Assembly: GCF_000243335.1 (NCBI RefSeq)
Contig: NZ_JH597773.1
Span: forward strand, 438,489 to 502,488
Direction of reading: 5' to 3'
DNA: 64,000 nucleotides
Source of the DNA: Leptonema illini DSM 21528
Lineage (GTDB): Bacteria > Spirochaetota > Leptospiria > Leptospirales > Leptonemataceae
The notes under the pieces are model-generated. The model made no database searches. It was not told the origin of the DNA and was given only the letters and a program-made list of their open reading frames with translations. This document shows positions 1-64,000 of this stretch, one piece after another. Within the stretch, counting starts at the first letter, position 1. Each line of letters opens with the position of its first letter. The position numbers were made by a program, and so were the translations under genes.

Positions 1-92
<92 letters not shown>

Positions 93-112
93 AATCTATC
101 TTGCGATAGATT
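93..112 (-). promoter_or_regulatory. Stem-loop in the 16S rRNA leader
   Basis: AATCTATC at 93-100 and GATAGATT at 105-112 form a perfect 8-base-pair stem with a TTGC loop immediately upstream of the 16S start. It is probably part of the pre-rRNA leader, either a processing stem or the 5' arm side. The function is inferred from position only. Confidence 0.5.
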
Positions 113-846
113 ACACGTTTTTTCGAACGTGCATGCTTATCCGATTCACATCGAGCATACACGCTGCGCGGCCTTTACTTGATTCAAGACCGCACCTTAC
201 GGAACAGAAAGTCCTGACGAAATCTGGACTACTCGCTTTTGAGCTTTCCTTCTGGATTTTAAAGATCAATACTGTTTTCTGCCCGGCCTCACTTCATCTC
301 GCAGGAGATTCCGTTACTGCCGCTTTGCTCGACATTACATCGAGCCGGCTTCTGCAACCTTCTGGGTCGCTGCTCCCTTCTACAAGAGAGCGTTCAGCCC
401 GTCGCTGTGATCGCTCACTCGGGGCTTCCCGTGGTTTTGATCTCATCGATCATCGCCGCCGGAGATGACCATCTGTTTCAGGATGGCCTCGCAGTCAATC
501 CGCTTTTATGTTCTACATCCCCTTTTTTCGCAAATTTTCAAGATCGCTCTCGAAAACTTGCTTATCGGTGATTTGCTCCGAAAAGCTTCACAGACAAAGG
601 GCAGAGAGACATAATCTCGTCTAACCGCTTCCCGCCACATCACTGCAGCGGAAGATCAAAGAAACGTACACGCCTCTACGGTCAAATCATTTTTATGTCC
701 AGGAGCGCAAAAAGATGGAATTTTATGCTCTCTCTATCTCTATGGGGCTTGCACGATACGAAAACGCCATCTGCTATCAACGGAAGACATGCAGGCACAG
801 TGCTCAGGGAGGGCCATGTAATCTGGCCGCTTAATAGTAATGAAGA
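113..846. other. Gene-free stretch upstream of the rRNA operon
   Basis: I see no convincing gene here. The open frames are short, have no ribosome-binding site and resemble no family. The rRNA promoter(s), transcribed leftward, should lie in this stretch. Several TTGACT/TTGACC-like hexamers occur on the minus strand (around 490-500 and 680-685), but none has a clear TATAAT partner at 16-18 bases, so I do not name a promoter. Confidence 0.5.
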
Positions 847-870
847 GATCAGAGTTGTGCAGCTCTGATC
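847..870 (-). terminator. Probable rtcB terminator hairpin
   Basis: GATCAGAG (847-854) pairs perfectly with CTCTGATC (863-870) around an 8-base loop, a few bases past the rtcB stop codon. The tail on the minus strand is only moderately T-rich (TCTTCATTA), so termination strength is uncertain. Confidence 0.55.
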
Positions 871-876
871 CTCCCA

Positions 877-2076
877 TCATCCCTTAACACAGAGGATCTG
901 CTTCAACTGGTATACGACTTCGACAAGGTCGCTCTGACGCTGCATCACCGCATCAATATCTTTATAGGCCGAGGGGATTTCATCGAGCACTCCGGGATCT
1001 TTGCGGCATTCGACGCCGGCCGTTTCACGTTCAAGATCGGCGGCCGAGAAACGCCGCTTCGCCTCGCCCCGGCTCATGCGACGTCCCGCCCCATGTGAGG
1101 CGCTCTCGAAGGAATCTGGATTACCGAGGCCGCGCACGATGTAGGATCGCGTACCCATAGAGCCGGGAATAATGCCCATCTCTCCCCTGCCCGCACGGAT
1201 GGCTCCCTTTCGCGTCACAAGCACGTTCTCGCCGAAATGCATCTCTTCGGCTACATAGTTATGGTGACAGATAACGCGTTCCTGCTCCTGTAGCCGCGGA
1301 AAGAAGCGCTTGAGGGCTTTGCTGTATAACCCGAGCATCACCAGTCGGTTCAGATACGCATAGCGCTGCGCCCAGAAAAGGTCACGCCGATATTCCTGCA
1401 TCTCGGGCGTACCGGCAAGAAAGACGGCAAGGTCTCTGTCGGGTAAATCGGCGTTATGCGCCAGCTTGCGAGCTCGGGCAATATGGAATTCTGCGAGTTC
1501 TTTGCCGATGTTGCGCGAGCCCGAATGAAGCATCATCCATACGGAATCGTTCGTATCAAGGCAGAGCTCGATGAAGTGATTGCCTCCGCCAAGCGTTCCG
1601 ATCTGGCGTGTGGCCTTCTCGCGAAGCCCCTGCGCTACGCGGGCAAGATCAGCATATTCATGGAAAAGACGATCCGCCATCTTTCTTGATTCGCGATCGT
1701 CTCGCTCCAGGGCCCTGTCAATGGCCGGATCTCTGTGCATGTTGAATCCCACAGGGATGGCACGCTCGATTTCAGATCGAAGCTCTTTCAGCGAGTCGGG
1801 AAGATCGGACGCATTAAGATTTGTTTTAACGGCCGCCATACCGCAGCCGATGTCGACCCCGACAGCTGCGGGAGCGATGGCCTCTTTCATGGCGATCACG
1901 GAGCCGACGGTCGCACCGATGCCATAATGCACGTCGGGCATAGCGCAGATCTGCTTGAATACCCAGGGAAGCGCCGCCGTGTTTTGAAGCTGCCTGAGGG
2001 CCGCCCCCTCCACCTCTGCGGGGTCGGCCCAGATTCGAATCGGAACGCCTGTTGTTTGAATCGTCGAAGCGGACAT
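877..2076 (-). CDS. rtcB: RtcB family RNA ligase
   Basis: RtcB is a GTP- and Mn-dependent ligase that joins 2',3'-cyclic-phosphate or 3'-phosphate RNA ends to 5'-OH ends, in tRNA splicing or RNA repair in the cytoplasm. The 399-residue protein is full length (E. coli RtcB is about 408). Visible hallmarks are VGVDIGCGM (metal-binding Asp and Cys), GTLGGGNHFIE, LHSGSRNIG, PGSMGTRSY and SHGAGRRMSR; the His of that last motif is the residue guanylylated in the family. No archease or rtcA gene lies beside it in this window. It stands alone between the rRNA operon and the cobalamin locus, and expression signals are not obvious. Confidence 0.95.
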   Translation of the reverse strand: MSASTIQTTGVPIRIWADPAEVEGAALRQLQNTAALPWVFKQICAMPDVHYGIGATVGSVIAMKEAIAPAAVGVDIGCGMAAVKTNLNASDLPDSLKELRSEIERAIPVGFNMHRDPAIDRALERDDRESRKMADRLFHEYADLARVAQGLREKATRQIGTLGGGNHFIELCLDTNDSVWMMLHSGSRNIGKELAEFHIARARKLAHNADLPDRDLAVFLAGTPEMQEYRRDLFWAQRYAYLNRLVMLGLYSKALKRFFPRLQEQERVICHHNYVAEEMHFGENVLVTRKGAIRAGRGEMGIIPGSMGTRSYIVRGLGNPDSFESASHGAGRRMSRGEAKRRFSAADLERETAGVECRKDPGVLDEIPSAYKDIDAVMQRQSDLVEVVYQLKQILCVKG

Positions 2077-2133
2077 AGAATTCCAGATATCGACGTCAAG
2101 CGTTCTCTTTCAAGCGTTTTCTCTACCGCAAAC

Positions 2134-2157
2134 CCCGAGGCCATAAAGGGCCTCGGG
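2134..2157 (-). terminator. Terminator of the leftward cobalamin operon
   Basis: CCCGAGGCC (2134-2142) and GGCCTCGGG (2149-2157) form a 9-base-pair stem just beyond the stop of the 2201-3382 gene. On the minus strand it is followed by GTTTGCGG, so the T tract is weak. The position fits the end of the operon. Confidence 0.6.
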
Positions 2158-2200
2158 TCTGCTTTAAACCCTGAATACCAGAAAGACCTCCGGTATTCGA

Positions 2201-3382
2201 CTAACGATCAGCGGTGCTCCAGGCATATACGGCGTCGATATCGGCTGCGGCATCAAAAGAATCATAGGCCAGCGGATACTCAACCGTATCTCTGGACCAC
2301 GCCGTAACCAGCCTGATATAGACAAAGCCGTTCAGCCTCATGCGATTTCTCGCAGTCACGCTGCACGGCGTTCTGCCGTCCGTGCCAGATCCGCTGCTTC
2401 CGAATTCTGCGTCGTCAAGATCAAAGGCGTCGCCGTTTGCAACATTGCCGCCGATCTGAACGCCGCCAAAGCGCAGATAGTTGCTCTGCCTGCGCGTTTC
2501 GGCCAGATTCGGACCTCCGCTTTTATAACGACCGTCGGGCATTAAATAGGCGGGATCGGTTTCTTTGATACCGACATACTGCGGGTTCCATCCGCACCAG
2601 TCCGAGCCGTTATCTGAAATCTCGACGATAAGCGGCTCCATAAAGAAGTTTCCGCTGCCCGGCGTTCCGACCTCGAATCCGTTTTCGTACACGCGAAAAT
2701 CTTCTCCCTGTTGATTCAACACGCGTCTGCCCGACCACTCGAGAACGACGCACTGCTCCGCCGCACGCCGGTCTTTTGTTCCCATCACAGGGCTGAACGA
2801 ACCCGACGGAGCCGGTAACTGTGAGTAAGCAGGCACGGTCGTATGATCCTTACAATAGGAGAAGGGCCCGGTCGTTCTTTCGTAACGCATACTGTAAACA
2901 CCGAACGTACCGCCAATCCCATCGGCCGCCGCGGCCGGATTGCCGTACGAGGACGCCGACGTATTCGTCGCCTCGGTGACGGTATCGGCTTGAAACTCTC
3001 CTTCCTCTGCAACGATCGTCTTTACGCCGGTCGAAGGCGATTGCAGAAGGGAAAGCAAGGCGTCGTCCGTCGAGGCTGCATCGGGAACACAGGCAATCGC
3101 TATGCACAGGACTCCGGGTAGCAATCCCCTGAAACCTCGCGGAATCCGTTTCATGGCTGAATTCTTCTTCACTGTTGTAACCCCGCAGGTATCGTGAATT
3201 TCCGATCTCGCTATCTCGTTCAAACAACGAGCGCACAGGCATTGTCCGTATTGTTCATTCAGCGCGTTATACTGCTCTTCAGTCAGAGAGACGGGAAAGC
3301 ACTGGCATTCGCCGATATTCCCCGATCGGCAATAGAATCCGCCTTCGCAGCGCGGACAGAACTGTAATTCATACTTCTGCAT
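2201..3382 (-). CDS. Cysteine-rich CWC domain fused in frame to a LIC_13355-like lipoprotein
   Basis: One frame stays open from ATG 3382 (SD GAGG six bases upstream) to the stop at 2201, about 393 residues. Residues 1-70 are a cysteine-rich CWC-type zinc-binding domain (CPRC, then CQC, then CLCARC). From residue 77 a lipoprotein begins: a signal peptide with lipobox IAIAC, then a domain with FRVYENGFEV and FMEPLIVEISDNG, as in the Leptospira LIC_13355 lipoproteins. A lipoprotein signal inside a protein makes no sense, so translation probably also starts at ATG 3154 or GTG 3172. The start overlaps the end of the DUF6580 gene, so it is the last gene of the riboswitch-controlled operon. Function is unknown; a surface role in corrinoid capture is inferred from context. 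Confidence 0.75.
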   Translation of the reverse strand: MQKYELQFCPRCEGGFYCRSGNIGECQCFPVSLTEEQYNALNEQYGQCLCARCLNEIARSEIHDTCGVTTVKKNSAMKRIPRGFRGLLPGVLCIAIACVPDAASTDDALLSLLQSPSTGVKTIVAEEGEFQADTVTEATNTSASSYGNPAAAADGIGGTFGVYSMRYERTTGPFSYCKDHTTVPAYSQLPAPSGSFSPVMGTKDRRAAEQCVVLEWSGRRVLNQQGEDFRVYENGFEVGTPGSGNFFMEPLIVEISDNGSDWCGWNPQYVGIKETDPAYLMPDGRYKSGGPNLAETRRQSNYLRFGGVQIGGNVANGDAFDLDDAEFGSSGSGTDGRTPCSVTARNRMRLNGFVYIRLVTAWSRDTVEYPLAYDSFDAAADIDAVYAWSTADR

Positions 3383-3947
3383 ACGAACCTCGACGTAGAG
3401 ACGGCAGGCGTCGTTCGACCAGAGCGAAAGCGCCGAAAAGCACAGCGGAATAGACGACATTACCGAGCAGTGTGCCTTTGAAAAAGGGGATGGCGGCCAC
3501 GTAGCATGTGAAGAGCCCCATCGCATCCATCGTATACATCGTTCCGCCGGCCCAGACTCCGAAGTTCGAGACGACGAAGAATAGCACCGCAGAAGCAAAA
3601 GAGACGCCGATCACCCGTAACGGTTCGATCTTGCGCAGATAGAAGATTCCGAGCAAAACGGTTAACACATAGGCCCCGTACTGCCAGTAGAATCCGTCAT
3701 AGAAGAAAACGAACCAGTCGTAATATCCGGCATAGATCACGTTATTCAAAACGAGATCAGAAGCGAAAACTGACAGCAGGGGAACAATGAAAGCCTGCCA
3801 TCGTTTCTCGAAATGCGCTCCTCCAAAAAGCGCTATGGCTCCGAGAGGAGAGAAGTTAGGCATATGCGGAAGAAAACGGCTCGCGACCATCAAGGCGATA
3901 AGCGTCGTCAACGCCAGCGGTCGCAAAAGAATGGAACGGTTATTCAT
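3369..3947 (-). CDS. DUF6580 family integral membrane protein
   Basis: This 192-residue protein has about five or six hydrophobic segments and the conserved N-terminal pattern SRFLPHMPNFSPLGAIALF typical of the DUF6580 putative transport family. ATG 3947 is chosen because GGAG lies seven bases upstream; an ATG at 3959 is in frame but has no ribosome-binding site. It lies downstream of a cobalamin riboswitch and the lipoprotein gene, and overlaps the start of the CWC gene by 14 bases, which suggests translational coupling. From context I infer an inner-membrane step in uptake of cobalamin or a precursor. No catalytic or ATP-binding motif is present, so an ECF-type substrate-binding component is one option. 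The family's substrate is not known to me. Confidence 0.75.
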   Translation of the reverse strand: MNNRSILLRPLALTTLIALMVASRFLPHMPNFSPLGAIALFGGAHFEKRWQAFIVPLLSVFASDLVLNNVIYAGYYDWFVFFYDGFYWQYGAYVLTVLLGIFYLRKIEPLRVIGVSFASAVLFFVVSNFGVWAGGTMYTMDAMGLFTCYVAAIPFFKGTLLGNVVYSAVLFGAFALVERRLPSLRRGSYAEV

Positions 3948-3994
3948 AGATTTCTCCATAAGTATTAAGTTAAATGGGGGAAGCGGCCGTCAGC

Positions 3995-4558
3995 TCAAAG
4001 CGGATCAAGTTTTGACCAGTACGAAAAACCGCAGCTACCCGTTACGGTCGGATCAGTCGGATTCGCGGTCGTCGAGTCGGCCTTCGCATCAGCCAGTGTG
4101 GCCTTGCCATAGATAATCTCGCAGTAATAGATGTCGCCGTTATATACCGTCCATTGCATTCGGCTGATGCCGGGCGTCCAACAGGCGGGGCAGTCGACGT
4201 ATGCGGTTCGCTTCGCATTGTCGAATTCGAGAACGGTTCTTTCTGGATTGCCGAATGGTGTCTCGGAGTTCCACGTTCCCGTATAACCAACTGAAGAGTG
4301 GAAGGAAGCGTGAATTTGATGGATCATGTCGGCATGGCCGTCGAAATCGAAATCCTCGCCGTATTCGCCGTTGATTTCCAGCTCAATCGGCGCCTGAGGC
4401 AGTGCGGGGGCTTGAAACGAGGCACTGAGAGCGGCAAGCATCGCTACAGATGCATCCTCTTTCTCTAAAGAAGATAATTCGCATGCTGCAGTCAAAAGAG
4501 AAAGCACCGGCAAGAGCAGCAAGGAAATGAGTCGTATCGACCCGGTTAAGCGTATCAT
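3995..4558 (-). CDS. Small lipoprotein, first gene of a B12-riboswitch operon
   Basis: The 187-residue product starts with a signal peptide ending in lipobox LTAAC, so it should be lipidated and envelope-anchored. The rest is soluble, with two Cys in YVDCPACW and another two near the end, and no domain I recognise. SD AGGAG is six bases before ATG 4558 but is buried in the hairpin 4562-4589. It heads the leftward operon with the DUF6580 and CWC/lipoprotein genes. A role as an accessory surface lipoprotein for corrinoid uptake is inferred from the riboswitch and the neighbouring receptor genes. Confidence 0.75.
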   Translation of the reverse strand: MIRLTGSIRLISLLLLPVLSLLTAACELSSLEKEDASVAMLAALSASFQAPALPQAPIELEINGEYGEDFDFDGHADMIHQIHASFHSSVGYTGTWNSETPFGNPERTVLEFDNAKRTAYVDCPACWTPGISRMQWTVYNGDIYYCEIIYGKATLADAKADSTTANPTDPTVTGSCGFSYWSKLDPL

Positions 4559-4561
4559 AGG

Positions 4562-4589
4562 TTTCTCCTGAATTAGAATTCCGGAGAAA
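4562..4589 (-). promoter_or_regulatory. SD-sequestering hairpin of the leftward B12 riboswitch
   Basis: On the minus strand TTTCTCC pairs with GGAGAAA, and inside it GAATT pairs with AATTC, giving a 7 + 5 base-pair stem with one mismatch. GGAGAAA contains the Shine-Dalgarno sequence of the 4558 gene. This is the expected expression platform for a riboswitch that shuts off translation initiation. A second hairpin, CCCCGGAG/CTCCGGGG at 4614-4634, lies between it and the aptamer. Confidence 0.75.
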
Positions 4590-4679
4590 GTACGCCTTTG
4601 AAAACTGTACGGTCCCCGGAGCTTAACTCCGGGGGGCCCCCTGCTGTTGCAGGTTGTAACGATCGTTTACGGGCGCATC

Positions 4680-4790
4680 GTTACGAGGAAGATCTGGCTC
4701 AGAGCGCAAAACGCTCAATACAGTTACACCGTTAGCGGAGGATTCTCACCTCCTTCCTCCCTGAGGAAAGCAGGATCACAATCCCACAGA
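4680..4790 (-). promoter_or_regulatory. Cobalamin riboswitch (leftward)
   Basis: On the minus strand the core reads AGGGAGG, then GGAGGTGAGAATCCTCCGCT, then GTGTAACTGTA, then GAGCCAGATCTTCC. These match the B12-box pattern GGTGnnAATCC ... AACTGT ... GCCAGA of the cobalamin aptamer. It is divergent from a second aptamer on the plus strand with its own SD hairpin, so the whole locus should be repressed by adenosyl- or another cobalamin. Aptamer borders are approximate. Confidence 0.85.
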
Positions 4791-4821
4791 GCGTAATTGG
4801 CGCAATAAAAAAAGCTGGCCC

Positions 4822-4940
4822 GTCAATGCAGCGGAAAAGATTCTGTCCCTACTTTCGGGAGGAACCGGGTGCAAGTCCCGGGCTGTCGCGCAACTGTAAG
4901 TTCGAAAGAACAAGCCAGATCTTCCCTGCAATTCGGTCAC
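4822..4940 (+). promoter_or_regulatory. Cobalamin riboswitch (rightward)
   Basis: The plus strand carries GGGAGGAA, then CCGGGTGCAAGTCCCGG, GCTGTCGCGCAACTGTAAG and AAGCCAGATCTTCCCTGC. This is the B12 box and the conserved GCCAGA segment of a cobalamin aptamer. It precedes the BtuB-like receptor gene. The first in-frame ATG of the receptor reading frame (4869) falls inside this aptamer and so is not the start. Confidence 0.92.
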
Positions 4941-4975
4941 GCGTCAATGACCGCTGCACGATTCGCCATAGCGAA

Positions 4976-5002
4976 GGGAGCCCGGAAGCAACCGGAGGTC
5001 CC
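4976..5002 (+). promoter_or_regulatory. Probable SD-sequestering hairpin of the rightward riboswitch
   Basis: GGGA (4976-4979) can pair with TCCC (4999-5002), and CCGG (4982-4985) with CCGG (4992-4995). This encloses and partly pairs the SD GGAGG (4994-4998) that serves the TTG start at 5004. It mirrors the arrangement on the other strand but is a weaker stem. Confidence 0.5.
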
Positions 5003-5003
5003 T

Positions 5004-7115
5004 TTGAAAATAGATATTCCAGCGAAACGCTTTTCTTCTATACAAGAACGAGACAGTCGACGCCATGGAGTCGCCGTTTTGTCCATTCTGGCGCTGCTTC
5101 TACTTCATCATCCGGCCATGGCCGTCCCTTCCACTGAAGAAGAGGAGAAGTCCCCCGAAGTCGTCGTTACGGCTCCACGCGAGAACGATGATACCGTACG
5201 CTCCACGGGAAGTCGCACGCAGATCGACGTCACGCAGGCCGACGGACGCATGATCGGCGTCGATGAGATCATCGAAAAAGAAGCGGGCATTCGTATACGC
5301 CGATACGGCGGAGCGGGTTCGTATTCCACCGTATCGATTCGCGGATCGACGGCCAATCAGGTGAATCTGTATATCGACGGCATTCCGCTCAATCATGCGG
5401 CGATGGGAGAGGTTAACCTTTCGACGCTCAATCTCGATTCGTTTGATAGAATCGAGATCCGTCGCGGCGGCGATACGGCCGGCTCCCCCGTCGGCGGAGC
5501 CATTCATCTGACGACGGCGAAAAGGCGTGAAACGCCGATCGGACATCGCGTGGCGACGACAGCCGGCTCGTTTGATACGTTCCGCCTGCTCGGCGAGACC
5601 TGGGGCGGCGAGAATTTCACCTATGATCTGACGGCGAAGGCCGAAAGCTCGCGGCAGAACTTTCGCTTTCATAACGATAACGGAACGCCGGTCATCAACA
5701 CGATCGACGACTTCGACGATACGCGAGAAAACGCCGACTATCGAAACGCCTTCGCCACCATGCGCTTCGGATTTCATGCGTTGAAAACCGACTTCAAGAT
5801 CCTGAACGATACGGCAAAGACCGAGAACGGACTTCCGGGCCCCATCGCACGACAGACGGAGCGCACACGCACCGAATTGCTGCGCAATACGACCGGCATC
5901 AGCACCGATACAAAAGGCCTCGGCTTTGAATGGTTGCGGCTGCAGAACCGGGCCTTCTTTACCGAATACCAATCCGAGTTTCATGATCCCGACCAGGAAT
6001 TCGATCCGTCCACGCCGCACAGCTTTTCGCGACTGCGCAGCTACGGCTTTCATATAGAACCGACGCTTTATCTTCTCGATTATTATCAGACCATCCGCTT
6101 CTTTCTCGCAACGGAGCGCGAAGGCTACTGGAAAGAGCGTCGGAACCGCTTCAATGAACGAGTGGAAAAGCTACCGACGAAGACGCGCACAAAAGAGATC
6201 GCTCGCATCGAAGATGAATTCTCTTTTCTCAAAGAGCGCATCATCATCACCGCCTCGGCCGAATACCAGCGTATCACCGATCGCTTTCCTGAAGCTGAGT
6301 GGCGCTTTCGATCTCTGTTTGATGAAGATCCGACCTACAAGCAGCAGCACTTGCAAAACTACGCAGGCGGCCTCAGACTTGTCGTCTTTCGCGAGAAAAA
6401 AAACGATCTCTATCTGAAAGGGAACGCCTCGTCGGGCAGTCGCATTCCTCTGTTTGTCGAGATATTCGGACAGCCGGGCTCCATCATCGGAAACCCATCC
6501 CTGAAGCCCGAAAAGGCAGATCAATTAGAGGGAGGCGTCGGAGCCTCTCTTGACAAACCGGCGCAGCTTCCCTTCAAGGCCGATATAGAGATCATCGCCT
6601 TTGATCGACGGGTTCGCGATCTTATTCTTTTCGTGCCGAATTCGCAGTTCTCTGTAAGGCCCGAAAACGTCGACCGTGCCCGCATTCGTGGAGTCGAATT
6701 CTCGCTGAATCTCAAGGCATTCGATCATCTGCGCCTGTTCTCGAACTATACGTTTCAGAAGGCGATCAACGAATCCGAAATCCGCTATGTAAAAGGAAAG
6801 TATCTCGCCTATCAACCTCTTCACGATTTTGCAGGCGGAGTTTCTCTGTATAACGATTACGTGGAGGGAGGCGTCGATGTCAGCTATCAGGGCGCCCTTT
6901 ATCGAGATCGCACGAACGATCCTTTCAACTATCAGCCCGGCTACTGGCTGTACGGCATCTTTCTGCGCTGGCAGGTATTTGGAGCCCGTGAGAAAGAGAA
7001 AGATCTGCGCATCACGCTCGATGTGAAGAATCTTCTCGACCGTCGCGCCGTTGAAATTAGCGGCTATCCTCTTCCAGGCCGATCCATGTATCTCACGGTC
7101 AGCTATCGCTTTTGA
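5004..7115 (+). CDS. TonB-dependent outer-membrane receptor, BtuB-like
   Basis: This 703-residue receptor takes up a ligand across the outer membrane using TonB energy. The ligand is inferred to be cobalamin or another corrinoid because the gene sits directly behind a B12 riboswitch. After a signal peptide ending HHPAMA there is a TonB-box-like EVVVTAPREN, then a plug domain (VSIRGSTANQVNLYIDGIPL, FDRIEIRRGG), then a long beta-barrel ending in the terminal Phe of YLTVSYRF. The start is TTG 5004, six bases after GGAGG; upstream in-frame ATGs (4869, 4947) lie in or next to the aptamer. The beta-propeller lipoprotein gene follows 55 bases downstream. Confidence 0.88.
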   Translation: MKIDIPAKRFSSIQERDSRRHGVAVLSILALLLLHHPAMAVPSTEEEEKSPEVVVTAPRENDDTVRSTGSRTQIDVTQADGRMIGVDEIIEKEAGIRIRRYGGAGSYSTVSIRGSTANQVNLYIDGIPLNHAAMGEVNLSTLNLDSFDRIEIRRGGDTAGSPVGGAIHLTTAKRRETPIGHRVATTAGSFDTFRLLGETWGGENFTYDLTAKAESSRQNFRFHNDNGTPVINTIDDFDDTRENADYRNAFATMRFGFHALKTDFKILNDTAKTENGLPGPIARQTERTRTELLRNTTGISTDTKGLGFEWLRLQNRAFFTEYQSEFHDPDQEFDPSTPHSFSRLRSYGFHIEPTLYLLDYYQTIRFFLATEREGYWKERRNRFNERVEKLPTKTRTKEIARIEDEFSFLKERIIITASAEYQRITDRFPEAEWRFRSLFDEDPTYKQQHLQNYAGGLRLVVFREKKNDLYLKGNASSGSRIPLFVEIFGQPGSIIGNPSLKPEKADQLEGGVGASLDKPAQLPFKADIEIIAFDRRVRDLILFVPNSQFSVRPENVDRARIRGVEFSLNLKAFDHLRLFSNYTFQKAINESEIRYVKGKYLAYQPLHDFAGGVSLYNDYVEGGVDVSYQGALYRDRTNDPFNYQPGYWLYGIFLRWQVFGAREKEKDLRITLDVKNLLDRRAVEISGYPLPGRSMYLTVSYRF

Positions 7116-7170
7116 GATAGGTTACAGATTACAGATATTTTGCCAGACGTCATTATACGGGAGTCCCTTC

Positions 7171-8355
7171 ATGAAAATCAAATCTGACAGGCATTATTTC
7201 AGCGTTTACGGTCGGGCAATCCTGCCACTGCTTATTCTCATAACGCAGTCCTGCTCTTTAATAAAAGACATCGAAAAACCACAGGCCGCCGATCTCTTCT
7301 ATCAGCTCCTTCTGGGAAGCGGTGCGAACCGCATCGGAGTCGTCTCAAGCGATCTGGGCCCGTCGGGAAGATTCAGCGTGATGCATCCGGAAGGAGTGGC
7401 CGTACCTTTCTTCACGTCCATTCACTCCGACGCTATGGCCCGATACTTCAACGGCCGGGTCTTTATCGTGAACAGGCTGGGTCGCGACGGCATTCAGGTT
7501 CTTGATCCGCAATCGGCGTATCTGACCGTTTCGGAGTACTCGACGGGTAACGCCTCCAATCCGCACGACATCGTCGTTACGGCTAACGGAAAGGGATACA
7601 TCTCTCTTTACGGAAAAAACAACATCCTCGTCGTCCAGCCCGAATCGGGCGCCGTCATCGGCTCCGTTTCGCTGGCCGCCTACTCCGATCCCGATGGATA
7701 TCCGGAGGTCAGCGGCCTGCATGCCGAAGGCAACCGCGTCTTTGCCGCAGTGCAACGCCTCTATCGTAACGATCCTTTTTCCACCTGGCCGCCTGTCGCC
7801 GGTTATCCGTCATTGCTTGTAGAGATCGACGCCGGCAGCGATACGATCGTCGCCGCACACGCCATGCCCTTCTCCAACCCGTTCAGCAAACTTCGCCGCG
7901 TGGACCTTTTCGGCCAACCACATCTTGTGGTCGCCTGTCCTTCCTGGCTCGGCTACAACTTCAGAATCGATGGGGGCATCATTGCTTTCAATCTCGCTAC
8001 GAATAGTTTTAAGATCCTGTATCGAGAAACGGCGGCAGGCGGCGACATTCTCGATGTAGTAATCAAGAACGACTCCGTGGGATATGCGAGCATCCTCTTT
8101 CAGGATTTCTCGACGGCGATTCAAAGATTCAACCCGACGACAGGAGCGCGAACAGGCAATCTACTTTTCGCCCCGAATTGGGGACGCTATGTCGCCGGTA
8201 TGCTTCTCACCGATGACGGCAGGCTATACCTGGGCGACAGCAGTTATACAGAGCCGGGCATCTCCATCTATGATACGAATGCCGGCGATCTGAAACTGAC
8301 TCCGCTACCCGTTCCAATCGGATTGCGGCCGACGGATCTGGTTTATATCCCGTAG
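7171..8355 (+). CDS. YncE-like beta-propeller lipoprotein
   Basis: The product is 394 residues. The signal peptide ends with an ITQSC lipobox. The body has repeated propeller-blade-like segments (GRDGIQVLDPQ, NPHDIVVTANGKGYISLYG, LVEIDAGSDTIVAAHAMP, GIIAFNLATNSFKILY), as in YncE/surface-layer propeller proteins. Start ATG 7171 has GGGAG nine bases upstream. It follows the BtuB-like receptor gene in the same direction and probably shares its riboswitch-controlled transcript. A propeller lipoprotein paired with a TonB receptor suggests a surface partner in ligand capture, which is inference. Confidence 0.75.
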   Translation: MKIKSDRHYFSVYGRAILPLLILITQSCSLIKDIEKPQAADLFYQLLLGSGANRIGVVSSDLGPSGRFSVMHPEGVAVPFFTSIHSDAMARYFNGRVFIVNRLGRDGIQVLDPQSAYLTVSEYSTGNASNPHDIVVTANGKGYISLYGKNNILVVQPESGAVIGSVSLAAYSDPDGYPEVSGLHAEGNRVFAAVQRLYRNDPFSTWPPVAGYPSLLVEIDAGSDTIVAAHAMPFSNPFSKLRRVDLFGQPHLVVACPSWLGYNFRIDGGIIAFNLATNSFKILYRETAAGGDILDVVIKNDSVGYASILFQDFSTAIQRFNPTTGARTGNLLFAPNWGRYVAGMLLTDDGRLYLGDSSYTEPGISIYDTNAGDLKLTPLPVPIGLRPTDLVYIP

Positions 8356-8407
8356 GGGCGCACCTGGCTGCTATCTAAATCCAGGAAAAGATTAACCACA
8401 GAGGTCG

Positions 8408-8731
8408 CGGAGGAGATGATCAAAGAGAGAACAATCGGAGGAGAGTAAAAAAGAAATACAACAGTAGGGACAGGACGACCATCCCATTCTCTCAACCCTT
8501 TATTCCCTCCATAGTTAAACCTCTTCTCCGCGTCCTCTGAGCCCTCAGAGGTTAACCTTTTCTGCAGCGATGCCACAAGAAAAACCAGAGTAATTTACCG
8601 CAGAGGTCGCTGAGAACACTGAGAAGACCAGAAAGAGAAAAAAGGAGATAGGTGTGTGGATGCCTTCTCCCCTTTTCCTCTTTCGCGCTTTTCGTGTATT
8701 TCGTGGAAAAAATCCGTTCACCACGGAGGCA
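8408..8731. repeat. Tandem intergenic repeat, copy 1
   Basis: The 324-base unit starting CGGAGGAGATGATCAAAGAG recurs at 8732. About the first 210 bases look identical between copies; the rest has diverged, with substitutions and small indels. It contains no gene. The ends carry ACCACAGAGG and TTTCGCGCTTTTCG motifs that recur elsewhere in the window. Confidence 0.85.
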
Positions 8732-9030
8732 CGGAGGAGATGATCAAAGAGAGAACAATCGGAGGAGAGTAAAAAAGAAATACAACAGTAGGGACAGGAC
8801 GACCATCCCATTCTCTCAACCCTTTATTCCCTCCATAGTTAAACCTCTTCTCCGCGTCCTCTGAGCCCTCAGAGGTTAACCTTTTCTGCAGCGATGCCAC
8901 AAGAAAAACCAGAGTAATTTACCGCAGAGGTCGCTGAGGACACAGAGAAGACCAGAGAGAGAAAAAAAAGATAGGTGTGTGGATACTTCCCCCTTTTCTT
9001 CTTTCGCGCTTTTCGCGTATTTCGCGGTTA
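8732..9030. repeat. Tandem intergenic repeat, copy 2
   Basis: Second copy of the 324-base unit, near-identical over 8732-8941 to 8408-8617. It ends in TTTCGCGTATTTCGCGG. The duplication looks recent because the identical part shows no visible change. Confidence 0.85.
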
Positions 9031-9080
9031 ATAAATCCTTCTGACCGCGAAAGGCGCGAAATACGCGAAAACGATCCAAA
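9000..9080. repeat. Inverted GCGAAA/TTTCGC intergenic repeat
   Basis: TTCGCGCTTTTCGCGTATTT (about 9003-9022) is followed by the inverted version GCGCGAAATACGCGAAAACG (about 9055-9074). The same motif appears at 8684-8706 and 18597-18630. This is a short, gene-free dispersed repeat able to form a long hairpin. I cannot tell its mobility. Confidence 0.7.
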
Positions 9081-9173
9081 ACCGAAGAGAGTTCATACAC
9101 TGAAAAACCCCACCCTATTCCTCTTTTCTCCGCGCCCTCTGAGCACTCCGCGGTTAACTTTTCCTATAAAAGA

Positions 9174-9197
9174 AGAGGCCGCCCTGGGGCGACCTCT
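9174..9197 (-). terminator. Intrinsic terminator of the HpcH/HpaI gene
   Basis: On the minus strand AGAGGTCGCCC is followed by GGGCGGCCTCT and then TCTTTTATA, giving a GC-rich stem with a T-rich tail 35 bases past the stop at 9232. Confidence 0.75.
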
Positions 9198-9231
9198 TTC
9201 TAACAATGGATGCTCGTAACTCGTGTTTCGA

Positions 9232-10218
9232 TCAGGCGAACCAGCGCTTCACGGCTTCGGCGGGCAGAGATTCGCCCGAGAGACGTGCTCGCTGAACCAT
9301 CGTCCAGAATCCGCGATACGTTGCGCGGTCATGCAGCTCGCCTTCATACTGAATCGGGCCCCAGCTTGCGTCCTGTGCGGCGACGAGGATGTTCACGGCC
9401 TTTGCAACTTCGGAATGATCGGGCTTCATCGCCTCGACGATAGCGTCGATCTGCGTCGGATAAATCGACCACATACGCAGGAATCCGAATTTGTAACGAG
9501 CGGTATGGGCGTCGTCCTTCGTCTGCTCATAGTTCTTAAGATCGAGCGTGACGTTATGCGCCGGAATGACGCCGTTCGAAAGAGCGGCGGCGACGACGTT
9601 CGCCTTCGCGCGACGCAGCAGTTCGTGCTCGAACTGGCCGGGGCTTTTCATATTCGAGAGCGAGATGGCGCCATGATGTCCCGAGATGAAGTCCATCAGG
9701 CCGAAGTCCAGCACCTGCAGCCAGGGAAGTGTGGCGATCTTTTCAACGTCTCGAAGAGCGCCGTGAGTTTCGATCAAGACGTGGATGGGAATCTCGCGCT
9801 TCAATCCGGCTTTTGATGCCGTATTGCGGATGTAATCGATCATCTCGGCGACCTGCTCCCATTTCGTCGGCTTCGGAATGGTGATGTAGGTGACCTTATC
9901 GCCGGCTCCGTTGATGACGATCTCTGCATCCTGCTTCCAGTGAGCCGTGTGCGTGTAGTCGTGAATACGAACGCCTGCCATCTTGAACTCGTTCTCTGCG
10001 GAATTCAGAAGACGGACGATCATCTCGGCGTGCTCCTTTTCCTGTCCTGTCGGAGCGCCATCTTCGCAGTCCATCGTGACATCGAATACGGGTCCCTTCT
10101 CTTTTTGAAAGCTGAAGGCCTTCAGGATCATCTTCTCGTTTCCGGCAAAGTGCTCGCAGCTCGGAATAACCGGGAAGGGTTTTTCTCCGGCAAAAAGTGC
10201 GTCATTGGGGTGGACCAT
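9232..10218 (-). CDS. HpcH/HpaI aldolase / citrate lyase beta-like family protein
   Basis: The 328-residue enzyme belongs to the CitE-like branch of the HpcH/HpaI superfamily, which cleaves or condenses short-chain acyl-CoA and keto acids (malyl-, citramalyl- or citryl-CoA). Signature segments are VFDVTMDCEDGAPTG (metal-binding Glu/Asp), AGVRIHDYTH (CoA/phosphate-contacting Arg), PIHVLIETHGALRDVE and LDFGLMDFISGHHGAI. Start ATG 10218 has GGGAG about nine bases upstream; longer in-frame extensions have no support. It is divergent from the PAS kinase. The exact substrate cannot be read from sequence; an L-malyl/(S)-citramalyl-CoA lyase is the most natural guess. Confidence 0.8.
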   Translation of the reverse strand: MVHPNDALFAGEKPFPVIPSCEHFAGNEKMILKAFSFQKEKGPVFDVTMDCEDGAPTGQEKEHAEMIVRLLNSAENEFKMAGVRIHDYTHTAHWKQDAEIVINGAGDKVTYITIPKPTKWEQVAEMIDYIRNTASKAGLKREIPIHVLIETHGALRDVEKIATLPWLQVLDFGLMDFISGHHGAISLSNMKSPGQFEHELLRRAKANVVAAALSNGVIPAHNVTLDLKNYEQTKDDAHTARYKFGFLRMWSIYPTQIDAIVEAMKPDHSEVAKAVNILVAAQDASWGPIQYEGELHDRATYRGFWTMVQRARLSGESLPAEAVKRWFA

Positions 10219-10441
10219 GCTATTTTCTCTCCCTGTACTATCGCGATAATGGGGATCGCTCAATAAAACGATCGTTCTCGCTAAATTTTTTATGCAGCCT
10301 CTCTGTTCCACCATATTTTCAAACGAACACCGGCGCTGCCCTCGTTCCCTTTCTCCCGCGAGCAGATCCACTCAGAAAAAAGGGATTGACCTTGTGCCTT
10401 TTCTCCGACCTTCTTTTAGCCGGACGCCGGCCAGACAAACG

Positions 10442-13400
10442 ATGGAATTTCAGATCAGAACTGCTCTCGGTGTACTCGATCAAGATCTACGCCTTTCCGA
10501 CGCCGATACCCGTCTGTGCGAGATTCTCGGCATAGAGAGCAACTCCGTTCAGGGCTGCCCTTTCGAGCAGTTCTTGCCCGACGAATCAAAGACCGACTTC
10601 CGGCGAGCCGTCACTCATGCGCTTCGCGACGGAAGCCATGAGACCAGCATCACTTTACAGAATGGCGACGGTTCCTACGTTTTTGTCGCAGACATGCAGT
10701 TGCGACGCCTCGCCGCCTATACAATTTTAATTCAGGTCGTCGATTCGACGCGGGCCCGGCGCATTGAGGGCTCCATCCGTTCTCTTGCCCGCGAAACGGC
10801 CCCGCTAACAGGTCAGGCCTTCTTTGATTCAGTCACAGAGCTGCTGGCAGAAGCAACAGGCATGCGCATCGCCTTTGTCGGTCGTCGCATCGCAAACGAT
10901 CGCATCCGCACGATCTCGGTCTGGGATGACGCACGCGGAGGACGGGTCGACGATTTCGAGTACGAGCTGAAAGGCAGCCCGTGCGAGACGGTGGTAGCGA
11001 ACGATCCCTGCTTTTTTTGTGATTCTGTCTGCCGGCGATTTCCAGAGGATGCTCTGCTACAGCAGATGCAGATGGAATCGTATCAGGGTATTCCCGTGCA
11101 CAGCGTTGCCGGCGAACTGCTCGGTATTATCGTCCTTCTGCATGATCGACCAATGGAGCCGATTCCGGAGCTTGATCCGACCTTGACCTTGCTCGCCGCC
11201 CGCGCCGGTGCTGAGATGGAACGAATGGAATCGGAGCGGGCCCTGCTCGAGCAGCTGGCAGCCGACCAGAACTATATGTCGACCATCCTTGAGACCACGG
11301 GGGCTCTCATCATCGTCGTCGATCGTGACGGGAATATCATCACTTTCAATCGCGGATGCGAAGAGACCTCGGGCTATTCACGAGAAGAGGTCACCGGACA
11401 GCCCTTCTGGAAATACCTGATCCCCGAAGACGAAAGGCCGGCCGTCATAGAGGCATTGAAGTCGCTTTCCGCCGGCCACTTTCCCGCAACGTTCGAGAAC
11501 CACTGGCTACGGCGCGATGGCACGAAGCGATGGATCTCGTGGTCGAATACCTGCACGTTGAAGCCCGATGGATCGGTCGATCTTGTTATCGGAACCGGCA
11601 TCGACATCACCGAGAAGAAAGAGATGCAGCATGATCTTCTCCAGGCAAACGAAGAGCTGGCCGAACAGCTGGGCGCCGTCGATCAGGAACGCAATCTTCG
11701 CAAACAGATCATGGAGACAAGCGGTGCCATCGTGCTTGTCGTCGACGAAGAAGGCCGCCTTATCGAGTTTAACAGCGCTGCCGAGCAGGCAACAGGGTAC
11801 GAACGAACAGAGGTCATCGGCCAATCCGCAACGCTTCTTGTTCCAGAAAAACTGCGCACGGTTACTCTGGCAGGCTTGAAAGAACGCCTTGCAGCAGGCA
11901 CGGATTCATCAAGTGAATACATTCTGCTGCGCAAAGACGGTCAGAAGCGATGGGTAACCTGGCAGAACTCCGTCTATAGAGAGCCGCTGCTCGGCCGCAG
12001 ATTGCTCATCTCAATTGGTATCGACATTACGGAACGTAAGAAGTTTGAGGAAGAACAGCAGCAGCTCTTTAAACAGATCGAGCGCACCTTTCAGGAGATC
12101 GTCCGCGAACGAAACTTTCGCCAGCAGATCCTTGATACGGCGGCAGCCATCATCTGTGTCGCCGATACGGACGGCAACGTCATCGAATTCAATCGCGTCG
12201 CCGAAGAGATCAGCGGTTATACAAAAGACGAGTTACTGGGTAAGCCTTACTTCATCCTGTTACCGCCTGATCAGCGCGACTCGGCTCGAAACCGCCTGAA
12301 ACAGATGGAGGACGGCGATGTAGAGCACAATATTGTGTACCCCTGGTTGACCCGATCGGGCGACGAACGACATATTCTCTGGAGCAACTCCGCCTTCTTC
12401 GATCGGCAGGGCGGCATGGAATTCGTCATCGGCACCGGCATCGACATCACAGAACGAGTCGAGGTCGAACGTGTTCGCGAAGAGCTTTTTGAGCGATTAC
12501 AGCATAGTCTACAGGAGTTGCAGCGCGAACGTGAATTCCGACAGAGCATCGTCGAGACCTCAAGCGCCCTCATCATCGTTCTCAGCGAAACGGGACAAAT
12601 CATCGAATTCAATCGCGGCTGTGAAGAGGTGAGCGGCTATCGGCGCGATGAGGTCATCGGCCGACATTTCAGCTTTCTAATTCCTGTCGATGAAGGGCAT
12701 CACGTGATGAACCGCTTCGCAGAAATGCCTCTTAAAGAGATCGAGCCGAACGTCGAGAACGGATGGCTTACGAAGTCGGGCGATATACGCTGGATTCTCT
12801 GGAATAACAGCTCGGTTACAGATCCACAGACCGGCCAGCAGATCATCATCGGAACGGGAATCGACATCACCGAACGAAAGAAAGCACAGAAAGAGCTTGC
12901 CGAAGCCTATGAAGATCTGAAGCTTCTGAACGATCACCTTGAAGATCGCGTGCGAGAACGCACGATGCAGCTCCAGGCGGCCAATCAGGAGCTGGAGGCC
13001 TTCTCCTATTCGGTATCCCACGACCTCCGCGCCCCCCTGCGTCATATTACCGGCTTCATTGATCTCATTCACATGAAGGCCTTCGAACTTGATCCTCAGC
13101 TGAGGAAATATCTCGATATCATCGCCGATTCTGCTAAGCGTATGGGCATGCTTATCGACGATCTTCTTCAGTTCTCGCGAATGGGCCGCACTGAGATGTC
13201 GCAGAGCGTGATAGATCTGAACGGTATCGTCACGAGAGTAATCAACGATCTTTCGTACGAAACGCAGGGCCGGAATATCGACTGGCGCATCACCGAGCTG
13301 CCGCGGATGCGCTGTGATCCGTCGATGATCCTGCTTGTTTTCCAGAATCTGATAGGAAATGCGCTGAAATTCACCAGAAACAGGGATCCCGCTGTCATCG

Positions 13401-13657
13401 AAATTTTTTCGGAACAGGCGGAAAAAGGCACGACAATCCATGTCAGGGATAACGGAGTCGGATTTGACATGCAATATGCCGATAAATTATTCGGCGTCTT
13501 CCAGCGGCTGCATAGAGCCGAGGAATTCGAAGGGACGGGAATAGGACTCGCCAACGTGCGACGCATCGTGCACAGACACGGCGGAACCGTCCATGTCGTC
13601 GCTGCCTTGAACGAAGGAGCCGACTTTTCATTTCATCTTCCGGAGTTACGATCATGA
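10442..13657 (+). CDS. Multi-PAS/GAF sensor histidine kinase
   Basis: A 1071-residue soluble kinase. Order: N-terminal PAS (1-100), GAF (about 135-270), four PAS domains at a 140-residue period (starting near 281, 422, 563 and 702, each with a GxIIEFNRGCEE-type core and ending in the PAC motif GTGIDITERK), a coiled coil, HisKA with the phospho-His in YSVSHDLRAPLRHITGF (about 860), and HATPase_c (N box QNLIGNALKF about 967, G boxes DNGVGFDM and GTGIGLANV). No membrane segment is seen, so it senses internal signals. It overlaps the next regulator gene by four bases (ATGA), which marks that protein as its partner. The start is uncertain because ATG 10442 lacks a clear SD. Confidence 0.9.
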   Translation: MEFQIRTALGVLDQDLRLSDADTRLCEILGIESNSVQGCPFEQFLPDESKTDFRRAVTHALRDGSHETSITLQNGDGSYVFVADMQLRRLAAYTILIQVVDSTRARRIEGSIRSLARETAPLTGQAFFDSVTELLAEATGMRIAFVGRRIANDRIRTISVWDDARGGRVDDFEYELKGSPCETVVANDPCFFCDSVCRRFPEDALLQQMQMESYQGIPVHSVAGELLGIIVLLHDRPMEPIPELDPTLTLLAARAGAEMERMESERALLEQLAADQNYMSTILETTGALIIVVDRDGNIITFNRGCEETSGYSREEVTGQPFWKYLIPEDERPAVIEALKSLSAGHFPATFENHWLRRDGTKRWISWSNTCTLKPDGSVDLVIGTGIDITEKKEMQHDLLQANEELAEQLGAVDQERNLRKQIMETSGAIVLVVDEEGRLIEFNSAAEQATGYERTEVIGQSATLLVPEKLRTVTLAGLKERLAAGTDSSSEYILLRKDGQKRWVTWQNSVYREPLLGRRLLISIGIDITERKKFEEEQQQLFKQIERTFQEIVRERNFRQQILDTAAAIICVADTDGNVIEFNRVAEEISGYTKDELLGKPYFILLPPDQRDSARNRLKQMEDGDVEHNIVYPWLTRSGDERHILWSNSAFFDRQGGMEFVIGTGIDITERVEVERVREELFERLQHSLQELQREREFRQSIVETSSALIIVLSETGQIIEFNRGCEEVSGYRRDEVIGRHFSFLIPVDEGHHVMNRFAEMPLKEIEPNVENGWLTKSGDIRWILWNNSSVTDPQTGQQIIIGTGIDITERKKAQKELAEAYEDLKLLNDHLEDRVRERTMQLQAANQELEAFSYSVSHDLRAPLRHITGFIDLIHMKAFELDPQLRKYLDIIADSAKRMGMLIDDLLQFSRMGRTEMSQSVIDLNGIVTRVINDLSYETQGRNIDWRITELPRMRCDPSMILLVFQNLIGNALKFTRNRDPAVIEIFSEQAEKGTTIHVRDNGVGFDMQYADKLFGVFQRLHRAEEFEGTGIGLANVRRIVHRHGGTVHVVAALNEGADFSFHLPELRS

Positions 13658-14103
13658 CCGAACTAAAACATATTCTGCTCGTTGAAGACGATGAGCGCGA
13701 CCTTGAACTGGCTCTGGCCGCCCTTGAAGGGGCCCGCCTTGCAAATCCCATCTCCGTGGCGCGAGACGGCGTGGAGGCCCTTGATTATCTCTTTCGCCGC
13801 GAGAAATACGCCGACCGCTGTAGTGGACTGCCCGCCGTCGTTCTGCTCGATCTCAAGCTTCCGAAACGCAACGGCATCGAGGTACTGACCGAGATCCGGC
13901 AGGATAAGACACTGCACAGTCTTCCCGTCGTCATGCTCACCTCGTCGCGCGAAGAGCCCGATATCGTTCGCTGCTATGAGATCGGCGCCAACGCCTACGT
14001 CGTTAAGCCCGTGGACTTTCAGGAATTCATGCGCGCCGTCGGAACGGTAGGCGCCTTCTGGGGCATCATCAATGAGCCTCCTGTAGAAACAAAGGCGCAG
14101 TAA
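13654..14103 (+). CDS. Single-domain response regulator (Rcp1-type)
   Basis: The 149-residue receiver resembles the Rcp1/CheY group that works with phytochrome-like kinases. The acidic pocket is VEDDERD, the phospho-acceptor Asp lies in VVLLDLKLPKRNG, and the switch Thr and Lys lie in VMLTSS and YVVKPVDF. It has no output domain. It overlaps the kinase gene by four bases and is followed 11 bases later by a receiver-GGDEF-EAL gene, so the three genes form a phosphorelay to c-di-GMP output. Confidence 0.92.
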   Translation: MTELKHILLVEDDERDLELALAALEGARLANPISVARDGVEALDYLFRREKYADRCSGLPAVVLLDLKLPKRNGIEVLTEIRQDKTLHSLPVVMLTSSREEPDIVRCYEIGANAYVVKPVDFQEFMRAVGTVGAFWGIINEPPVETKAQ

Positions 14104-14114
14104 AGGCGACCTCC

Positions 14115-15848
14115 ATGAACGGCACCCTGAAAATACTGCATCTCGAAGATAACGATCTCGACGCCGAGCTTGTCGCCAGCGTCGTCGCCGGCGAAGGTCT
14201 GCAGTGTTCGATTCACCGTGTCCAGGATAAGGCAGGGTTCCTCTCCGCCCTGGAGAACGCCCCCGACATCATACTCGCCGACTTCAGCCTGCCCGGCTTT
14301 TCGGGCGCCGACGCGTTACAGATCGCTCGAGAGATATCGCCCCAAACGCCCTTCATTCTCGTTTCGGGAGCGCTCGGCGAAGAGCTGGCCATTGAGATGA
14401 TTAAGAAAGGCATGACCGACTATGTAATGAAGCATCGCCTCAGCCGGCTTGCTCCGGCGATTCAGAGGGCATTGCGAGAGGCCGAAGAGATACAGACGCG
14501 ACAGCGCGCCGAAAAAGAACGCGAAGAGGCGAACCGGGAGCTGGAGCGCGCCTTCATGCATACGTATGAGCTTGCCTTTGTAGATCAGTTAACCGGCATC
14601 CCCAATCGAGAGGCTCTGTTGCAGAATATCGAGCTGCTGATCACGCAGGGCGAGAACCCATTTCACGTATTGCTTCTGAACCTTGACGGCTTTCGCCGCA
14701 TCAACTATCGTACGCGCTATGAGATCGGCGACAGCGTTCTCATAGCCATCGCAGATCGGGTAAGGAAGGCCCTGCCTGATGAGATCCGCTTTGGTCGTCT
14801 TGCCGGCGATTCCTTTCTCACAATCGTCAGACAGGGATCGCATGACCCTGAAGCGATCGCCGACACCATCATCAACGCCTTACAGCAACCCGTCGTCGTT
14901 CAGGAGCATGAATTCTTACAGAGCGGTACTGTGAGCATCGTGCGTTATCCGGATGACGGTCGCAACGGCGGCGGGCTGCTTAAAACGGCCGAACTCAATC
15001 TGCGCGAAGCAAGACGTACGGGCGGACGTGTTCGACGCTTCACCTCCGAAGACCGCCTGAACCTCGAACGCAGGCTCGCTATTGAAAACGCCCTTCTACA
15101 GAGAGACGTCGTCAACGAGATGTATCTCGTCTTTCAACCCAAAGGTCGCATCAGAGACGGAGCCGTACCCTCTCTCGAAGCCCTGATTCGCTGGAAGTCT
15201 CCTAAATTTGGTGAGCTCTCACCTGCACATTTTATTCCTCTGGCCGAAGAGATCGGCGCCATCACCTCGATGAGCGAGTGGATCATCGAAACGGGCCTGC
15301 AAACGCTTGAACGCATGGACGCTATGGGTTATCCTCCCGTGCATCTTGCCATCAACTTGTCGCCTATTCATCTGAAACGTCCGGACTTCCTGAGCGACCT
15401 TTTCGAGCTTTTTTCGCGGCATTCGATCGCTCCGGGTCGTATCGAATTCGAAATCACCGAGGGACTGTTGCTTGAAGATTCGGAGTGGACGGCCGGTATG
15501 CTGACCGAGCTGCGCAATGCCGGGTTTCGCCTTGCTCTCGACGATTTCGGCACAGGATTCTCAAATCTCGGTTATCTGAGCAGATTCCCCGTCGATACGA
15601 TCAAGATCGATAGAAGCTTCATCAGCGAAATTCACATCAATGAACGAAACCGTAGCATCGTGCGGGCGATGATCTCGCTGGCCGAAGCCATGGGAAGCGA
15701 AACGGTCGCCGAAGGAGTCGAGCTCGAAGAGGAATTCCAGGCCCTTGCCGATCTGGGCTGTCATCTCATTCAGGGCTATTTTTTCAGCCGACCTCTTAAA
15801 ACGGAAGATCTGTTCAATTTTTTACAGAATCGCTCACCGGTCCCTTAG
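14115..15848 (+). CDS. Response regulator with degenerate GGDEF and intact-looking EAL domain
   Basis: A 577-residue protein. The receiver (1-125) has Asp in IILADFSLPGFSG. The GGDEF domain (about 160-320) carries LAGDSF where the active site should be, so diguanylate cyclase activity is not expected. The EAL domain (about 335-570) keeps SLEALIRW, LAINLSP, IEFEITEG, LALDDFGTGFSNLGYL, TIKIDRSF and VAEGVE, the metal and substrate ligands of c-di-GMP phosphodiesterases. It is the third gene of the kinase operon and probably lowers c-di-GMP on phosphorylation. The degenerate GGDEF may serve as a GTP sensor, as in other such hybrids. Confidence 0.9.
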   Translation: MNGTLKILHLEDNDLDAELVASVVAGEGLQCSIHRVQDKAGFLSALENAPDIILADFSLPGFSGADALQIAREISPQTPFILVSGALGEELAIEMIKKGMTDYVMKHRLSRLAPAIQRALREAEEIQTRQRAEKEREEANRELERAFMHTYELAFVDQLTGIPNREALLQNIELLITQGENPFHVLLLNLDGFRRINYRTRYEIGDSVLIAIADRVRKALPDEIRFGRLAGDSFLTIVRQGSHDPEAIADTIINALQQPVVVQEHEFLQSGTVSIVRYPDDGRNGGGLLKTAELNLREARRTGGRVRRFTSEDRLNLERRLAIENALLQRDVVNEMYLVFQPKGRIRDGAVPSLEALIRWKSPKFGELSPAHFIPLAEEIGAITSMSEWIIETGLQTLERMDAMGYPPVHLAINLSPIHLKRPDFLSDLFELFSRHSIAPGRIEFEITEGLLLEDSEWTAGMLTELRNAGFRLALDDFGTGFSNLGYLSRFPVDTIKIDRSFISEIHINERNRSIVRAMISLAEAMGSETVAEGVELEEEFQALADLGCHLIQGYFFSRPLKTEDLFNFLQNRSPVP

Positions 15849-15952
15849 TTTAAGCGACAATTTCCTTATTGCTTTTTTATTGAAATCGTCCGTCCAATAG
15901 GGCGTTCGACGAATATAGCCGCGCCAGAGCAATCAATGCGAAAAGTCAATTT

Positions 15953-17938
15953 ATGAAGCCTGTGATTCAATACCGAAGCAGCCTGCCAGAGGAACTAAAG
16001 AGGGACGACGTCGTCGCCGTACGGGATGCTCAGGCTGCCCCCGACGCCCTCTCGGTCGATCTCGACGCCGGCGATGAGCTACCGTCGACCGATCTACCTC
16101 TCTTGCTGTTCTTCAGCGAACGCACGCGAAGCCTGTTATCACAATTGCATAAAAACGGTCCGGTTGAGCTTTTTAACAGGTCCGACTCAAACGGAAAGCA
16201 TGCCCTGAAACAGGCCATTGATCGGCTCAGCTACGAAAAGCGGATCAAAGAGATGGAAAAAACCATCGCTACCATCAGAACCGAGCATGAAGCGCTGCTG
16301 AATTCCATCGACGATCTGGTCATTGTTCTTTCCAGAGAAGGGGCCATTCTGTGGTTTCACCGCCCCTCCAATTTTCCCGATATCCTGGACTCTGCCGTTG
16401 TCGGCCGCGACATTCGCTCCCTTCCGCTACCGGCCGAATTCATTAAGGCGGTGGACACTGCTCTGGTTGAAATTTGCGCTGCAGGCCATTACCGCAGCTT
16501 TCAGGCGGTTTTTGAAACAGGTCAGAAGAAGCGAACCTTTGAACTGAAGGCCTCCTCACGGGAAGACGGAACAGGCGCCTGCGCCGGTATAACGATTTCA
16601 GGCCGCGAGATCACGGAGCTTGTCGAGACCCGCCTTTCGCTTTCGCGCATGACCGAAGAGCTTGAAGAGTCCTTTCTGCGGGCGTTTGAACTTGCGTTCA
16701 CCGATCAGATCACAGGCCTGCCGAACCGCGAGGCCCTTTTGCAAACGCTTGAGATGACGATGGAGAATCGCAACGACGAGCGCCTCGCTCTCATGCTCTT
16801 GCATGTGAGGAATCTGAGCAACATCCGCAATTCGACGCGTTTCGATACAGGCAATCAGATCTTAAAAACGATGGTGGAGCGACTGAAAAATGAAACGGAT
16901 CGCGAAACCTTCCTTGCCCGCTACGGAGAGGATGAATTCGGACTCTTTATGCCCGGCGACATGGCCGAAGCCGAGACTGCGCGTCTGATTCGGGCCATAG
17001 AAGCGCCTGTAAAAACGGACGCCATGGATTTCACGCTCAGCTGTACGGCCGGTATGGCCGTCTTTCCCGACGATGCCACAGAGATGGAAGCGCTGGTGCA
17101 GAGCGCCGAAATCGCTCTGCGTGAGGCGCGCGAGCACGGCGTCGATAAGGTCAGGCTTTTCTCTCCCGAAGACCGACAGCGGTTAAACTACAGGATGCAT
17201 GTTGAAACGGAGCTTCTGCGGCCCAACATCACCGACGAGATGAGCCTGGTCTATCAGCCCATCGTAGATGCGTCTACGCGAAAGATTCGCTATCTTGAGG
17301 TGCTGCTTCGCTGGACGTCTCCCGTTCTTGGAGACGTACCTCCCGATCTTTTTATTCCGCTCGCCGAGAAAAACGGCGTCATCATCTCGCTGACGAACTG
17401 GATGATCACGGAAAGTACGAAAGTGCTTCCTCTACTGCCTGCCGACATCCGCTTTTCAGTAAACCTTTCGCCGGTGCATCTGCTTGTTCCGACTCTTGTC
17501 GACGACATTGCCGGCCTCATCGAAGAGCATCACATGGATCCCGACCGCTACAAGATCGAGATAACGGAAGGAGTATTCATCAGAGATCCGGTCGAGGCCA
17601 CACAGCGCATCCATGGATTGAAATCCAGGGGCTTCACTATAGCCCTCGACGACTTCGGCGTCGGTTTCTCAGGACTCAGCTACCTCGGCCTTCTGCCCGT
17701 CGACTCGATCAAGATCGACAGAAGCTTTTTACAGGGATATCCCGACGACAGACGTTCGACGGCGCTGATCGAATCCATCCTCACGTTAACAAGATCGTTT
17801 GGAATCGACAGCATCGCCGAAGGCGTCGAGCGCGAAGAGCAGATCGAGCATCTGAACCGCCTGGGTTGCAGCATGCTTCAGGGGTTTCTGCTCTCGCGTC
17901 CGCTGAAAGAGCAGGCCATGCTGGCGCTCTTCTCCTGA
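15953..17938 (+). CDS. PAS-GGDEF-EAL c-di-GMP enzyme
   Basis: A 661-residue cytoplasmic protein: a variable N-terminus, a PAS-like domain (about 105-220), GGDEF (about 240-395) with active-site variant YGEDEF, and EAL (about 410-655) with LEVLLRW in place of EAL plus FSVNLSP, YKIEITEG, IALDDFGVGFSGLSYL, SIKIDRSFL and IAEGVE. Both catalytic centres are near-canonical, so it could make and break c-di-GMP. About 100 bases separate it from the preceding gene, so it may have its own promoter. It resembles the gene before it (both share an FELAFxDQxTGxPNREALLQ segment), which suggests duplication. Confidence 0.88.
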   Translation: MKPVIQYRSSLPEELKRDDVVAVRDAQAAPDALSVDLDAGDELPSTDLPLLLFFSERTRSLLSQLHKNGPVELFNRSDSNGKHALKQAIDRLSYEKRIKEMEKTIATIRTEHEALLNSIDDLVIVLSREGAILWFHRPSNFPDILDSAVVGRDIRSLPLPAEFIKAVDTALVEICAAGHYRSFQAVFETGQKKRTFELKASSREDGTGACAGITISGREITELVETRLSLSRMTEELEESFLRAFELAFTDQITGLPNREALLQTLEMTMENRNDERLALMLLHVRNLSNIRNSTRFDTGNQILKTMVERLKNETDRETFLARYGEDEFGLFMPGDMAEAETARLIRAIEAPVKTDAMDFTLSCTAGMAVFPDDATEMEALVQSAEIALREAREHGVDKVRLFSPEDRQRLNYRMHVETELLRPNITDEMSLVYQPIVDASTRKIRYLEVLLRWTSPVLGDVPPDLFIPLAEKNGVIISLTNWMITESTKVLPLLPADIRFSVNLSPVHLLVPTLVDDIAGLIEEHHMDPDRYKIEITEGVFIRDPVEATQRIHGLKSRGFTIALDDFGVGFSGLSYLGLLPVDSIKIDRSFLQGYPDDRRSTALIESILTLTRSFGIDSIAEGVEREEQIEHLNRLGCSMLQGFLLSRPLKEQAMLALFS

Positions 17939-18027
17939 GACAGGCCCCCAACTCTTCCTGACCGGCCTCTGCCCGGCCGGCGGCCGGGTCGCCGGTTAGC
18001 CGACCCGCTCCGTACGCCTGAAAGAAA

Positions 18028-18453
18028 TTAGCCGATTACCTCTTTTGCGACGGCAGAGGCCATCTTTCCGTCATATTGACCGTCATACTTCTCTTTCAGA
18101 AGTTTCATCGCTTCGCCGATGTTCTTCACACCGGCCTCTTTCAGGATCTTTTTCAGATCGTCGGCTCCGAGCTGCTGCGGAAGGTATTCTTCGAGCACCC
18201 CTTTTTCATACTCGCTCTTCGCCTTCTCTTCGGCCGAGATCGTACCTTTTGCCGCCAGCTCCAGGTTTTCGTTCACGCCTTTAAGAAAGGAACGCACGAC
18301 TTTCAAAACGTCCTGATCGTTCGGGTCGCGATGCCCGTCGTCGATGGCCATCGTCTTCACCTGTGAAAGGACGGTAATGAGCAGGGCAGCACGATCGGCA
18401 TCTTTATTCTTGCGGGAATCAAGTGTATCTTTCTGTAATTTCTCGAAAAGCAT
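18028..18453 (-). CDS. GatB/YqeY domain protein
   Basis: This 141-residue YqeY-type protein has the family pattern: an N-terminal helix with DADRAALLITVLSQVKT, then EEKAKSEYEKGVLEEYLPQQL, then a C-terminal GKMASAVAKEVIG. YqeY proteins share the tail domain of GatB amidotransferase, which is thought to hold tRNA. Their cellular role is not settled. It stands alone and convergent to the EAL gene. The start is ATG 18453; the region upstream is repeat-like and has no obvious promoter. Confidence 0.88.
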   Translation of the reverse strand: MLFEKLQKDTLDSRKNKDADRAALLITVLSQVKTMAIDDGHRDPNDQDVLKVVRSFLKGVNENLELAAKGTISAEEKAKSEYEKGVLEEYLPQQLGADDLKKILKEAGVKNIGEAMKLLKEKYDGQYDGKMASAVAKEVIG

Positions 18454-18732
18454 GGATCGACGATGCGGGCACAGAGGACGCTGTCAAGTCGAGTTAAGAG
18501 GGCAATGGGACGGCGAATAAGCACAAGGTAGAAGAAAACACAAGAAGATAAACCACGGAGACACGCAGGAAATCCGAGAAGAGGAAGAGTTTTTTGACCG
18601 CGAAATACGCGAAAAGCGCGAAAACGATCCAGATGCGACAATATCTATGAGAACTCTCTCCGCCTTTGCCCTCATCGGTTTTCTCTGCGTTCTCTGAGCG
18701 CTCCGAGGTTCATTCTGAAATTAAAGGAGCCC
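18454..18732. repeat. Intergenic stretch with dispersed GCGAAA-type repeats
   Basis: There is no gene here. ACCACGGAGACACGCAGG (about 18552), ACCGCGAAATACGCGAAAAG (about 18597) and TTCTCTGCGTTCTCTGAGCG (about 18680) are versions of the motifs seen at 8390-9160 and 30463-30500. Confidence 0.7.
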
Positions 18733-19362
18733 CTAACTCCACCCCTTCAAGAGCGCCTCATGGGCGAGCAGAAAGTCGGATTGTGTATCAAGCCCTGGCG
18801 GCAGGCAGCTCTCAGTCTTCAGATGTGCAAATCCATGCACAAGGGCCCAGGCGGCATGCGCCATAGAAACCGGCGACTGTGGCCGAAAGGCCTTCTGCTC
18901 GATGCCGGCCTGACACATCTCAACAAGAAGCGTAAAGGCCGGCTCGGCGCTCCGTACGATCGGGCCATCGGAATCGCTGAGCGCATAGAGCGGCTCCTGA
19001 AAAAGCAGCCTGTAAAGGCGCGGATGCCGGATTGCAAAACGCAGGTAGCCGGTGCCGTAACGTCGCATTGCAGCGATGACGTCGGCCTCCGCTCCGCGCA
19101 GAGTTGAGCGGATCAGCAGCTGAAAGCCGCGTTCGACAAGGCCGGCCAGCAAATGGTTCTTGCTTTCAAAATGTCTGTAGGCCGCCGCCGGACTGACGCC
19201 GATCTCTGTGGCGAGCCGTCGCATAGAAAGCGCCTCTTCGCCTTCTTTCTCAAGCAACCGCATGCCGACACGCAGGAGCTCGGCCTTGAGATTACCGTGA
19301 TGATACGGTCCGCGCGTCCGTTCGGGACGCTTTTCAGTCGCACTCTTCCTTTTTAAGGTCAC
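18733..19362 (-). CDS. TetR/AcrR family transcriptional regulator
   Basis: A 209-residue repressor-type protein. The N-terminal HTH reads ALSMRRLATEIGVSPAAAYRHFESKNHLL, the standard TetR pattern; the C-terminal half has a WHG-like ligand domain (AWALVHGFAHLKTE). It is divergent from a flavodoxin-fold quinone reductase, the usual arrangement for a repressor and its target. A palindrome in the shared intergenic region (19431-19449) lies directly beside the reductase's -10 box. The apparent start is GTG 19362 with no clear SD. The inducer is unknown; a quinone or electrophile is a reasonable guess given the target. Confidence 0.88.
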   Translation of the reverse strand: MTLKRKSATEKRPERTRGPYHHGNLKAELLRVGMRLLEKEGEEALSMRRLATEIGVSPAAAYRHFESKNHLLAGLVERGFQLLIRSTLRGAEADVIAAMRRYGTGYLRFAIRHPRLYRLLFQEPLYALSDSDGPIVRSAEPAFTLLVEMCQAGIEQKAFRPQSPVSMAHAAWALVHGFAHLKTESCLPPGLDTQSDFLLAHEALLKGWS

Positions 19363-19403
19363 GAGGTCACAGAAACAAATAAGGCAGGAGAGGCAAGAAA
19401 ATG

Positions 19404-19449
19404 TTGACGGCGTTCACATCAAGCATTACAATGTAAACATCGTTCACAT
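19404..19449 (+). promoter_or_regulatory. Promoter of the quinone reductase with TetR-type operator
   Basis: -35 TTGACG (19404-19409) and -10 TACAAT (19427-19432) are 17 bases apart. ATGTAAAC (19431-19438) and GTTCACAT (19442-19449) form an inverted repeat covering the transcription start. A further GTTCACAT half-site (19412-19419) lies between -35 and -10. Repressor binding would block the promoter. Confidence 0.7.
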
Positions 19450-19527
19450 GAAGATACCTGCAAGAGATTCCCAAACAGATCGACGCAGTTCTCCAGAGGA
19501 CGATCACAAACACTCAAGGAGCCTTTC

Positions 19528-20127
19528 ATGGCATCGGCAAAAAAGATACTCTTGATCCTGGGTCATCCGGATCCAAACAGCTTTAACGGTGCGATCTTTC
19601 AGAGCATCGCAGAGGGATTTAAATCGGCGCAGAGCACGAATACGCTTCAGGCCGTGAGGCTTGCTGATCTGCACTTTCAGCTGAATCTTGCGCATGGCTA
19701 CAACAGCCGCACCGAGCTGGAACCCGATCTATTGGAGATGCAGACGAAGATCAAAGAGGCCGACCATATCGTTTTTGTGTATCCGACCTGGTGGGGTCAG
19801 ATGCCCGCTCTTCTTAAAGGCTTCTTTGATCGGGTTTTTCTTCCCGGCTTCGCTTTTAAGTATAGAGAGAACTCTCCGCTCTGGGATAAATTTCTCACGG
19901 GAAAGACGGGCGATCTCATCGTCACGATGGACGCTCCCTCATGGTACGATCGCCTGCTTTATGGTGCGGCCAGTCGTCGGGCCGTGAAAAACGCCATCCT
20001 CGAATTCTGCGGCATCAAGCCCGTACGTATAACGACGCTCGACCGCCTGCGATATCGCAAGGACAAGGAGCGCGCCGTCTTTCTGGAAAAGATGAAGAAG
20101 CTGGGAGCGAGCCTGGCGTCCAGGTAG
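19528..20127 (+). CDS. NAD(P)H-dependent quinone/flavin oxidoreductase, flavodoxin fold
   Basis: A 199-residue protein of the NQO1/KefF/MdaB type. LILGHPDPNSFN is the phosphate-binding loop for FMN/FAD; VFVYPTWWGQMPALLKGFFDRVF and GFAF are family motifs for flavin and quinone binding. Such enzymes reduce quinones by two electrons in the cytoplasm and protect against redox cycling. The SD AAGGAG is six bases before ATG 19528. It is controlled by the divergent TetR gene and ends at the strong hairpin 20161-20209. Confidence 0.88.
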   Translation: MASAKKILLILGHPDPNSFNGAIFQSIAEGFKSAQSTNTLQAVRLADLHFQLNLAHGYNSRTELEPDLLEMQTKIKEADHIVFVYPTWWGQMPALLKGFFDRVFLPGFAFKYRENSPLWDKFLTGKTGDLIVTMDAPSWYDRLLYGAASRRAVKNAILEFCGIKPVRITTLDRLRYRKDKERAVFLEKMKKLGASLASR

Positions 20128-20160
20128 GCCTGTGCCTGCTCCGGTAGATTTCAAGACATC

Positions 20161-20209
20161 TTTCCTTGCAAGACTCCTGAAGCTTAGCCTCTGGAGTCTT
20201 GCAAGGAAA
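20161..20209. terminator. Strong bidirectional terminator
   Basis: A perfect 17-base-pair inverted repeat (20161-20177 with 20193-20209; arms begin TTTCCTTGCAAG and end CTTGCAAGGAAA) encloses a 15-base loop between two convergent genes. The A/T-rich ends of the arms give a T stretch in both directions. Confidence 0.85.
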
Positions 20210-20252
20210 ATAACGAGGATGTTCTGTTGAAATGAATAACAGACAGCGGGTG

Positions 20253-20528
20253 CTATTTCTGCGCGGATGCCGGTAGATGCAGTAAATTGTTTTCGTACAG
20301 ATCGACCATGGGGAAACAGAGGTCGTAATCCCCCCAGAGCAACTCTCCATGCTCGATTCGAAACGCTTGAAAGAGAGCGGGCTCCATATAGGATTGAATT
20401 GCTGGATTTTGAGCTGAACGCAGAAAAGGCTCAAAGTCTACGAGCTGTTCTGTTCCGTCATCAAAGACCAGGCTGAGAACATAGTCCTTCACATACTCGG
20501 CTCGGACTATATTGATGACTTCATTCAT
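20253..20528 (-). CDS. DUF2442 protein
   Basis: A 91-residue protein of the DUF2442 type: YVLSLVFDDGTEQLVDFEPFL, then a C-terminal GELLWGDYDLCFPMVDLY. Start ATG 20528 has GGAGG and overlaps the stop of the DUF4160 gene by two or three bases (AATGAATG). DUF4160-DUF2442 pairs occur widely and resemble toxin-antitoxin modules in size and layout, but no activity has been shown to my knowledge. Confidence 0.8.
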   Translation of the reverse strand: MNEVINIVRAEYVKDYVLSLVFDDGTEQLVDFEPFLRSAQNPAIQSYMEPALFQAFRIEHGELLWGDYDLCFPMVDLYENNLLHLPASAQK

Positions 20529-20830
20529 TTCAGCCTCCTTTCAATGCGCTCCGGCCGAATTGTCTTATTCAGAACAAAAAAATCAATCCACTTTTGCACA
20601 ATATCAGCGCTTCGAGCCCGAACAACCTCTACGAACAACGCTTGCTCCATGGCTTTCAAGGGCTGACGACCGCGAACATTCATAAAATCGATGCGAACTA
20701 CATCGCCGCCAAGCACAAAAATCTCAGCCTTACTTTCTCTGCCCTGACATTTGCCGTGCACATGAACAGGTTCATGCTCATTGGAATAAAAGAGCACCGT
20801 AATCCCGAAGTATTCGTACAGCTTCGGCAT
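20525..20830 (-). CDS. DUF4160 protein
   Basis: About 101 residues. The family marks are MPKLYEYFGITVLFYSNEHE followed by PVHVHGKCQGRESKAEIFV. It is the upstream partner of DUF2442 and overlaps it. Its start region lies against the end of mqnC (stop at 20839). ATG 20830 is chosen as the family's usual N-terminus; a TTG 12 bases upstream is possible. Function unknown. Confidence 0.78.
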   Translation of the reverse strand: MPKLYEYFGITVLFYSNEHEPVHVHGKCQGRESKAEIFVLGGDVVRIDFMNVRGRQPLKAMEQALFVEVVRARSADIVQKWIDFFVLNKTIRPERIERRLK

Positions 20831-20838
20831 ACGTAATC

Positions 20839-21936
20839 TCAACCCAGAGTCAATTCAGGCTCCCGATACGTGTAGTTGAAATCACGTCGCATGGGAAGAA
20901 AGCCCGACTCTGATAGAAAGATGCGGGCCTTCTCTTCGCTTTTGATGCCGTAGCTGCGCAGGACGTTCTCTTCGATGACGATCGAGGAGATGTCGTCGGC
21001 GCCTGAATGCAGGGCGATCTGACCGACGCCCTGGCCGAGCACCATCAGCGACGTTTCAATATGCGTGATGTTGTCGAAGAACAGACGACAGATGCCGAGT
21101 ACCTTCAGGTATTCCTGTGCGGGAACGTTGCGCACATAGAACTTCTTCGTCTGTTTCTGGAAGGTCCACGGAATAAACGAATGGAAACCTCCCGTGCGAT
21201 CTTGCAGATTGCGGATCAGATCAAGGTGTTCGATAACCTCATGCCGCGTTTCTTCGCTGCCCCAGACGATATTGGCCGATCCCGGCAGGCCTTCACGATG
21301 GCAGGTTTCCATGACGTGAATCCACTGTTCGCTGGTCGCCTTCTTCGGCGAGAGGATGTTGCGCATGCGATCGGTCAGGATCTCGGCGCCGGCGCCGGGC
21401 ACGGAATCAAGGCCGGCCTGTTTTAGCGTGCGCAGAACCTCTTCAAGAGGCAGACCGGTAATCGCCTCCATATTCATGAGTTCGACGGGCGAGAAGGCGC
21501 GGATGTGGATGTGCTTGCCGAGCTTCTCTTTAACGGCTCGCATGACGCCCAGGTAATAGTCAAAGGGGATGCGCGGATCGACTCCGCCCTGCAAGAACAT
21601 CTGGTCGGCGCCGACTTCAAGCGCCTCTTCCATTTTTTTGACGATCTCGTCTTCGGTGAGCACGTAGCCCTTGCCAGAGCCGATCTCGTCCATAAACGAG
21701 CAGAAGGTGCATTCTACGTTACAGAAATTCGTGTAATTGACGACGCGAAAGGCCGTGTAGCTGGCGATGGCCGGATTGACCTTGCGGTTCCGGATCTCAC
21801 GGGCGGCGAGTTGTATTTTCAGGAAGTCTCCGTTCTGGTAGAGCTCGAAGGCGTCGTCGACGGAGAGGCGGTTTCCGCTCAGCACGGACTCCAGAATGCG
21901 GTCAGTTGCCGTATCAGCAGTCAATCCCTGTAACAT
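20839..21936 (-). CDS. mqnC: Cyclic dehypoxanthinyl futalosine synthase, radical SAM
   Basis: MqnC cyclises dehypoxanthine futalosine in the futalosine route to menaquinone, in the cytoplasm. The radical-SAM cluster motif is [10 protein letters not shown] (CxxxCxxC); [33 protein letters not shown] and [26 protein letters not shown] are strong family segments shared with MqnE and CofH. The length, 365 residues, is normal. ATG 21936 is preferred because AAGGTGG sits six bases upstream; ATG 21942 is an alternative. It is divergent from a membrane Fe-S oxidoreductase that probably feeds menaquinone. MqnE is the nearest alternative identity. Confidence 0.85.
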
Positions 21937-22063
21937 TGCCATCCACCTTTTTATCAGAATGGGGTGCGCCCAGCTTTTTTCTCGACATGAACCCCGTTCA
22001 AAATAATCCTGCAAGGGCGCATGGGATAGCCATTTCCCGCGCTTTAAACACACGGAGAGATTC

Positions 22064-24349
22064 ATGTTCCAACAATCCGACCTCGTGAAAAACGTGTTTC
22101 ACCTGACGGTATTCGGTGTGGCTCATGTGGCCTTTATTTACGCCGTCTACTATCGTTTCAAACTGATGCTCAAGGCACAGAAAGTCGGAAACTGGGCATC
22201 GATGGAAGCTCGCACCAGATCCTTCTTTTTTAATGTTCTGTTCCAGCAGAAACTTTTCAAACAACCCCTGCGGGGTCTGATGCACGCTTTTATCTTTTAC
22301 GGTTTCCTGTCGTATCTCGTGCATACGTCCAGCCAGATGGTGGCCGGTAACGCCTGGGCGGTTTTTGCCATGGCCGGCATCAACCCCTATGAGTTCATGA
22401 TTCCCGATTACACCTATCTGGGCCTTGACCTGACCGAAGGCCAGATCCTCGGCGTAATTGCCGGGCTTGTGCTTCTCATCGGACTGACCTTCGCTCTTTA
22501 CCTGAACCTGAAGGCCGGAAAGAAGTTTAAGGCAACGCAGAGCGCCGGCGCTCAGTGGGCCTTCCTGGCCATTCTGCTTGCCGAGTTTGCCGCCGTATTC
22601 GCCGTCCTGATCGGATCGGGAACACAGGCCTACGAGGCCGTCGTTCAGAACTTCTCTATTCTTGTACTGATCGGCCTGGGATTCTTCGCCTACCGCCGCT
22701 GGGTACGCCGCTCTCCTGAGCTGGACGTTCCCTCTCCGCAGTCGGGCGTCGTGATCTCGCTGATCGGCACCCTGATGCTTTCCACGCTCGCCGGCTCGGC
22801 CGCACAGGCCATGCTGCACGGACATAACGTGAGCTGGGTGAACGGCGTCGTCCTCAAGATCCTGAACTTCTGTGGAATGACCTCAAACGCCGACGCCCTT
22901 GCCGTGCGTGATTTCACCTGGTGGGTGCATATCATGACCGTTTACACGTTCATGATCTATATTCCGAACTCGAAGCACTCTCACCTGATCTTTGCTCCGG
23001 TAAACTTCTTCATGATCGAAGATCGACCGCGCGGCGCGATGAAGAACATGGACCTTGAGAATTCGACGGTCTATGGCGCTCAGGGCGTGAACGAATTCCC
23101 GTGGACGAATCTTCTTTCGAGTATGTCGTGCATCGAATGCGGACGCTGTACCGTGCAGTGCCCGGCGAATCGTACCGGTAAGCCGCTGAATCCGAAAAAG
23201 ATCATGGTCGATTTGAAGCATGCCATGCTTGAGATGGCCGATAGCGTTCAGAACTATAACCCCGAAGAGGGATCGATGGCCCGCGTCATCGGCGATCCCT
23301 ATATCACCGAAGAAGAGGTCTGGTCGTGCACGTCGTGCTACGCCTGCGTCGAAGCCTGTCCGGTCGGCAACAACCAGCTGGAGGCCATCCTTGAGATGCG
23401 CCGCAACCTCGTTCTCGTCGAGTCGAACTTTCCTGCCGAGCTGCAGCTTGCCTTCGGCAACATGGAAAAGAACTCCAACCCCTGGGGCGTCGGCGCCCAT
23501 ACTCGTGCCGATTGGGCCGAAGGCCTTGGCGTGAAGACGATGGCCGAAGACAAAGACGTCGACATCCTGTACTGGGTCGGTTGCGCCGCCTCTTTCGACG
23601 AACGCAACAAGACCGTCGCCCGCTCTTTCGTGAAAATCTTACAGCAGGCGAACGTGAAGTTCGGCATCCTCGGCACCGAAGAGAACTGCACGGGCGACTC
23701 GGCCCGTCGCGGCGGTAACGAGTATCTGTATCAGACGCTGGCGACGACAAACGTCGAAACGCTGAACAGCTACGGCGTGAAGAAGATCGTCACGGCCTGT
23801 CCGCACTGCTTCAACACTCTGAAAAACGAGTATCCGCAGTTCGGCGGCAACTACGAGGTCTTCCACCATGCCGACTTTATCGACGATCTCATTCGCGAGA
23901 AAAAGATCGAGATGGATCCGGCTGCCGTAGATCAGATGAAGGATCGTCGCGCAACCTATCACGATTCGTGCTATCTCGGCCGTTACAACGACGTGTACGA
24001 CCAGCCGCGTGACGTCGTCAGGGCTGCTATGGGCACCGACGTGGCTGAAGCATCGGACCACCATTCGAAGTCTCTCTGCTGCGGCGCCGGTGGCGCACAG
24101 ATGTGGATGGAAGAGCACTACGAACGTGTGAACATGAAGCGTACCGGTCAGCTTGTCGATACGGGCGCCGATACGATCGCCGTCGCCTGTCCTTTCTGCA
24201 ACGTCATGATGACGGATGGCGTGAAGGCACAGGGACTGCAGGAAGACGTTCAGGTTCTTGACATCGCTCAGCTTGTCGCCGCTTCGATGAAAGGCGGTGA
24301 AGGCCCGATTGCCGGCGGCTTCAAGAAAAAAGAAACCGTCAGCCACTAA
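22064..24349 (+). CDS. Membrane-bound Fe-S oxidoreductase, EtfD-like (electron-transfer flavoprotein:menaquinone oxidoreductase)
   Basis: A 761-residue fusion. Residues 1-320 hold about six membrane helices related to NarI-type cytochrome b subunits. Two [4Fe-4S] motifs follow ([12 protein letters not shown] about 355, [12 protein letters not shown] about 420). Then come two CCG domains as in heterodisulfide reductase HdrB ([12 protein letters not shown] with [24 protein letters not shown] with [10 protein letters not shown]). This layout is that of membrane oxidoreductases passing electrons from electron-transfer flavoprotein, for example from fatty-acid oxidation, to menaquinone. That fits Leptospiraceae living on long-chain fatty acids, and the divergent mqnC. 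Its electron donor here is inferred. Confidence 0.82.
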
Positions 24350-24384
24350 TCGGTCGTTAAAGAAACGGTCGTTAAAGAAACGTC

Positions 24385-24416
24385 GGTCTTGCTCTTCTCT
24401 TTGTGAGAGCAAGACC
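24385..24416. terminator. Stem-loop after the EtfD-like gene
   Basis: GGTCTTGCTCT (24385-24395) pairs perfectly with AGAGCAAGACC (24406-24416). It has no T tract but directly precedes a proper terminator. A short direct repeat CGGTCGTTAAAGAAAC occurs twice just upstream (about 24351-24381). Confidence 0.6.
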
Positions 24417-24423
24417 CCGAATT

Positions 24424-24455
24424 AAAAAAAAGGCTCCAGAAGGAGCCTTTTTTTT
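24424..24455. terminator. Bidirectional intrinsic terminator
   Basis: A run of As, then AGGCTCC, loop AGAA, GGAGCCT and a run of eight Ts. It terminates the EtfD-like gene rightward and the regulator-kinase gene leftward. Confidence 0.93.
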
Positions 24456-24479
24456 GCTGCACTGCAGTAACATGGGTTA

Positions 24480-25718
24480 TCATGATTCGCCGATGGGCAG
24501 CCTTACGGTGAAGCAGACCTCCGCCGAACGATTGCCATTGATATGGCTTTCCACTCTGTTTACAAAGATGGTGCCGCCGCAGAGCTCGATGCACTTTTTC
24601 ACGACAGTCAATCCAAGACCGAGCGGAAACTGCTCGGACGCATAGCCTTCATCTACCGTAGTATTCAGGCGAAAGAAAGGTTCGAATACAAGATACTCCA
24701 GATTCCCCGTAATGCGACGGGAGGGATCCATATCGGCCGGTTCTGCATTGAGAACCTTCCATTCAAGATGACGATCCTTAACCATAACAAGAACGTAGAT
24801 CTCGCTCTGTGCCGGTGCATACTTCATCGCATTCACAAGAAGCTCGTTCGCCGCCTTATGAAGCGATTCTTTGTGTATACGCACCACGCCCGGCTCAAAC
24901 TGTAGATCTGATACGATGATGCGCTGAGACTTTCTGCGCAGATCATCTTTCAACGATGCGACCAGATCGACGGTCATGCCGTGAATGTCGCCAAGCGAGA
25001 CCGCATGTAACGGAAGAACGGTGGTCTGCAGAATCGTCTGTGCCTGCTGTAAACTCTGGATCAGGCCCTGCATGCTTTCAAAGCCGTCTTTCAGAAGATC
25101 GGCAAGGTCAGAGGAGACTCTGATACTGCCGTCGGCATCTCGCTTTTCATATAAGAACATAGAGATGGCGCTCATCAATCCGCCCAGCCCCTCCCCCTGA
25201 AAGAGGCCCAGATTCATCTGATGAATCATGTTGCTGGCGACAAACTCCAGCATGTGGCTTTTAATCTCCTGCTTCCAGTCGAAAATCTGAATGGCCTGCC
25301 TGTAAAGCTCCGTTTCATCCTTTGAGAATTCGACGACCTTCTTGCGCTTCTGATGCGCCTCGTAGGCCTCTTCGAGAACGGTCTCCAACCGTTTGAGGCC
25401 GATCGGCTTGATCAGATAATCCGATGCGCGATTGAAACGTAACAAACGGATGATGCGATCGACATCGAGATGTCCTGACACGATGACGGGAATGGTCAAC
25501 ATTCGTTCACGTTCAATCATATCAATGAGCGTTTCACCGTCGCCGTCGGGAAGGCCCAGATCGGCCAGGAGAATATGGTAGCGTTCCTGTTTCAGACGTT
25601 CGAGGGCCTCGCTCACCGTACGGGCGCTGTCAAAGGTGTATCCGAGTTCGGTAACGAGGTTAGAGAGGTATTCGAGATCGACAGAGCTGTCTTCAACGAT
25701 TAGGATATGAGCGGGCAT
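24480..25718 (-). CDS. Response regulator-histidine kinase hybrid
   Basis: A 412-residue protein with an N-terminal receiver (1-125; acidic residues in IVEDSSVDLE, phospho-Asp in HILLADLGLPDGDG, Lys in YLIKPIGL) and a C-terminal HATPase_c domain (N box KAANELLVNAMKYA, G box PLGLGLTVVKKCIELCGGTI). The middle, about 140-260, is helical; I do not see a standard HisKA phospho-acceptor motif (a His occurs in ASNMIHQMNLG). No membrane segment. It may be a receiver-controlled phosphotransfer kinase; its partner is not in the neighbourhood. Confidence 0.82.
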   Translation of the reverse strand: MPAHILIVEDSSVDLEYLSNLVTELGYTFDSARTVSEALERLKQERYHILLADLGLPDGDGETLIDMIERERMLTIPVIVSGHLDVDRIIRLLRFNRASDYLIKPIGLKRLETVLEEAYEAHQKRKKVVEFSKDETELYRQAIQIFDWKQEIKSHMLEFVASNMIHQMNLGLFQGEGLGGLMSAISMFLYEKRDADGSIRVSSDLADLLKDGFESMQGLIQSLQQAQTILQTTVLPLHAVSLGDIHGMTVDLVASLKDDLRRKSQRIIVSDLQFEPGVVRIHKESLHKAANELLVNAMKYAPAQSEIYVLVMVKDRHLEWKVLNAEPADMDPSRRITGNLEYLVFEPFFRLNTTVDEGYASEQFPLGLGLTVVKKCIELCGGTIFVNRVESHINGNRSAEVCFTVRLPIGES

Positions 25719-25912
25719 CGCTGACTGTGGTGCTGCTGGCTGGAAGAAATGTCAAGGACATCCGAATCTTCGATCAATAATCCCGACAGCAATCCGGGCA
25801 TGGAAAAAATGCAGCCGTGCCGTTCGCTCTGGGAAGCAATGGCGATCATGGCCGACACTTCAGAATGGAGCCGGGGTGTTCGACTTTTTTTATTTTCCTC
25901 TTTTTTTTCCTG

Positions 25913-25937
25913 AAGCGGAATAAAAATTCCGCTTTTC
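25913..25937 (+). terminator. Orphan terminator-like hairpin
   Basis: AAGCGGAAT (25913-25921) and ATTCCGCTT (25926-25934) form a perfect stem followed by TTCTTATT. There is no plus-strand gene upstream before the divergent kinase, so it would end a short untranslated transcript from about 25720-25910, or act as a leader attenuator. The rest of 25719-26030 shows no gene. Confidence 0.5.
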
Positions 25938-26057
25938 TTATTGACGTTTACGTCACCTCCTGTTCCCTTCGTGAAACTGGCAGAGCATCCGGAAAACCGG
26001 AACAAAAATAGAGCTGCGATTCAATGAATCATGCCAGAATACTCAGGAGTGAAAACC

Positions 26058-27317
26058 ATGCGAAAACTATGCCTTCTTGCGCTTCTGGCTGTGCTTGCCC
26101 AGCCCGTGGCCGCTCAATCGCTTTCCGATCTTTTCCGTAAACCGGGCGTGATCGGCGATTCCCTTTCTCAGGGATTCTACGGCGTTACAGTAGAAAAAAA
26201 GACCCAGGACTGGGCCTATCCCGTTATCGTATCGAAACAGGCCAACAGTTCGCTGTCCTATAACACGCTGAAAGGTCCGTTTGCAAACCTTGAAGACGTC
26301 TTGAAAGGCGATTGCGGCGTGTTCTGTCTGGCCGCCTCCATTATCGGCGGCAATGACACGACCGTCTCTACGCCCACACATGCCGGTATCACAGGCGCCG
26401 ATTATTCCGACGTGCTGCGCAAAAGCGGCAAATGCGAAGACATCACGGCCCGCAAAATGGAAAAAGAGTGGTACTGGAAGACCTGGTACTGGTACACCTA
26501 CCGCTGGGTAGAGGTCGCCGATTGCCAGTCTCCCGACAAATTCCATCAGCTTGGCCTGCGCGACTCGGGCACACAGATGCAGATCATGGAGAAGGTGCAG
26601 CCTTCATTCGTCTTCGCATCGGCCGGAGCCAACCACGTGCTCTGCACCGCCCTGTCCACAAGCCTCGACTGCCTTGACGAAGCCCGCTTCAAGCGTGACG
26701 TTCGCGAGGTCATGACGCGCTTCTCGCGCATCGGCACCATTAAAGGCGGCGTGATCTTCACCGTTCCGAACGTAACGGCCATCGGGTTCCTCGAAACCTA
26801 TCGCGACCCGCAGAACCGCGCCGGCTACAGCGGACTGAAGGCCTTCTTCCGCAACTCCGTATCTGCAACCTCTCAGGTACTCGATGCAGGCGAGGTAGCG
26901 CAGATCAAGACCTTCCTTACTATGGTCAATAACGAGCTGCGCAATCAGGCGGCGGCCCGTAACTATGCTCTGACAGACGCTGAAGTGATCTTCGACGACA
27001 TCAAAGAAAACGGTCGTCCGATCGTCGCTTCAAACGGCTGGAGCCCGGGCAACGCCGGCGCCAACTGGCCGCTTCCAGGCAAGCCGGGTATCTTCGGTCT
27101 TGACGGCGTGCATCCGAACCGCTACGGCCATGCCGTATTCGCCAACGAATTGATCCAGTCGATCAACGGCAAGTACGGCGTGCAGATCCCGAAAGTTTCG
27201 GAGTACACGGCATGGTATTACGATTCGCTGAACCGTAATCCCGTCGACCTCAAGAAATTCCTTACCGAAACGCTTCTCGGCCAGGCGATCTCCTGGATCA
27301 TCAGCATCTTCGCCTGA
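26058..27317 (+). CDS. Secreted SGNH/GDSL-family hydrolase
   Basis: A 419-residue exported protein with a signal peptide ([19 protein letters not shown]). SGNH blocks are visible: the nucleophile Ser in IGDSLSQGF, Asn in IIGGNDT, and the catalytic Asp/His pair in [18 protein letters not shown]. It should hydrolyse ester bonds of lipids or acylated polymers in the periplasm or outside. A Cys/Trp-rich insert (about 135-165) and a C-terminal hydrophobic tail ([12 protein letters not shown]) are unusual. Start ATG 26058 has AGGAG eight bases upstream. Two hairpins separate it from the following two-gene operon. Confidence 0.85.
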
Positions 27318-27331
27318 TTCCTTTCAGTCAT

Positions 27332-27379
27332 CCGGGTAACGCTCGTTACCCGGTACTTCTTATGCCCGCCTTCGCGGGC
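27332..27379 (+). terminator. Two consecutive hairpins after the SGNH gene
   Basis: CGGGTAAC/GTTACCCG around GCTC (27332-27353) and GCCCGC/GCGGGC around CTTC (27364-27379), then TTCCTTT. Only a weak T tract follows, so this may be a partial terminator or a processing signal between the SGNH gene and the next. Confidence 0.55.
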
Positions 27380-27400
27380 TTCCTTTAACAGGAGCATCTC

Positions 27401-28060
27401 TTGAACCGTAAACAGATCATCATCGCCGTTATCGTCGGCGGACTGCTATTGATTGGACTTCTCTTTTATCTATTACGAGACCGCAACGGCCCGAGCGAAG
27501 AGGTCGGCGAAGGCGAGCTTCCGCGTCGGGAACGCGTCGCCGGCACCGAGGGTTTCTGGCCCGACGCCCCGCCGCCTGAAACCGATCCCGAAGAACTGCG
27601 GCGGCTCTGGCCCGATCTCTTTCTGCCCGCACCCGATCGAGAGGAGGCCGAACGCGAATGGAAGGCCTTTGCGAAGCTCTACCCGGATAACGTCTATATT
27701 CCGTCGCGTTATACGTCGGCGCCTGACGATGCCGAGAAAGAGCGACGTCTTAAAACGCTTGATACGGTCGGCGACGTCGAAACGAAGCTGGCGGTGAGAC
27801 GCATGCAGCTTGAGAAAGGCGCGCGCCCCGGTACGGACGGCCCTGACGCTCCGGCCGATAGCGATATCTCGCCCGAAGATCAGCGCATCTACTTCGGCTA
27901 TCGTATCAGGGAGCTTGAATCGCGCATTCAGCTCGTCGAATACTTCCTGAATCAGGGCAATGCCGACGCCCAGCAACGAGCCCTGGCCTCTGACGACCTG
28001 AACGCCTGGAAGAAAGAACTCGCCGAATATAAACGTATCGTCGAGGAGATTCCGAGGTGA
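27401..28060 (+). CDS. Membrane-anchored protein with coiled-coil tail, unknown function
   Basis: A 219-residue product. One N-terminal membrane helix (IIIAVIVGGLLLIGLLFYLL) is followed by an acidic, proline-rich outer region and a helical C-terminus (GYRIRELESRIQLVEYFLNQG). Start is TTG 27401 with AGGAG six bases upstream. It overlaps the HEAT lipoprotein gene by four bases (GTGA), so the two are co-translated. I do not recognise a family; a periplasmic partner of the HEAT lipoprotein is inferred. Confidence 0.75.
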   Translation: MNRKQIIIAVIVGGLLLIGLLFYLLRDRNGPSEEVGEGELPRRERVAGTEGFWPDAPPPETDPEELRRLWPDLFLPAPDREEAEREWKAFAKLYPDNVYIPSRYTSAPDDAEKERRLKTLDTVGDVETKLAVRRMQLEKGARPGTDGPDAPADSDISPEDQRIYFGYRIRELESRIQLVEYFLNQGNADAQQRALASDDLNAWKKELAEYKRIVEEIPR

Positions 28061-29649
28061 AGAGATCTGCGCTCGTTCCTTCGCTTCGTTCTCTATTCAT
28101 CTCTTTTCTCTTTTTCGGGGGGCTGATCGCATGCGGTCCGCCTGCCCCCGATCATCTACCCGTAGAGAAGGAGGAGCCGTTGCGATCCACAGAAGAACTG
28201 CGTGCAGATCTGAAATCAGACGACTGGCAAAAGCGATCCGAGGCAGTGCTCGACATTCAGAAGCAGGGCGAGCGGACTTTCGAGGCCGATCTTCTGCGCT
28301 TACTTGAAAGTGACGCATCGCCGGCCGTGCGGCAGATCGCCGCTCTGACGCTGGCCGACTGGCAGTCGCGTAAGGCCGTTCCCATAATCGTGAGGCTTCT
28401 CTCGCGGCCCGAAATCGCGCCGGGCGTGACGGTGGACGCCACCTTTATGCTCGACGCCCTCTATCGCATGCCCGATGCGTCGGGAGCGGCAGCGGCCGCT
28501 GCTTATCTTCTGGATAACGATCTCAATCGCAGGTTATACGCCGTGCGCGCCCTTGAAGCGATGCAGAGCGGCGGAGCCCTCGTGCTGTCGATGGCGCAGC
28601 GCAATACCGACCCCGAAAAAGCGAGAGCGTTTGTGATGGCTCTGGGAAAGCTCGGCTACCGCCCGGCTGAGAGCTATCTGAAAGGCCAGCTGAAATCGCC
28701 CGCTCAGACGACGCAGGCCGCCGCCATCCTCGCCCTCGGTCGAGTAAAAAGCGTGAGCTCCGTTCCGGAGTTAGTCAGAATCCTCGACTCGGACTTCGTG
28801 AAAGGTCGCGAGAACGCGAAAGAGGCGCTGCTTGACATAGCAATGCCCGACACCGCCTCGCATGTTCTTCCGCTTCTTCGCTCATCAAGAGAAGAGACGC
28901 GTTATTTTGCCGCAGAAATCGCCGGCCGTCTTCCAGGTCGCGATACGGGCGAGAAGCTGCTCAAGATGTTTCAGGAGAACGATCGGCTAACGTCGGCTCC
29001 GGCGGCCACCGCTCTCGGCTATATGAAATACGAACCGGCTCGGTCGGCCATCGAGACGCGGCTTGTCGATCGCAATGCGGCCGAACGCGAGGCGCTTGCC
29101 CGTTCGCTTGGCTGGATCGGCAGCAGGGCGAGCATACAGCCGCTGATACAGGTGCTTCGCGAATCGGACGGCGACGGACGCTACGGCGCCGCCTGGTCCC
29201 TTGGCATACTGGAGGCAGAAGAGGCGTTACCCGATCTTGAGAAGGCCGCGAACAGTGGTGATTCTCGCCTTGCCTCGCTTGCCATCGAGGCCATCGGCAG
29301 CATCGCCTCGCCCTCCTCCCTGCCTTTGCTCGTCAGCCGGGCTCGTGACCCCGGCGTGCAGGTCTTTGCCATCGATGCGATCGGCAGGATTCCGGGAGAT
29401 CAGGCCGTGCAGGAATTACAGGAGCTTGCCACAGGCGGCAACGAAAAGACCGCAGCGCTTGCCGTGCAGGCCCTGAGCGGACGCAAAGAGCCCGCCGCCG
29501 TCGATGCGCTCATCGCCACGCTGCGCAAGACGTCGACCGAATCGCCGCTTGCCGGTCAGATCTACGCCGGCCTGCACCGCCAGACGGGGCAGCGTTACAC
29601 GACAAAGAACCAGTGGCTTCAGTGGGATGAGATCAGAAAGAGGAAGTGA
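28057..29649 (+). CDS. HEAT-repeat lipoprotein
   Basis: A 530-residue lipoprotein: signal peptide with lipobox GLIAC, then about a dozen HEAT/PBS-lyase-type repeats of roughly 30 residues (for example SPAVRQIAALTLADWQ, REALARSLGWIGSRASI, LASLAIEAIGSIASPSSL). Such solenoids bind proteins. Start GTG 28057 overlaps the upstream gene by four bases. Its stop codon lies inside the repeated sequence that flanks the mini-element at 29643-30313. The binding partner is unknown. HEAT lipoproteins are common in Leptospira. Confidence 0.82.
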   Translation: MKRSALVPSLRSLFISFLFFGGLIACGPPAPDHLPVEKEEPLRSTEELRADLKSDDWQKRSEAVLDIQKQGERTFEADLLRLLESDASPAVRQIAALTLADWQSRKAVPIIVRLLSRPEIAPGVTVDATFMLDALYRMPDASGAAAAAAYLLDNDLNRRLYAVRALEAMQSGGALVLSMAQRNTDPEKARAFVMALGKLGYRPAESYLKGQLKSPAQTTQAAAILALGRVKSVSSVPELVRILDSDFVKGRENAKEALLDIAMPDTASHVLPLLRSSREETRYFAAEIAGRLPGRDTGEKLLKMFQENDRLTSAPAATALGYMKYEPARSAIETRLVDRNAAEREALARSLGWIGSRASIQPLIQVLRESDGDGRYGAAWSLGILEAEEALPDLEKAANSGDSRLASLAIEAIGSIASPSSLPLLVSRARDPGVQVFAIDAIGRIPGDQAVQELQELATGGNEKTAALAVQALSGRKEPAAVDALIATLRKTSTESPLAGQIYAGLHRQTGQRYTTKNQWLQWDEIRKRK

Positions 29650-29705
29650 ATACCAGCTCCCAGGCAGACTCGAACTGCCGCCCCCCTCATTACGAATGAA
29701 ATGCT
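29643..29705 (-). repeat. Truncated tRNA-Thr copy (att-like direct repeat)
   Basis: These 63 bases repeat 30251-30313 with one substitution and a diverging end. They hold 12 bases beyond the tRNA 3' end plus the acceptor 3' strand, T arm, variable loop and anticodon arm of tRNA-Thr, but not its 5' half. The two copies are 608 bases apart and bracket a single HTH gene. Confidence 0.85.
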
Positions 29706-29910
29706 GGGCCCGGCTGTCTTCCCCGCACAGAATGCGTCATCCGCCTGACGCGTTCGCTTCAAACAAGAAAAAAGAGCTGACAGAAATCCTGTCCATGCCT
29801 TGTGTACCTATAAATCGGTACGCAGGGCATGGCGGAGCATATCATATATGCCGGGTCTTATTTCACCGTGGAATGGTACTATGACCGTTCTGGTGATCGG
29901 AGAGATGACT

Positions 29911-30228
29911 ATGAAAATCGCGTACAAGAAGGGACGTACTACGAAGACGACCTATGAAAGAGAGATGGAAGATCCCGAATTCCGCAAAGGTCTTGCCGAA
30001 GAAGAGGCCCGGCTCGCCCTCTCTGAGCTTCTGATTACGCTTATGGAAGAAGAAGAGGTCTCGGTACGCGAGCTGGCCAAGCGTGCCGATGTTTCGGCTT
30101 CGATCATTCAGGATCTGCGCAGCGGAAAGCGCGACAACCCCACTTTCTCAAGCTTCGCGCGGCTTATTCATTCCATGGGCTTCGAGATAGCTATCAAGCG
30201 CGGCCGTAAAACCTACGCCAGACTGTAG
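29911..30228 (+). CDS. XRE/HigA-like helix-turn-helix protein
   Basis: A 105-residue protein with a helical, acidic N-terminus and a C-terminal Cro/C1-type HTH (VSVRELAKRADVSASIIQDLRSGKRDNPTFSSFARLIHSMGF). The layout is that of HigA/antitoxin-type regulators. Start ATG 29911 has GGAGAG eight bases upstream; ATGs at 29881 and 29905 are also in frame. No HigB/RelE toxin gene is intact beside it; the 150 bases upstream contain no open gene. It is the only cargo of the tRNA-Thr element. Confidence 0.75.
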   Translation: MKIAYKKGRTTKTTYEREMEDPEFRKGLAEEEARLALSELLITLMEEEEVSVRELAKRADVSASIIQDLRSGKRDNPTFSSFARLIHSMGFEIAIKRGRKTYARL

Positions 30229-30262
30229 AAAACGGGTGATTGTGAATTAAGAAGTGAATACC

Positions 30263-30335
30263 AGCTCCCAGGCAGACTCGAACTGCCGACCCCCTCATTA
30301 CGAATGAGGTGCTCTACCGACTGAGCTATGGGAGC
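30263..30335 (-). tRNA. tRNA-Thr (CGT anticodon)
   Basis: A 73-base cloverleaf: acceptor GCTCCCA/TGGGAGC, D stem GCTC/GAGC, anticodon arm CCTCA-TTCGTAA-TGAGG giving anticodon CGT, T arm GGCAG-TTCGAGT-CTGCC, discriminator T. CCA is not encoded. It reads codon ACG. Its 3' portion is duplicated at 29643-29705. Confidence 0.96.
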
Positions 30336-30611
30336 AAGCATGGTCAGTCTCGAAAAGCCGATTCTGCGTGCAAGCAGGAATCGGGGGCAGCAAGCCCGCT
30401 TCCCCTTGCTACACAGGCAAAAACACGCTCATGTGCGGCTTCGCTAAACATTTAGAAATCATTTAACCGCTGAGGACGCGGAGGGCACAGAGAAGAGCTG
30501 TGAGGGGAAGAGGCTGCTGTTAGGTAGCCTCTTCTCTCTGTTCGCCGGGCAGTAAGTGTCGTGTATCGTTTCGCTGGTGATTTTCCCTTCGTTGCAAATG
30601 AAGGGCCTGCA
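30336..30611. other. Gene-free stretch between tRNA-Thr and the CRISPR trailer
   Basis: It holds an imperfect hairpin (CCGATTC with GAATCGG near 30357-30385) and, at about 30463-30500, another copy of the intergenic motif (TTAACCGCTGAGGACGCGGAGG) seen at 8390 and 18550. No gene is seen. Confidence 0.6.
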
Positions 30612-33600
30612 CGGTCCTTGCCCGCGCATACTGGGAATAGATGCCGGCAAGGACAGCGATCTGCGCTTCTTTCGGTTCAGCCCCGCACATGCGGGGAATA
30701 GACATTGGTGTTCAGGTTGCCGGTGACGAGATACGGTTCATCCCCGCATGCGCGGGGAATAGGTCTCGAATCTGTCCGTTTCGGTCAACGTCGCCGGTTC
30801 ACCCCCGCGCATGCGGGGAATAGTTCTGGCTTTCGTCGAACAGAAGCACGACTCGCGGTTCATCCCCGCGCATGCGGGGAATAGGCCTTGAGGACGTTGT
30901 CGATGTCCCGTCTGCGCGGTTCATCCCCGCGCGTGCGGGGAATAGCTGAACGCATACCCGCCTTTCCCGATTGAGCGCGGTTCATCCCCGCGCATGCGGG
31001 GAATAGAAGATCGTCACACCGCCGAAGAGCGGAGTCGACGGTTCATCCCCACGCATGCGGGGAATAGACCGTTCAGGTTGAGGTGAGCGGCGACGAAGAC
31101 GGTTCATCCCCGCGCATGCGGGGAATAGTCGACGACCGTTTCAACGCCCGAAAATTCTGACGGTTCATCCCCGCATGCGCGGGGAATAGGACGACGGCCG
31201 ATATGAGATCGCGGTCGCTCACGGTTCATCCCCGCATGCACGGGGAATAGCCCGATGGATTTTCGCAACTTACTGACGTCCTCGGTTCATCCCCGCATGC
31301 GCGGGGAATAGTGCACTCCTCTGACTATCACAACGTCGATGTCCGGTTCATCCCCGCATGCGCGGGGAATAGCGTTTCGGCCACATGGCCAACCGGAATG
31401 ATCACGGTTCATCCCCGCATGCGCGGGGAATAGTTCCAGATCCCTACGGGCAGTTTCGTTCCCGTACGGTTCATCCCCGCATGCGCGGGGAATAGAAGTT
31501 CGCCGCTGCGTTCTTGATGCGCTATGGCGGTTCATCCCCGCATGCGCGGGGAATAGGTTTTCATGTTCTTTATTCTCCCTTATAAATACGGTTCATCCCC
31601 GCATGCGCGGGGAATAGCGTATAGAACCTTCCCTTGTCGTCCCGAAAAACGGTTCATCCCCGCATGCGCGGGGAATAGTTGCTATTCTTCATCCTGAATG
31701 GTCCAATGAACGGTTCATCCCCGCATGCGCGGGGAATAGTAACGGACTCCGCAACCGTTATCCGCCGATCGCGGTTCATCCCCGCATGCGCGGGGAATAG
31801 CTCAGTTTTACCCGGACGTTGCTGGCGAAAAACGGTTCATCCCCGCATGCGCGGGGAATAGGATTGCGCCGGCGCCCGCTGCTTCTGCGGTGTCGGTTCA
31901 TCCCCGCATGCGCGGGGAATAGACGAACTCATCGGCGACTACGTGCGTTTCAAGCGGTTCATCCCCGCATGCGCGGGGAATAGTCGGGGTTTCCATTTTT
32001 TCCACCAGTCGAGCGCGGTTCATCCCCGCATGCGCGGGGAATAGGAACTTCTCTTGAATAGTTTTGATCGAGGGCGCGGTTCATCCCCGCATGCGCGGGG
32101 AATAGGACCGCACGAGCATCCCGAACGACGTCGCTCGCGGTTCATCCCCGCATGCGCGGGGAATAGCTCTCCGCTTTTGGTTAACTTAATAGACTTGTCT
32201 GGTTCATCCCCGCATGCGCGGGGAATAGAATTTCTTTTTTTATTCGAGGACGAGGCCGCCCGGTTCATCCCCGCATGCGCGGGGAATAGCATAATTAAGC
32301 CTCCTGGGGTTTAGTTGTGCCCGGTTCATCCCCGCATGCGCGGGGAATAGAATCTGAATCTGTTTTATCTTCCTACCGGTGACGGTTCATCCCCGCATGC
32401 GCGGGGAATAGGTTCCAGTTTGTGGGGTTTGATGAGCTCGGGCAGGTTCATCCCCGCATGCGCGGGGAATAGATGTACGCCTTTATGAGGGGCTGAGGAT
32501 CGTACGGTTCATCCCCGCATGCGCGGGGAATAGTCGGCCGAGGTGGTCAACCAATTTAAACTCGACGGTTCATCCCCGCATGCGCGGGGAATAGACTTTC
32601 GGGGCGTCCGCGAGTATTCGAAGACTCGGTTCATCCCCGCATGCGCGGGGAATAGGCGTCTTCTGGCGATGCTCCATTCGGCCACGGCGGTTCATCCCCG
32701 CATGCGCGGGGAATAGACTCGCGGGCTCTATCGATGAGCTCGTTTAACCGGTTCATCCCCGCATGCGCGGGGAATAGATCTTCTATTTGTTTCCACTTTA
32801 AATCAAAGGCGGTTCATCCCCGCATGCGCGGGGAATAGCAAAGCGGCGGTTTGCCCCTGCTTCTGATACTCGGTTCATCCCCGCATGCGCGGGGAATAGA
32901 GCTTTCCGGATGCGCTTTTCAAGCCCGGCAGCGGTTCATCCCCGCATGCGCGGGGAATAGCGTTTCAAGGGTTACGGATAAATTGCGGAGTGCGGTTCAT
33001 CCCCGCATGCGCGGGGAATAGTCGATGACCCGAAGTCTGGGCTCATCGCAGGACGGTTCATCCCCGCATGCGCGGGGAATAGGTTGCCCCTACCCCCATT
33101 ATGATGCCTGACGACGGTTCATCCCCGCATGCGCGGGGAATAGATAGTCAGCCTCAGTCTTACTCTTCCGAGTCTCGGTTCATCCCCGCATGCGCGGGGA
33201 ATAGATCGTATATGCATTTATCGCCGGCGGATTAGGCGGTTCATCCCCGCATGCGCGGGGAATAGGTATCCCCATAGAGTCGTAAATACATACATGACGG
33301 TTCATCCCCGCATGCGCGGGGAATAGAGCTCGGCGGGATTTCCGGCGGTGTGCTGTCGCGGTTCATCCCCGCATGCGCGGGGAATAGTGGATCTGAAAGG
33401 TCTTCCAACCTCTGGAGGGCGGTTCATCCCCGCATGCGCGGGGAATAGTCGTTCTGTGATAGCCATTACGCGACCTCCTGCGGTTCATCCCCGCATGCGC
33501 GGGGAATAGGGAAGAATGAAGTCCTCGATAATGATGTTATACGGTTCATCCCCGCATGCGCGGGGAATAGATGGACGGGGCGCTGAACCAGTTCACGGAA

Positions 33601-34489
33601 GGCCGGTTCATCCCCGCATGCGCGGGGAATAGGTGCTCGTAAATCCATGCCACAGAATAGCATACGGTTCATCCCCGCATGCGCGGGGAATAGCCGAGAA
33701 TTCGGTCAATCTCAGAGGAGACAAGCGGTTCATCCCCGCATGCGCGGGGAATAGATGCCAAAGCTAAGATAGCTTCCGCCGGAATACGGTTCATCCCCGC
33801 ATGCGCGGGGAATAGGACTTCGAGTCGGACCAGTCGCGTGCGGCGCGCGGTTCATCCCCGCATGCGCGGGGAATAGAAAACGATCGTTTTCTTTTCTCCG
33901 TCCGTGAGCGGTTCATCCCCGCATGCGCGGGGAATAGTTTGGTTGCCTTTTTAGCAACTTTCTCGACCTCGGTTCATCCCCGCATGCGCGGGGAATAGGA
34001 CAGATGAGGAGATCGAGACGCTCAGGTTTGCGGTTCATCCCCGCATGCGCGGGGAATAGGCCCACTGCGCTACGCGCAGAACAACAGCGGCCGGTTCATC
34101 CCCGCATGCGCGGGGAATAGTCAGTGATTTCGGCAAGGGTCAACCGGTGAGAGGGTTCATCCCCGCATGCGCGGGGAATAGGCCATCAACAGTTGAGATG
34201 GCGAATGTATTGTCTGGTTCATCCCCGCATGCGCGGGGAATAGTACGTATACCGAAATCTCTGTATAACCAAAAGGCGGTTCATCCCCGCATGCGCGGGG
34301 AATAGTATTCATCGAGTGCAGCATAAAGAGCCGGAAACGGTTCATCCCCGCATGCGCGGGGAATAGACGCGACCTCCTGCTTACGGTGCGCTATGTAGTC
34401 GGTTCATCCCCGCATGCGCGGGGAATAGCATGACAGCGTGTTAGCTCCTACGAATATGTACGGTTCATCCCCGCATGCGCGGGGAATAG
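30612..34489 (-). CRISPR. Type I-E CRISPR array, 64 repeats and 63 spacers
   Basis: I counted 64 repeats of 29 bases. On the transcribed (minus) strand a repeat is CTATT, stem CCCCGC, 4-base loop, stem GCGGGG, then ATGAACCG, the 8-base crRNA handle. Fifty-seven spacers are 32 bases and six are 33. The leader end is at 34489, next to cas2. The first repeats at the low-coordinate end (30612, 30673) are degenerate, as expected of the trailer. The loop/stem core occurs in two versions, CCCCGCATGCGCGGGG and CCCCGCGCATGCGGGG on the plus strand, which are reverse complements of each other. Four repeats (32200, 32444, 34153, 34215) have lost the first plus-strand C. Confidence 0.98.
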
Positions 34490-34532
34490 ACTAAAAGTCC
34501 GTATAGGTGTTTTTAAAGATCACTGCTTAAAG
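34490..34532 (-). promoter_or_regulatory. CRISPR leader
   Basis: Only 43 bases lie between the cas2 stop and the first repeat, so the A/T-rich leader and its promoter probably extend into the end of cas2. An inverted repeat CTGCTT/AAGCAG (34523-34540) spans the cas2 stop. Confidence 0.65.
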
Positions 34533-34829
34533 TCAAGCAGGTTTTTGCTTGCTTTCTGGAACGGGATACTGGGTGAGCACCATCCCCTCAAAATCGACGA
34601 TTTCCCGGCTCGTGTCACCGTTCGAAAGAGCTGCGTAGCCTTGCTCTGTGTTCGTTTTATAGATCATCAAAGCGTCCACTTTCCACTCTTCCGTTATGCG
34701 CGCCCATAGCTTCTCGCGCACACGTCGGCCGAAGTTGCCGACGAAAACGCCAGCTTTCAGCTCAATAGTTAACCGCGACATCACGCCCCTCTGAGCCGGC
34801 GTCGCTCTCTCCAGCACGACGATTACCAT
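34533..34829 (-). CDS. cas2: CRISPR-associated endonuclease/integration factor Cas2, type I-E
   Basis: A 98-residue Cas2e: MVIVVLERATPAQRGVMSRL, then VFVGNFGRRVREKLW and ALMIYKTNTEQGY. It forms the integration complex with Cas1 that inserts new spacers. ATG 34829 has GGAGG seven bases upstream and lies inside the end of cas1 (68-base overlap). It is the last cas gene before the leader. Confidence 0.93.
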   Translation of the reverse strand: MVIVVLERATPAQRGVMSRLTIELKAGVFVGNFGRRVREKLWARITEEWKVDALMIYKTNTEQGYAALSNGDTSREIVDFEGMVLTQYPVPESKQKPA

Positions 34830-35640
34830 ACAACACCTCCATGATGTCAGGAATGATCCGCTTGAGCAGCTTTCGCTCTTTGAAAACATCACGGCATTCC
34901 ATTCTTACACGTGATTCTACCGATGCCGGCCCCTGTGCTATACGGAATGCGATCGGTATAGTGAGCTCCGTTTTATAGAGGTCAGCAAGATCATACACAA
35001 AGGAAAGCTGCTTTCCGGTGTGAATGAAACCGATGCCGGCCGAACAACCGACGGCAAGGATCGCTGCATGACAGAGACCATACAGGCAGGAGTTTGCAGC
35101 AGACAATGCCTTATTGATCGGGTCCGAGATCCCCCATTCCGATTGATCGTAGTTTCGCCCCGTCCATTCAATCTCGTACTCTTCGGCAGCGGCCTTATAG
35201 GCCGCTCTCACACGAGCCCCTTCTTTGCCCCGCAGTTGCTCTATGCTATACCGTTCATCAACGACTTCGTCAAACCGCATTTCGTAGAGCTTTCTCACAA
35301 CGCGCAGTCGTTCTTCTGGATCGGAATAGAGCTGCGCCTGACGCAGCAGATTCCTTGAAGAATACGTTCCCTGAGTGCCGGCCGAGTACATCCGCACTCC
35401 TTCATCGCCAACCCAGCACAACAAACACCGAGCATCAGTGAGGCGCTTGATGGCTGCATGTGTGATTGTCGTTCCGGGTCCGAGCATCAGGAGTGATAGT
35501 GTTTCAGCCGGTATTGGAACCTTTTTGTCTTTGTAGAAATAGGCCACCGTCTGCATATCCTGCTCGATATGACCCTTCTCGAAGTAGAGATAGCTCCAGT
35601 TCTCGTCGAACCTCGGCAATTCCTGAAGATCTCGATTCAT
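34762..35640 (-). CDS. cas1: CRISPR integrase Cas1, type I-E
   Basis: A 292-residue Cas1e, the spacer-acquisition integrase. Typical segments are LPRFDENWSYLYFEKGHIEQ, LLMLGPGTTITHAAIKRL, VRMYSAGTQGTYSSRNLLRQA, DPINKALSAANSCLYGLCHAAILAVG (with metal ligands nearby) and GFIHTGKQLSFVYDLADLYK. ATG 35640 overlaps the cas6e stop by four bases (ATGA) and has GGAGAG upstream. Confidence 0.95.
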   Translation of the reverse strand: MNRDLQELPRFDENWSYLYFEKGHIEQDMQTVAYFYKDKKVPIPAETLSLLMLGPGTTITHAAIKRLTDARCLLCWVGDEGVRMYSAGTQGTYSSRNLLRQAQLYSDPEERLRVVRKLYEMRFDEVVDERYSIEQLRGKEGARVRAAYKAAAEEYEIEWTGRNYDQSEWGISDPINKALSAANSCLYGLCHAAILAVGCSAGIGFIHTGKQLSFVYDLADLYKTELTIPIAFRIAQGPASVESRVRMECRDVFKERKLLKRIIPDIMEVLYGNRRAGESDAGSEGRDVAVNY

Positions 35641-36311
35641 ATTGCTCTCCGGAGAAGAAGAAGGCCGCAACCGAAGGCCTTTCCGTGGCCAATACCTTTC
35701 AAAAGCGAGCGGCGAAACGGCTCTTCGTCCGTAACCGTAAGCACACCGCTAAAATCCATGATACCGAAGGTCATCTTCGTATCTTTTTTCCTGGTCTGCA
35801 ATCGACGATATCGCTCGACGAGGACATGATTAACCGAGAAGCCGAGAGCCTCTGAACGACCGATCAACCATTCGCTGCCAGAATGCGTTAGCACTTCCTG
35901 TGATGTTATTTGTTCAGCGGCCGGCAGAGCCTGATTCTTAGCCAGAGCATCCAGATAAACATCATCGCGGCGCCGTTTCTTTGATTCTTTACCCTCTGGC
36001 ATCCTTGTGACGACAGGATTGGCTCGCAGTTGAAACTGATAGACAGCGCCCTTCCTGATTACAGGCGCGAATGGCTTGGTTTCAATAAGGAAGGCATCCA
36101 GATCGTTCTCGGGCTTTCTCTCAGAAAGCAAAAAGAACTGCATGGTTTTGCTATCATCGTTCTTTCTGTAGAGAAAGTCACGGTGCTGCTCCTCGTTTTC
36201 GGGGAAAAATCGCCAGATGAGCCTGTGCTCATCATAAAGTCCGCCGTAAATTTCAGTTTTCAAGAACTTCCGAATTTGCGAAGGACTGAGGGTGATTCTA
36301 CTGAAATACAT
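35637..36311 (-). CDS. cas6e: crRNA-processing endoribonuclease Cas6e (Cse3/CasE)
   Basis: A 224-residue RAMP protein that cuts pre-crRNA at the base of the repeat hairpin and remains on the crRNA 3' end. MYFSRITLSPSQI opens the first ferredoxin fold; ANPVVTR and the C-terminal glycine-rich loop KGIGHGKAFGCGLLLL are family marks. It overlaps cas5e by 14 bases. The same enzyme would have to process the mini-CRISPR at 40885-40975, whose repeat-like units keep the 6-base-pair stem. Confidence 0.93.
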   Translation of the reverse strand: MYFSRITLSPSQIRKFLKTEIYGGLYDEHRLIWRFFPENEEQHRDFLYRKNDDSKTMQFFLLSERKPENDLDAFLIETKPFAPVIRKGAVYQFQLRANPVVTRMPEGKESKKRRRDDVYLDALAKNQALPAAEQITSQEVLTHSGSEWLIGRSEALGFSVNHVLVERYRRLQTRKKDTKMTFGIMDFSGVLTVTDEEPFRRSLLKGIGHGKAFGCGLLLLRRAI

Positions 36312-37020
36312 CGGCGGCCTCCATTTCTATGAGGAACTCACTTCGCTCGCCAAACTGCCAGTTTCCTCGATGAATCAACCGATCCCGCCTCTGAAACTCC
36401 GCTCGTGTACCTGAGGCCGGCCGATCTTCCGTAAACAACTGAAAATAGACAGTATCTTCTGGTATCAGCGGCTTAAGCAGATCAGACATCGGTAATTCGA
36501 CCTTTTTCATGGCCTCCATCACCGAACCGGCGTGAACCAGTTCTGGATGGAAAGGGAGAGCAGGCGGACAACTTTTGCGACCCAGATACGGAGCGAAAAC
36601 GGGTCGTTGCAGAGATTCGCCGATCTGCTTCAGCAGCTCCTCATCATCTGAATTCAACGCAACGCGAAACAGCGCATCCTGACGGTAGTCACGAGTTGAC
36701 AGAATGGTATTCAAATCTGGTTGAAGCAGCTCTTCGCGTCTTGTGAAAAGCCGTTTTCCTTTTCTGGCTGAAGGGACCTGTACCGTATGGTAATCACGCA
36801 ACAGGTTGCCGGCGGCGAGAACAAGAACTGAGAAGCGAACGGCCTCTGCAAGCTTCGCAATACGGTCTTGCTCCTCCCGCCGTATTCCCATGGCACCGGC
36901 GACGAGGCCAAGAACGCCCGATTTCGTCGGATGAACATGCGATGGCCGGTATTCGCCGACGGCAGTATCTCCGGCAGCGAACAGAGCACCATGCATGTGA
37001 AAGACGAGATAGGATTGCAT
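36298..37020 (-). CDS. cas5e: Cascade subunit Cas5e (CasD)
   Basis: A 240-residue Cas5e that caps the crRNA 5' handle in Cascade. SYLVFHMHGALFAAGDTAVGEYRPSHVHPTKSGVLGLVAGAMGI is the conserved N-terminal half (positions 2-45). ATG 37020 with GGAG eight bases upstream is chosen over GTG 37029. The gene overlaps or abuts cas7e and overlaps cas6e. Confidence 0.93.
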   Translation of the reverse strand: MQSYLVFHMHGALFAAGDTAVGEYRPSHVHPTKSGVLGLVAGAMGIRREEQDRIAKLAEAVRFSVLVLAAGNLLRDYHTVQVPSARKGKRLFTRREELLQPDLNTILSTRDYRQDALFRVALNSDDEELLKQIGESLQRPVFAPYLGRKSCPPALPFHPELVHAGSVMEAMKKVELPMSDLLKPLIPEDTVYFQLFTEDRPASGTRAEFQRRDRLIHRGNWQFGERSEFLIEMEAADVFQ

Positions 37021-37025
37021 CGGTC

Positions 37026-38102
37026 TCACTCCGCTACACAGAAATTGAGAATCTCTTGTAACGAACCTTCGCCGGTTAGCACGTTCATCGTTGCCACAGC
37101 CTCACTGCATTTTCCGTAGACCTGCTCCATCCGATCGCGTATATCGCTCAGCGACTGAATTGAGTTCTGTAGCATGTCGTCGCCCTGCACTGCTTTTACG
37201 TAGGCAAGCGATAGAGAGCGCGGTTGTTGATCTCCAAGTTCCGCCATGATATAGTGAGCGTATGCTCGAGAGCCGAAGGAATTCTGCTTACCCGTCGGTG
37301 CAACCGTTGCCGCCGCTTGTACGAGCGCTCGGATCGCCTTCTTCGCAAGCTCTTTGTCACCGGCTCCTTTCAGGTTTTCGTTCAACAGTGTGCGATCGAT
37401 ATTGATATACGTGTAGAAGATACCCGAGGCAAACTCGGTGTCGCCCATGTGGCCGGCACCTACATCTTCCTCACCTTTATTCAGATCGTCGACAGCTGTG
37501 AAGAAGTCGTCTTCAACGACTACCTTTTGAACGGAGAAGGAATGCGCCACTTGTGCTGCCGCCTCGACATTGAATTTCGGATCGCTTGCCAGCATTCGGC
37601 CGAACAGCGCAATATCGGCACCACTATTTTCCGCTCTCAGTAGCTCCAGCTGCTCCTCTGTCGGTGCACTTTTTGCCTTAATGAGTTCGCCTGTTAAAGC
37701 AAAGATGGCCTTCTGCTCTTCCGGCGAAACAAACGCGAGTTGCTCAATGTGAAGCACTGTGGGCAGCTTCTCCTTCTCGCCCTTCAGTTTTCCAAAACAG
37801 CCGGCAATACTTCTTGCCCACGCTATGGCATCCTTCTCGGCAATACCACCCGCCTTAAGCTTTTCGTAGACGTCCTCGCCTATGCGCTTCGAACGGATTC
37901 CCAGGCCACCATCGATACTGATTCCACCAAGCCCTTCCTGGAAAACCGAAGATGTTCGCCAGGCTCGCTTCAAGCTCTGCGACGATATGCGCAATCGCGT
38001 CGTGCCGCCGACAACAGCCGTCTTGGGGCGACCGAGATCATCCCGGTTCAAATTCGACGGCGGGTAGGACGTCAACATGTGTATTTGCAAAAACCTTTTC
38101 AT
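37026..38102 (-). CDS. cas7e: Cascade backbone subunit Cas7e (Cse4/CasC)
   Basis: A 358-residue Cas7e; six copies form the crRNA-holding backbone whose thumbs flip out every sixth base. FLQIHMLTSYPPSNLNRDDLGRPKTA and RLRISSQSLKRAWRTS are strongly conserved; FASGIFYTYINID and ATVAPTGKQNSFGSRAYAHY are typical of the C-terminal half. SD and spacing are normal for this operon. Confidence 0.95.
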   Translation of the reverse strand: MKRFLQIHMLTSYPPSNLNRDDLGRPKTAVVGGTTRLRISSQSLKRAWRTSSVFQEGLGGISIDGGLGIRSKRIGEDVYEKLKAGGIAEKDAIAWARSIAGCFGKLKGEKEKLPTVLHIEQLAFVSPEEQKAIFALTGELIKAKSAPTEEQLELLRAENSGADIALFGRMLASDPKFNVEAAAQVAHSFSVQKVVVEDDFFTAVDDLNKGEEDVGAGHMGDTEFASGIFYTYINIDRTLLNENLKGAGDKELAKKAIRALVQAAATVAPTGKQNSFGSRAYAHYIMAELGDQQPRSLSLAYVKAVQGDDMLQNSIQSLSDIRDRMEQVYGKCSEAVATMNVLTGEGSLQEILNFCVAE

Positions 38103-38141
38103 ACCAGTCTCCTTGTTTTATCGTAAAATTAAATCCTTACT

Positions 38142-38687
38142 CTACTCCGAATCGCTATCTTGCGATTCGCTCGAAGCATCAAGGGTTGTTCCTGTATAGT
38201 ACAGGTAGGCCCATTCCTTGCGCGTCTGATCATTCCAGAACGTCAGCGACTTTGCAAGATCCTGAACATTCACCTTTTCATCCAGCAGGCGAACCATGCG
38301 AATCATCATCACATACAGTTCCGTATCATCCTCCGTTTTCAGGAGCCTACGAAACCGCAAATCACTGATGCGAGCCTTACTATCCTTATTCTCTGGGCCC
38401 ATTGATCGTGCCACCGGAACAGTCACTCTGTTCGGCTTCACGTGGGCCAGAACACCGGCAACAATAGGCATACGCGTGCGTTGCATCGTCATCGAAAGTC
38501 CAAAAGGCCTTATCGCTTTGAGCAAGGCGAAATAAGCTGGCGTCAGTGCTGCCTCGTCCGGTGAATGGGCACGCCGCAACTCAGCTCTGTCACCAGGTAA
38601 GTCTTGCAACGCAAGCCACCATTGCTCAATGGCAGCCCACGCTGCTTTGTAATCCACAGGCCCTTTACTCTGTGGTTGTGCTTTCAT
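38142..38687 (-). CDS. cse2: Cascade small subunit Cse2 (CasB)
   Basis: A 181-residue helical protein that forms a dimer in the belly of Cascade and steadies the R-loop. WWLALQDLPGDRAELRRAHSPDEAALTPAYFALL and FRRLLKTEDDTELYVMMIRMVRLLD are characteristic. It overlaps cse1 by four bases. Confidence 0.92.
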   Translation of the reverse strand: MKAQPQSKGPVDYKAAWAAIEQWWLALQDLPGDRAELRRAHSPDEAALTPAYFALLKAIRPFGLSMTMQRTRMPIVAGVLAHVKPNRVTVPVARSMGPENKDSKARISDLRFRRLLKTEDDTELYVMMIRMVRLLDEKVNVQDLAKSLTFWNDQTRKEWAYLYYTGTTLDASSESQDSDSE

Positions 38688-40291
38688 ACCATGCCTCCTT
38701 TAGCTGCGGCACTGATGCCCAGCTTCTCACTGAATTTATTGCTTCGATTGAAGATCAGCAGATCTCTGCGGGCGCGGACTACTCGCGGCATTTTTTCGTC
38801 TTTGCGCATACCATCCTCTTTGCCTTCATCGAGGGAGATCTGACTCGAATAGTGGTCATACAAATCCATGGATACCTTCTGAAGAGCTTTAAGCCAGTTC
38901 CGGAGTACGGGCGCCGGATCCTCAATTACCTTCATGACTTCCCTTAACGAATCATAGTAATTTGGTTCTGTGCTCTGCCAGAATTCGGTCTTGACGAAAT
39001 CAAGATCACCTCTCACAGAAGCGCCGGAATCGAAGAAGGCCAATTGAACGGCCTTTCGTGTGTTCGACGCAATGTCATTCGCGACATCGGCCATTGCTGT
39101 TGCGTACGGCGCAAATTCCTTTCGCAATGCTTCATCAGGCATCGGCCAGTAAGGCATTCTTGCCTCATACCAACAGCGTGCCTTCATGTTATCCATGTCA
39201 TAACCAAAGGCATATATTGCATAATCCTTCGTCGTACTTCCTGATCGCAACCGGTTGCCAAGAACACGGACAACGATCGCCCTTTCTTTCTCACCGACAT
39301 CTGCGATAACGAAATCGGGCCAATGACGATACGTAAAACCGCCCGGCTGCGGATGCACCGGTCGAAGGACGCCTTTGTCGTTGTAATACGGCGATAAAGG
39401 ATGCAGGATTCCTGCCGCATAGTTTGCCCCATGAGGGACAGTTGCATACTGACGATAGAACTTAGCACCGGCAGCGTTACAAATACTACAGGCTCCCTCT
39501 TCCTCGCTCGCCGGGAACAGGCGAATACGCCGCGGCGTCGCCCAGAAGGTCTGCGCCGGATGAATATGCGAACCTAGTATCTCCGTACCGGCTGTCTTAC
39601 TAAGTTTGGTGGCCGCCATCCACGGGAAGATGGCCTGCAAAGCCTTCAGAGAAGGCTTACATTGGGTCGCCGAAAGATCCTCCTTTAGGAGAACGTTCAG
39701 CCAGGCAGTATGCCACAGAGTCTGAAACTTTGGCTCTTGAGGTAAGACAATCGTTGTCAAGGGCCCGCCGCCGCGAAGAGAGGTTCGATGACCAGCGCCA
39801 CCGCTCGGCGCATTAGTCTGCAAGGTTAACAAAGCCGTCGCTGTGCAGGCTGGGCACATCTGCTGAATCTGATTGCGCTTCACGAAATGATCGGCATTGT
39901 TCTTGATCGTGTTGGCTCCCGGCGCCTCAATCAAAAGACTACCAATCGGCGTGCCTTCCTCAGCGGCTAACTCAAGATCTTGAAAAAAACGCGGGCCAGG
40001 CCCATCGAGCTCGAAGGCTGTAGCATAGACTGCCATGCTACTCTCAAGATCTGCCATCGCCGGCGGCTTCAAAAAGAGTTCTTCCCAATCCTCCGGTTCA
40101 GCCGGTGTTAGCACTGTCTGCAAAAGACCAATAAAGAACTGGATGAGCGCACCGTTGAAGTCGGGTCGCACTGCATCCAGACGCACGACAGGATCGGACT
40201 CAAGATTCTCAACCATTTGTGCAGGTCGAATGATCTCACGTCGGCCGCTCCGCCGTAGAACAGGAATCCATGCTTCTTTTAGAAGATTCAT
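38684..40291 (-). CDS. cse1: Cascade large subunit Cse1 (CasA/Cas8e)
   Basis: A 535-residue Cas8e, which recognises the PAM and recruits Cas3. MNLLKEAWIPVLRRSGRREI is the usual N-terminus; a Cys pair (MCPACTATALL, and CSICNAAG further on) fits the zinc-binding part of many family members. ATG 40291 has GGAGG six bases upstream. An intrinsic terminator (40384-40421) lies upstream, so this gene must have its own promoter in 40292-40383, where none is obvious to me. Confidence 0.95.
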   Translation of the reverse strand: MNLLKEAWIPVLRRSGRREIIRPAQMVENLESDPVVRLDAVRPDFNGALIQFFIGLLQTVLTPAEPEDWEELFLKPPAMADLESSMAVYATAFELDGPGPRFFQDLELAAEEGTPIGSLLIEAPGANTIKNNADHFVKRNQIQQMCPACTATALLTLQTNAPSGGAGHRTSLRGGGPLTTIVLPQEPKFQTLWHTAWLNVLLKEDLSATQCKPSLKALQAIFPWMAATKLSKTAGTEILGSHIHPAQTFWATPRRIRLFPASEEEGACSICNAAGAKFYRQYATVPHGANYAAGILHPLSPYYNDKGVLRPVHPQPGGFTYRHWPDFVIADVGEKERAIVVRVLGNRLRSGSTTKDYAIYAFGYDMDNMKARCWYEARMPYWPMPDEALRKEFAPYATAMADVANDIASNTRKAVQLAFFDSGASVRGDLDFVKTEFWQSTEPNYYDSLREVMKVIEDPAPVLRNWLKALQKVSMDLYDHYSSQISLDEGKEDGMRKDEKMPRVVRARRDLLIFNRSNKFSEKLGISAAAKGGMV

Positions 40292-40383
40292 TACTACCTC
40301 CGATTTATGAATTAAAACACGCTGTCAGGACAAAAGAGAGTAGCCCCTCTGAAAAACTGGTTGCATCTATCGTCCCAACGGAG

Positions 40384-40421
40384 AAAAAAAGCCGGGCGGA
40401 GTGTACCAGACTCCTCCCGGC
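40384..40421 (-). terminator. Intrinsic terminator between DUF3892 and cse1
   Basis: On the minus strand GCCGGG-A-GGAGT, a 7-base loop and ACTCC-G-CCCGGC form an 11-base-pair stem with one bulge or mismatch, followed by seven Ts. It ends the DUF3892 transcript 14 bases past the stop and separates it from the Cascade genes. Confidence 0.9.
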
Positions 40422-40434
40422 GAGTGTTGAGCTA

Positions 40435-40725
40435 TCAACAATCCGGCAAGACGTCGAGGTTATTCCTCGTCGTTTTGTCGGGGTCCGTCCGCAGATAAGG
40501 CTTACCATCTCTTAGCACCACTATTACGGCAGCCTTGACTCCGCCTACATCCGTGTAGTAGGGGGAGCACTGCGATTGCGGATGCCCATTTTGCTGAATC
40601 TCTTGGATAGCAACAGCGGCGACTACTCGCAGCCCTTGCTCTTTCATGCAGAGAGCCTTCGTTCGCTTCTCTGCATCTCTTTCAACGTGTGTCACCTTTC
40701 GTGACCAAGGGGGAATAACTGGCAT
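40435..40725 (-). CDS. DUF3892 protein, candidate cargo of a Cascade-controlled promoter
   Basis: A 96-residue protein. VTHVERDAEKRTKAL, an alternating helix/strand middle and KPYLRTDPDKTTRNNLDVLPDC match the DUF3892 pattern (YLRTDxxxxxxNNLDxLPxC). No catalytic motif or membrane segment is visible. AGGAGG lies seven bases before ATG 40725, a strong ribosome-binding site. It stands between cas3 and cse1 with its own promoter (TTGTCT/TATTCT, 40776-40804) and terminator, so it is a separate unit inside the cas locus. The upstream promoter overlaps a site matched by the mini-CRISPR spacer. It could be a Cascade-repressed toxin, a regulator or an immune accessory; nothing in the sequence decides. 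Confidence 0.8.
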   Translation of the reverse strand: MPVIPPWSRKVTHVERDAEKRTKALCMKEQGLRVVAAVAIQEIQQNGHPQSQCSPYYTDVGGVKAAVIVVLRDGKPYLRTDPDKTTRNNLDVLPDC

Positions 40726-40775
40726 CTTCTGCCTCCTTGCTCAGGCCTCTAGTGCCGTGTGAGCTCTACTTAATA

Positions 40776-40828
40776 AGAATACTACGCTATCCAACAATAG
40801 ACAAGTAAAAAGAGCGATGAAATATAAT
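40776..40828. promoter_or_regulatory. Overlapping divergent promoters in the cas3-DUF3892 gap
   Basis: Minus strand: -35 TTGTCT (40799-40804), 17 bases, -10 TATTCT (40776-40781), facing DUF3892. Plus strand: -35 TAGACA (40798-40803), 19 bases, -10 TATAAT (40823-40828), facing the mini-CRISPR. The two -35 boxes overlap almost completely, so one DNA-bound complex would control both directions. Confidence 0.65.
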
Positions 40829-40838
40829 GACTTGGCTT
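40803..40838 (+). promoter_or_regulatory. Predicted Cascade target site of the mini-CRISPR RNA
   Basis: PAM AAG (40803-40805) is followed by TAAAAAGAGCGATGAAA (40806-40822). The mini-CRISPR spacer begins TAAAACGAGCGGTGAAA. Fifteen of 17 bases match; the mismatches are at positions 6 and 12, which type I-E Cascade flips out. From position 18 the match ends. The site covers the plus-strand -10/-35 spacer and touches the minus-strand -35 box. Confidence 0.8.
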
Positions 40839-40884
40839 TTTTTTCATTTCGGAGTTTTCGGTTAGGGTTGGCCGATTTCTCTGG

Positions 40885-40975
40885 CAAAGCCTCAAATTCT
40901 TGGGGATGAACCGTAAAACGAGCGGTGAAAGGCAGACAAAGCCGCTTTCTTCCCCACAAATGTGGGGCTTCACTT
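40885..40975 (+). ncRNA. Degenerate mini-CRISPR encoding a CreR/CreA-like regulatory crRNA
   Basis: Two repeat-like 29-mers flank a 33-base spacer (40914-40946). Unit 1 (40885-40913): CAAAG, stem CCTCAA, loop ATTC, stem TTGGGG, handle ATGAACCG. Unit 2 (40947-40975): TTCTT, stem CCCCAC, loop AAAT, stem GTGGGG, CTTCACTT. Both keep the 5+6+4+6+8 architecture of the array repeat, and unit 1 keeps the complete GGGGATGAACCG end. Orientation is opposite to the main array. Unit 2 overlaps the last bases of cas3. Established cases of such elements (CreA of CreTA modules; CreR cas-repressing RNAs, reported for types I-B, I-E and V-A) guide Cascade to promoters by limited complementarity without cleavage. 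Confidence 0.85.
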
Positions 40976-43747
40976 TTGGGCCTCCAGCCGGAGGCCCAAT
41001 TTTTCTGAATAGACAAATCTTTCCTGCTTGGTCGTTTCGCCCAGGCTCCTGTAGAGACCTTGCTCCAGCTGTTCAAAAGGCAAAAGGGAGCCACCACGGC
41101 CCTGATCAGGAAGGCGCCGCTCGGCTTCTTCGATTATCCTTCTCAATTCGGAGGGCAAAACGACCTCGACAGGGCGAAACTTTACCTCGCTCAATGCAAA
41201 CGACTGGTCGTTACTGGCAACGAGTGGCCGCACAGTAGACCCTTCAAGCAAGCAGAGCCTGTAGGTCCTTGTTTCATCGGTAAGGCGCGTCGGTGCAGAA
41301 TGATCGGGCCAGGGATTGAGATCGCTGCTTTGCAGGAAGCCCTTCTCTAAATCGATGAGATTCGTCTGTGCTGTGAAACCGGCTTTATCGTCTGCCGAGT
41401 GAGCCCGGTGACTCTGTTCTACTAAGGCATGCGGAGTCTCTGTCTCGCCGTACACCGCCTCAATCAAATATCGCAACCTTGCAGGGATCTCGATCTGACG
41501 TTCACGTTTCAAGACGCTGGCCGTGCGCCAGAGAATACCATGATTCTGATAAACCTTTGCACCACCGGGAAAGCATCCCATGTACCAGTCTGCTTCGATC
41601 GTAGTGTCAGGATCCGGTCCAAAGATGATTACGGTTCCGACACCTCGTCCATCTACCGTGTCGATACGATTCCCGGATTGGTCGCGAGCATGACGTCGCA
41701 AACGACCGACTCGCTGAATGACGAGATCAATCGGACAGAGGTCGGTGATCATTTCGTCGAAATCAAGATCAAGCGATTGTTCAACTACCTGCGTCGCAAG
41801 GAGAATCCTCCCTGCCCGCTCAGCGCTCGTCGATTCCTTACCAAAAGTACGAAGCACTCGTTCTTCAATGTCGCTGCGATGCCCCATAGCAAAACGAGAA
41901 TGAAAGACGAAAAGTTTATCGGCATCTATCTCTACCGATAATTGATCATAGGCCCGCTGCACATCGGCAACCGTGTTGCGAATCCAGACCGCGCAGCGAC
42001 CCTCTCGCGAAATTTCGGCCAACCGCTCTACGACGGGTTCAATGGCACCATCCTCAGAGGTGAGGAACTCCACACCGACCGAACGACAGTGTCTCGCAGA
42101 CGGCTCAATGGGGATGAAGTCAACCTTGCCGGATTCCACAATGGTAATGAGAGGATAGTGCATCTCTTCTCTGAGGTTTACTTCAGGTTCATCGCCCTGG
42201 CCGTTACAGCCGGACAGGTAGGCTGCGCCAAGGCTCTCTTTCATGGATACGGGCAGCGTAGCCGAAAGCAGAACAACACTACGGCCCTGCTGCGCTTGAA
42301 ACTTGATGAGTGATTCGAGCAACTCCTGCATGTACGCGTCATAAGCATGCACCTCATCAACGATGAGTATCTTACGAGAAAGCCCGAACATACGCAGAGT
42401 ATTATGCTTGGAGTATATCACCGAAAGCAAGGCCTGATCAATGCTACCGACACCGACCTGAGCAAGGAAGGCCTTTCGGGCGCGATCAGCGATCCATGTA
42501 TTGCAGGCGGCCTTGGTAGTTTGCTGTTCCTCTGCGTCTGTTGCGTTAAACTCAACGTCCGTAACACGCGAATGCTCTGGCAGGAGAGAATCCTGAAAAG
42601 CTGCGTTCAATTCAGGGCGACCATGGGCAAGAATCAGCGATGCATTCGAGCCGGCAGCGAAGTAGTTGCTATAAATGGCAGCAAGGCGCGAGTACATGCC
42701 GTTTGAAGTTGCCATAGTCGGCAAGGCGAAATAAAACCCTTCGACATTCTCCTTATCCATCAGGCTTGCCGTCAATAGGAGGGCTGCTTCTGTCTTACCT
42801 GCGCCTGCGATGTCTTCAATGATGTACAGGGCAGGCCCCCGCCCCTCAGTCGCCTGAAGCATGGCCGTCTGTAGCGGTGTAGGCGTATAGGGTTTGAATG
42901 TGGGAAACAACTCTTCCCATGGGTTGGTTAGTTTTCGCCGAGGTACGGCAACCAACCCCTGCCGAAGTAAGGCTGCATCTGCAAGCTCAAGCGACTCTGA
43001 AAAAGCCTTCTTAAGATCGAACTCACTGGCATGCTCTTTAGTGAACGGCAGGTTCAGGGGGAAATTATCTGACGAAGAGCCGGTCCAGTCAGCAAGGATG
43101 ATCAAACCAGAGAGTGGAAACGAAAATCTCGCTAATTCCGGTCTCACTGACCGCGTTTTCGCCCATTGCTGCATAGCGGTCAGGCTTCCAGGCAGCAAGT
43201 GCAAGAGATCGTCAATATATGCCTTAGCAGCAAGCTGAACTTTATCGTCGTACAGCTGCCTCAGCGGCGGCGGGGTGGATGGATCCAAAGCTTCCACCGG
43301 TTTGCCGTGATGCCCAAAACTTGCCGTTAACAGAGGGCGAATCGAACGATTCAAAACACCCATATCATCGGATGATAAGTCGCTAAGTTGGTCCTTAATC
43401 TGCCCCCATATCGATGCATCCCAGAATCCAAAACCTGAAGAAGGGTGAGAGGCCCTGCTTGCATAACTAATGCCTGTCCGCCCCGTCAAAAGTGTGGCCA
43501 ATTGAGGAATCTTGAATTGAAAATCGAGGGCAAACTTGCCGAGATCATGAATGGCGGTCAAAAAAGTGACGAGATCAGCAAGAACATCGCGCTCAACCTG
43601 TAGCCTACGTGCCCAATCGTGTACGAAGGCCGGATGTCGTAGCAGCCATTGTCGGGCCACGGCCGCAACGTCCAGCATGTGGAGAACGAGGGGGCGCCAG
43701 CGGCCAGATTCTCCGTCGGCCTTGCCCCAGAATCGAAGATAGTGCAT
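40970..43747 (-). CDS. cas3: CRISPR-associated helicase/nuclease Cas3, type I-E
   Basis: About 925 residues. N-terminal HD nuclease (HMLDVAAVA, AIHDLGKFAL, FGHHGKP, LADWTGS), then SF2 helicase (Walker A EDIAGAGKTEAALL, Walker B DEVHAYD, motif III LLSATLP, motifs V/VI LLATQVVEQSLDLDFDEM and QRVGRLRRH), then a C-terminal domain. It degrades DNA after Cascade forms a full R-loop. ATG 43747 is preferred; TTG 43753 is in frame. A promoter just upstream would give an almost leaderless mRNA. The stop lies within repeat-like unit 2 of the mini-CRISPR. Confidence 0.95.
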   Translation of the reverse strand: MHYLRFWGKADGESGRWRPLVLHMLDVAAVARQWLLRHPAFVHDWARRLQVERDVLADLVTFLTAIHDLGKFALDFQFKIPQLATLLTGRTGISYASRASHPSSGFGFWDASIWGQIKDQLSDLSSDDMGVLNRSIRPLLTASFGHHGKPVEALDPSTPPPLRQLYDDKVQLAAKAYIDDLLHLLPGSLTAMQQWAKTRSVRPELARFSFPLSGLIILADWTGSSSDNFPLNLPFTKEHASEFDLKKAFSESLELADAALLRQGLVAVPRRKLTNPWEELFPTFKPYTPTPLQTAMLQATEGRGPALYIIEDIAGAGKTEAALLLTASLMDKENVEGFYFALPTMATSNGMYSRLAAIYSNYFAAGSNASLILAHGRPELNAAFQDSLLPEHSRVTDVEFNATDAEEQQTTKAACNTWIADRARKAFLAQVGVGSIDQALLSVIYSKHNTLRMFGLSRKILIVDEVHAYDAYMQELLESLIKFQAQQGRSVVLLSATLPVSMKESLGAAYLSGCNGQGDEPEVNLREEMHYPLITIVESGKVDFIPIEPSARHCRSVGVEFLTSEDGAIEPVVERLAEISREGRCAVWIRNTVADVQRAYDQLSVEIDADKLFVFHSRFAMGHRSDIEERVLRTFGKESTSAERAGRILLATQVVEQSLDLDFDEMITDLCPIDLVIQRVGRLRRHARDQSGNRIDTVDGRGVGTVIIFGPDPDTTIEADWYMGCFPGGAKVYQNHGILWRTASVLKRERQIEIPARLRYLIEAVYGETETPHALVEQSHRAHSADDKAGFTAQTNLIDLEKGFLQSSDLNPWPDHSAPTRLTDETRTYRLCLLEGSTVRPLVASNDQSFALSEVKFRPVEVVLPSELRRIIEEAERRLPDQGRGGSLLPFEQLEQGLYRSLGETTKQERFVYSEKLGLRLEAQK

Positions 43748-43757
43748 TCGCAATCGG

Positions 43758-43785
43758 ATTCTATACTACAGCAAGGATATTTCAA
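43758..43785 (-). promoter_or_regulatory. Probable cas3 promoter
   Basis: Minus-strand -35 TTGAAA (43780-43785) and -10 TAGAAT (43758-43763) are 16 bases apart. The start would fall near 43751, four bases before ATG 43747, so cas3 mRNA would be nearly leaderless, or a further promoter lies upstream. Confidence 0.55.
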
Positions 43786-43936
43786 GTTCTTTTCCATACA
43801 GATGGATCAAAATCCGAAACGTAGATTTCTTCGTCGGTAACTGAAATCCCATTACGAAACGCACAGCCCTATTTCCTTGATCCCGGGATCGAATTTTAGC
43901 GAAAAACGCTCCTTTTTACCCGCCCCTCCCCCGACA

Positions 43937-44134
43937 TCACAATATCAAACTAACGATCAATACCAGAAGCGGCGGTATAACGATCACGCCGATGATCGCA
44001 CAGAGAACGAGTATAACGACAGATTCAATGAGGATCTTGCGTTTCCAAGGATCCACTTCCACACTTCCAGATCTGAGCTTCGGCTCTCGAAAGCTTTTCG
44101 CTTCCCGATTATGGCCCCTCAATTCGATACTCAT
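43937..44134 (-). CDS. Small single-pass membrane protein
   Basis: A 65-residue product with a charged N-terminal half and one long C-terminal membrane helix (ILIESVVILVLCAIIGVIVI). Its ATG overlaps the stop of the upstream 94-residue gene by one base (TGATG), so the two are coupled. No family recognised. Its closeness to the cas locus may be accidental. Confidence 0.6.
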   Translation of the reverse strand: MSIELRGHNREAKSFREPKLRSGSVEVDPWKRKILIESVVILVLCAIIGVIVIPPLLVLIVSLIL

Positions 44135-44418
44135 CAGAACTGCACTCCTTCAAGCTCTGGAAAACCCTCCAGCTCTCCTCCGTCGTTCCATATACTTACG
44201 GTCGCCCCGACAAGCAGTGCATATTCTTGAACCGCAGACTCTACGTTTTCCGGACCGGCCGTCCATCCGGTTAACTCAGGCGGAGCCGGTAAGCCATCGA
44301 GATCACCCGAAACAGTGTGACGATCCTCGGGCCAGCCGATGGTGCGATGATGCAGCTCGCCATGGTAGCGAATGACCCGTCCGTCCGGCAGCGTCAATAA
44401 TGCCTCGACAATTCTCAT
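44134..44418 (-). CDS. Small protein of unknown function
   Basis: A 94-residue soluble protein: MRIVEALLTLPDGRVIRYHG, then a proline-rich middle and an acidic end (VSIWNDGGELEGFPELEG). ATG 44418 has AGGAGG seven bases upstream, a strong signal. It is translated with the small membrane protein downstream. I do not recognise a family. Confidence 0.65.
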   Translation of the reverse strand: MRIVEALLTLPDGRVIRYHGELHHRTIGWPEDRHTVSGDLDGLPAPPELTGWTAGPENVESAVQEYALLVGATVSIWNDGGELEGFPELEGVQF

Positions 44419-44457
44419 CAACGGACCTCCTTTCAGGGTTCTACCATTTCCTTCAGA

Positions 44458-44610
44458 TCACCTTTTTCCTGTGCTGAAGACAATGAACTCTTTAAAAGGC
44501 GGTTCGTCTATAAGAACGGGATCTCCCGACTCCTCGAAATCCATTGCAAAACTGTTACCTCCATCATGAAAAATTCCACCCTGCTCAGAAAAAGGCAGTC
44601 GGAATGCGAT
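44458..44610 (-). pseudogene. Possible C-terminal gene fragment
   Basis: About 50 codons open on the minus strand encode FRLPFSEQGGIFHDGGNSF, MDFEESGDPVLIDEPP and KEFIVFSTGKR before TGA at 44458-44460. It looks protein-like in composition but has no usable start, with a stop just upstream. It may be the tail of a lost gene. The rest of 44422-44794 shows no gene. Confidence 0.35.
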
Positions 44611-44794
44611 TCCGGATTATTCGAAGCCTTCGGTTCTGATCGAGGTTAATCTGTGTACGTTTTTCAGAGCACCCGAGATGACGCCGCTTTACGGTCGTGT
44701 GTCTGAAGGTCATTTCCTGCTATCAAGATAATGGCTGGCGAGGACATCCCCTCTCCATCATAGGCAATTTTCCCTTACTCCCGTCCTATCAACC

Positions 44795-47137
44795 ATGACA
44801 GGGCGCAGCCAGCGAGAACGTTTTGCCGTCATACGCAAGAAGAATCGACGGCTGATGAGTATTGCGATCCTGCTTGCCCTGATCGGCATTCCGCCGGTCT
44901 CGGCGATCGATTTTCTTACGGGTCCGGCAGGGCCTGCATCGTTTCGCATTCTTTTGCTTGGATTGTCGGAGTCGCTGCTGCTCGCCGTCATCGGCTCATT
45001 GAGATATCTACATCCGCGTAGCTATACGCGCTATGCAACGGGCCTGTTCGTGGCCGTACTGCTCACCATTCTTCTGCCACAGATACCCGATATTATCGTA
45101 ACTGATCCTTCGCGGTTCCTGCTTTTTGCTGCAACCTTTCTCGGTTGCGTTTTCTTCCTCAATCTGAACAGCCTGCGTACGGCCGTCATGCTCTACGCTA
45201 CGGTGCTTCTCGTTTCCATCGTTCCTTTTCTTATCTACAGGCCACTGCCGTTGACGACGGTTATTCCGACGCTTGTGGGGATTGCTCTGATCGGAGTCGT
45301 TCGACAGAGACATCAGGATAAGAACATTGAAACGAGCCTTGAGCTTCGCCGCCGCAAGATCGATCTACATCGTCATACCCTTTTATACGAGCAGGCCGTT
45401 GCGGCCACCGAAGAGAGCGAGGCGCGCTATGAAACGGTGATCGATTCGATGGCCGAGGGCGTGATCGTTCTGTCCTCCGACGGTGTGATGATCGCCTGCA
45501 ATCGCAGCGCTGCTGAGATCCTTGGGATGCATCCGGAGAATATCGTCGGGTCGCAGATCGCCGATTTAAACCTGCGTCTGTGCCGTGAGAACGGAGAGCC
45601 TTTCCCCGCCGATGAACTGCCATCCACTTTCGTTCAAAAGCAAGTTCAACCGGTTAACGATGTTGTCGTCGGTATCGACGTCGATAACTCCCAGAAGAAG
45701 TGGCTGCGCGTGAATGCAAGGCCGCTCTTTCGCCGCGGATCAAGCGTCCCCTACGCAGCGACCGTTACCTTCGCCGATATTACCGAGTATAAAGCGCAGG
45801 CCGATACGATCCGCCATCAGGCCTTTCACGATACGTTAACGGGACTTGCGAACAGGGCTCTGCTTAAAGAAACTCTCGACCTTGAACTGGCTCATGCCAG
45901 CCGCGAAAAGAGTATCCTGGCCGTCCTCTTTTTGGATCTGGACGGTTTCAAGAACGTGAATGATTCTCTCGGTCATTCGATCGGCGATGCTCTGCTTGTC
46001 GAAGTCGCGCGGCGCCTTCGCCACTGTCTGCGCCGGAGCGATACTCTTGCCCGCGCGGGCGGAGACGAGTTCATCGCCGTGCTGCCAAAGATCAATTCTC
46101 CGTTTGACGCTCGTAGCGTCGCCGACAAGGTGCTGGCCGAGCTTGAGAAGCCCTATGCCGTCGGCTCCGATATACTGAGCATTTCGGCCAGTATAGGCAT
46201 AGCGATCTTTCCTGATAACGGCACAGACGGTGATTCACTTCTTCGCAACGCCGATGCGGCGATGTATGCGGTAAAAAAGGCCGGCCGTCGCGGCATACGC
46301 TTCTTCGGTCCTGAGATGAACGAAAACGCCAGGGTGCGTCTCGGTCTTTTGAATAACCTGCGTCAGGCGATTCAGTCCGACGATTTGCGGCTTGTCTTTC
46401 AGCCCCGCCTTGATCTTCATACGGGCCGTATCGATAGCGCCGAGGCCCTGCTGCGCTGGAATACGAAAGACGGTCCCGTCTCGCCCGAAGTCTTTATTCC
46501 TCTTGCCGAAGAAGGCGGCCTGATTCACGCGCTCGGTGATGGCGTACTGCATAAGGCGCTCTCCGCCCAGAGGCAATGGTCGGCGGATAGCCACGACATC
46601 ACCGTCGCCGTTAACCTCTCTCCGCGTCAATTCGCCGTTCCCGATCTTGTCGAACGAATCGAAGCGGCGACCCACCGTCTTGGAGTCTCTCCGGAAAGGC
46701 TTGAGATCGAGATCACCGAAGGCGTGATGATACAGAACGTCGAATCCGTAAGGCGCACGATGTATGCTCTGAAAGAGCTGGGATTGACGATCGCCCTTGA
46801 CGACTTCGGAACAGGGTATTCCTCGCTGGCCTACCTGAAACACTTCCCGATCGACATCCTGAAAATCGATCGGGCCTTCGTATGCGAGATACCCGAGAAT
46901 ACGCAGGACGTCGCCATCCTCAGCGCTATCATCGGCGTCGCGAGGGCGCTCGGCATTCGCACCATCGCCGAAGGAGTCGAGACGCAAGAACAGGCCGACT
47001 TCATGAAGCAGGTCGGATGCGACGCCATACAGGGCTACTGGTTTGCAAGGCCTCTTGATTCGCAGTCTCTGCTCGATTTCATTCACAGGCATGACGTGCG
47101 GGCGGGCCGGCCGACCTCGTCGCACATCGCCTTCTGA
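44795..47137 (+). CDS. Membrane PAS-GGDEF-EAL protein
   Basis: A 780-residue protein. About six membrane helices (20-165) are followed by a coiled coil, PAS (about 205-325; AEGVIVLSSDGVMIACNRSAAEILGM), GGDEF (about 340-500) with intact RAGGDEFIAVL and FLDLDGFKNVND, and EAL (about 520-765) with SAEALLRW, VAVNLSPRQF, LEIEITEG, IALDDFGTGYSSLAYL, ILKIDRAF and IAEGVE. Both centres look active. The membrane part resembles MASE-type sensors. Start ATG 44795 lacks a clear SD; ATG 44855 just before the first helix is an alternative. Confidence 0.88.
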   Translation: MTGRSQRERFAVIRKKNRRLMSIAILLALIGIPPVSAIDFLTGPAGPASFRILLLGLSESLLLAVIGSLRYLHPRSYTRYATGLFVAVLLTILLPQIPDIIVTDPSRFLLFAATFLGCVFFLNLNSLRTAVMLYATVLLVSIVPFLIYRPLPLTTVIPTLVGIALIGVVRQRHQDKNIETSLELRRRKIDLHRHTLLYEQAVAATEESEARYETVIDSMAEGVIVLSSDGVMIACNRSAAEILGMHPENIVGSQIADLNLRLCRENGEPFPADELPSTFVQKQVQPVNDVVVGIDVDNSQKKWLRVNARPLFRRGSSVPYAATVTFADITEYKAQADTIRHQAFHDTLTGLANRALLKETLDLELAHASREKSILAVLFLDLDGFKNVNDSLGHSIGDALLVEVARRLRHCLRRSDTLARAGGDEFIAVLPKINSPFDARSVADKVLAELEKPYAVGSDILSISASIGIAIFPDNGTDGDSLLRNADAAMYAVKKAGRRGIRFFGPEMNENARVRLGLLNNLRQAIQSDDLRLVFQPRLDLHTGRIDSAEALLRWNTKDGPVSPEVFIPLAEEGGLIHALGDGVLHKALSAQRQWSADSHDITVAVNLSPRQFAVPDLVERIEAATHRLGVSPERLEIEITEGVMIQNVESVRRTMYALKELGLTIALDDFGTGYSSLAYLKHFPIDILKIDRAFVCEIPENTQDVAILSAIIGVARALGIRTIAEGVETQEQADFMKQVGCDAIQGYWFARPLDSQSLLDFIHRHDVRAGRPTSSHIAF

Positions 47138-47303
47138 TCGGGGGATGCATTAAGCCTTCCTTGACCTGCCTCAGATCTATCCTTTCCCGCCTCATCCAAA
47201 TGATCGCCTCGACCGTAGAGGCGCTGTCGCTGTTCCGATATACTCCCGGTCGAGGACGTTGCAGCGCTCCTTTTAAACAGGAAGCCGACAAGTAACGCCG
47301 GTA

Positions 47304-47744
47304 TCATTCCGGCTGCCTTTCTTTTCGGTAGGACTCGAAATCCTTCTGGCCTTTCTCGCTCCAGTAATCACGGAAGGCCTTTTGATCCGGTTCGCAGTAA
47401 AAGTTCCAGGGCGTGTCGTGCATCCCAAAGTTCCACGGTAGGTGTTTGCGACGATAATACTCCCTTACCATCCGATGCCGATGCCCGTCAAACATCGGAT
47501 GACGTCGGAACGGACCTCTGCCTTTCGGACCCATCCCACCGAAGAGCAGTCGGCTGAGGATGACTAACCCAACGGCCTGCCAGAAGTCTACTAATGGAAA
47601 TCCAAAAAGGTCGGGCAGAAGGCCGTTCCAGAGATGCTGGACGACGACGCCGAACAATAATCCGATCAGGACGGCGACGGTCAGGCCGCCGACAAGACGC
47701 AATACAAATCGTGCGCTCTTCCGCGCTATTCCTGCAGTTTTCAT
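47304..47744 (-). CDS. Small membrane protein partnered with an ECF sigma factor
   Basis: A 146-residue protein with two membrane helices; the second ends in the distinctive FWQAVGLVILSRLLFGGMG. The C-terminus is soluble, basic and then acidic. I have seen this FWxAxGLxxLSxxLFGG pattern next to ECF sigma genes in other bacteria, where it may act as a membrane regulator; that is recollection and inference. Start ATG 47744 has AGGAGG six bases upstream. It lies 46 bases downstream of the sigma gene. Confidence 0.7.
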   Translation of the reverse strand: MKTAGIARKSARFVLRLVGGLTVAVLIGLLFGVVVQHLWNGLLPDLFGFPLVDFWQAVGLVILSRLLFGGMGPKGRGPFRRHPMFDGHRHRMVREYYRRKHLPWNFGMHDTPWNFYCEPDQKAFRDYWSEKGQKDFESYRKERQPE

Positions 47745-47790
47745 AACTTCCTCCTGTAATCTTCTACTCATTTAACAAGAACACCCGATC

Positions 47791-48306
47791 CTACAGTAGC
47801 GTTCTGAATGCGTCTAACTCGCGGCTGAGCCGACGACGCGCCTCTCGATTCCAGCTGAGCACGGTTCCAAGCGGAACGCCAAGCATCTGCGCGGCCTCGC
47901 GATGCGTGTAGCCTTCGAGCTCTACGAGGCGAAAGGCTGCATGCAGGTTAGGAGCAAGTCCGTCTATGGCCCGCTCAATCTCTTGCAGCAAATCGGATAA
48001 CTCGCTGATCTCTGCCGGTTGCGGGCGCCCGTCGCTCAGAGGATCAAGAAGATCCGCAGATAACGTTTCACGGCGTCGGCGATAGATATCGATGATTCTG
48101 TTTCGCAGAGCTCCGTATACATAGGCGGCCAGGTCTTCGATCTGATCGGCGACATCGAGTCTGCGCGAAAGCGCAAGCATTACGTCCTGGACGAGGTCTT
48201 CGGCGTCGATCGATCCCGCCTCGCGCAACATGGATCGCGCGAAACTTACAAGGCGCCTGTATTCGCTCTTGAAAAAGCCGCTGACGCCTCTCAGGTCTCG
48301 CTGCAT
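47791..48306 (-). CDS. RNA polymerase sigma factor, ECF type
   Basis: A 171-residue sigma-70-family factor with region 2 (SEYRRLVSFARSMLREAGSIDAEDLVQDVMLAL, LAAYVYGALRNRIIDIYRRRR) and region 4 (LHAAFRLVELEGYTHREAAQMLGVPLGTVLSWNREARRRL). It lacks region 3, as ECF factors do. ATG 48306 has AGGA close upstream; ATG 48312 is possible. It is followed by a two-helix membrane protein that is a candidate regulator; no classical zinc anti-sigma motif (HxxxCxxC) is present there. Confidence 0.88.
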   Translation of the reverse strand: MQRDLRGVSGFFKSEYRRLVSFARSMLREAGSIDAEDLVQDVMLALSRRLDVADQIEDLAAYVYGALRNRIIDIYRRRRETLSADLLDPLSDGRPQPAEISELSDLLQEIERAIDGLAPNLHAAFRLVELEGYTHREAAQMLGVPLGTVLSWNREARRRLSRELDAFRTLL

Positions 48307-48470
48307 ACACATCCTGACGTCCGACTGATCGGATTATTGAGAGAATTCCCGTGATTTACAACTTCTAACATTTCCAGACTCTCATCCAGAGCTCTAATAA
48401 GAGACTCTACAAAGAAAGTCTGTCCCGGTGCTCACGGATTCTGTCTGGATCTCATTATTTGTGAAGAAAT

Positions 48471-48731
48471 GTGAAAAAAAAGGCTGCGCTCAGAGTCTTT
48501 ATACGCATGAAACAATTCTCTGCGAAAATCGCCTCTTTCGGGGCTTTTATGGCCCTTGCGGCCGTTATCTCTTCGGTTCTGAGCTTCATCGGCTATAACC
48601 TGCGTGTTCTCATGTGGGTCGATATGTGGGGCGAAACGATGGGCTGGGTTGTGCGCGGCGGCGTTCTTGTGGCCGGCGGCCTGCTCTATTTCGTTTTCAG
48701 CAAGCTCTCTGACTCTCCTGAAGAGGCTTGA
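48471..48731 (+). CDS. Small membrane protein
   Basis: Up to 86 residues from GTG 48471, or 74 from ATG 48507, with two membrane helices (FGAFMALAAVISSVLSFIGY and VVRGGVLVAGGLLYFVFS). No strong SD decides the start. It ends directly before terminator 48778-48813. No family recognised. Confidence 0.55.
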   Translation: MKKKAALRVFIRMKQFSAKIASFGAFMALAAVISSVLSFIGYNLRVLMWVDMWGETMGWVVRGGVLVAGGLLYFVFSKLSDSPEEA

Positions 48732-48777
48732 AAAATAATTCCCACCTTCAGGAGCTTGTATCCGTATCAGACTCATT

Positions 48778-48813
48778 CGCCGTAGCCGGCCTTCTGGCTA
48801 CGGCGTTTCTTTT
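48778..48813 (+). terminator. Intrinsic terminator before the glycosyltransferase gene
   Basis: CGCCGTAGCC (48778-48787) and GGCTACGGCG (48796-48805) form a 10-base-pair stem followed by TTTCTTTT. It lies inside the apparent N-terminal extension of the downstream frame, which argues that the glycosyltransferase starts after it. Confidence 0.88.
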
Positions 48814-48865
48814 CGCGCCGACTTTTTCAGTCGACGACAGTGCCAGATCCTATCTCATTGAGTCT

Positions 48866-49582
48866 ATGCTTCTGGCCGTTCCCGTCTATAACGAAGAATC
48901 TAATCTGCCTCTCTTTTTCCCTGCACTTTTTGCCGGTCTTCCCGAGGCCATTGACGAAGTGCTTTTCATCAACGACGGCTCGTTCGATGCATCGCCCTTA
49001 ATTCTTGAAGAGGTAAAGCGTCCGGGCGTTGATATCGTTCATCATACGACGAATCAGGGCTACGGACAGGCGATGATCACGGCGATGACCGAGGCCCGCC
49101 GACGCGGCCACGACTACCTGATCACGATGGACTGTGACCGGCAGCACCGTCCCGAAGACATCCGACATTTTATCGACGCCGACCTGGCCATCGACGTCGT
49201 CTCGGGCTCGCGCTACCTGCCGTCTTCGCGGCGATGCGGCGACGCCCCGGAGGATCGCGTCCAGGTGAACAGCCGTATCACGACCCGCCTGAATCGCCGC
49301 TTCGGATTCCGGTTAACCGACGCCTTCTGCGGCTTCAAACGATATCGCATGCAGAATATCGATCCGGCGCTCTTTACGGAGCGCGGTTATGCCTTTCCCA
49401 TGGAATTCTGGGCCTACGCCGCCGTCGAAGGCCTGAGCATCGAAGAGCTGGCCGTAAGCCGCATCTATACGACCGACAGCCGCAGCTTCGGCGAGGATCT
49501 CGATCGCACGCGAAAGCGCTATCACTACTACCTGAAAGTTCTGCATCAGAGCACCGTGCGTTTTTCGGCTCTGCACGCCTGA
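48866..49582 (+). CDS. Family 2 glycosyltransferase
   Basis: A 238-residue GT2 enzyme of the DPM1-like cytoplasmic type: MLLAVPVYNEESNL (nucleotide-binding start), VLFINDGSFDASP, GYGQAMITAM, DYLITMDCDRQHRPEDI (DxD-like metal site), VSGSRYLP and DAFCGFKRYR. It should transfer a sugar from a nucleotide donor to a lipid or glycan. ATG 48866 puts the start at the usual family N-terminus; the 46 codons upstream encode a transcription terminator. SD is weak. It ends at a bidirectional terminator. Confidence 0.85.
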   Translation: MLLAVPVYNEESNLPLFFPALFAGLPEAIDEVLFINDGSFDASPLILEEVKRPGVDIVHHTTNQGYGQAMITAMTEARRRGHDYLITMDCDRQHRPEDIRHFIDADLAIDVVSGSRYLPSSRRCGDAPEDRVQVNSRITTRLNRRFGFRLTDAFCGFKRYRMQNIDPALFTERGYAFPMEFWAYAAVEGLSIEELAVSRIYTTDSRSFGEDLDRTRKRYHYYLKVLHQSTVRFSALHA

Positions 49583-49597
49583 GTACAATAAAAGGTC

Positions 49598-49617
49598 GGC
49601 CGCAGAAGAATGCGGCC
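49598..49617. terminator. Bidirectional terminator
   Basis: GGCCGCA (49598-49604) pairs with TGCGGCC (49611-49617) between convergent genes, with short A/T-rich flanks on both sides. Confidence 0.65.
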
Positions 49618-49634
49618 TTCACCGCAAAAAACAA

Positions 49635-50624
49635 TCACCCGACTCTTCGATCCGTGAGGTCGAGCAGCTCCAGAGCGGTCGCATTCGAGCGAAACGTTCG
49701 CGCTGAACCCGTCTTCAGATCGAGCAGCTCAAGATCAAAGCGTGCCTGCTTGCTATTGCGGCAGAGCGAGATGCGTCCGTCCGGGTTCACGTAATCGAGT
49801 TCGGCGAACTGCGGGCTTATCATCTTCCCTGTCAGGCGGAAGTCGTTATCAGAAAAAGCAAAGCTCCACGAGTTTTCGTCGCTCTGTATGTTATGCGATG
49901 CCGCCTTACGAAGCGATGTCCAGCGCAGCGTGCGTCCGTCTATGTGCAGAACCGCCATACTCAGGTAAGGCGTGATTACCGGGCCGAGCTTGATCTTAGC
50001 CGAGAATCCCTCGAAATAAACGGAGGGGTCCTCTGCCTCGAAAGCGCTGCAATGCCCCCAGCAGTAATGATAGGAGTGCTTTCGCCCCCAGTTATGGCCC
50101 TGCATGCCAGGGGCATTCTGTATACGGATCTCTTTCCCGTTCACATGCACGACGCCGTTCACAAGAGCGGCAGGAAGAGGCGACAGTATTTTCATGCCCG
50201 GAAAGCCGTCGGCATACAGAAAATCCTGGCCGAGAAGAAAAAGCGGATCGGCTAACGGTGTAAGTTGAAGATCCCAGCGAATCTCGCCGGCTTCGCCTAT
50301 CAGGCTTCCCGAACACCTGTTGCCCGTCCATTGCGCCGTGCCGAATCGCAGCCCCGGCGCTTTCCCTGCTTCCCCTGCGTCCCCTGAATGAGAGCATTCA
50401 GCAGGCGAATAAGATGTCTTCCATATCTGTGCATGTTGCCGGTCGAACCAGATGGCCCAGACGTCGGCCACGCCGTCTTTTGCGACGGAGCCTCGCAGGT
50501 AGGTGAATTTTACCCAGAGAGCCTGTTCGCCGACGTTCAGCTTGAGAAAATAGCTCTCAACATGGTCTTTCTTGATATACGGATAAACGGGTTCGTTACC
50601 CGAATCCTTTTTGTAATCTCGCAT
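49635..50624 (-). CDS. AttH/CrtC-like lipocalin-fold protein
   Basis: A 329-residue soluble protein without a signal peptide. PGMQGHNWGRKHSYHYCWGHC and the paired beta-rich halves resemble the AttH/hydroxyneurosporene-dehydratase/tocopherol-cyclase-like superfamily, which binds hydrophobic ligands. The enzymatic activity is unknown. Start ATG 50624 is preceded by GAGAGTG; the SD is weak. It is convergent to the GT2 gene. Confidence 0.6.
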   Translation of the reverse strand: MRDYKKDSGNEPVYPYIKKDHVESYFLKLNVGEQALWVKFTYLRGSVAKDGVADVWAIWFDRQHAQIWKTSYSPAECSHSGDAGEAGKAPGLRFGTAQWTGNRCSGSLIGEAGEIRWDLQLTPLADPLFLLGQDFLYADGFPGMKILSPLPAALVNGVVHVNGKEIRIQNAPGMQGHNWGRKHSYHYCWGHCSAFEAEDPSVYFEGFSAKIKLGPVITPYLSMAVLHIDGRTLRWTSLRKAASHNIQSDENSWSFAFSDNDFRLTGKMISPQFAELDYVNPDGRISLCRNSKQARFDLELLDLKTGSARTFRSNATALELLDLTDRRVG

Positions 50625-50720
50625 CGTACACTCTCACTGTTTTTTCGGTCAGCAACGACCGATTTTTTTGTTTGCTGGCTGCCCGGCACGATCCGTTTCA
50701 GTACGGCCGTCTGCAGGCAA

Positions 50721-52003
50721 TCATGTCTTTTTAATCAGAGCGAAGATTCCTTTCAGCTCGTCTTCAAGTTCGCACTTCAAATATCGCCCCGGTTCGAGCG
50801 TCATACCGATCCATCCGTAGGCCTCTGCGGGCGAGACGACCGTCAGATCCCATCCTGGCTTGAGTTTCGGGCATTCATTCCGTCTTATGCAGACGGCAGA
50901 TCATCTGTGTGGCCCGCGGCTTCGGATACGCCCACGCCGACGGCAGATAAAGGCATCTCTGTTCGAGCTCGGCCACCTTCATCATACAGCGAATCTCAAG
51001 CTCGTATTCTTTGAAGATACGCAAAATCGGATCGACTACTTTCAGCGAGAAGTGTCCCTTCTTTGCGTTATACGCCGACCGGTACGAAATCTCTTCGGCC
51101 GCATGTTCATCATTACCGAGCCTTTCTCGCAAAAAGAGAATATAGCGTGAAAACTTAAGGGCCTCGGCAATCTGCCGAGGCGGCCGCTTCGGATTCGGGC
51201 GAGGAAGCTCCCTCGCCGCCCTCTGCACTCTCTTCGCTCGCCTCCTGGCCTTCACTGATTAAGAAGTCGGCGATTGAAACGCCGCTTGAAGGGGCGACGG
51301 ACGATGCCTCAGGCAGTTCAGAGGCAAGCTCGGTGAACGCCTCCTGGGCCAGTATCGTATCGGCGACGGTCTTCGAGGCTCCCAGGCTGCTTGCAAGATC
51401 GGCGCTCTTTCGTTTCAGATGGTTTAAAGCATCGGCCTCCTGTGCGGCGTCTCTACTGAGCGATCCGTCCACGTCGCCGATTTCCATGAGAAGGCCGGCA
51501 AGAAAGGCGTTGATATGCACATGACGGATCTGCAAAAACCGATACATGACGATGGCCAGGGTTAACAGCGTCTGTGAGATCAGGGCCGTGTAGCGGGCCG
51601 GACTGCGGTGCATGAGAATAAAGCATGTCACGGCAATACGGCGATTGCGGAAGGCATTTCGTATATAACTCTGATAACGATGTCCTTCGATAGCATACAG
51701 GCGCTTGAAGAAGCTCCATTCGTCGATGGCATGAATGGCGTGGTTCGCAAGAAAGGCAGAGATGCTTCTATTTAATTCTGACGTTATGCGAACGGAAAAC
51801 TTCTCCTGATAGGAGCCTCTTATCTCGCGCAGTTTTTCAAAAACTCCGGGTTTGAGAGGAACATCGGCCTTGATGAGAATCTTGCCGCTGTTGTCTTTCA
51901 GGTCTTCAGAAAGCCGCAGAACGCCTTGAAGGTCGAGCTGAGTGTAGAACGTTTCGAGAGAGAGCACATCGTCGAATATGATGGCATCACCGGAAAGCTT
52001 CAT
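50721..52003 (-). pseudogene. Degenerate HD-like protein gene, copy A, frame-disrupted
   Basis: The N-terminal part, from ATG 52003 (MKLSGDAIIFDDV) to the stop at 51155, aligns with copy B upstream (VLRLSEDLKD, ILIKADV, AFLAGLLMEIGD). The C-terminal part continues in the +1 frame (IAEALKFSRYILFLRE, SYRSAYNAKKG, SAWAYPKPRATQ) to a stop at 50875. The tail (CPKLKPGWDLTVVSP, AYGWIG) lies in yet another frame to 50721. A perfect hairpin GCCTCGGC/GCCGAGGC (51161-51181) sits at the first junction. The middle looks like a worn HD domain lacking the HD residues. Function unknown. Confidence 0.65.
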
Positions 52004-52054
52004 GATGGGTTCCAGCGCCGCCTCCACTGGAGGCGGCTTTCCTTAACTGTAACT

Positions 52055-52303
52055 TTACTTCTTAATGAGCCGGTATGCGAAAAGCAGTATAACGGCCCCA
52101 CCGACGGCAAGCAGAAAGGACTTCAGACTGAAGCCCGTCAGGCCTCCGAATCCAAGAAGCGAACCGATATAACCACCGACGAAAGCGCCGGCAATACCAA
52201 GCAGAATCGTGATGATCCAGCCGCCCGGATCTTTACCCGGCATAAGCAACTTGGCTACAATACCGGCGAGTAAACCCATGATAATCCATGCGAAAAATCC
52301 CAT
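52055..52303 (-). CDS. GlsB/YeaQ/YmgE family membrane protein
   Basis: An 82-residue protein: MGFFAWIIMGLLAGIVAKLL, PGKDPGGWIITILLGIAGAFVGGYIG and a third helix. It matches the transglycosylase-associated/YeaQ family linked to envelope stress. ATG 52303 has GGAGG six bases upstream. It lies between the two broken paralogues. Confidence 0.9.
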   Translation of the reverse strand: MGFFAWIIMGLLAGIVAKLLMPGKDPGGWIITILLGIAGAFVGGYIGSLLGFGGLTGFSLKSFLLAVGGAVILLFAYRLIKK

Positions 52304-52422
52304 CGTATCCTCCGTGTTTTTGATGACCTTACCGAATATGGTAAAAAAGTCCAATCCTTTCCTTCCGTCGGGTCAGTCCGACGGGGCAAAAAAACGCATT
52401 GCCTGCGATAAAAACGTTTGCA

Positions 52423-53679
52423 TCAATCCTGTATCTTTATGCGAATCTTTGCAAGCTCCTCTTCCAGATCGCGTTTTTGATACCGGCCTTCGGCTTGCTC
52501 CGATCCAGCCGAAGGCCTCCTGTGGCGAGACCACGTGCAGATCCCATCCGTTCTGCAGATGCGGACAGCTCGTCACCGTATGCCTGCAGATGACCTGTGT
52601 GGCCCGCGGCTTCGGATACGCCCATGCCGAATGCCTGTAAGGGCAGCGGCTTTCAATATCAGCGAGCATCATCAATGACCGGTACTCCAGCTCATACTCC
52701 CGGAATCGTTTCAAAACGGGATTCACAAGATCCAGATTAAAGAATCCCTTACGGGCGTTATAGGCGACGCGAAACGAAACTTCTTCAATCAGATGCTCTG
52801 AATGTTCAAGCTTCGTGAAAAGAAAGAACACGTATCTCGTGAACTTCAGAATCTCGGCAAGAACGGGAATCAGACGCTCATCATCTTTATGTGCATCGCT
52901 ATCCCCCCTTCAGCAGACTCTTCGAAAAACAGAACATTCTCCATCGAATCGATCTGCCTGCTTTCTTTCGTCGCATCGGCATCGCCGGCGATCTCCTGTG
53001 CCAGCTCAGAGAACGCCTGCGCCGACCGGATGGCCTCAACAACAACGACAGGAGCATCGAGACGGGAGGCCATCATGCCGGCCTTCTCAGAGACCTCGCG
53101 AAGCGCAAAGGAACTGTCATAGGCGTCCAGCATAACCTTTCTCGACGGAAAGGGCAGCTCCGACAGGAATCCCATAAGAAAGGACGTCGTGTGAATACGC
53201 GGCAATCGCATCGGCAGATGTAGAGCGATTCCCAGAGAGAGGATGCCCAGTCTGCACAGATGCGCGAAATGATCGGGGCTCTGCTGCTTGAGGATGTAGG
53301 CCGAGACCGCAATACGCGGATGCTTTAATGCCTGAAAGACATATCGAAACGCTCTCTTACCAGGCTCTTCGTAAAGACGTCGGAAGAGAGGATGCTCGCT
53401 CACGTACTGTTCGATCGCGCCGACAAGCGAATTCGTGATGATCTCAACAAGCTCCGACGATAGCTTGATGCTGAAGCTCTCGTTAAAGGCCCCTCGAATC
53501 TCTTTCAGTTTATCGATCTGGCTCTGCTTGACGGCGATATCTTCTTTGATAAGAATCTTGTCCTGCCGGTCTTTCAGGTCTTCGTTCAGACGCAGAACTC
53601 CGCTCAGATTGAGGGCATAGAAAAAGGCCTCAAGCTCGCCGAAGCTATCGATCATGAGGCCGTTGGGTCCAAGCTTCAT
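52423..53679 (-). pseudogene. Degenerate HD-like protein gene, copy B, frame-disrupted
   Basis: Paralogue of copy A. The N-terminal part runs from about ATG 53679 (MKLGPNGLMIDS) to the stop at 52870. The C-terminal part (LAEILKFTRYVFFLF, AYNARKGFFNLD, SAWAYPKPRATQVICRH, GWDLHVVSPQEAFGWIG) is in the -1 frame. Inserting one G in the minus-strand G6 run at about 52902-52907 would join both parts without a break. A second break follows GWIG, after which EQAEGRYQKRDLEEELAKI continues in another frame to 52423. Either a pseudogene, a slippage-controlled gene or sequencing error. Confidence 0.65.
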
Positions 53680-53816
53680 TCGTATGAATAGACGCAGCAA
53701 TCAACGGTTTTCCTATTAAGAATGCCACTGGTAAAAAACGACGCAAAATTTCGAAACGGAATTGACGTGCGTGCCACATCATCCCCCATAACGGAAGCTA
53801 CACAGCACCTATCATC

Positions 53817-54191
53817 ATGGCCGATAAAGAATCCACCTCCGGGCTATCCGTCGACGAAACCAGCGCTCTCAAGGCCGTAACCGAGTCGATCAATCAGATG
53901 GCCGGTTCGCTCACCGGACGAAACCTCGAGCAGAAGATCCAGGAGTACACCTCGGTGTACGGAGAGATCCTGCTTGGAATGCATAACCGCCTGAACGACC
54001 TTGAGCGGGAATCGAAGTCCCTGCGCAAAGAGGTCTCTCAGCAGCACCGGCGCATCAGTTCTCTCGAAAATAAACTCAGCGAAGAACGGCGCGGACGCAG
54101 CCGTACGGATCGCCTGATCGGCCTCACCGCCCTGATCCTTTCGGCAGCATCTCTCGTTTTATGGCTTCTCTCGAATCTTACGAAAAACTGA
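53817..54191 (+). CDS. Coiled-coil protein with C-terminal membrane anchor
   Basis: A 124-residue product: a helical N-terminus, a coiled coil (HNRLNDLERESKSLRKEVSQ and on to about 95), then one tail helix (LIGLTALILSAASLVLWLLS). It overlaps the next gene by 31 bases. No SD is obvious before ATG 53817. No family recognised; a tail-anchored scaffold is plausible. Confidence 0.65.
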   Translation: MADKESTSGLSVDETSALKAVTESINQMAGSLTGRNLEQKIQEYTSVYGEILLGMHNRLNDLERESKSLRKEVSQQHRRISSLENKLSEERRGRSRTDRLIGLTALILSAASLVLWLLSNLTKN

Positions 54192-55018
54192 AGCGCCTGT
54201 ATGGCATTCGCAATCGCTTCTGGGCCCGCAGCGTCGATACGCTGACGCCACTGCTGCGCGATGCGCATAACAGAGCGCTGCTTCAGAATCATAAGGCGCT
54301 GCTTATCGCCATGCGAGCGACGGAGCGTTCGCTTCGCGCAGGCGAGGCGTCGTCACAACGCGTCTTCTATCGCAGCTTCACGCGAGCCTTTCAGTATCTG
54401 CGCCGAGTAGGTCCCTTAGCCCTGCGCCCCGGTCAGCAGGTGGCGCTTCTTTCGAAGAACGATCATGTCTCTCTCACCGTGCGCAACTCCGACGGCTCGC
54501 TCGATGCCCGCCTGCGCCAGCGCCTGCTTTCTTCGCTGGAACGAGTGGCCGCCGGTATTCCCGAGAGCCCTCCGGAATCGATACTTGATGCGCCGCCGGG
54601 CGAGTGGGCCGTGTCGACGCTTCTGGCCGCCCTTCCGCTTGAAGAGCCTGTAACAGAAAAAGAAGGCGAGCTGTGGGATGAGATCCTCGACAGCCCCACC
54701 GGCCAGCTTCTCGGCAATTATATTCCAGGATTCTCCATTCTACTGAAGTTGTACAGAGAGCGCGAGCGTCTTAAAGAGGGAGAGTGGATTGCCGTCGCCG
54801 GTGAGATCCTCGGTGAAGGGGCTCGCTCTACGGCACAGGGCGCCATGCAATTCCTGCTCTCGCAGATGCGCTCGGGCGCAAAGCTTGCCGGTCCGCTGAG
54901 CTTCCTTTTCGGAGTCAGCGTCGATCGGGCGATGTTACTCAAAAAGCAATGCGATAGCGTCGACGGCGCACGTCGACGCATCGAAGAACTGCTTCCGCTT
55001 TACCGCCAGTATCGTTAG
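54161..55018 (+). CDS. Hypothetical protein
   Basis: A 285-residue protein rich in Arg and Leu helices. A short hydrophobic stretch (GQLLGNYIPGFSILLKLY) lies around 190-210 and another near 250 (LAGPLSFLFGVSVDRAMLL). No motif I know. The start, ATG 54161, is inside the preceding gene, which suggests coupling with the coiled-coil membrane protein. Confidence 0.6.
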   Translation: MASLESYEKLKRLYGIRNRFWARSVDTLTPLLRDAHNRALLQNHKALLIAMRATERSLRAGEASSQRVFYRSFTRAFQYLRRVGPLALRPGQQVALLSKNDHVSLTVRNSDGSLDARLRQRLLSSLERVAAGIPESPPESILDAPPGEWAVSTLLAALPLEEPVTEKEGELWDEILDSPTGQLLGNYIPGFSILLKLYRERERLKEGEWIAVAGEILGEGARSTAQGAMQFLLSQMRSGAKLAGPLSFLFGVSVDRAMLLKKQCDSVDGARRRIEELLPLYRQYR

Positions 55019-55167
55019 CGTTTCTGGCTCTTATAGATTGCTGATCCTGCCTGCTTGATGCTGGCAACGGCGCCGGCGGGTCTCTGAGTGCCCGGCCTCT
55101 GAGTGAAATCGGATTCTTCCCGTCAAATAACGGTTGAGCAGTGTGCCACAGGCGCAGAATCGACCTT

Positions 55168-56841
55168 GTGAAACTTTCTTTAAACCGCACCGGACGTTCC
55201 GTATCCGGTCCTGTCGTACTTGTAATCATGGACGGCGTTGGCCTGTATAAAGGCCGAGCCGAAGGCTATCCCGGCAACGCCGTCGACCTCGCCGGCGCCC
55301 CTTTTCTCAAAGACCAGCTCCAGCATGCTCCGATCCGGCTGCAGCTGAAGGCTCATGGAACGGCCGTGGGCATGCCCTCCGACGAAGACATGGGTAACTC
55401 TGAGGTCGGTCATAACGCCCTTGGAGCCGGTCGCATCTTCGATCAGGGCGCGAAGCTTGTAGCCGGCGCCATCGCATCGGGTCAGCTTTTTACAGGATCT
55501 GCCTGGATGGATCTCGTAGGCTCTCGCGAGAATCCCGGCGCCGCCGTCAAAGGTGCGACGCTTCACTTTATCGGGCTTCTATCGGACGGTAACGTTCACA
55601 GCCATATCGATCATCTCATCGCCATGCTGCGCAAGGCGCACGAGGCCGGCGTAAGGCAGGTTCGTCTGCACATCCTGCTTGATGGTCGCGACGTCGATGA
55701 AACAAGCGCCCTGCTCTATGTCGATAAACTCGAGGCCGTGCTCAAAGAACTCGATGCAACAGGTAAAAACTATCGCATCGCCTCGGGCGGCGGACGCATG
55801 AAGGTGACGATGGATCGCTATGAAGCCGACTGGAGCATGGTCGAGCTCGGCTGGAAGACGCACGTCGCCGGCGAAGGACGCCAGTTTGCATCGGCTAAAG
55901 AGGCCATCGAGACCTTTCGCAACGAGATCCCTGGCGTCACCGATCAGGACCTGCCTGCCTTTGTCATCGGCGAGAGCGGAGCTCCCGTCGGCCAGATCAA
56001 AGACGGTGATGCCGTAATCTTCTTTAATTTCCGAGGAGACCGCGCCATCGAGATCAGTCGGGCCTTTGTCGAATCCGACTTCAACGTGTTTGAGCGGCAT
56101 CCGAAGGTTTCGGTGAAGTATGCGGGTATGATGCAGTATGACGGCGATTTAAAGATGCCTCCGGTCTTTCTCGTCGATCCGCCGGCCATCGACGAAACGC
56201 TTACGGAGTATCTGGTGGCGGCGGGCGTGAAGCAATATGCGTTATCCGAAACGCAGAAATTCGGTCATGTCACGTATTTCTGGAACGGCAACAACTCGGC
56301 GAAGATCAGCGAGGCGCTTGAAACCTGGGAGGAGATCCCCTCTGACGTCATCTCTTTTGATCGTAAACCGCGCATGAAGGCCGACGAGATCGGCGCCGCT
56401 CTTGTAAAGGCCATCGAAAGCGGCGAATATGGCTTCTTGCGCGTGAACTTTGCAAACGGCGATATGGTCGGTCATACGGGCATACTCGATGCCGCCGTCG
56501 CCGCCGTCGAGGCCGTCGATCAGAATCTACCGCGCATCCTTGAAGCCGTAAATAAAAAGGGCGGCATCCTGCTTGTCACGGCCGACCACGGAAACTGCGA
56601 ACAGATGTATGAGGTGAACAAGAAAACGGGCGAACCTCTGAAGAACGATAAAGGCGGCTTTGCAAGTAAAACAAGCCACACTCTTAATCCCGTGCCCTTC
56701 CTCGTTCTCGGCAACGTCGATGGGCTTGAGGCTTCAGGCGTTGCCGGTGCGGGCCTGGCTAACGTCGCCGCAACGGTAATGACGCTGCTTGGCTTCGAAC
56801 CGCCGGCCGGTTACCTGCCCTCCGTTCTTCGCTGGAAGTAA
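55168..56841 (+). CDS. gpmI: 2,3-bisphosphoglycerate-independent phosphoglycerate mutase
   Basis: A Mn-dependent glycolytic enzyme of about 557 residues interconverting 3- and 2-phosphoglycerate. The nucleophile Ser lies in SDEDMGNSEVGHNALGAGR; metal-binding motifs are VLVIMDGVGL, GLLSDGNVHSHIDHL, RDVDETSALLYVDKLE, NFANGDMVGHTG, VTADHGNCEQMY and SKTSHTLNPVPF. GTG 55168 is chosen as start; GTG 55141 is in frame and neither has a good SD. The gene is convergent with pyrG, with a terminator between. Confidence 0.95.
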   Translation: MKLSLNRTGRSVSGPVVLVIMDGVGLYKGRAEGYPGNAVDLAGAPFLKDQLQHAPIRLQLKAHGTAVGMPSDEDMGNSEVGHNALGAGRIFDQGAKLVAGAIASGQLFTGSAWMDLVGSRENPGAAVKGATLHFIGLLSDGNVHSHIDHLIAMLRKAHEAGVRQVRLHILLDGRDVDETSALLYVDKLEAVLKELDATGKNYRIASGGGRMKVTMDRYEADWSMVELGWKTHVAGEGRQFASAKEAIETFRNEIPGVTDQDLPAFVIGESGAPVGQIKDGDAVIFFNFRGDRAIEISRAFVESDFNVFERHPKVSVKYAGMMQYDGDLKMPPVFLVDPPAIDETLTEYLVAAGVKQYALSETQKFGHVTYFWNGNNSAKISEALETWEEIPSDVISFDRKPRMKADEIGAALVKAIESGEYGFLRVNFANGDMVGHTGILDAAVAAVEAVDQNLPRILEAVNKKGGILLVTADHGNCEQMYEVNKKTGEPLKNDKGGFASKTSHTLNPVPFLVLGNVDGLEASGVAGAGLANVAATVMTLLGFEPPAGYLPSVLRWK

Positions 56842-56855
56842 ACCGTTTATTCAGG

Positions 56856-56881
56856 GCCGGCTCTCTACGATCAGAGCCGGC
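56856..56881. terminator. Terminator between gpmI and pyrG
   Basis: GCCGGCTCT (56856-56864) and AGAGCCGGC (56873-56881) form a 9-base-pair stem around 8 bases. There is no clear T tract, but the position between convergent genes supports termination. Confidence 0.65.
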
Positions 56882-56915
56882 TGCCGGCCTTCATGCTGGC
56901 CCGAACTATTCCGCC

Positions 56916-59590
<2,675 letters not shown>

Positions 59591-59822
59591 CCTGTCTGAC
59601 TCTTGCAAGATGCCTCCCCGCGTCAAACGGTTTCTCGGCGCCTTGCAGGCACGTGAGGCGCTCAAAATGAGGCGATTTCGGGTGAGATCTGCTCTCAGGT
59701 GGGGGTTTGCACCTTTACCGACGGCACCCTACCGGGGAAAGGGCGGCGCTTTTCCGGCCGATGGCTTTGTACTGTTACGGTTCAGTAAGAGGGAGTTCTT
59801 TATGCCGGAGGAGGCGGCGGGG

Positions 59823-60131
59823 TTAGTCATGAGCATCCCTCAAGCGATCTTTCCAGTAGTCGGGATGACGGCTCTGGTGGGCTACCGCCACGATATAGAC
59901 AATATCATCATGGAGCATGTACAGAATATTGTAAGGGTAACGATGCAGACTCTTTGATCGAACCAACGTCTCTCGAACCGTAGAACCCTCGGGAAAGGTA
60001 CATACATAGGTGAGGCACCGATCAAATTCTTCTACAAAGTTTCGGGCTGCCCGACTGGATCTGATCCGATAGTATTTTATCGCCTCCGTGAATTCTCTGT
60101 CGACCGCCGCATCGAATTTATATCCTCTCAT
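59823..60131 (-). CDS. RelE/ParE family toxin
   Basis: A 102-residue ParE-type protein: YKFDAAVDREFTEAIKYYRIRS, FVEEFDRCLTYVCTFPEGS and YNILYMLHDDIVYIVAVAHQSRHPDYW. ParE proteins poison gyrase; RelE relatives cleave mRNA. The catalytic type cannot be fixed by eye, though the HxxRxPxYW ending favours ParE. It overlaps the upstream antitoxin gene by 14 bases in the usual antitoxin-first order. Confidence 0.88.
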   Translation of the reverse strand: MRGYKFDAAVDREFTEAIKYYRIRSSRAARNFVEEFDRCLTYVCTFPEGSTVRETLVRSKSLHRYPYNILYMLHDDIVYIVAVAHQSRHPDYWKDRLRDAHD

Positions 60132-60357
60132 GCACCATGGCCCGGGCCTTCGCCATCACGACATCGCCTTCGAGCAGTTTCGCTTTACCATCAAGGATTG
60201 CCTGCGCACGCTTTTCCGCTTCGGCGATCCAGGCTTTCTCTATTTCCGGATCTGTCTTTTCCACTTCTTCAGAGAGATCCAGGAAAAGAAGCTCTCGTTC
60301 TTCGGGCGTCAGTTCCTTCACCGCTTCTCTCACTTCTTCCAGAGTCAACTTAGCCAT
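60118..60357 (-). CDS. Addiction-module antitoxin (TIGR02574-type)
   Basis: A 79-residue helical protein: LTLEEVREAVKELTPEERELLFLDLSEEV, then DPEIEKAWIAEAEKRAQAILDGKAKLLEGDVVMAKARAMV. This is the standard addiction-module component pattern found next to ParE toxins. ATG 60357 has GAGG nine bases upstream; ATG 60363 is too close to it. Confidence 0.87.
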   Translation of the reverse strand: MAKLTLEEVREAVKELTPEERELLFLDLSEEVEKTDPEIEKAWIAEAEKRAQAILDGKAKLLEGDVVMAKARAMVHERI

Positions 60358-60430
60358 CGCCATTTACCTCACCTCATAAGCTCTTCACTTCACGCCTTTC
60401 GTCCACTCCTTTTCTGCTGCTCGACCGGCT

Positions 60431-61759
60431 TCACCCCTGCTCCACCGTCGGCGTCAGAATATCTGCGTAAAGAACATAAGGCTGCGCCTGCTCCACCCAG
60501 CGTAGCTCCTCGGCCTCCAGATACTGTTGCAGCTCAGAACGCTTGCCCCGGCCGTTCAGATACTCAAGCAGCCGGTCGTCGCCTGCAAGCATCTCGATGG
60601 CAAGCAGGTCGTCTCTGTATTCGTAGGTCTCGGTTCGCCAGGCAAAATCGGCAAACCGCTCTTTTATGAGGCGCAGCAGAGCCAGACTGAAGAGCAGAGA
60701 ATGAAAGCGGCGGCCGAGAGGAAGAAGCTGCCATCCGTTGCAGACCGAGCCTGCGAATTTGTGAAACGTGGGAATAAAGCGCAACGGACGTAACGACAGA
60801 TCGTCCTGGCGAATCTCATCTCTCTGTGCAAGAGACATCATCCAGTTCTCGTCGATATACGGAGCGCCGAAGATCTCGAAGGGCCGCGTCGTTCCGCGCC
60901 CCTCGCTCAGATTCGTTCCTTCAAGCAGACATTGCCCTGCATAGACGAGCGGCGTGATAGGCGAAGGCATATTCGGCGAAGGAGGAATCGTCCAGGGCGG
61001 CTGCATGGCTGTGCGCCTGTCTATCTCTTTCGTTAACCATCCGGTTTCATCTTTGATCGGAATGCTGTGATCATAAGGTATGACGGCAAATTTCAGACGG
61101 TGTCCGTTTTTCAGATCGGGATGCCGGTCGCGGTAATATAGAAGAAGCTCCGCCGCCGTCAGCCCATGACGATGCGGAACGCCGGGCACTCCCACAAAAG
61201 AAGCATAGCGACTCTGAAGAGGCGTCCCTTCAACGGCCCTGCCCGCCGGATTCGGACGATCGACGATACAGAATGCAGGCGGATTCTCAAGAGTGAGAGC
61301 GACCTGCATCGTATAAAAAACGCTCGTTAAAAATGTATAGTACCGCGCACCGACATCCTGAACATCTACGATAATCATATCAAGATCCTTTAATAAGGAT
61401 GCATCGGGAAGAAGCGAACTCTCACGCTCCCCGTACAGCGAAACCCACTGCACGTCGCGAAGAAATCGATACGGCGAAACGGAATCGATCGGTATCTGAT
61501 CCTGTAGCTCGGCAAAAAGACCATGCTCTGGAAGAAAAACTCTCTCAAGTCCAGGGATAACCTCAAATGAATAACGATTTCTGGCAAAAGAAAAGGATAC
61601 CTGATTGGCAAGTAGTCCGACGCGCATCTCGCGGGGAAGGACATCAAGCAGGCGATCGACGGGATCAATGAGCATGAGACAGTCCACGCTAAGATTCCAG
61701 GCAGTCAAACCCTCCACTTGAGGCCGAACCAAAAGAGATGCGGAAAGTTTTACAGGCAC
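60431..61759 (-). CDS. DUF1343/NamZ-like exo-beta-N-acetylmuramidase family protein
   Basis: A 442-residue protein of the DUF1343 family, whose characterised member NamZ trims N-acetylmuramic acid from muropeptides. [59 protein letters not shown] (130-170), [45 protein letters not shown] (275-310) and GAPYID are the typical blocks. No signal peptide is evident, so it may act in muropeptide recycling in the cytoplasm. The start at 61759 is approximate. Confidence 0.85.
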
Positions 61760-61989
61760 GGAACTCCTTTATGAAAAATTCTCGCAGCCTGAACCTTTTA
61801 GAACCTGCGACATTGACGAAACGCGAAAAAAAACCGAATCATTGAATAAACAAACAAGAGTCTGGCGTCTCATTTACGTCGGATGTATACAAAGCGGCAA
61901 ACCCCTCAGAAAAAATCCAGTGGAGAGAGGTTACGTAAACGTTAAAGATCGGATCGCCGATGATCGGTGGTCACAGGCAGGGGAATGGG

Positions 61990-64000
61990 ATGAAAAAGAG
62001 TATGAATGCTTTCGTTCTGAGGGCAGCTTTGCTGCTTTTCTCTGCTATGCTTTCTGGCTCCTGCGCTGCCTGGCCTGCGTTCACGGCGGCGGCCGGTCTT
62101 GCAGCCGGTACAGGCGGAGGCGGATCTCTGTTTTTCATGCCAGGCGGCAGCAGCGAGAGCGTCCTTTCTTCGATTGAGATAACGGCGCCTTCACCGACTT
62201 TCGCGAAAACGACGACACAGGCCCTTCGCGCAACAGCGCTCTTTTCAAACGGCACACATTCCGATATTACGGCCGATGCTCTCTGGTCATCGTCAGATTC
62301 GAGCATCGTGAGCGTATTGCCCGACGGCACCGCCACCGCTGTAAATACCGGCTCGGCCACCATCACCATAACGTACTCGGGTAAAACGGGTCAGCTCGTG
62401 CTCACGGCAAGCTCAGCCCCTCTCACCTCGCTGAATATCTCCTGTGTGAACCAGGCAAGCGCCCTTCCCGTCGGCGTGACGCGCGCCTGTACGGCAACCG
62501 GCAATTTTGCCGATGGATCGACACAGGACCTTACGTCTGATCCGAATACCGTCTGAAGCACCGCAAGCAGCCATATTGCAACGATCTCATCGACAGGCGT
62601 CGTGACGGCGCAGAATACGGGAACGACGACTATCAGCGCAAGCCATAACGGGATTCAGGCCGCCGGGGTTAGTCTGACCGTCAGCGCCGCCGCACTCAGC
62701 TCTATCGAGATATCGCCGGCGAATACGTCTTTGCCGTTAGGCAAAAAGCAGCAGTATACGGCAACAGGTACCTACAGCGACGGATCGACGCAGACGATTA
62801 CCGATCAGGTAACATGGTCGTCGGCAGACACGAACATAGCGACGTTCAGCTCTGCTTCCGGACAGGAGGGATTCCTCTCCACACATGCCGAGGGATCGGC
62901 GACGCTGACGGCGACGCTGGGTGCTGTGTCGGCTTCGACAGGCCTGACCGTAACCGAGGCCGTTCTCGAATCCATCAGCATTACGCCGCCTCCCCGTCCG
63001 CTGCAAAGGGAACGACGCTTCAGTTAACGGCTACCGGATTGTTTTCCGATGGAACGACATCAAATATCACAGATCAGGTAAATTGGTCGAGCGACGACGC
63101 CGATATCGTAACGGTCGCTAACGGCGCAGGATTCGAAGGAAGGGCGACGGCCGTCGCCACCGGGTCGACGACGATCACCGCTGAAATCGGCGGCATCGAC
63201 GCCTCGATAACGTTCACCGTAACGCCCGCCGTGTTGAGTTCGATTCAGGTTCATCTCGACGATTCCTCGATTGCGAAAGGAACATCGACGACGGCTACGG
63301 CAACAGGCGTTTATACCGACGATCCACGCAGGATATCGGAGATCAGGTTTCCTGGACGTCTTCGGTGCCTTCTCGCGTACAGATCGGAACGTTAACAGGA
63401 ACGACCATAGCCCTGATCTCGCCCAAAACCGGTTCGACAGGAAATGCCACGATTACGGCGACGCTTGGCGCAGTAAACGGCACGGCTACGTTAACCGTCA
63501 CGGCGGCGACCCTTGTTTCTATACAGATTGATCCGACCAACCCCTCCGTTGCTCTCGGGTTGACGCAGGCCTTCACGGCGACGGGAACGTACACCGATGA
63601 CACGACGCAGGATCTCACGACGTCTGTAACATGGAATTCCAGCAATACCTCTGTGGCGACGATCAGCAATGCAGCCGGACAGGAAGGCGTGGCGACGACG
63701 CTATCGCAGGGAACGACGCAAGTCGGCGCACAGCTTGGCGCAGTGAACGCGCCGACCACGACCCTGACCGTCGGTGCGAAAGCACTGCAGTCCATTACGA
63801 TTGCGCCTAATCCGACGCTCAGCATTGCAAAAGGCCGCACCCAGAATTTTACGGCAACAGGTAATTATACGGACGGGTCGACGTCCGATCTGACCGAGAC
63901 GGTAACATGGGTCAGCTCTGATACGGACAGCGCTGCGATCAGCAATGTTGCAGGCAGCCGCGGACGTCTGACGGCCCTTGATGAAGATACCGTCGATATA
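61990..64000 (+). pseudogene. Lig-like bacterial Ig-repeat lipoprotein gene, disrupted, runs off the end
   Basis: The frame opens with a lipoprotein signal (lipobox LSGSC, preceded by MKKSMNAFVLRAALLLFSAM) and continues into at least seven BIG_2-type Ig repeats of about 90 residues (TATGTYSDGSTQTITDQVTW, EGSATLTATLGAVSAS and similar). Three lesions break it: TGA at 62554-62556 where repeats have TGG (Trp), a one-base loss near 62993, and a one-base loss near 63321 (GACGATCC for GACGGATCC). Frames downstream are otherwise clean. In Leptospira such proteins bind host matrix. Here it is a pseudogene or carries sequence errors. Confidence 0.8.

Follow-up and report, generated by a model that had tools for sequence, protein, structure and literature searches.

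Exact inversion of the hairpin loop in repeats of a type I-E CRISPR array of Leptonema illini, probably caused by template switching

The type I-E CRISPR array of the spirochete Leptonema illini 3055T carries its repeat in two versions that differ by an exact inversion of the four-base hairpin loop. Read in the sense of the crRNA, 56 of the 64 repeats have the loop GCAT (version M), while in the remaining eight (version m) it is ATGC or a loop one step removed from ATGC. The arms of the hairpin are identical in M and m (7 bp, TCCCCGC/GCGGGGA); the 16-base cores of the two versions are exact reverse complements of each other, with the flanks keeping their orientation. We consider it probable that the loop was inverted by a polymerase switching templates at the palindrome, that this took place at least twice, and that the change found between R55 and R56 (repeats are counted from the leader) was spread by copying of the repeat at the leader end.

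The repeats of the array are 29 nt and its spacers 32–33 nt long, and no similar pair was found among all 63 spacers. Features are collected in Table 1, with coordinates in the window, i.e. the whole stretch of 64,000 nucleotides that was analysed. Both the genes and the repeats are those of a type I-E system: cse1, cse2, cas3, cas7, cas5, cas6e, cas1 and a cas2 of I-E type are all present, each of the eight scoring over its Pfam cut-off, and the repeats have the 28–29 nt length, the stem of at least 6 bp with a tetraloop, and the 32–33 nt spacers of this type. Like the genes cas3-cse1-cse2-cas7-cas5-cas6e-cas1-cas2, which precede it, the array is read on the minus strand, where the repeat is CTATTCCCCGC-loop-GCGGGGATGAACCG. 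Since the high-coordinate end of the array adjoins the cas genes and has perfect repeats, and the low-coordinate end is decayed, we numbered the repeats from R1 (young, leader) to R64 (old). Only about 43 bp lie between the first repeat and the end of cas2, so any leader motif would have to be very short or located inside cas2. The published table of the L. illini genome lists 0 CRISPR repeats (PMC3746420), as against the 64-repeat I-E array and full set of cas genes present in this genome. Beside the array, at 29636–30337, there is a partial copy (91% over 70 nt) of the end of a tRNA-Thr(CGT) gene (30263–30335, minus strand), 608 bp from that gene; the gene and the copy bracket a small helix-turn-helix gene (29905–30228), an arrangement resembling that of a small element integrated at a tRNA gene.

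Table 1. Features of the I-E array and of the adjoining cas genes (coordinates in the window)
Feature	Coordinates	Strand	Remarks
Type I-E CRISPR array	30612..34489	minus	64 repeats, 63 spacers; leader side at high-coordinate end
R1–R55, all with loop GCAT (version M)	31161..34489	minus	R54 (31222) with one stem change
R56–R61, loop ATGC (version m)	30795..31128	minus	R59 (30917) with loop ACGC; R57 (31039) with stem change; R61 (30795) with flank change
R62, lone version M (GCAT) flanked by m-type repeats	30734..30762	minus	flanks perfect
R63, m-derived, loop ATGT	30673..30701	minus	
R64, terminal degenerate repeat, m-derived	30612..30640	minus	loop ATGC, 5 other changes
Candidate leader, array–cas2 gap	34490..34532	minus	position inferred from cas2 and repeat-conservation gradient
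cas2, I-E type	34533..34892	minus	PF09707, E 6.4e-24
cas1	34762..35670	minus	PF01867, E 1.1e-18
cas6e	35637..36311	minus	PF08798, E 2.5e-46
cas5e	36298..37029	minus	PF09704, E 1.8e-34
cas7e, CT1975-like	37026..38102	minus	PF09344, E 1.3e-98
cse2/cas11	38142..38687	minus	PF09485, E 4.9e-16
cse1/cas8e	38684..40291	minus	PF09481, E 3.2e-102
cas3, HD + helicase	40970..43753	minus	PF18019, PF22590, E 1e-36

A sequence-only reading had described two mutually reverse-complementary hairpin cores in this array; both are real, and its coordinates were correct throughout. On the plus strand, the core CCCCGCATGCGCGGGG is exact in 55 repeats and the core CCCCGCGCATGCGGGG at 30803, 30864, 30986 and 31108. 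The second version had been assigned to all repeats from 30795 to 31100, which is true of four of them (30795, 30856, 30978 and 31100), while those at 30917 and 31039 are one base away from it, in the loop and in the stem, respectively. The repeat at 30734, described as a first-version repeat surrounded by the second version, is indeed one. The flanks had been called unchanged, as they generally are, except for the one base that differs in the repeat at 30795. The minority version reaches further than had been noticed: the outermost repeats at 30673 and 30612 (R63 and R64) derive from it as well, and together with R56–R61 they make the minority block the oldest, leader-distal end of the array. 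Chance is excluded as the source of the pattern, because 67 matches were observed against 4.3 expected from shuffles, all but three of them within the array.

All 64 repeats keep the 29-nt length, the register and the flanks, including an unusual CTATT 5′ flank common to both versions. Comparison of M with R56, R58 and R60, and R62 in turn, gives what template switching predicts: a loop replaced by its exact reverse complement, with arms, flanks and length kept. Folding gives one and the same hairpin for both versions, at an equal calculated energy (–14.3 kcal/mol), which supports the earlier suggestion that Cas6e would see the same stem in both. The change of the loop is probably neutral, with function probably unaffected.

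Some young and otherwise perfect repeats (at 32200, 32444, 34153 and 34215) have A, T or C instead of G as their last base in the crRNA sense, the base that adjoins the spacer. With this base excluded, further changes were found in none of the 53 repeats R1–R53 and in 6 of the 11 repeats R54–R64, an age gradient that fits copying from the leader end. In Cas1-Cas2 adaptation the leader-proximal repeat is duplicated at each spacer acquisition, and it is through this duplication that an inverted version could spread. While copying one arm of the palindrome, a polymerase would switch to the complementary strand or to an extruded hairpin, copy the loop from the switched template and then switch back, so that nothing but the four loop bases would be turned into their reverse complement. 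The inversion at the R55/R56 boundary would have hit the repeat that was then leader-proximal, and the 55 later repeats would have inherited the loop GCAT. R62 would mark a second event, either an inversion in place or a flip followed by a flip back. From old to young, the order is two m, one M, six m and 55 M, which amounts to three switches along the copying line, or two if R62 changed in place. With at least two such switches (R55/R56 and R62), a process that recurs and acts in one step is favoured. A single four-base coincidence could reflect lost intermediates; two or three are hard to obtain otherwise than in one step.

The one-step inversion of the core, or strand switching, that had been proposed from the sequence thus remains the best fit, given the four simultaneous differences, the lack of intermediates near GCAT, the number of switches, the intact flanks and stem, and the over-representation of inversions elsewhere (see below); the strand-switch step itself we infer. 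By its position in the array m would be the older version, a simple order from which R62 departs. It counts against this reading that no sister strain shows ancestor and descendant; no I-E array with this core was found in 60 relatives of Leptonema.

Stepwise point mutation would have to bring about the same change by four transitions in successive leader-proximal repeats, the intermediates being later lost by array deletion. Each of the four sites does show a transition between the two loops, transitions are the most frequent kind of single change in other arrays (34 of 48), CRISPR arrays often lose repeat-spacer units, and the loops ACGC (R59) and ATGT (R63) each stand one step from ATGC toward GCAT. 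Yet both are singletons in the decayed block, none of the 64 repeats has a loop one or two steps from GCAT, and R62 would need the same four changes again or back-mutation of all four. Stepwise intermediates had been named as what would speak against inversion; apart from derivatives of ATGC, no repeat in the array has a loop one to three changes from GCAT. Single transitions are in any case a poor refutation, because any of the four that separate the two loops would look intermediate. We regard the stepwise course as quite improbable.

Still less credible is a shift of a GC dinucleotide by slippage (CCCC-GC-GCATGC-GGGG to CCCC-GCATGC-GC-GGGG or back), with loss on one side of GCATGC and gain on the other. 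Both versions do hold GCATGC, displaced by two bases within a GC-rich run, and the outcome would here be the same as that of an inversion. Two indels would be needed, however, and neither the core of 14 or 18 nt nor the repeat of 27 or 31 nt expected from a single slip is found among the array repeats, all of which have 29 nt. Slippage would also leave unexplained the loop pairs GGGC/GCCC, GCAC/GTGC and AGAC/GTCT found in the arrays L234, L257 and L108 (see below).

Palindromic GC-rich hairpins are hard to sequence, and the assembly is a draft of three scaffolds, so that an artefact of sequencing or assembly has to be considered. The minority version is, however, block-structured (R56–R61), with each repeat bounded by unique spacers, and the published assembly was polished, with about 1300× coverage and a stated error below 1 in 100,000 (PMC3746420), which makes such an artefact extremely improbable.

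Recombination between CRISPR repeats is established, and two related I-E arrays or strains might have been joined by homologous recombination or gene conversion. GCAT and ATGC are each the fixed consensus loop in different I-E arrays, and the spacers of the old block are slightly GC-richer (0.56 vs 0.51), although this difference is not significant (P = 0.06). Against a joined array stand the lack of a second I-E array of such kind in the L. illini genome (4,522,760 bases, all three contigs), the lack of this core among the relatives, the sharing of other repeat features, such as the 5′ flank, by both versions, and R62, which would require a double exchange inside one 29-nt repeat. We consider this origin unlikely.

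Template switching, the reading that we prefer, raises the question of how often such inversions arise. For an unselected sample we took the regions around I-E cas2 genes (PF09707) and parsed all arrays irrespective of their loops; the sample covered the class of a Streptomyces (L043), the classes of L124, L109 and L106, and the phylum of L076, and three short misoriented arrays (L151, L158, L244) were left out. The 164 arrays, with 5079 intact repeats, contained 48 distinct single-base loop variants, 34 of them transitions, and eight multi-base variants, of which two were exact inversions. In L234, the seventh of 12 repeats has GCCC for GGGC, two transversions in an otherwise identical repeat; in L257 the change is from GCAC to GTGC and affects a decayed repeat at the array end. 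A third variant (AGTC to GACC in L191) is one base short of inversion. A substitution model with the observed share of transitions predicts 0.10 inversions (P(≥2) = 0.0016) and a pool of natural loops 0.12 (P(≥2) = 0.0045), both being set against two events only. Another 32 arrays, taken as a second sample, held a single multi-base variant, which was not an inversion. Core-inverted repeats, which the sequence-only reading had suggested looking for in other I-E arrays, are thus present as exact inversions in 2 of 196 unselected arrays (about 1%), and account for two of nine multi-base loop changes against about 0.1 expected. Exact inversion is rare but over-represented among multi-base loop changes, a suggestive result that rests on two events; most multi-base changes in other arrays are not inversions. 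Loops that alternate by a double transition at the outer positions (GCCT/ACCC, ATCC/GTCT), sometimes along with single-step forms (ACCT, GCCC, ATCT), were seen in L063, L045, L052, L288, L097 and L121; this is not inversion of the whole loop.

A scan of 84,980 species genomes, in which we looked for adjacent cores of the forms WNNC and GNNW, yielded 102 stretches. Eight are true arrays with flanks in the same orientation and an exact inversion between neighbours (L070, L076, L106, L108, L109, L123, L126, L135). L109, from a Rhodospirillales MAG, has from young to old nine GCAC, five ATGC and one GCAT, and so includes the ATGC/GCAT pair of Leptonema; GCAT being a common loop, this pair is not strongly unexpected in a biased scan. 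A Nocardiopsis MAG (L108) has the pair AGAC/GTCT, and in L067 an array with GCCT adjoins one with AGGC. L092, L102 and L132 were rejected as core inversions, since the inversion there extends to the flanks or to the entire repeat. About half of the stretches are no CRISPR arrays; they are scattered inverted doublets of a palindromic element, with units 56–59 bases apart, inverted flanks, loops such as TTTC and GAAA, and cores such as CCCCGC-TTTC-GCGGGG; they come from Magnetococcales, Rhodobiaceae and Xanthobacteraceae MAGs (L053, L056, L060, L065, L035, L040, L038, L054 and similar) and resemble elements of the REP/BIME type. The scan set was chosen by pattern and hence shows existence, not frequency. 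Because about half of it is non-CRISPR and the pattern forces a mixed pair, we rejected it as a proof of generality and used the unselected sample for statistics.

The switch may have happened in ordinary replication or while gaps were being filled after integration. One could imagine that inversion is tied to adaptation: integration by Cas1-Cas2 would leave the strands of the palindromic repeat single-stranded, a hairpin would form, fill-in synthesis would switch strand, and the inverted loop would found a new repeat lineage. We put this forward tentatively and think it doubtful. If it holds, arrays keep a dated record of such events, and loop inversions that mark integration would reveal how repeat gaps get filled.

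What is described here is a known class of mutation in a known kind of array, at a site that is apparently undescribed: a search covering part of the literature found no prior description of loop inversion in CRISPR repeats. Such repeats are many near-identical short palindromes in known age order, and are therefore a natural recorder of template-switch mutation at bacterial hairpins. In practice, tools that compare repeats by mismatches will count one inversion as two to four independent changes.

With the type I-E system of E. coli K-12 the present one shares the complete cas3-cse1-cse2-cas7-cas5-cas6e-cas1-cas2 set, 29-nt hairpin repeats and 32-nt spacers; it differs in its candidate leader of about 43 bp and in its inverted cores, no repeat with a perfect inverted core being found for E. 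coli among the matches listed (4512 genomes with repeat matches). As in the leader-distal degeneracy of CRISPR arrays (PMC4869251), changes gather in the oldest repeats and spread as repeats are duplicated, but the usual changes are point changes, indels and truncations, whereas here there is an exact inversion of the hairpin loop. The closest likeness in form is to rRNA hairpins, in which 69 cases of loop inversion by template switch, mostly of four-base loops, are enriched over simulation (PMC8794818). There, too, the stem arms are perfect and stay as they were while the loop between them becomes its reverse complement; those cases were found in multicopy rRNA genes by ancestral reconstruction, whereas in a CRISPR repeat the order of the array replaces phylogeny. 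In yeast inverted repeats, spacers are inverted by intermolecular template switching (PMC8604942), and the changes likewise span 2–5 bp between perfect arms. The yeast cases lie in coding genes and have arms of >9 bp, of which the 7-bp arms of our repeats fall short, but >9 bp is a limit of the yeast data set and not part of the definition of the class. The yeast inversions are recurrent and reversible, and this reversibility fits R62.

Follow-up and report, generated by a model that had tools for sequence, protein, structure and literature searches.

A candidate CreR-type guide with a promoter-proximal target in the type I-E CRISPR-Cas locus of Leptonema illini

Introduction

Guide elements of the CreR type have been published for CRISPR-Cas types I-B, I-E, and V-A, where they act via partial complementarity to a promoter (PMC13131331; PMC12737573). 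For CreA, a type I-B guide, mutations have established that base pairs 1-5 and 7-11 are essential and that positions 6 and 12 are free (PMC8501985). For a domain that enters the present case, DUF3892, sequence and fold analysis has led to the proposal that it senses viral RNA or modified ribosomes in antiviral systems when it is fused to an effector, which would act by suicide (PMC12419801).

Here, we describe an element at 40885-40975 of a 64,000-nt stretch of Leptonema illini DSM 21528 (the window; contig NZ_JH597773.1, positions 438,489 to 502,488). CreR is already known in type I-E; the Leptonema case is unusual for its DUF3892 passenger. We consider it likely that a CreR-type guide lets Cascade repress both the promoter of the DUF3892-cas8e operon and the guide's own promoter.

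Results

The minus strand of the window encodes a complete type I-E system, in the order cas3, a 678-nt gap, cas8e, cse2, cas7, cas5, cas6e, cas1, cas2, and the array (Table 1). Elsewhere in the window, a Cobalamin riboswitch (Rfam RF00174) was found at 4861-4989 on the plus strand.

Table 1. Features of the candidate CreR-type element and its type I-E locus, in window coordinates
Feature	Coordinates	Strand	Details
Main CRISPR array	30673..34489	-	63 repeat units, 29-nt repeat
cse2, cas7e, cas5e, cas6e, cas1e, cas2e	34533..38687	-
cas8e (cse1)	38684..40291	-
Terminator hairpin between DUF3892 and cas8e	40384..40421	-	-21.3 kcal/mol, then T7
DUF3892 protein gene	40435..40725	-	96 aa; PF13031, E 4.5e-9; AGGAGG ribosome-binding site
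Predicted promoter facing DUF3892/cas8e	40776..40804	-	TTGTCT (40804-40799), 17 nt, TATTCT (40781-40776)
Predicted promoter of the candidate CreR	40798..40828	+	TAGACA, 19 nt, TATAAT (-10 at 40823-40828); weak, 19-nt spacing
PAM AAG of target	40803..40805	+
Target protospacer footprint	40806..40837	+	paired part 40806-40822
Candidate CreR unit 1, degenerate repeat	40885..40913	+	8-nt 5' handle ATGAACCG at 40906-40913
Pseudo-spacer, 33 nt	40914..40946	+	target match over nt 1-17 except 6 and 12
Candidate CreR unit 2	40947..40975	+	perfect 6-bp stem, handle lost; would supply 3' hairpin
Predicted intrinsic terminator of the CreR transcript	40976..41004	+	hairpin 40976-40999, 10-bp stem, then T5
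cas3	40970..43753	-

A first-pass annotation of this DNA had described the element as a mini-CRISPR of two 29-nt units, 33 nt apart, that keep the 5-6-4-6-8 layout of the array repeat, and direct reading together with folding bears this out. Unit 1 reads CAAAG-CCTCAA-ATTC-TTGGGG-ATGAACCG and unit 2 reads TTCTT-CCCCAC-AAAT-GTGGGG-CTTCACTT, each matching the array repeat in crRNA orientation (CTATTCCCCGCGCATGCGGGGATGAACCG) at 17-18 of 29 positions. The stems have changed with compensation, as had been claimed: the hairpin folds in both units, at -6.1 kcal/mol with one G-U pair in unit 1 and at -10.6 kcal/mol in unit 2. Likewise correct were the full 8-base handle of unit 1, which is identical to that of the array, and the orientation of the element opposite to the main array. 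The loss of the handle in unit 2 is expected for a unit that supplies only the 3' hairpin. Unit 1 also holds an exact copy of the 12 bases GGGGATGAACCG (40902-40913, plus strand). With up to one mismatch allowed, this string occurs 64 times in the window, 63 times in the array and once at 40902-40913, against a chance expectation of 0.33, and is otherwise absent from the window. The 91-nt element is present as a single copy in the 4.52-Mb genome, and a search of Rfam returned no match to it.

Based on this architecture, the mature RNA would be ∼62 nt long and span 40906-40967 (8 + 33 + 21 nt); the start at 40906 is as first annotated, and the length of ∼61 nt given with it is corrected here. 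The predicted terminator of the transcript sits within the 3' end of cas3. In the minimum-energy fold of the full RNA, units 1 and 2 are partly paired with each other, which could hinder Cas6e.

The decisive feature, absent from the first-pass annotation, is a promoter-proximal target for the pseudo-spacer. An AAG PAM followed by TAAAAAGAGCGATGAAA (40806-40822) lies 108 bp upstream of the spacer on the same strand. Spacer nucleotides 1-17 match this site at 15 of 17 positions, the two exceptions being positions 6 and 12. These are bases that Cascade, which flips out one guide base in every six, leaves unpaired. A search of the 4.52-Mb genome with the 15-position pattern TAAAANGAGCGNTGAAA, allowing up to one mismatch, picked up a single site besides the spacer and the target. 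This third site (window 47244-47275, minus strand) matches at 14 of 15 positions and lies 6 kb away between convergent genes; it is probably due to chance because it has the wrong PAM (GTT) and no promoter. An ordinary array or stray repeat was considered as a source of the element and rejected, given the limited identity of the units to the array repeat and a spacer that matches the locus's own promoter.

The PAM is overlapped by the -35 box of the predicted minus-strand promoter (position weight matrix score 9.6; null mean 6.9, sd 2.3). The likely -10 box of the guide, TATAAT at 40823-40828, also falls inside the Cascade footprint. A consensus scan of the window with stricter rules called neither promoter, and both predictions are of moderate strength. 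A PAM-flanked target that is complementary to the seed, lies at a predicted promoter within the cas3-cas8e gap, and is mismatched at positions 6 and 12 alone is the signature of CreR/CreA, and the initial guess of a CreR/CreA-type element was right in kind.

Since the target overlaps the plus-strand TATAAT and precedes the guide gene, leaving a leader of ∼50 nt, we considered whether the leader could be a toxic RNA (CreT) that the guide represses, as in CreTA. We regard this as very doubtful. Neither in the window nor in the other loci examined does the leader contain an ATG- or GTG-initiated ORF equipped with a ribosome-binding site, and at several loci it is shorter than 20 nt, too short for creT. 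CreTA was rejected on the grounds of the missing creT ORF, an argument that applies to protein-coding toxins. With no toxin ORF separating target from guide, a CreR-type guide is a better fit than CreTA.

To place the element among relatives, 80 cas8e loci from GTDB genomes, many of them metagenome assemblies, were scanned for a handle unit with a nearby PAM-flanked seed match. Conservation of the unit architecture in relatives, on which the first-pass annotation had staked the idea, was found: the element is present upstream of cas8e in 23 of the 80 other I-E loci, or 24 of 81 with the window. Reversed and complemented sequences gave 0 hits, and a Markov null gave 0.15 per set. The passing loci belong to Spirochaetia, one Desulfobacteraceae genome, and many Proteobacteria, and the design is also present in one further spirochaete (G027) and in E. 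coli K-12. Three I-E loci of the window's own class (L099, L100, and L101) gave no match. The loci L073 and L080 are related and not independent, and one of them was omitted from the position counts, which cover 23 loci.

The seeds are unrelated among most of these loci and each fits its own target; guide and target covary. Across the 23 loci, guide and target match at ∼100% for positions 1-5 and 7-11, at 96-74% for positions 13-16, fading to 17, and near chance from 18 onward. Position 6 matches in 6 of 23 and position 12 in 7 of 23, which is the chance level. As the first scan had been selective for the seed and had left positions 6 and 12 out of account, the loci were rescanned, this time requiring the exact handle and AAG and giving equal weight to all 17 positions. 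This returned 12 loci, with a mismatch at position 6 in 10 and at position 12 in seven, the other positions being nearly always paired. The rescan split cleanly into loci with at least 13 matches and loci with at most 11. Relaxing the handle brings in L017, L030, and L036. All four mismatches at seed position 9 (L017, L049, L055, and L091) place a spacer C against a target T.

The geometry recurs as well. The guide gene is directed away from cas8e in 23 of 24 loci, with its target 42-114 nt back from the handle, toward cas8e. In nearly all loci, the stem of unit 2 is complete and its handle lost; unit 1 has kept the handle and sometimes lost the stem. This is expected if the 5' handle comes from unit 1 and the 3' hairpin from unit 2. 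Pseudo-spacer lengths form two groups, 20-22 and 32-34 nt, the window (33 nt) belonging to the latter; the difference corresponds to roughly two Cascade segments of 6 nt. With the promoter matrix, a sigma-70-like promoter next to the footprint and directed at cas8e scores at least 8 in 21 of 23 loci, as compared to 29% of shuffles. In most loci with this orientation of the target, its -35 box falls into one of two positions relative to the edge of the footprint: offset +2/+3, overlapping or touching the PAM, in the window, L034, L041, L046, L058, L076, and L090, and at +12 to +14, approximately one helical turn further, in L011, L026, L049, L055, L056, L060, and L067. The cas3-cas8e gap is at least 259 nt in every element-bearing locus with a detectable cas3 end, whereas cas3 and cas8e abut in most loci without the element (Fisher 1e-12 for the gap contrast). 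Taken together, the sequences show the architecture, the unique target, the PAM, and the flip-out mismatch pattern of the element, and a geometry that is conserved in many unrelated loci.

This conservation bears on two simpler explanations. A decayed CRISPR unit without present function would account for units that differ strongly from the array repeat. Decay would not be expected to spare exactly the handle, the unit 2 stem, the PAM, and the seed apart from its flipped-out positions, which are kept in unrelated lineages with different seeds, and we consider a relic highly improbable. Chance hairpins combined with a chance repeat, for which only the short unit length speaks, would be an extraordinary coincidence: an exact target with AAG is expected 2e-8 times in 1.4 kb of strand sequence at uniform composition, the relatives contradict it, and the scan controls are close to zero.

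We next turn to the gene that the target faces. The first gene behind the targeted promoter in the window encodes the DUF3892 protein. DUF3892 is the sole domain above cut-off, and the protein is without an effector domain; its structure model (mean pLDDT 52) is too poor for a fold search. Homologues are found in three of 393 Spirochaetota genomes (the window's own, G027, and G206), and by identity and score the G206 protein is similar to that of L011. In all three element-bearing spirochaete loci that were read (window, L011, and G027), DUF3892 is the gene next behind the target. In G027, the guide, a 15/15 target, and DUF3892 do not separate cas3 from cas8e but are located ahead of KTSC-cas3-cas8e; the guide thus keeps its DUF3892 neighbor while their place in the locus differs. 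The KTSC-domain gene of this G027 operon lies between DUF3892 and cas3 (L098 5560-5868, minus strand; PF13619, E 6.5e-18).

No sigma-70-like promoter was found downstream of the strong terminator at 40384-40421 and before cas8e. The terminator may be leaky; if it is not, the promoter would mostly serve DUF3892. The targeted promoter may therefore serve DUF3892 more than cas8e.

The main rival to the CreR reading is a CrePA-like role, in which the guide would chiefly repress DUF3892 as a Cascade-guarded effector (a toxin or a dormancy/sensor protein). DUF3892 would then be released on Cascade loss or inhibition, and cas8e would mainly be transcribed from elsewhere or by read-through. The position of DUF3892 directly behind the target in the window and G027, and likewise in L011, is consistent with this, as is G027, whose module lies ahead of KTSC-cas3-cas8e, so that DUF3892 follows the guide rather than cas8e. 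The same holds for the terminator after DUF3892 in the window, a 15-bp hairpin at that place in L011, and the proposal that DUF3892, joined to a suicide effector, senses RNA or ribosomes (PMC12419801). However, in many other element-bearing loci (L060, L067, L072, L045, and L090) the first small ORF overlaps or abuts cas8e, making the promoter the cas promoter there. Furthermore, G027 is by eye without a terminator between DUF3892, KTSC, and cas3, its targeted promoter running on into cas genes, and the window protein lacks an effector domain, where published CreP typically carries a KilA-N domain (PMC12737573). On balance, we regard the CrePA-like role as unlikely. As a somewhat broader and tentative suggestion, which we also think unlikely, the CreR-type guide and DUF3892 of Spirochaetota could travel together as a mobile module of two parts, with Cascade guarding the expression of DUF3892, an RNA- or ribosome-sensing protein. 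If so, loss or inhibition of Cascade would free a second line of defense built on a new class of protein.

Across loci, a small ORF often comes first behind the target. One family of hydrophobic peptides of 36-40 aa occupies this place in L041, L056, L058, L060, L073, L076, L080, and L090, and a second, of the same size, in L067, L072, L087, and L036; some of these ORFs abut or overlap cas8e. In methanotroph I-E loci, a HicA toxin gene lies between a short peptide gene and cas8e, together with HicB antitoxin in L056, L073, and L080; HicA is also found in L068 and L069. The first ORF in L046 and L079 belongs to a 53-54 aa family without a significant Pfam match.

The cas3-casA intergenic region of E. 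coli K-12 (NC_000913.3; L091 8354-8600) contains a complete CreR-like element. On the plus strand, ACCTTCCCTACTTAAGTAGGGATAAACCG at 8482-8510 carries the exact E. coli handle ATAAACCG; after it come a spacer of ∼31 nt, the hairpin of unit 2, and one more hairpin. The target, which begins at 8357 and reads AAG-TTATTCGTTTTATTATT, is mismatched at positions 6, 9, and 17. The promoter-like sequence TTGCAG-17-TATTGT at offset +2 has a matrix score of 7.8 and is not the best of the region. At ≥95% identity, the element occurs in 1,125 of 5,426 E. coli genomes. In an alignment of three variant alleles, the first 17 spacer bases differ only at position 12, the flipped-out base, and a change in the target restores the match at position 17. 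The K-12 element shares with the window its orientation, an exact handle of the resident repeat (here that of E. coli), unit 2 hairpin, following hairpin, AAG target, and -35 offset of +2. It differs in its 146 nt between target and handle, in the extra mismatch at position 9, and in that no small ORF was noted. We found no discussion of the K-12 element in the literature searched, a search that did not extend to Liu et al. 2023.

Discussion

Our working model is as follows. A short CreR transcript would start near 40835, and Cas6e is predicted to cut both degenerate repeats. The resulting crRNA-like RNA of ∼62 nt, with an 8-nt handle, a 33-nt pseudo-spacer, and a 21-nt hairpin, would load into Cascade, and its seed would pair with the AAG-flanked site at 40806-40822. 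The bound Cascade would cover the -35 region of the promoter of DUF3892-cas8e-cse2-cas7-cas5-cas6e-cas1-cas2 and repress it, and at the same target would also cover and repress the guide's own promoter. Cas3 would not be expected to cut there, since 17 paired nucleotides should be too few for a full R-loop. The cas3 gene is upstream of the target and would escape control. Repression would lift if Cascade were diverted by array crRNAs or by an anti-CRISPR.

If the model holds, Cascade-guided autorepression in type I-E is recognizable from DNA alone, by the handle, the unit 2 hairpin, the AAG site, and the mismatches at 6 and 12, and these four features make a simple genome-wide detector. The target is tied to the -35 box of the operon promoter, and the presence of a CreR-type element would explain why some I-E loci have cas3-cas8e gaps of more than 250 nt. 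Attention is also drawn to a class of small genes that the guarded promoter would express, among them DUF3892 and short membrane peptides. That E. coli K-12 has this layout would open the idea to tests in the best-studied strain.

Among the known systems, CreA of CreTA (type I-B; PMC8501985) has two divergent repeats that yield a 5' handle and a 3' hairpin, a seed that pairs at 1-5 and 7-11 with 6 and 12 free, and a promoter target just upstream of the guide gene, all as here; unlike CreTA, the window has neither a creT gene nor any other ORF in the stretch from target to guide. In CrePA (Shu et al. 2025, Nat Chem Biol 21:337, as described in PMC12737573), the guide lies beside the promoter of a small protein gene, as it does here, the protein in the window being DUF3892 and not KilA-N. 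The closest likeness is to CreR (Liu et al. 2023, Cell Host Microbe 31:1481, as described in PMC13131331, PMC12948488, and PMC12737573): a crRNA-like mini-CRISPR at the cas locus, with degenerate flanking repeats and limited complementarity to a promoter of the locus, which is a predicted promoter in our case. The Leptonema locus departs from that description in having DUF3892 as the first gene behind the target and a terminator before cas8e.
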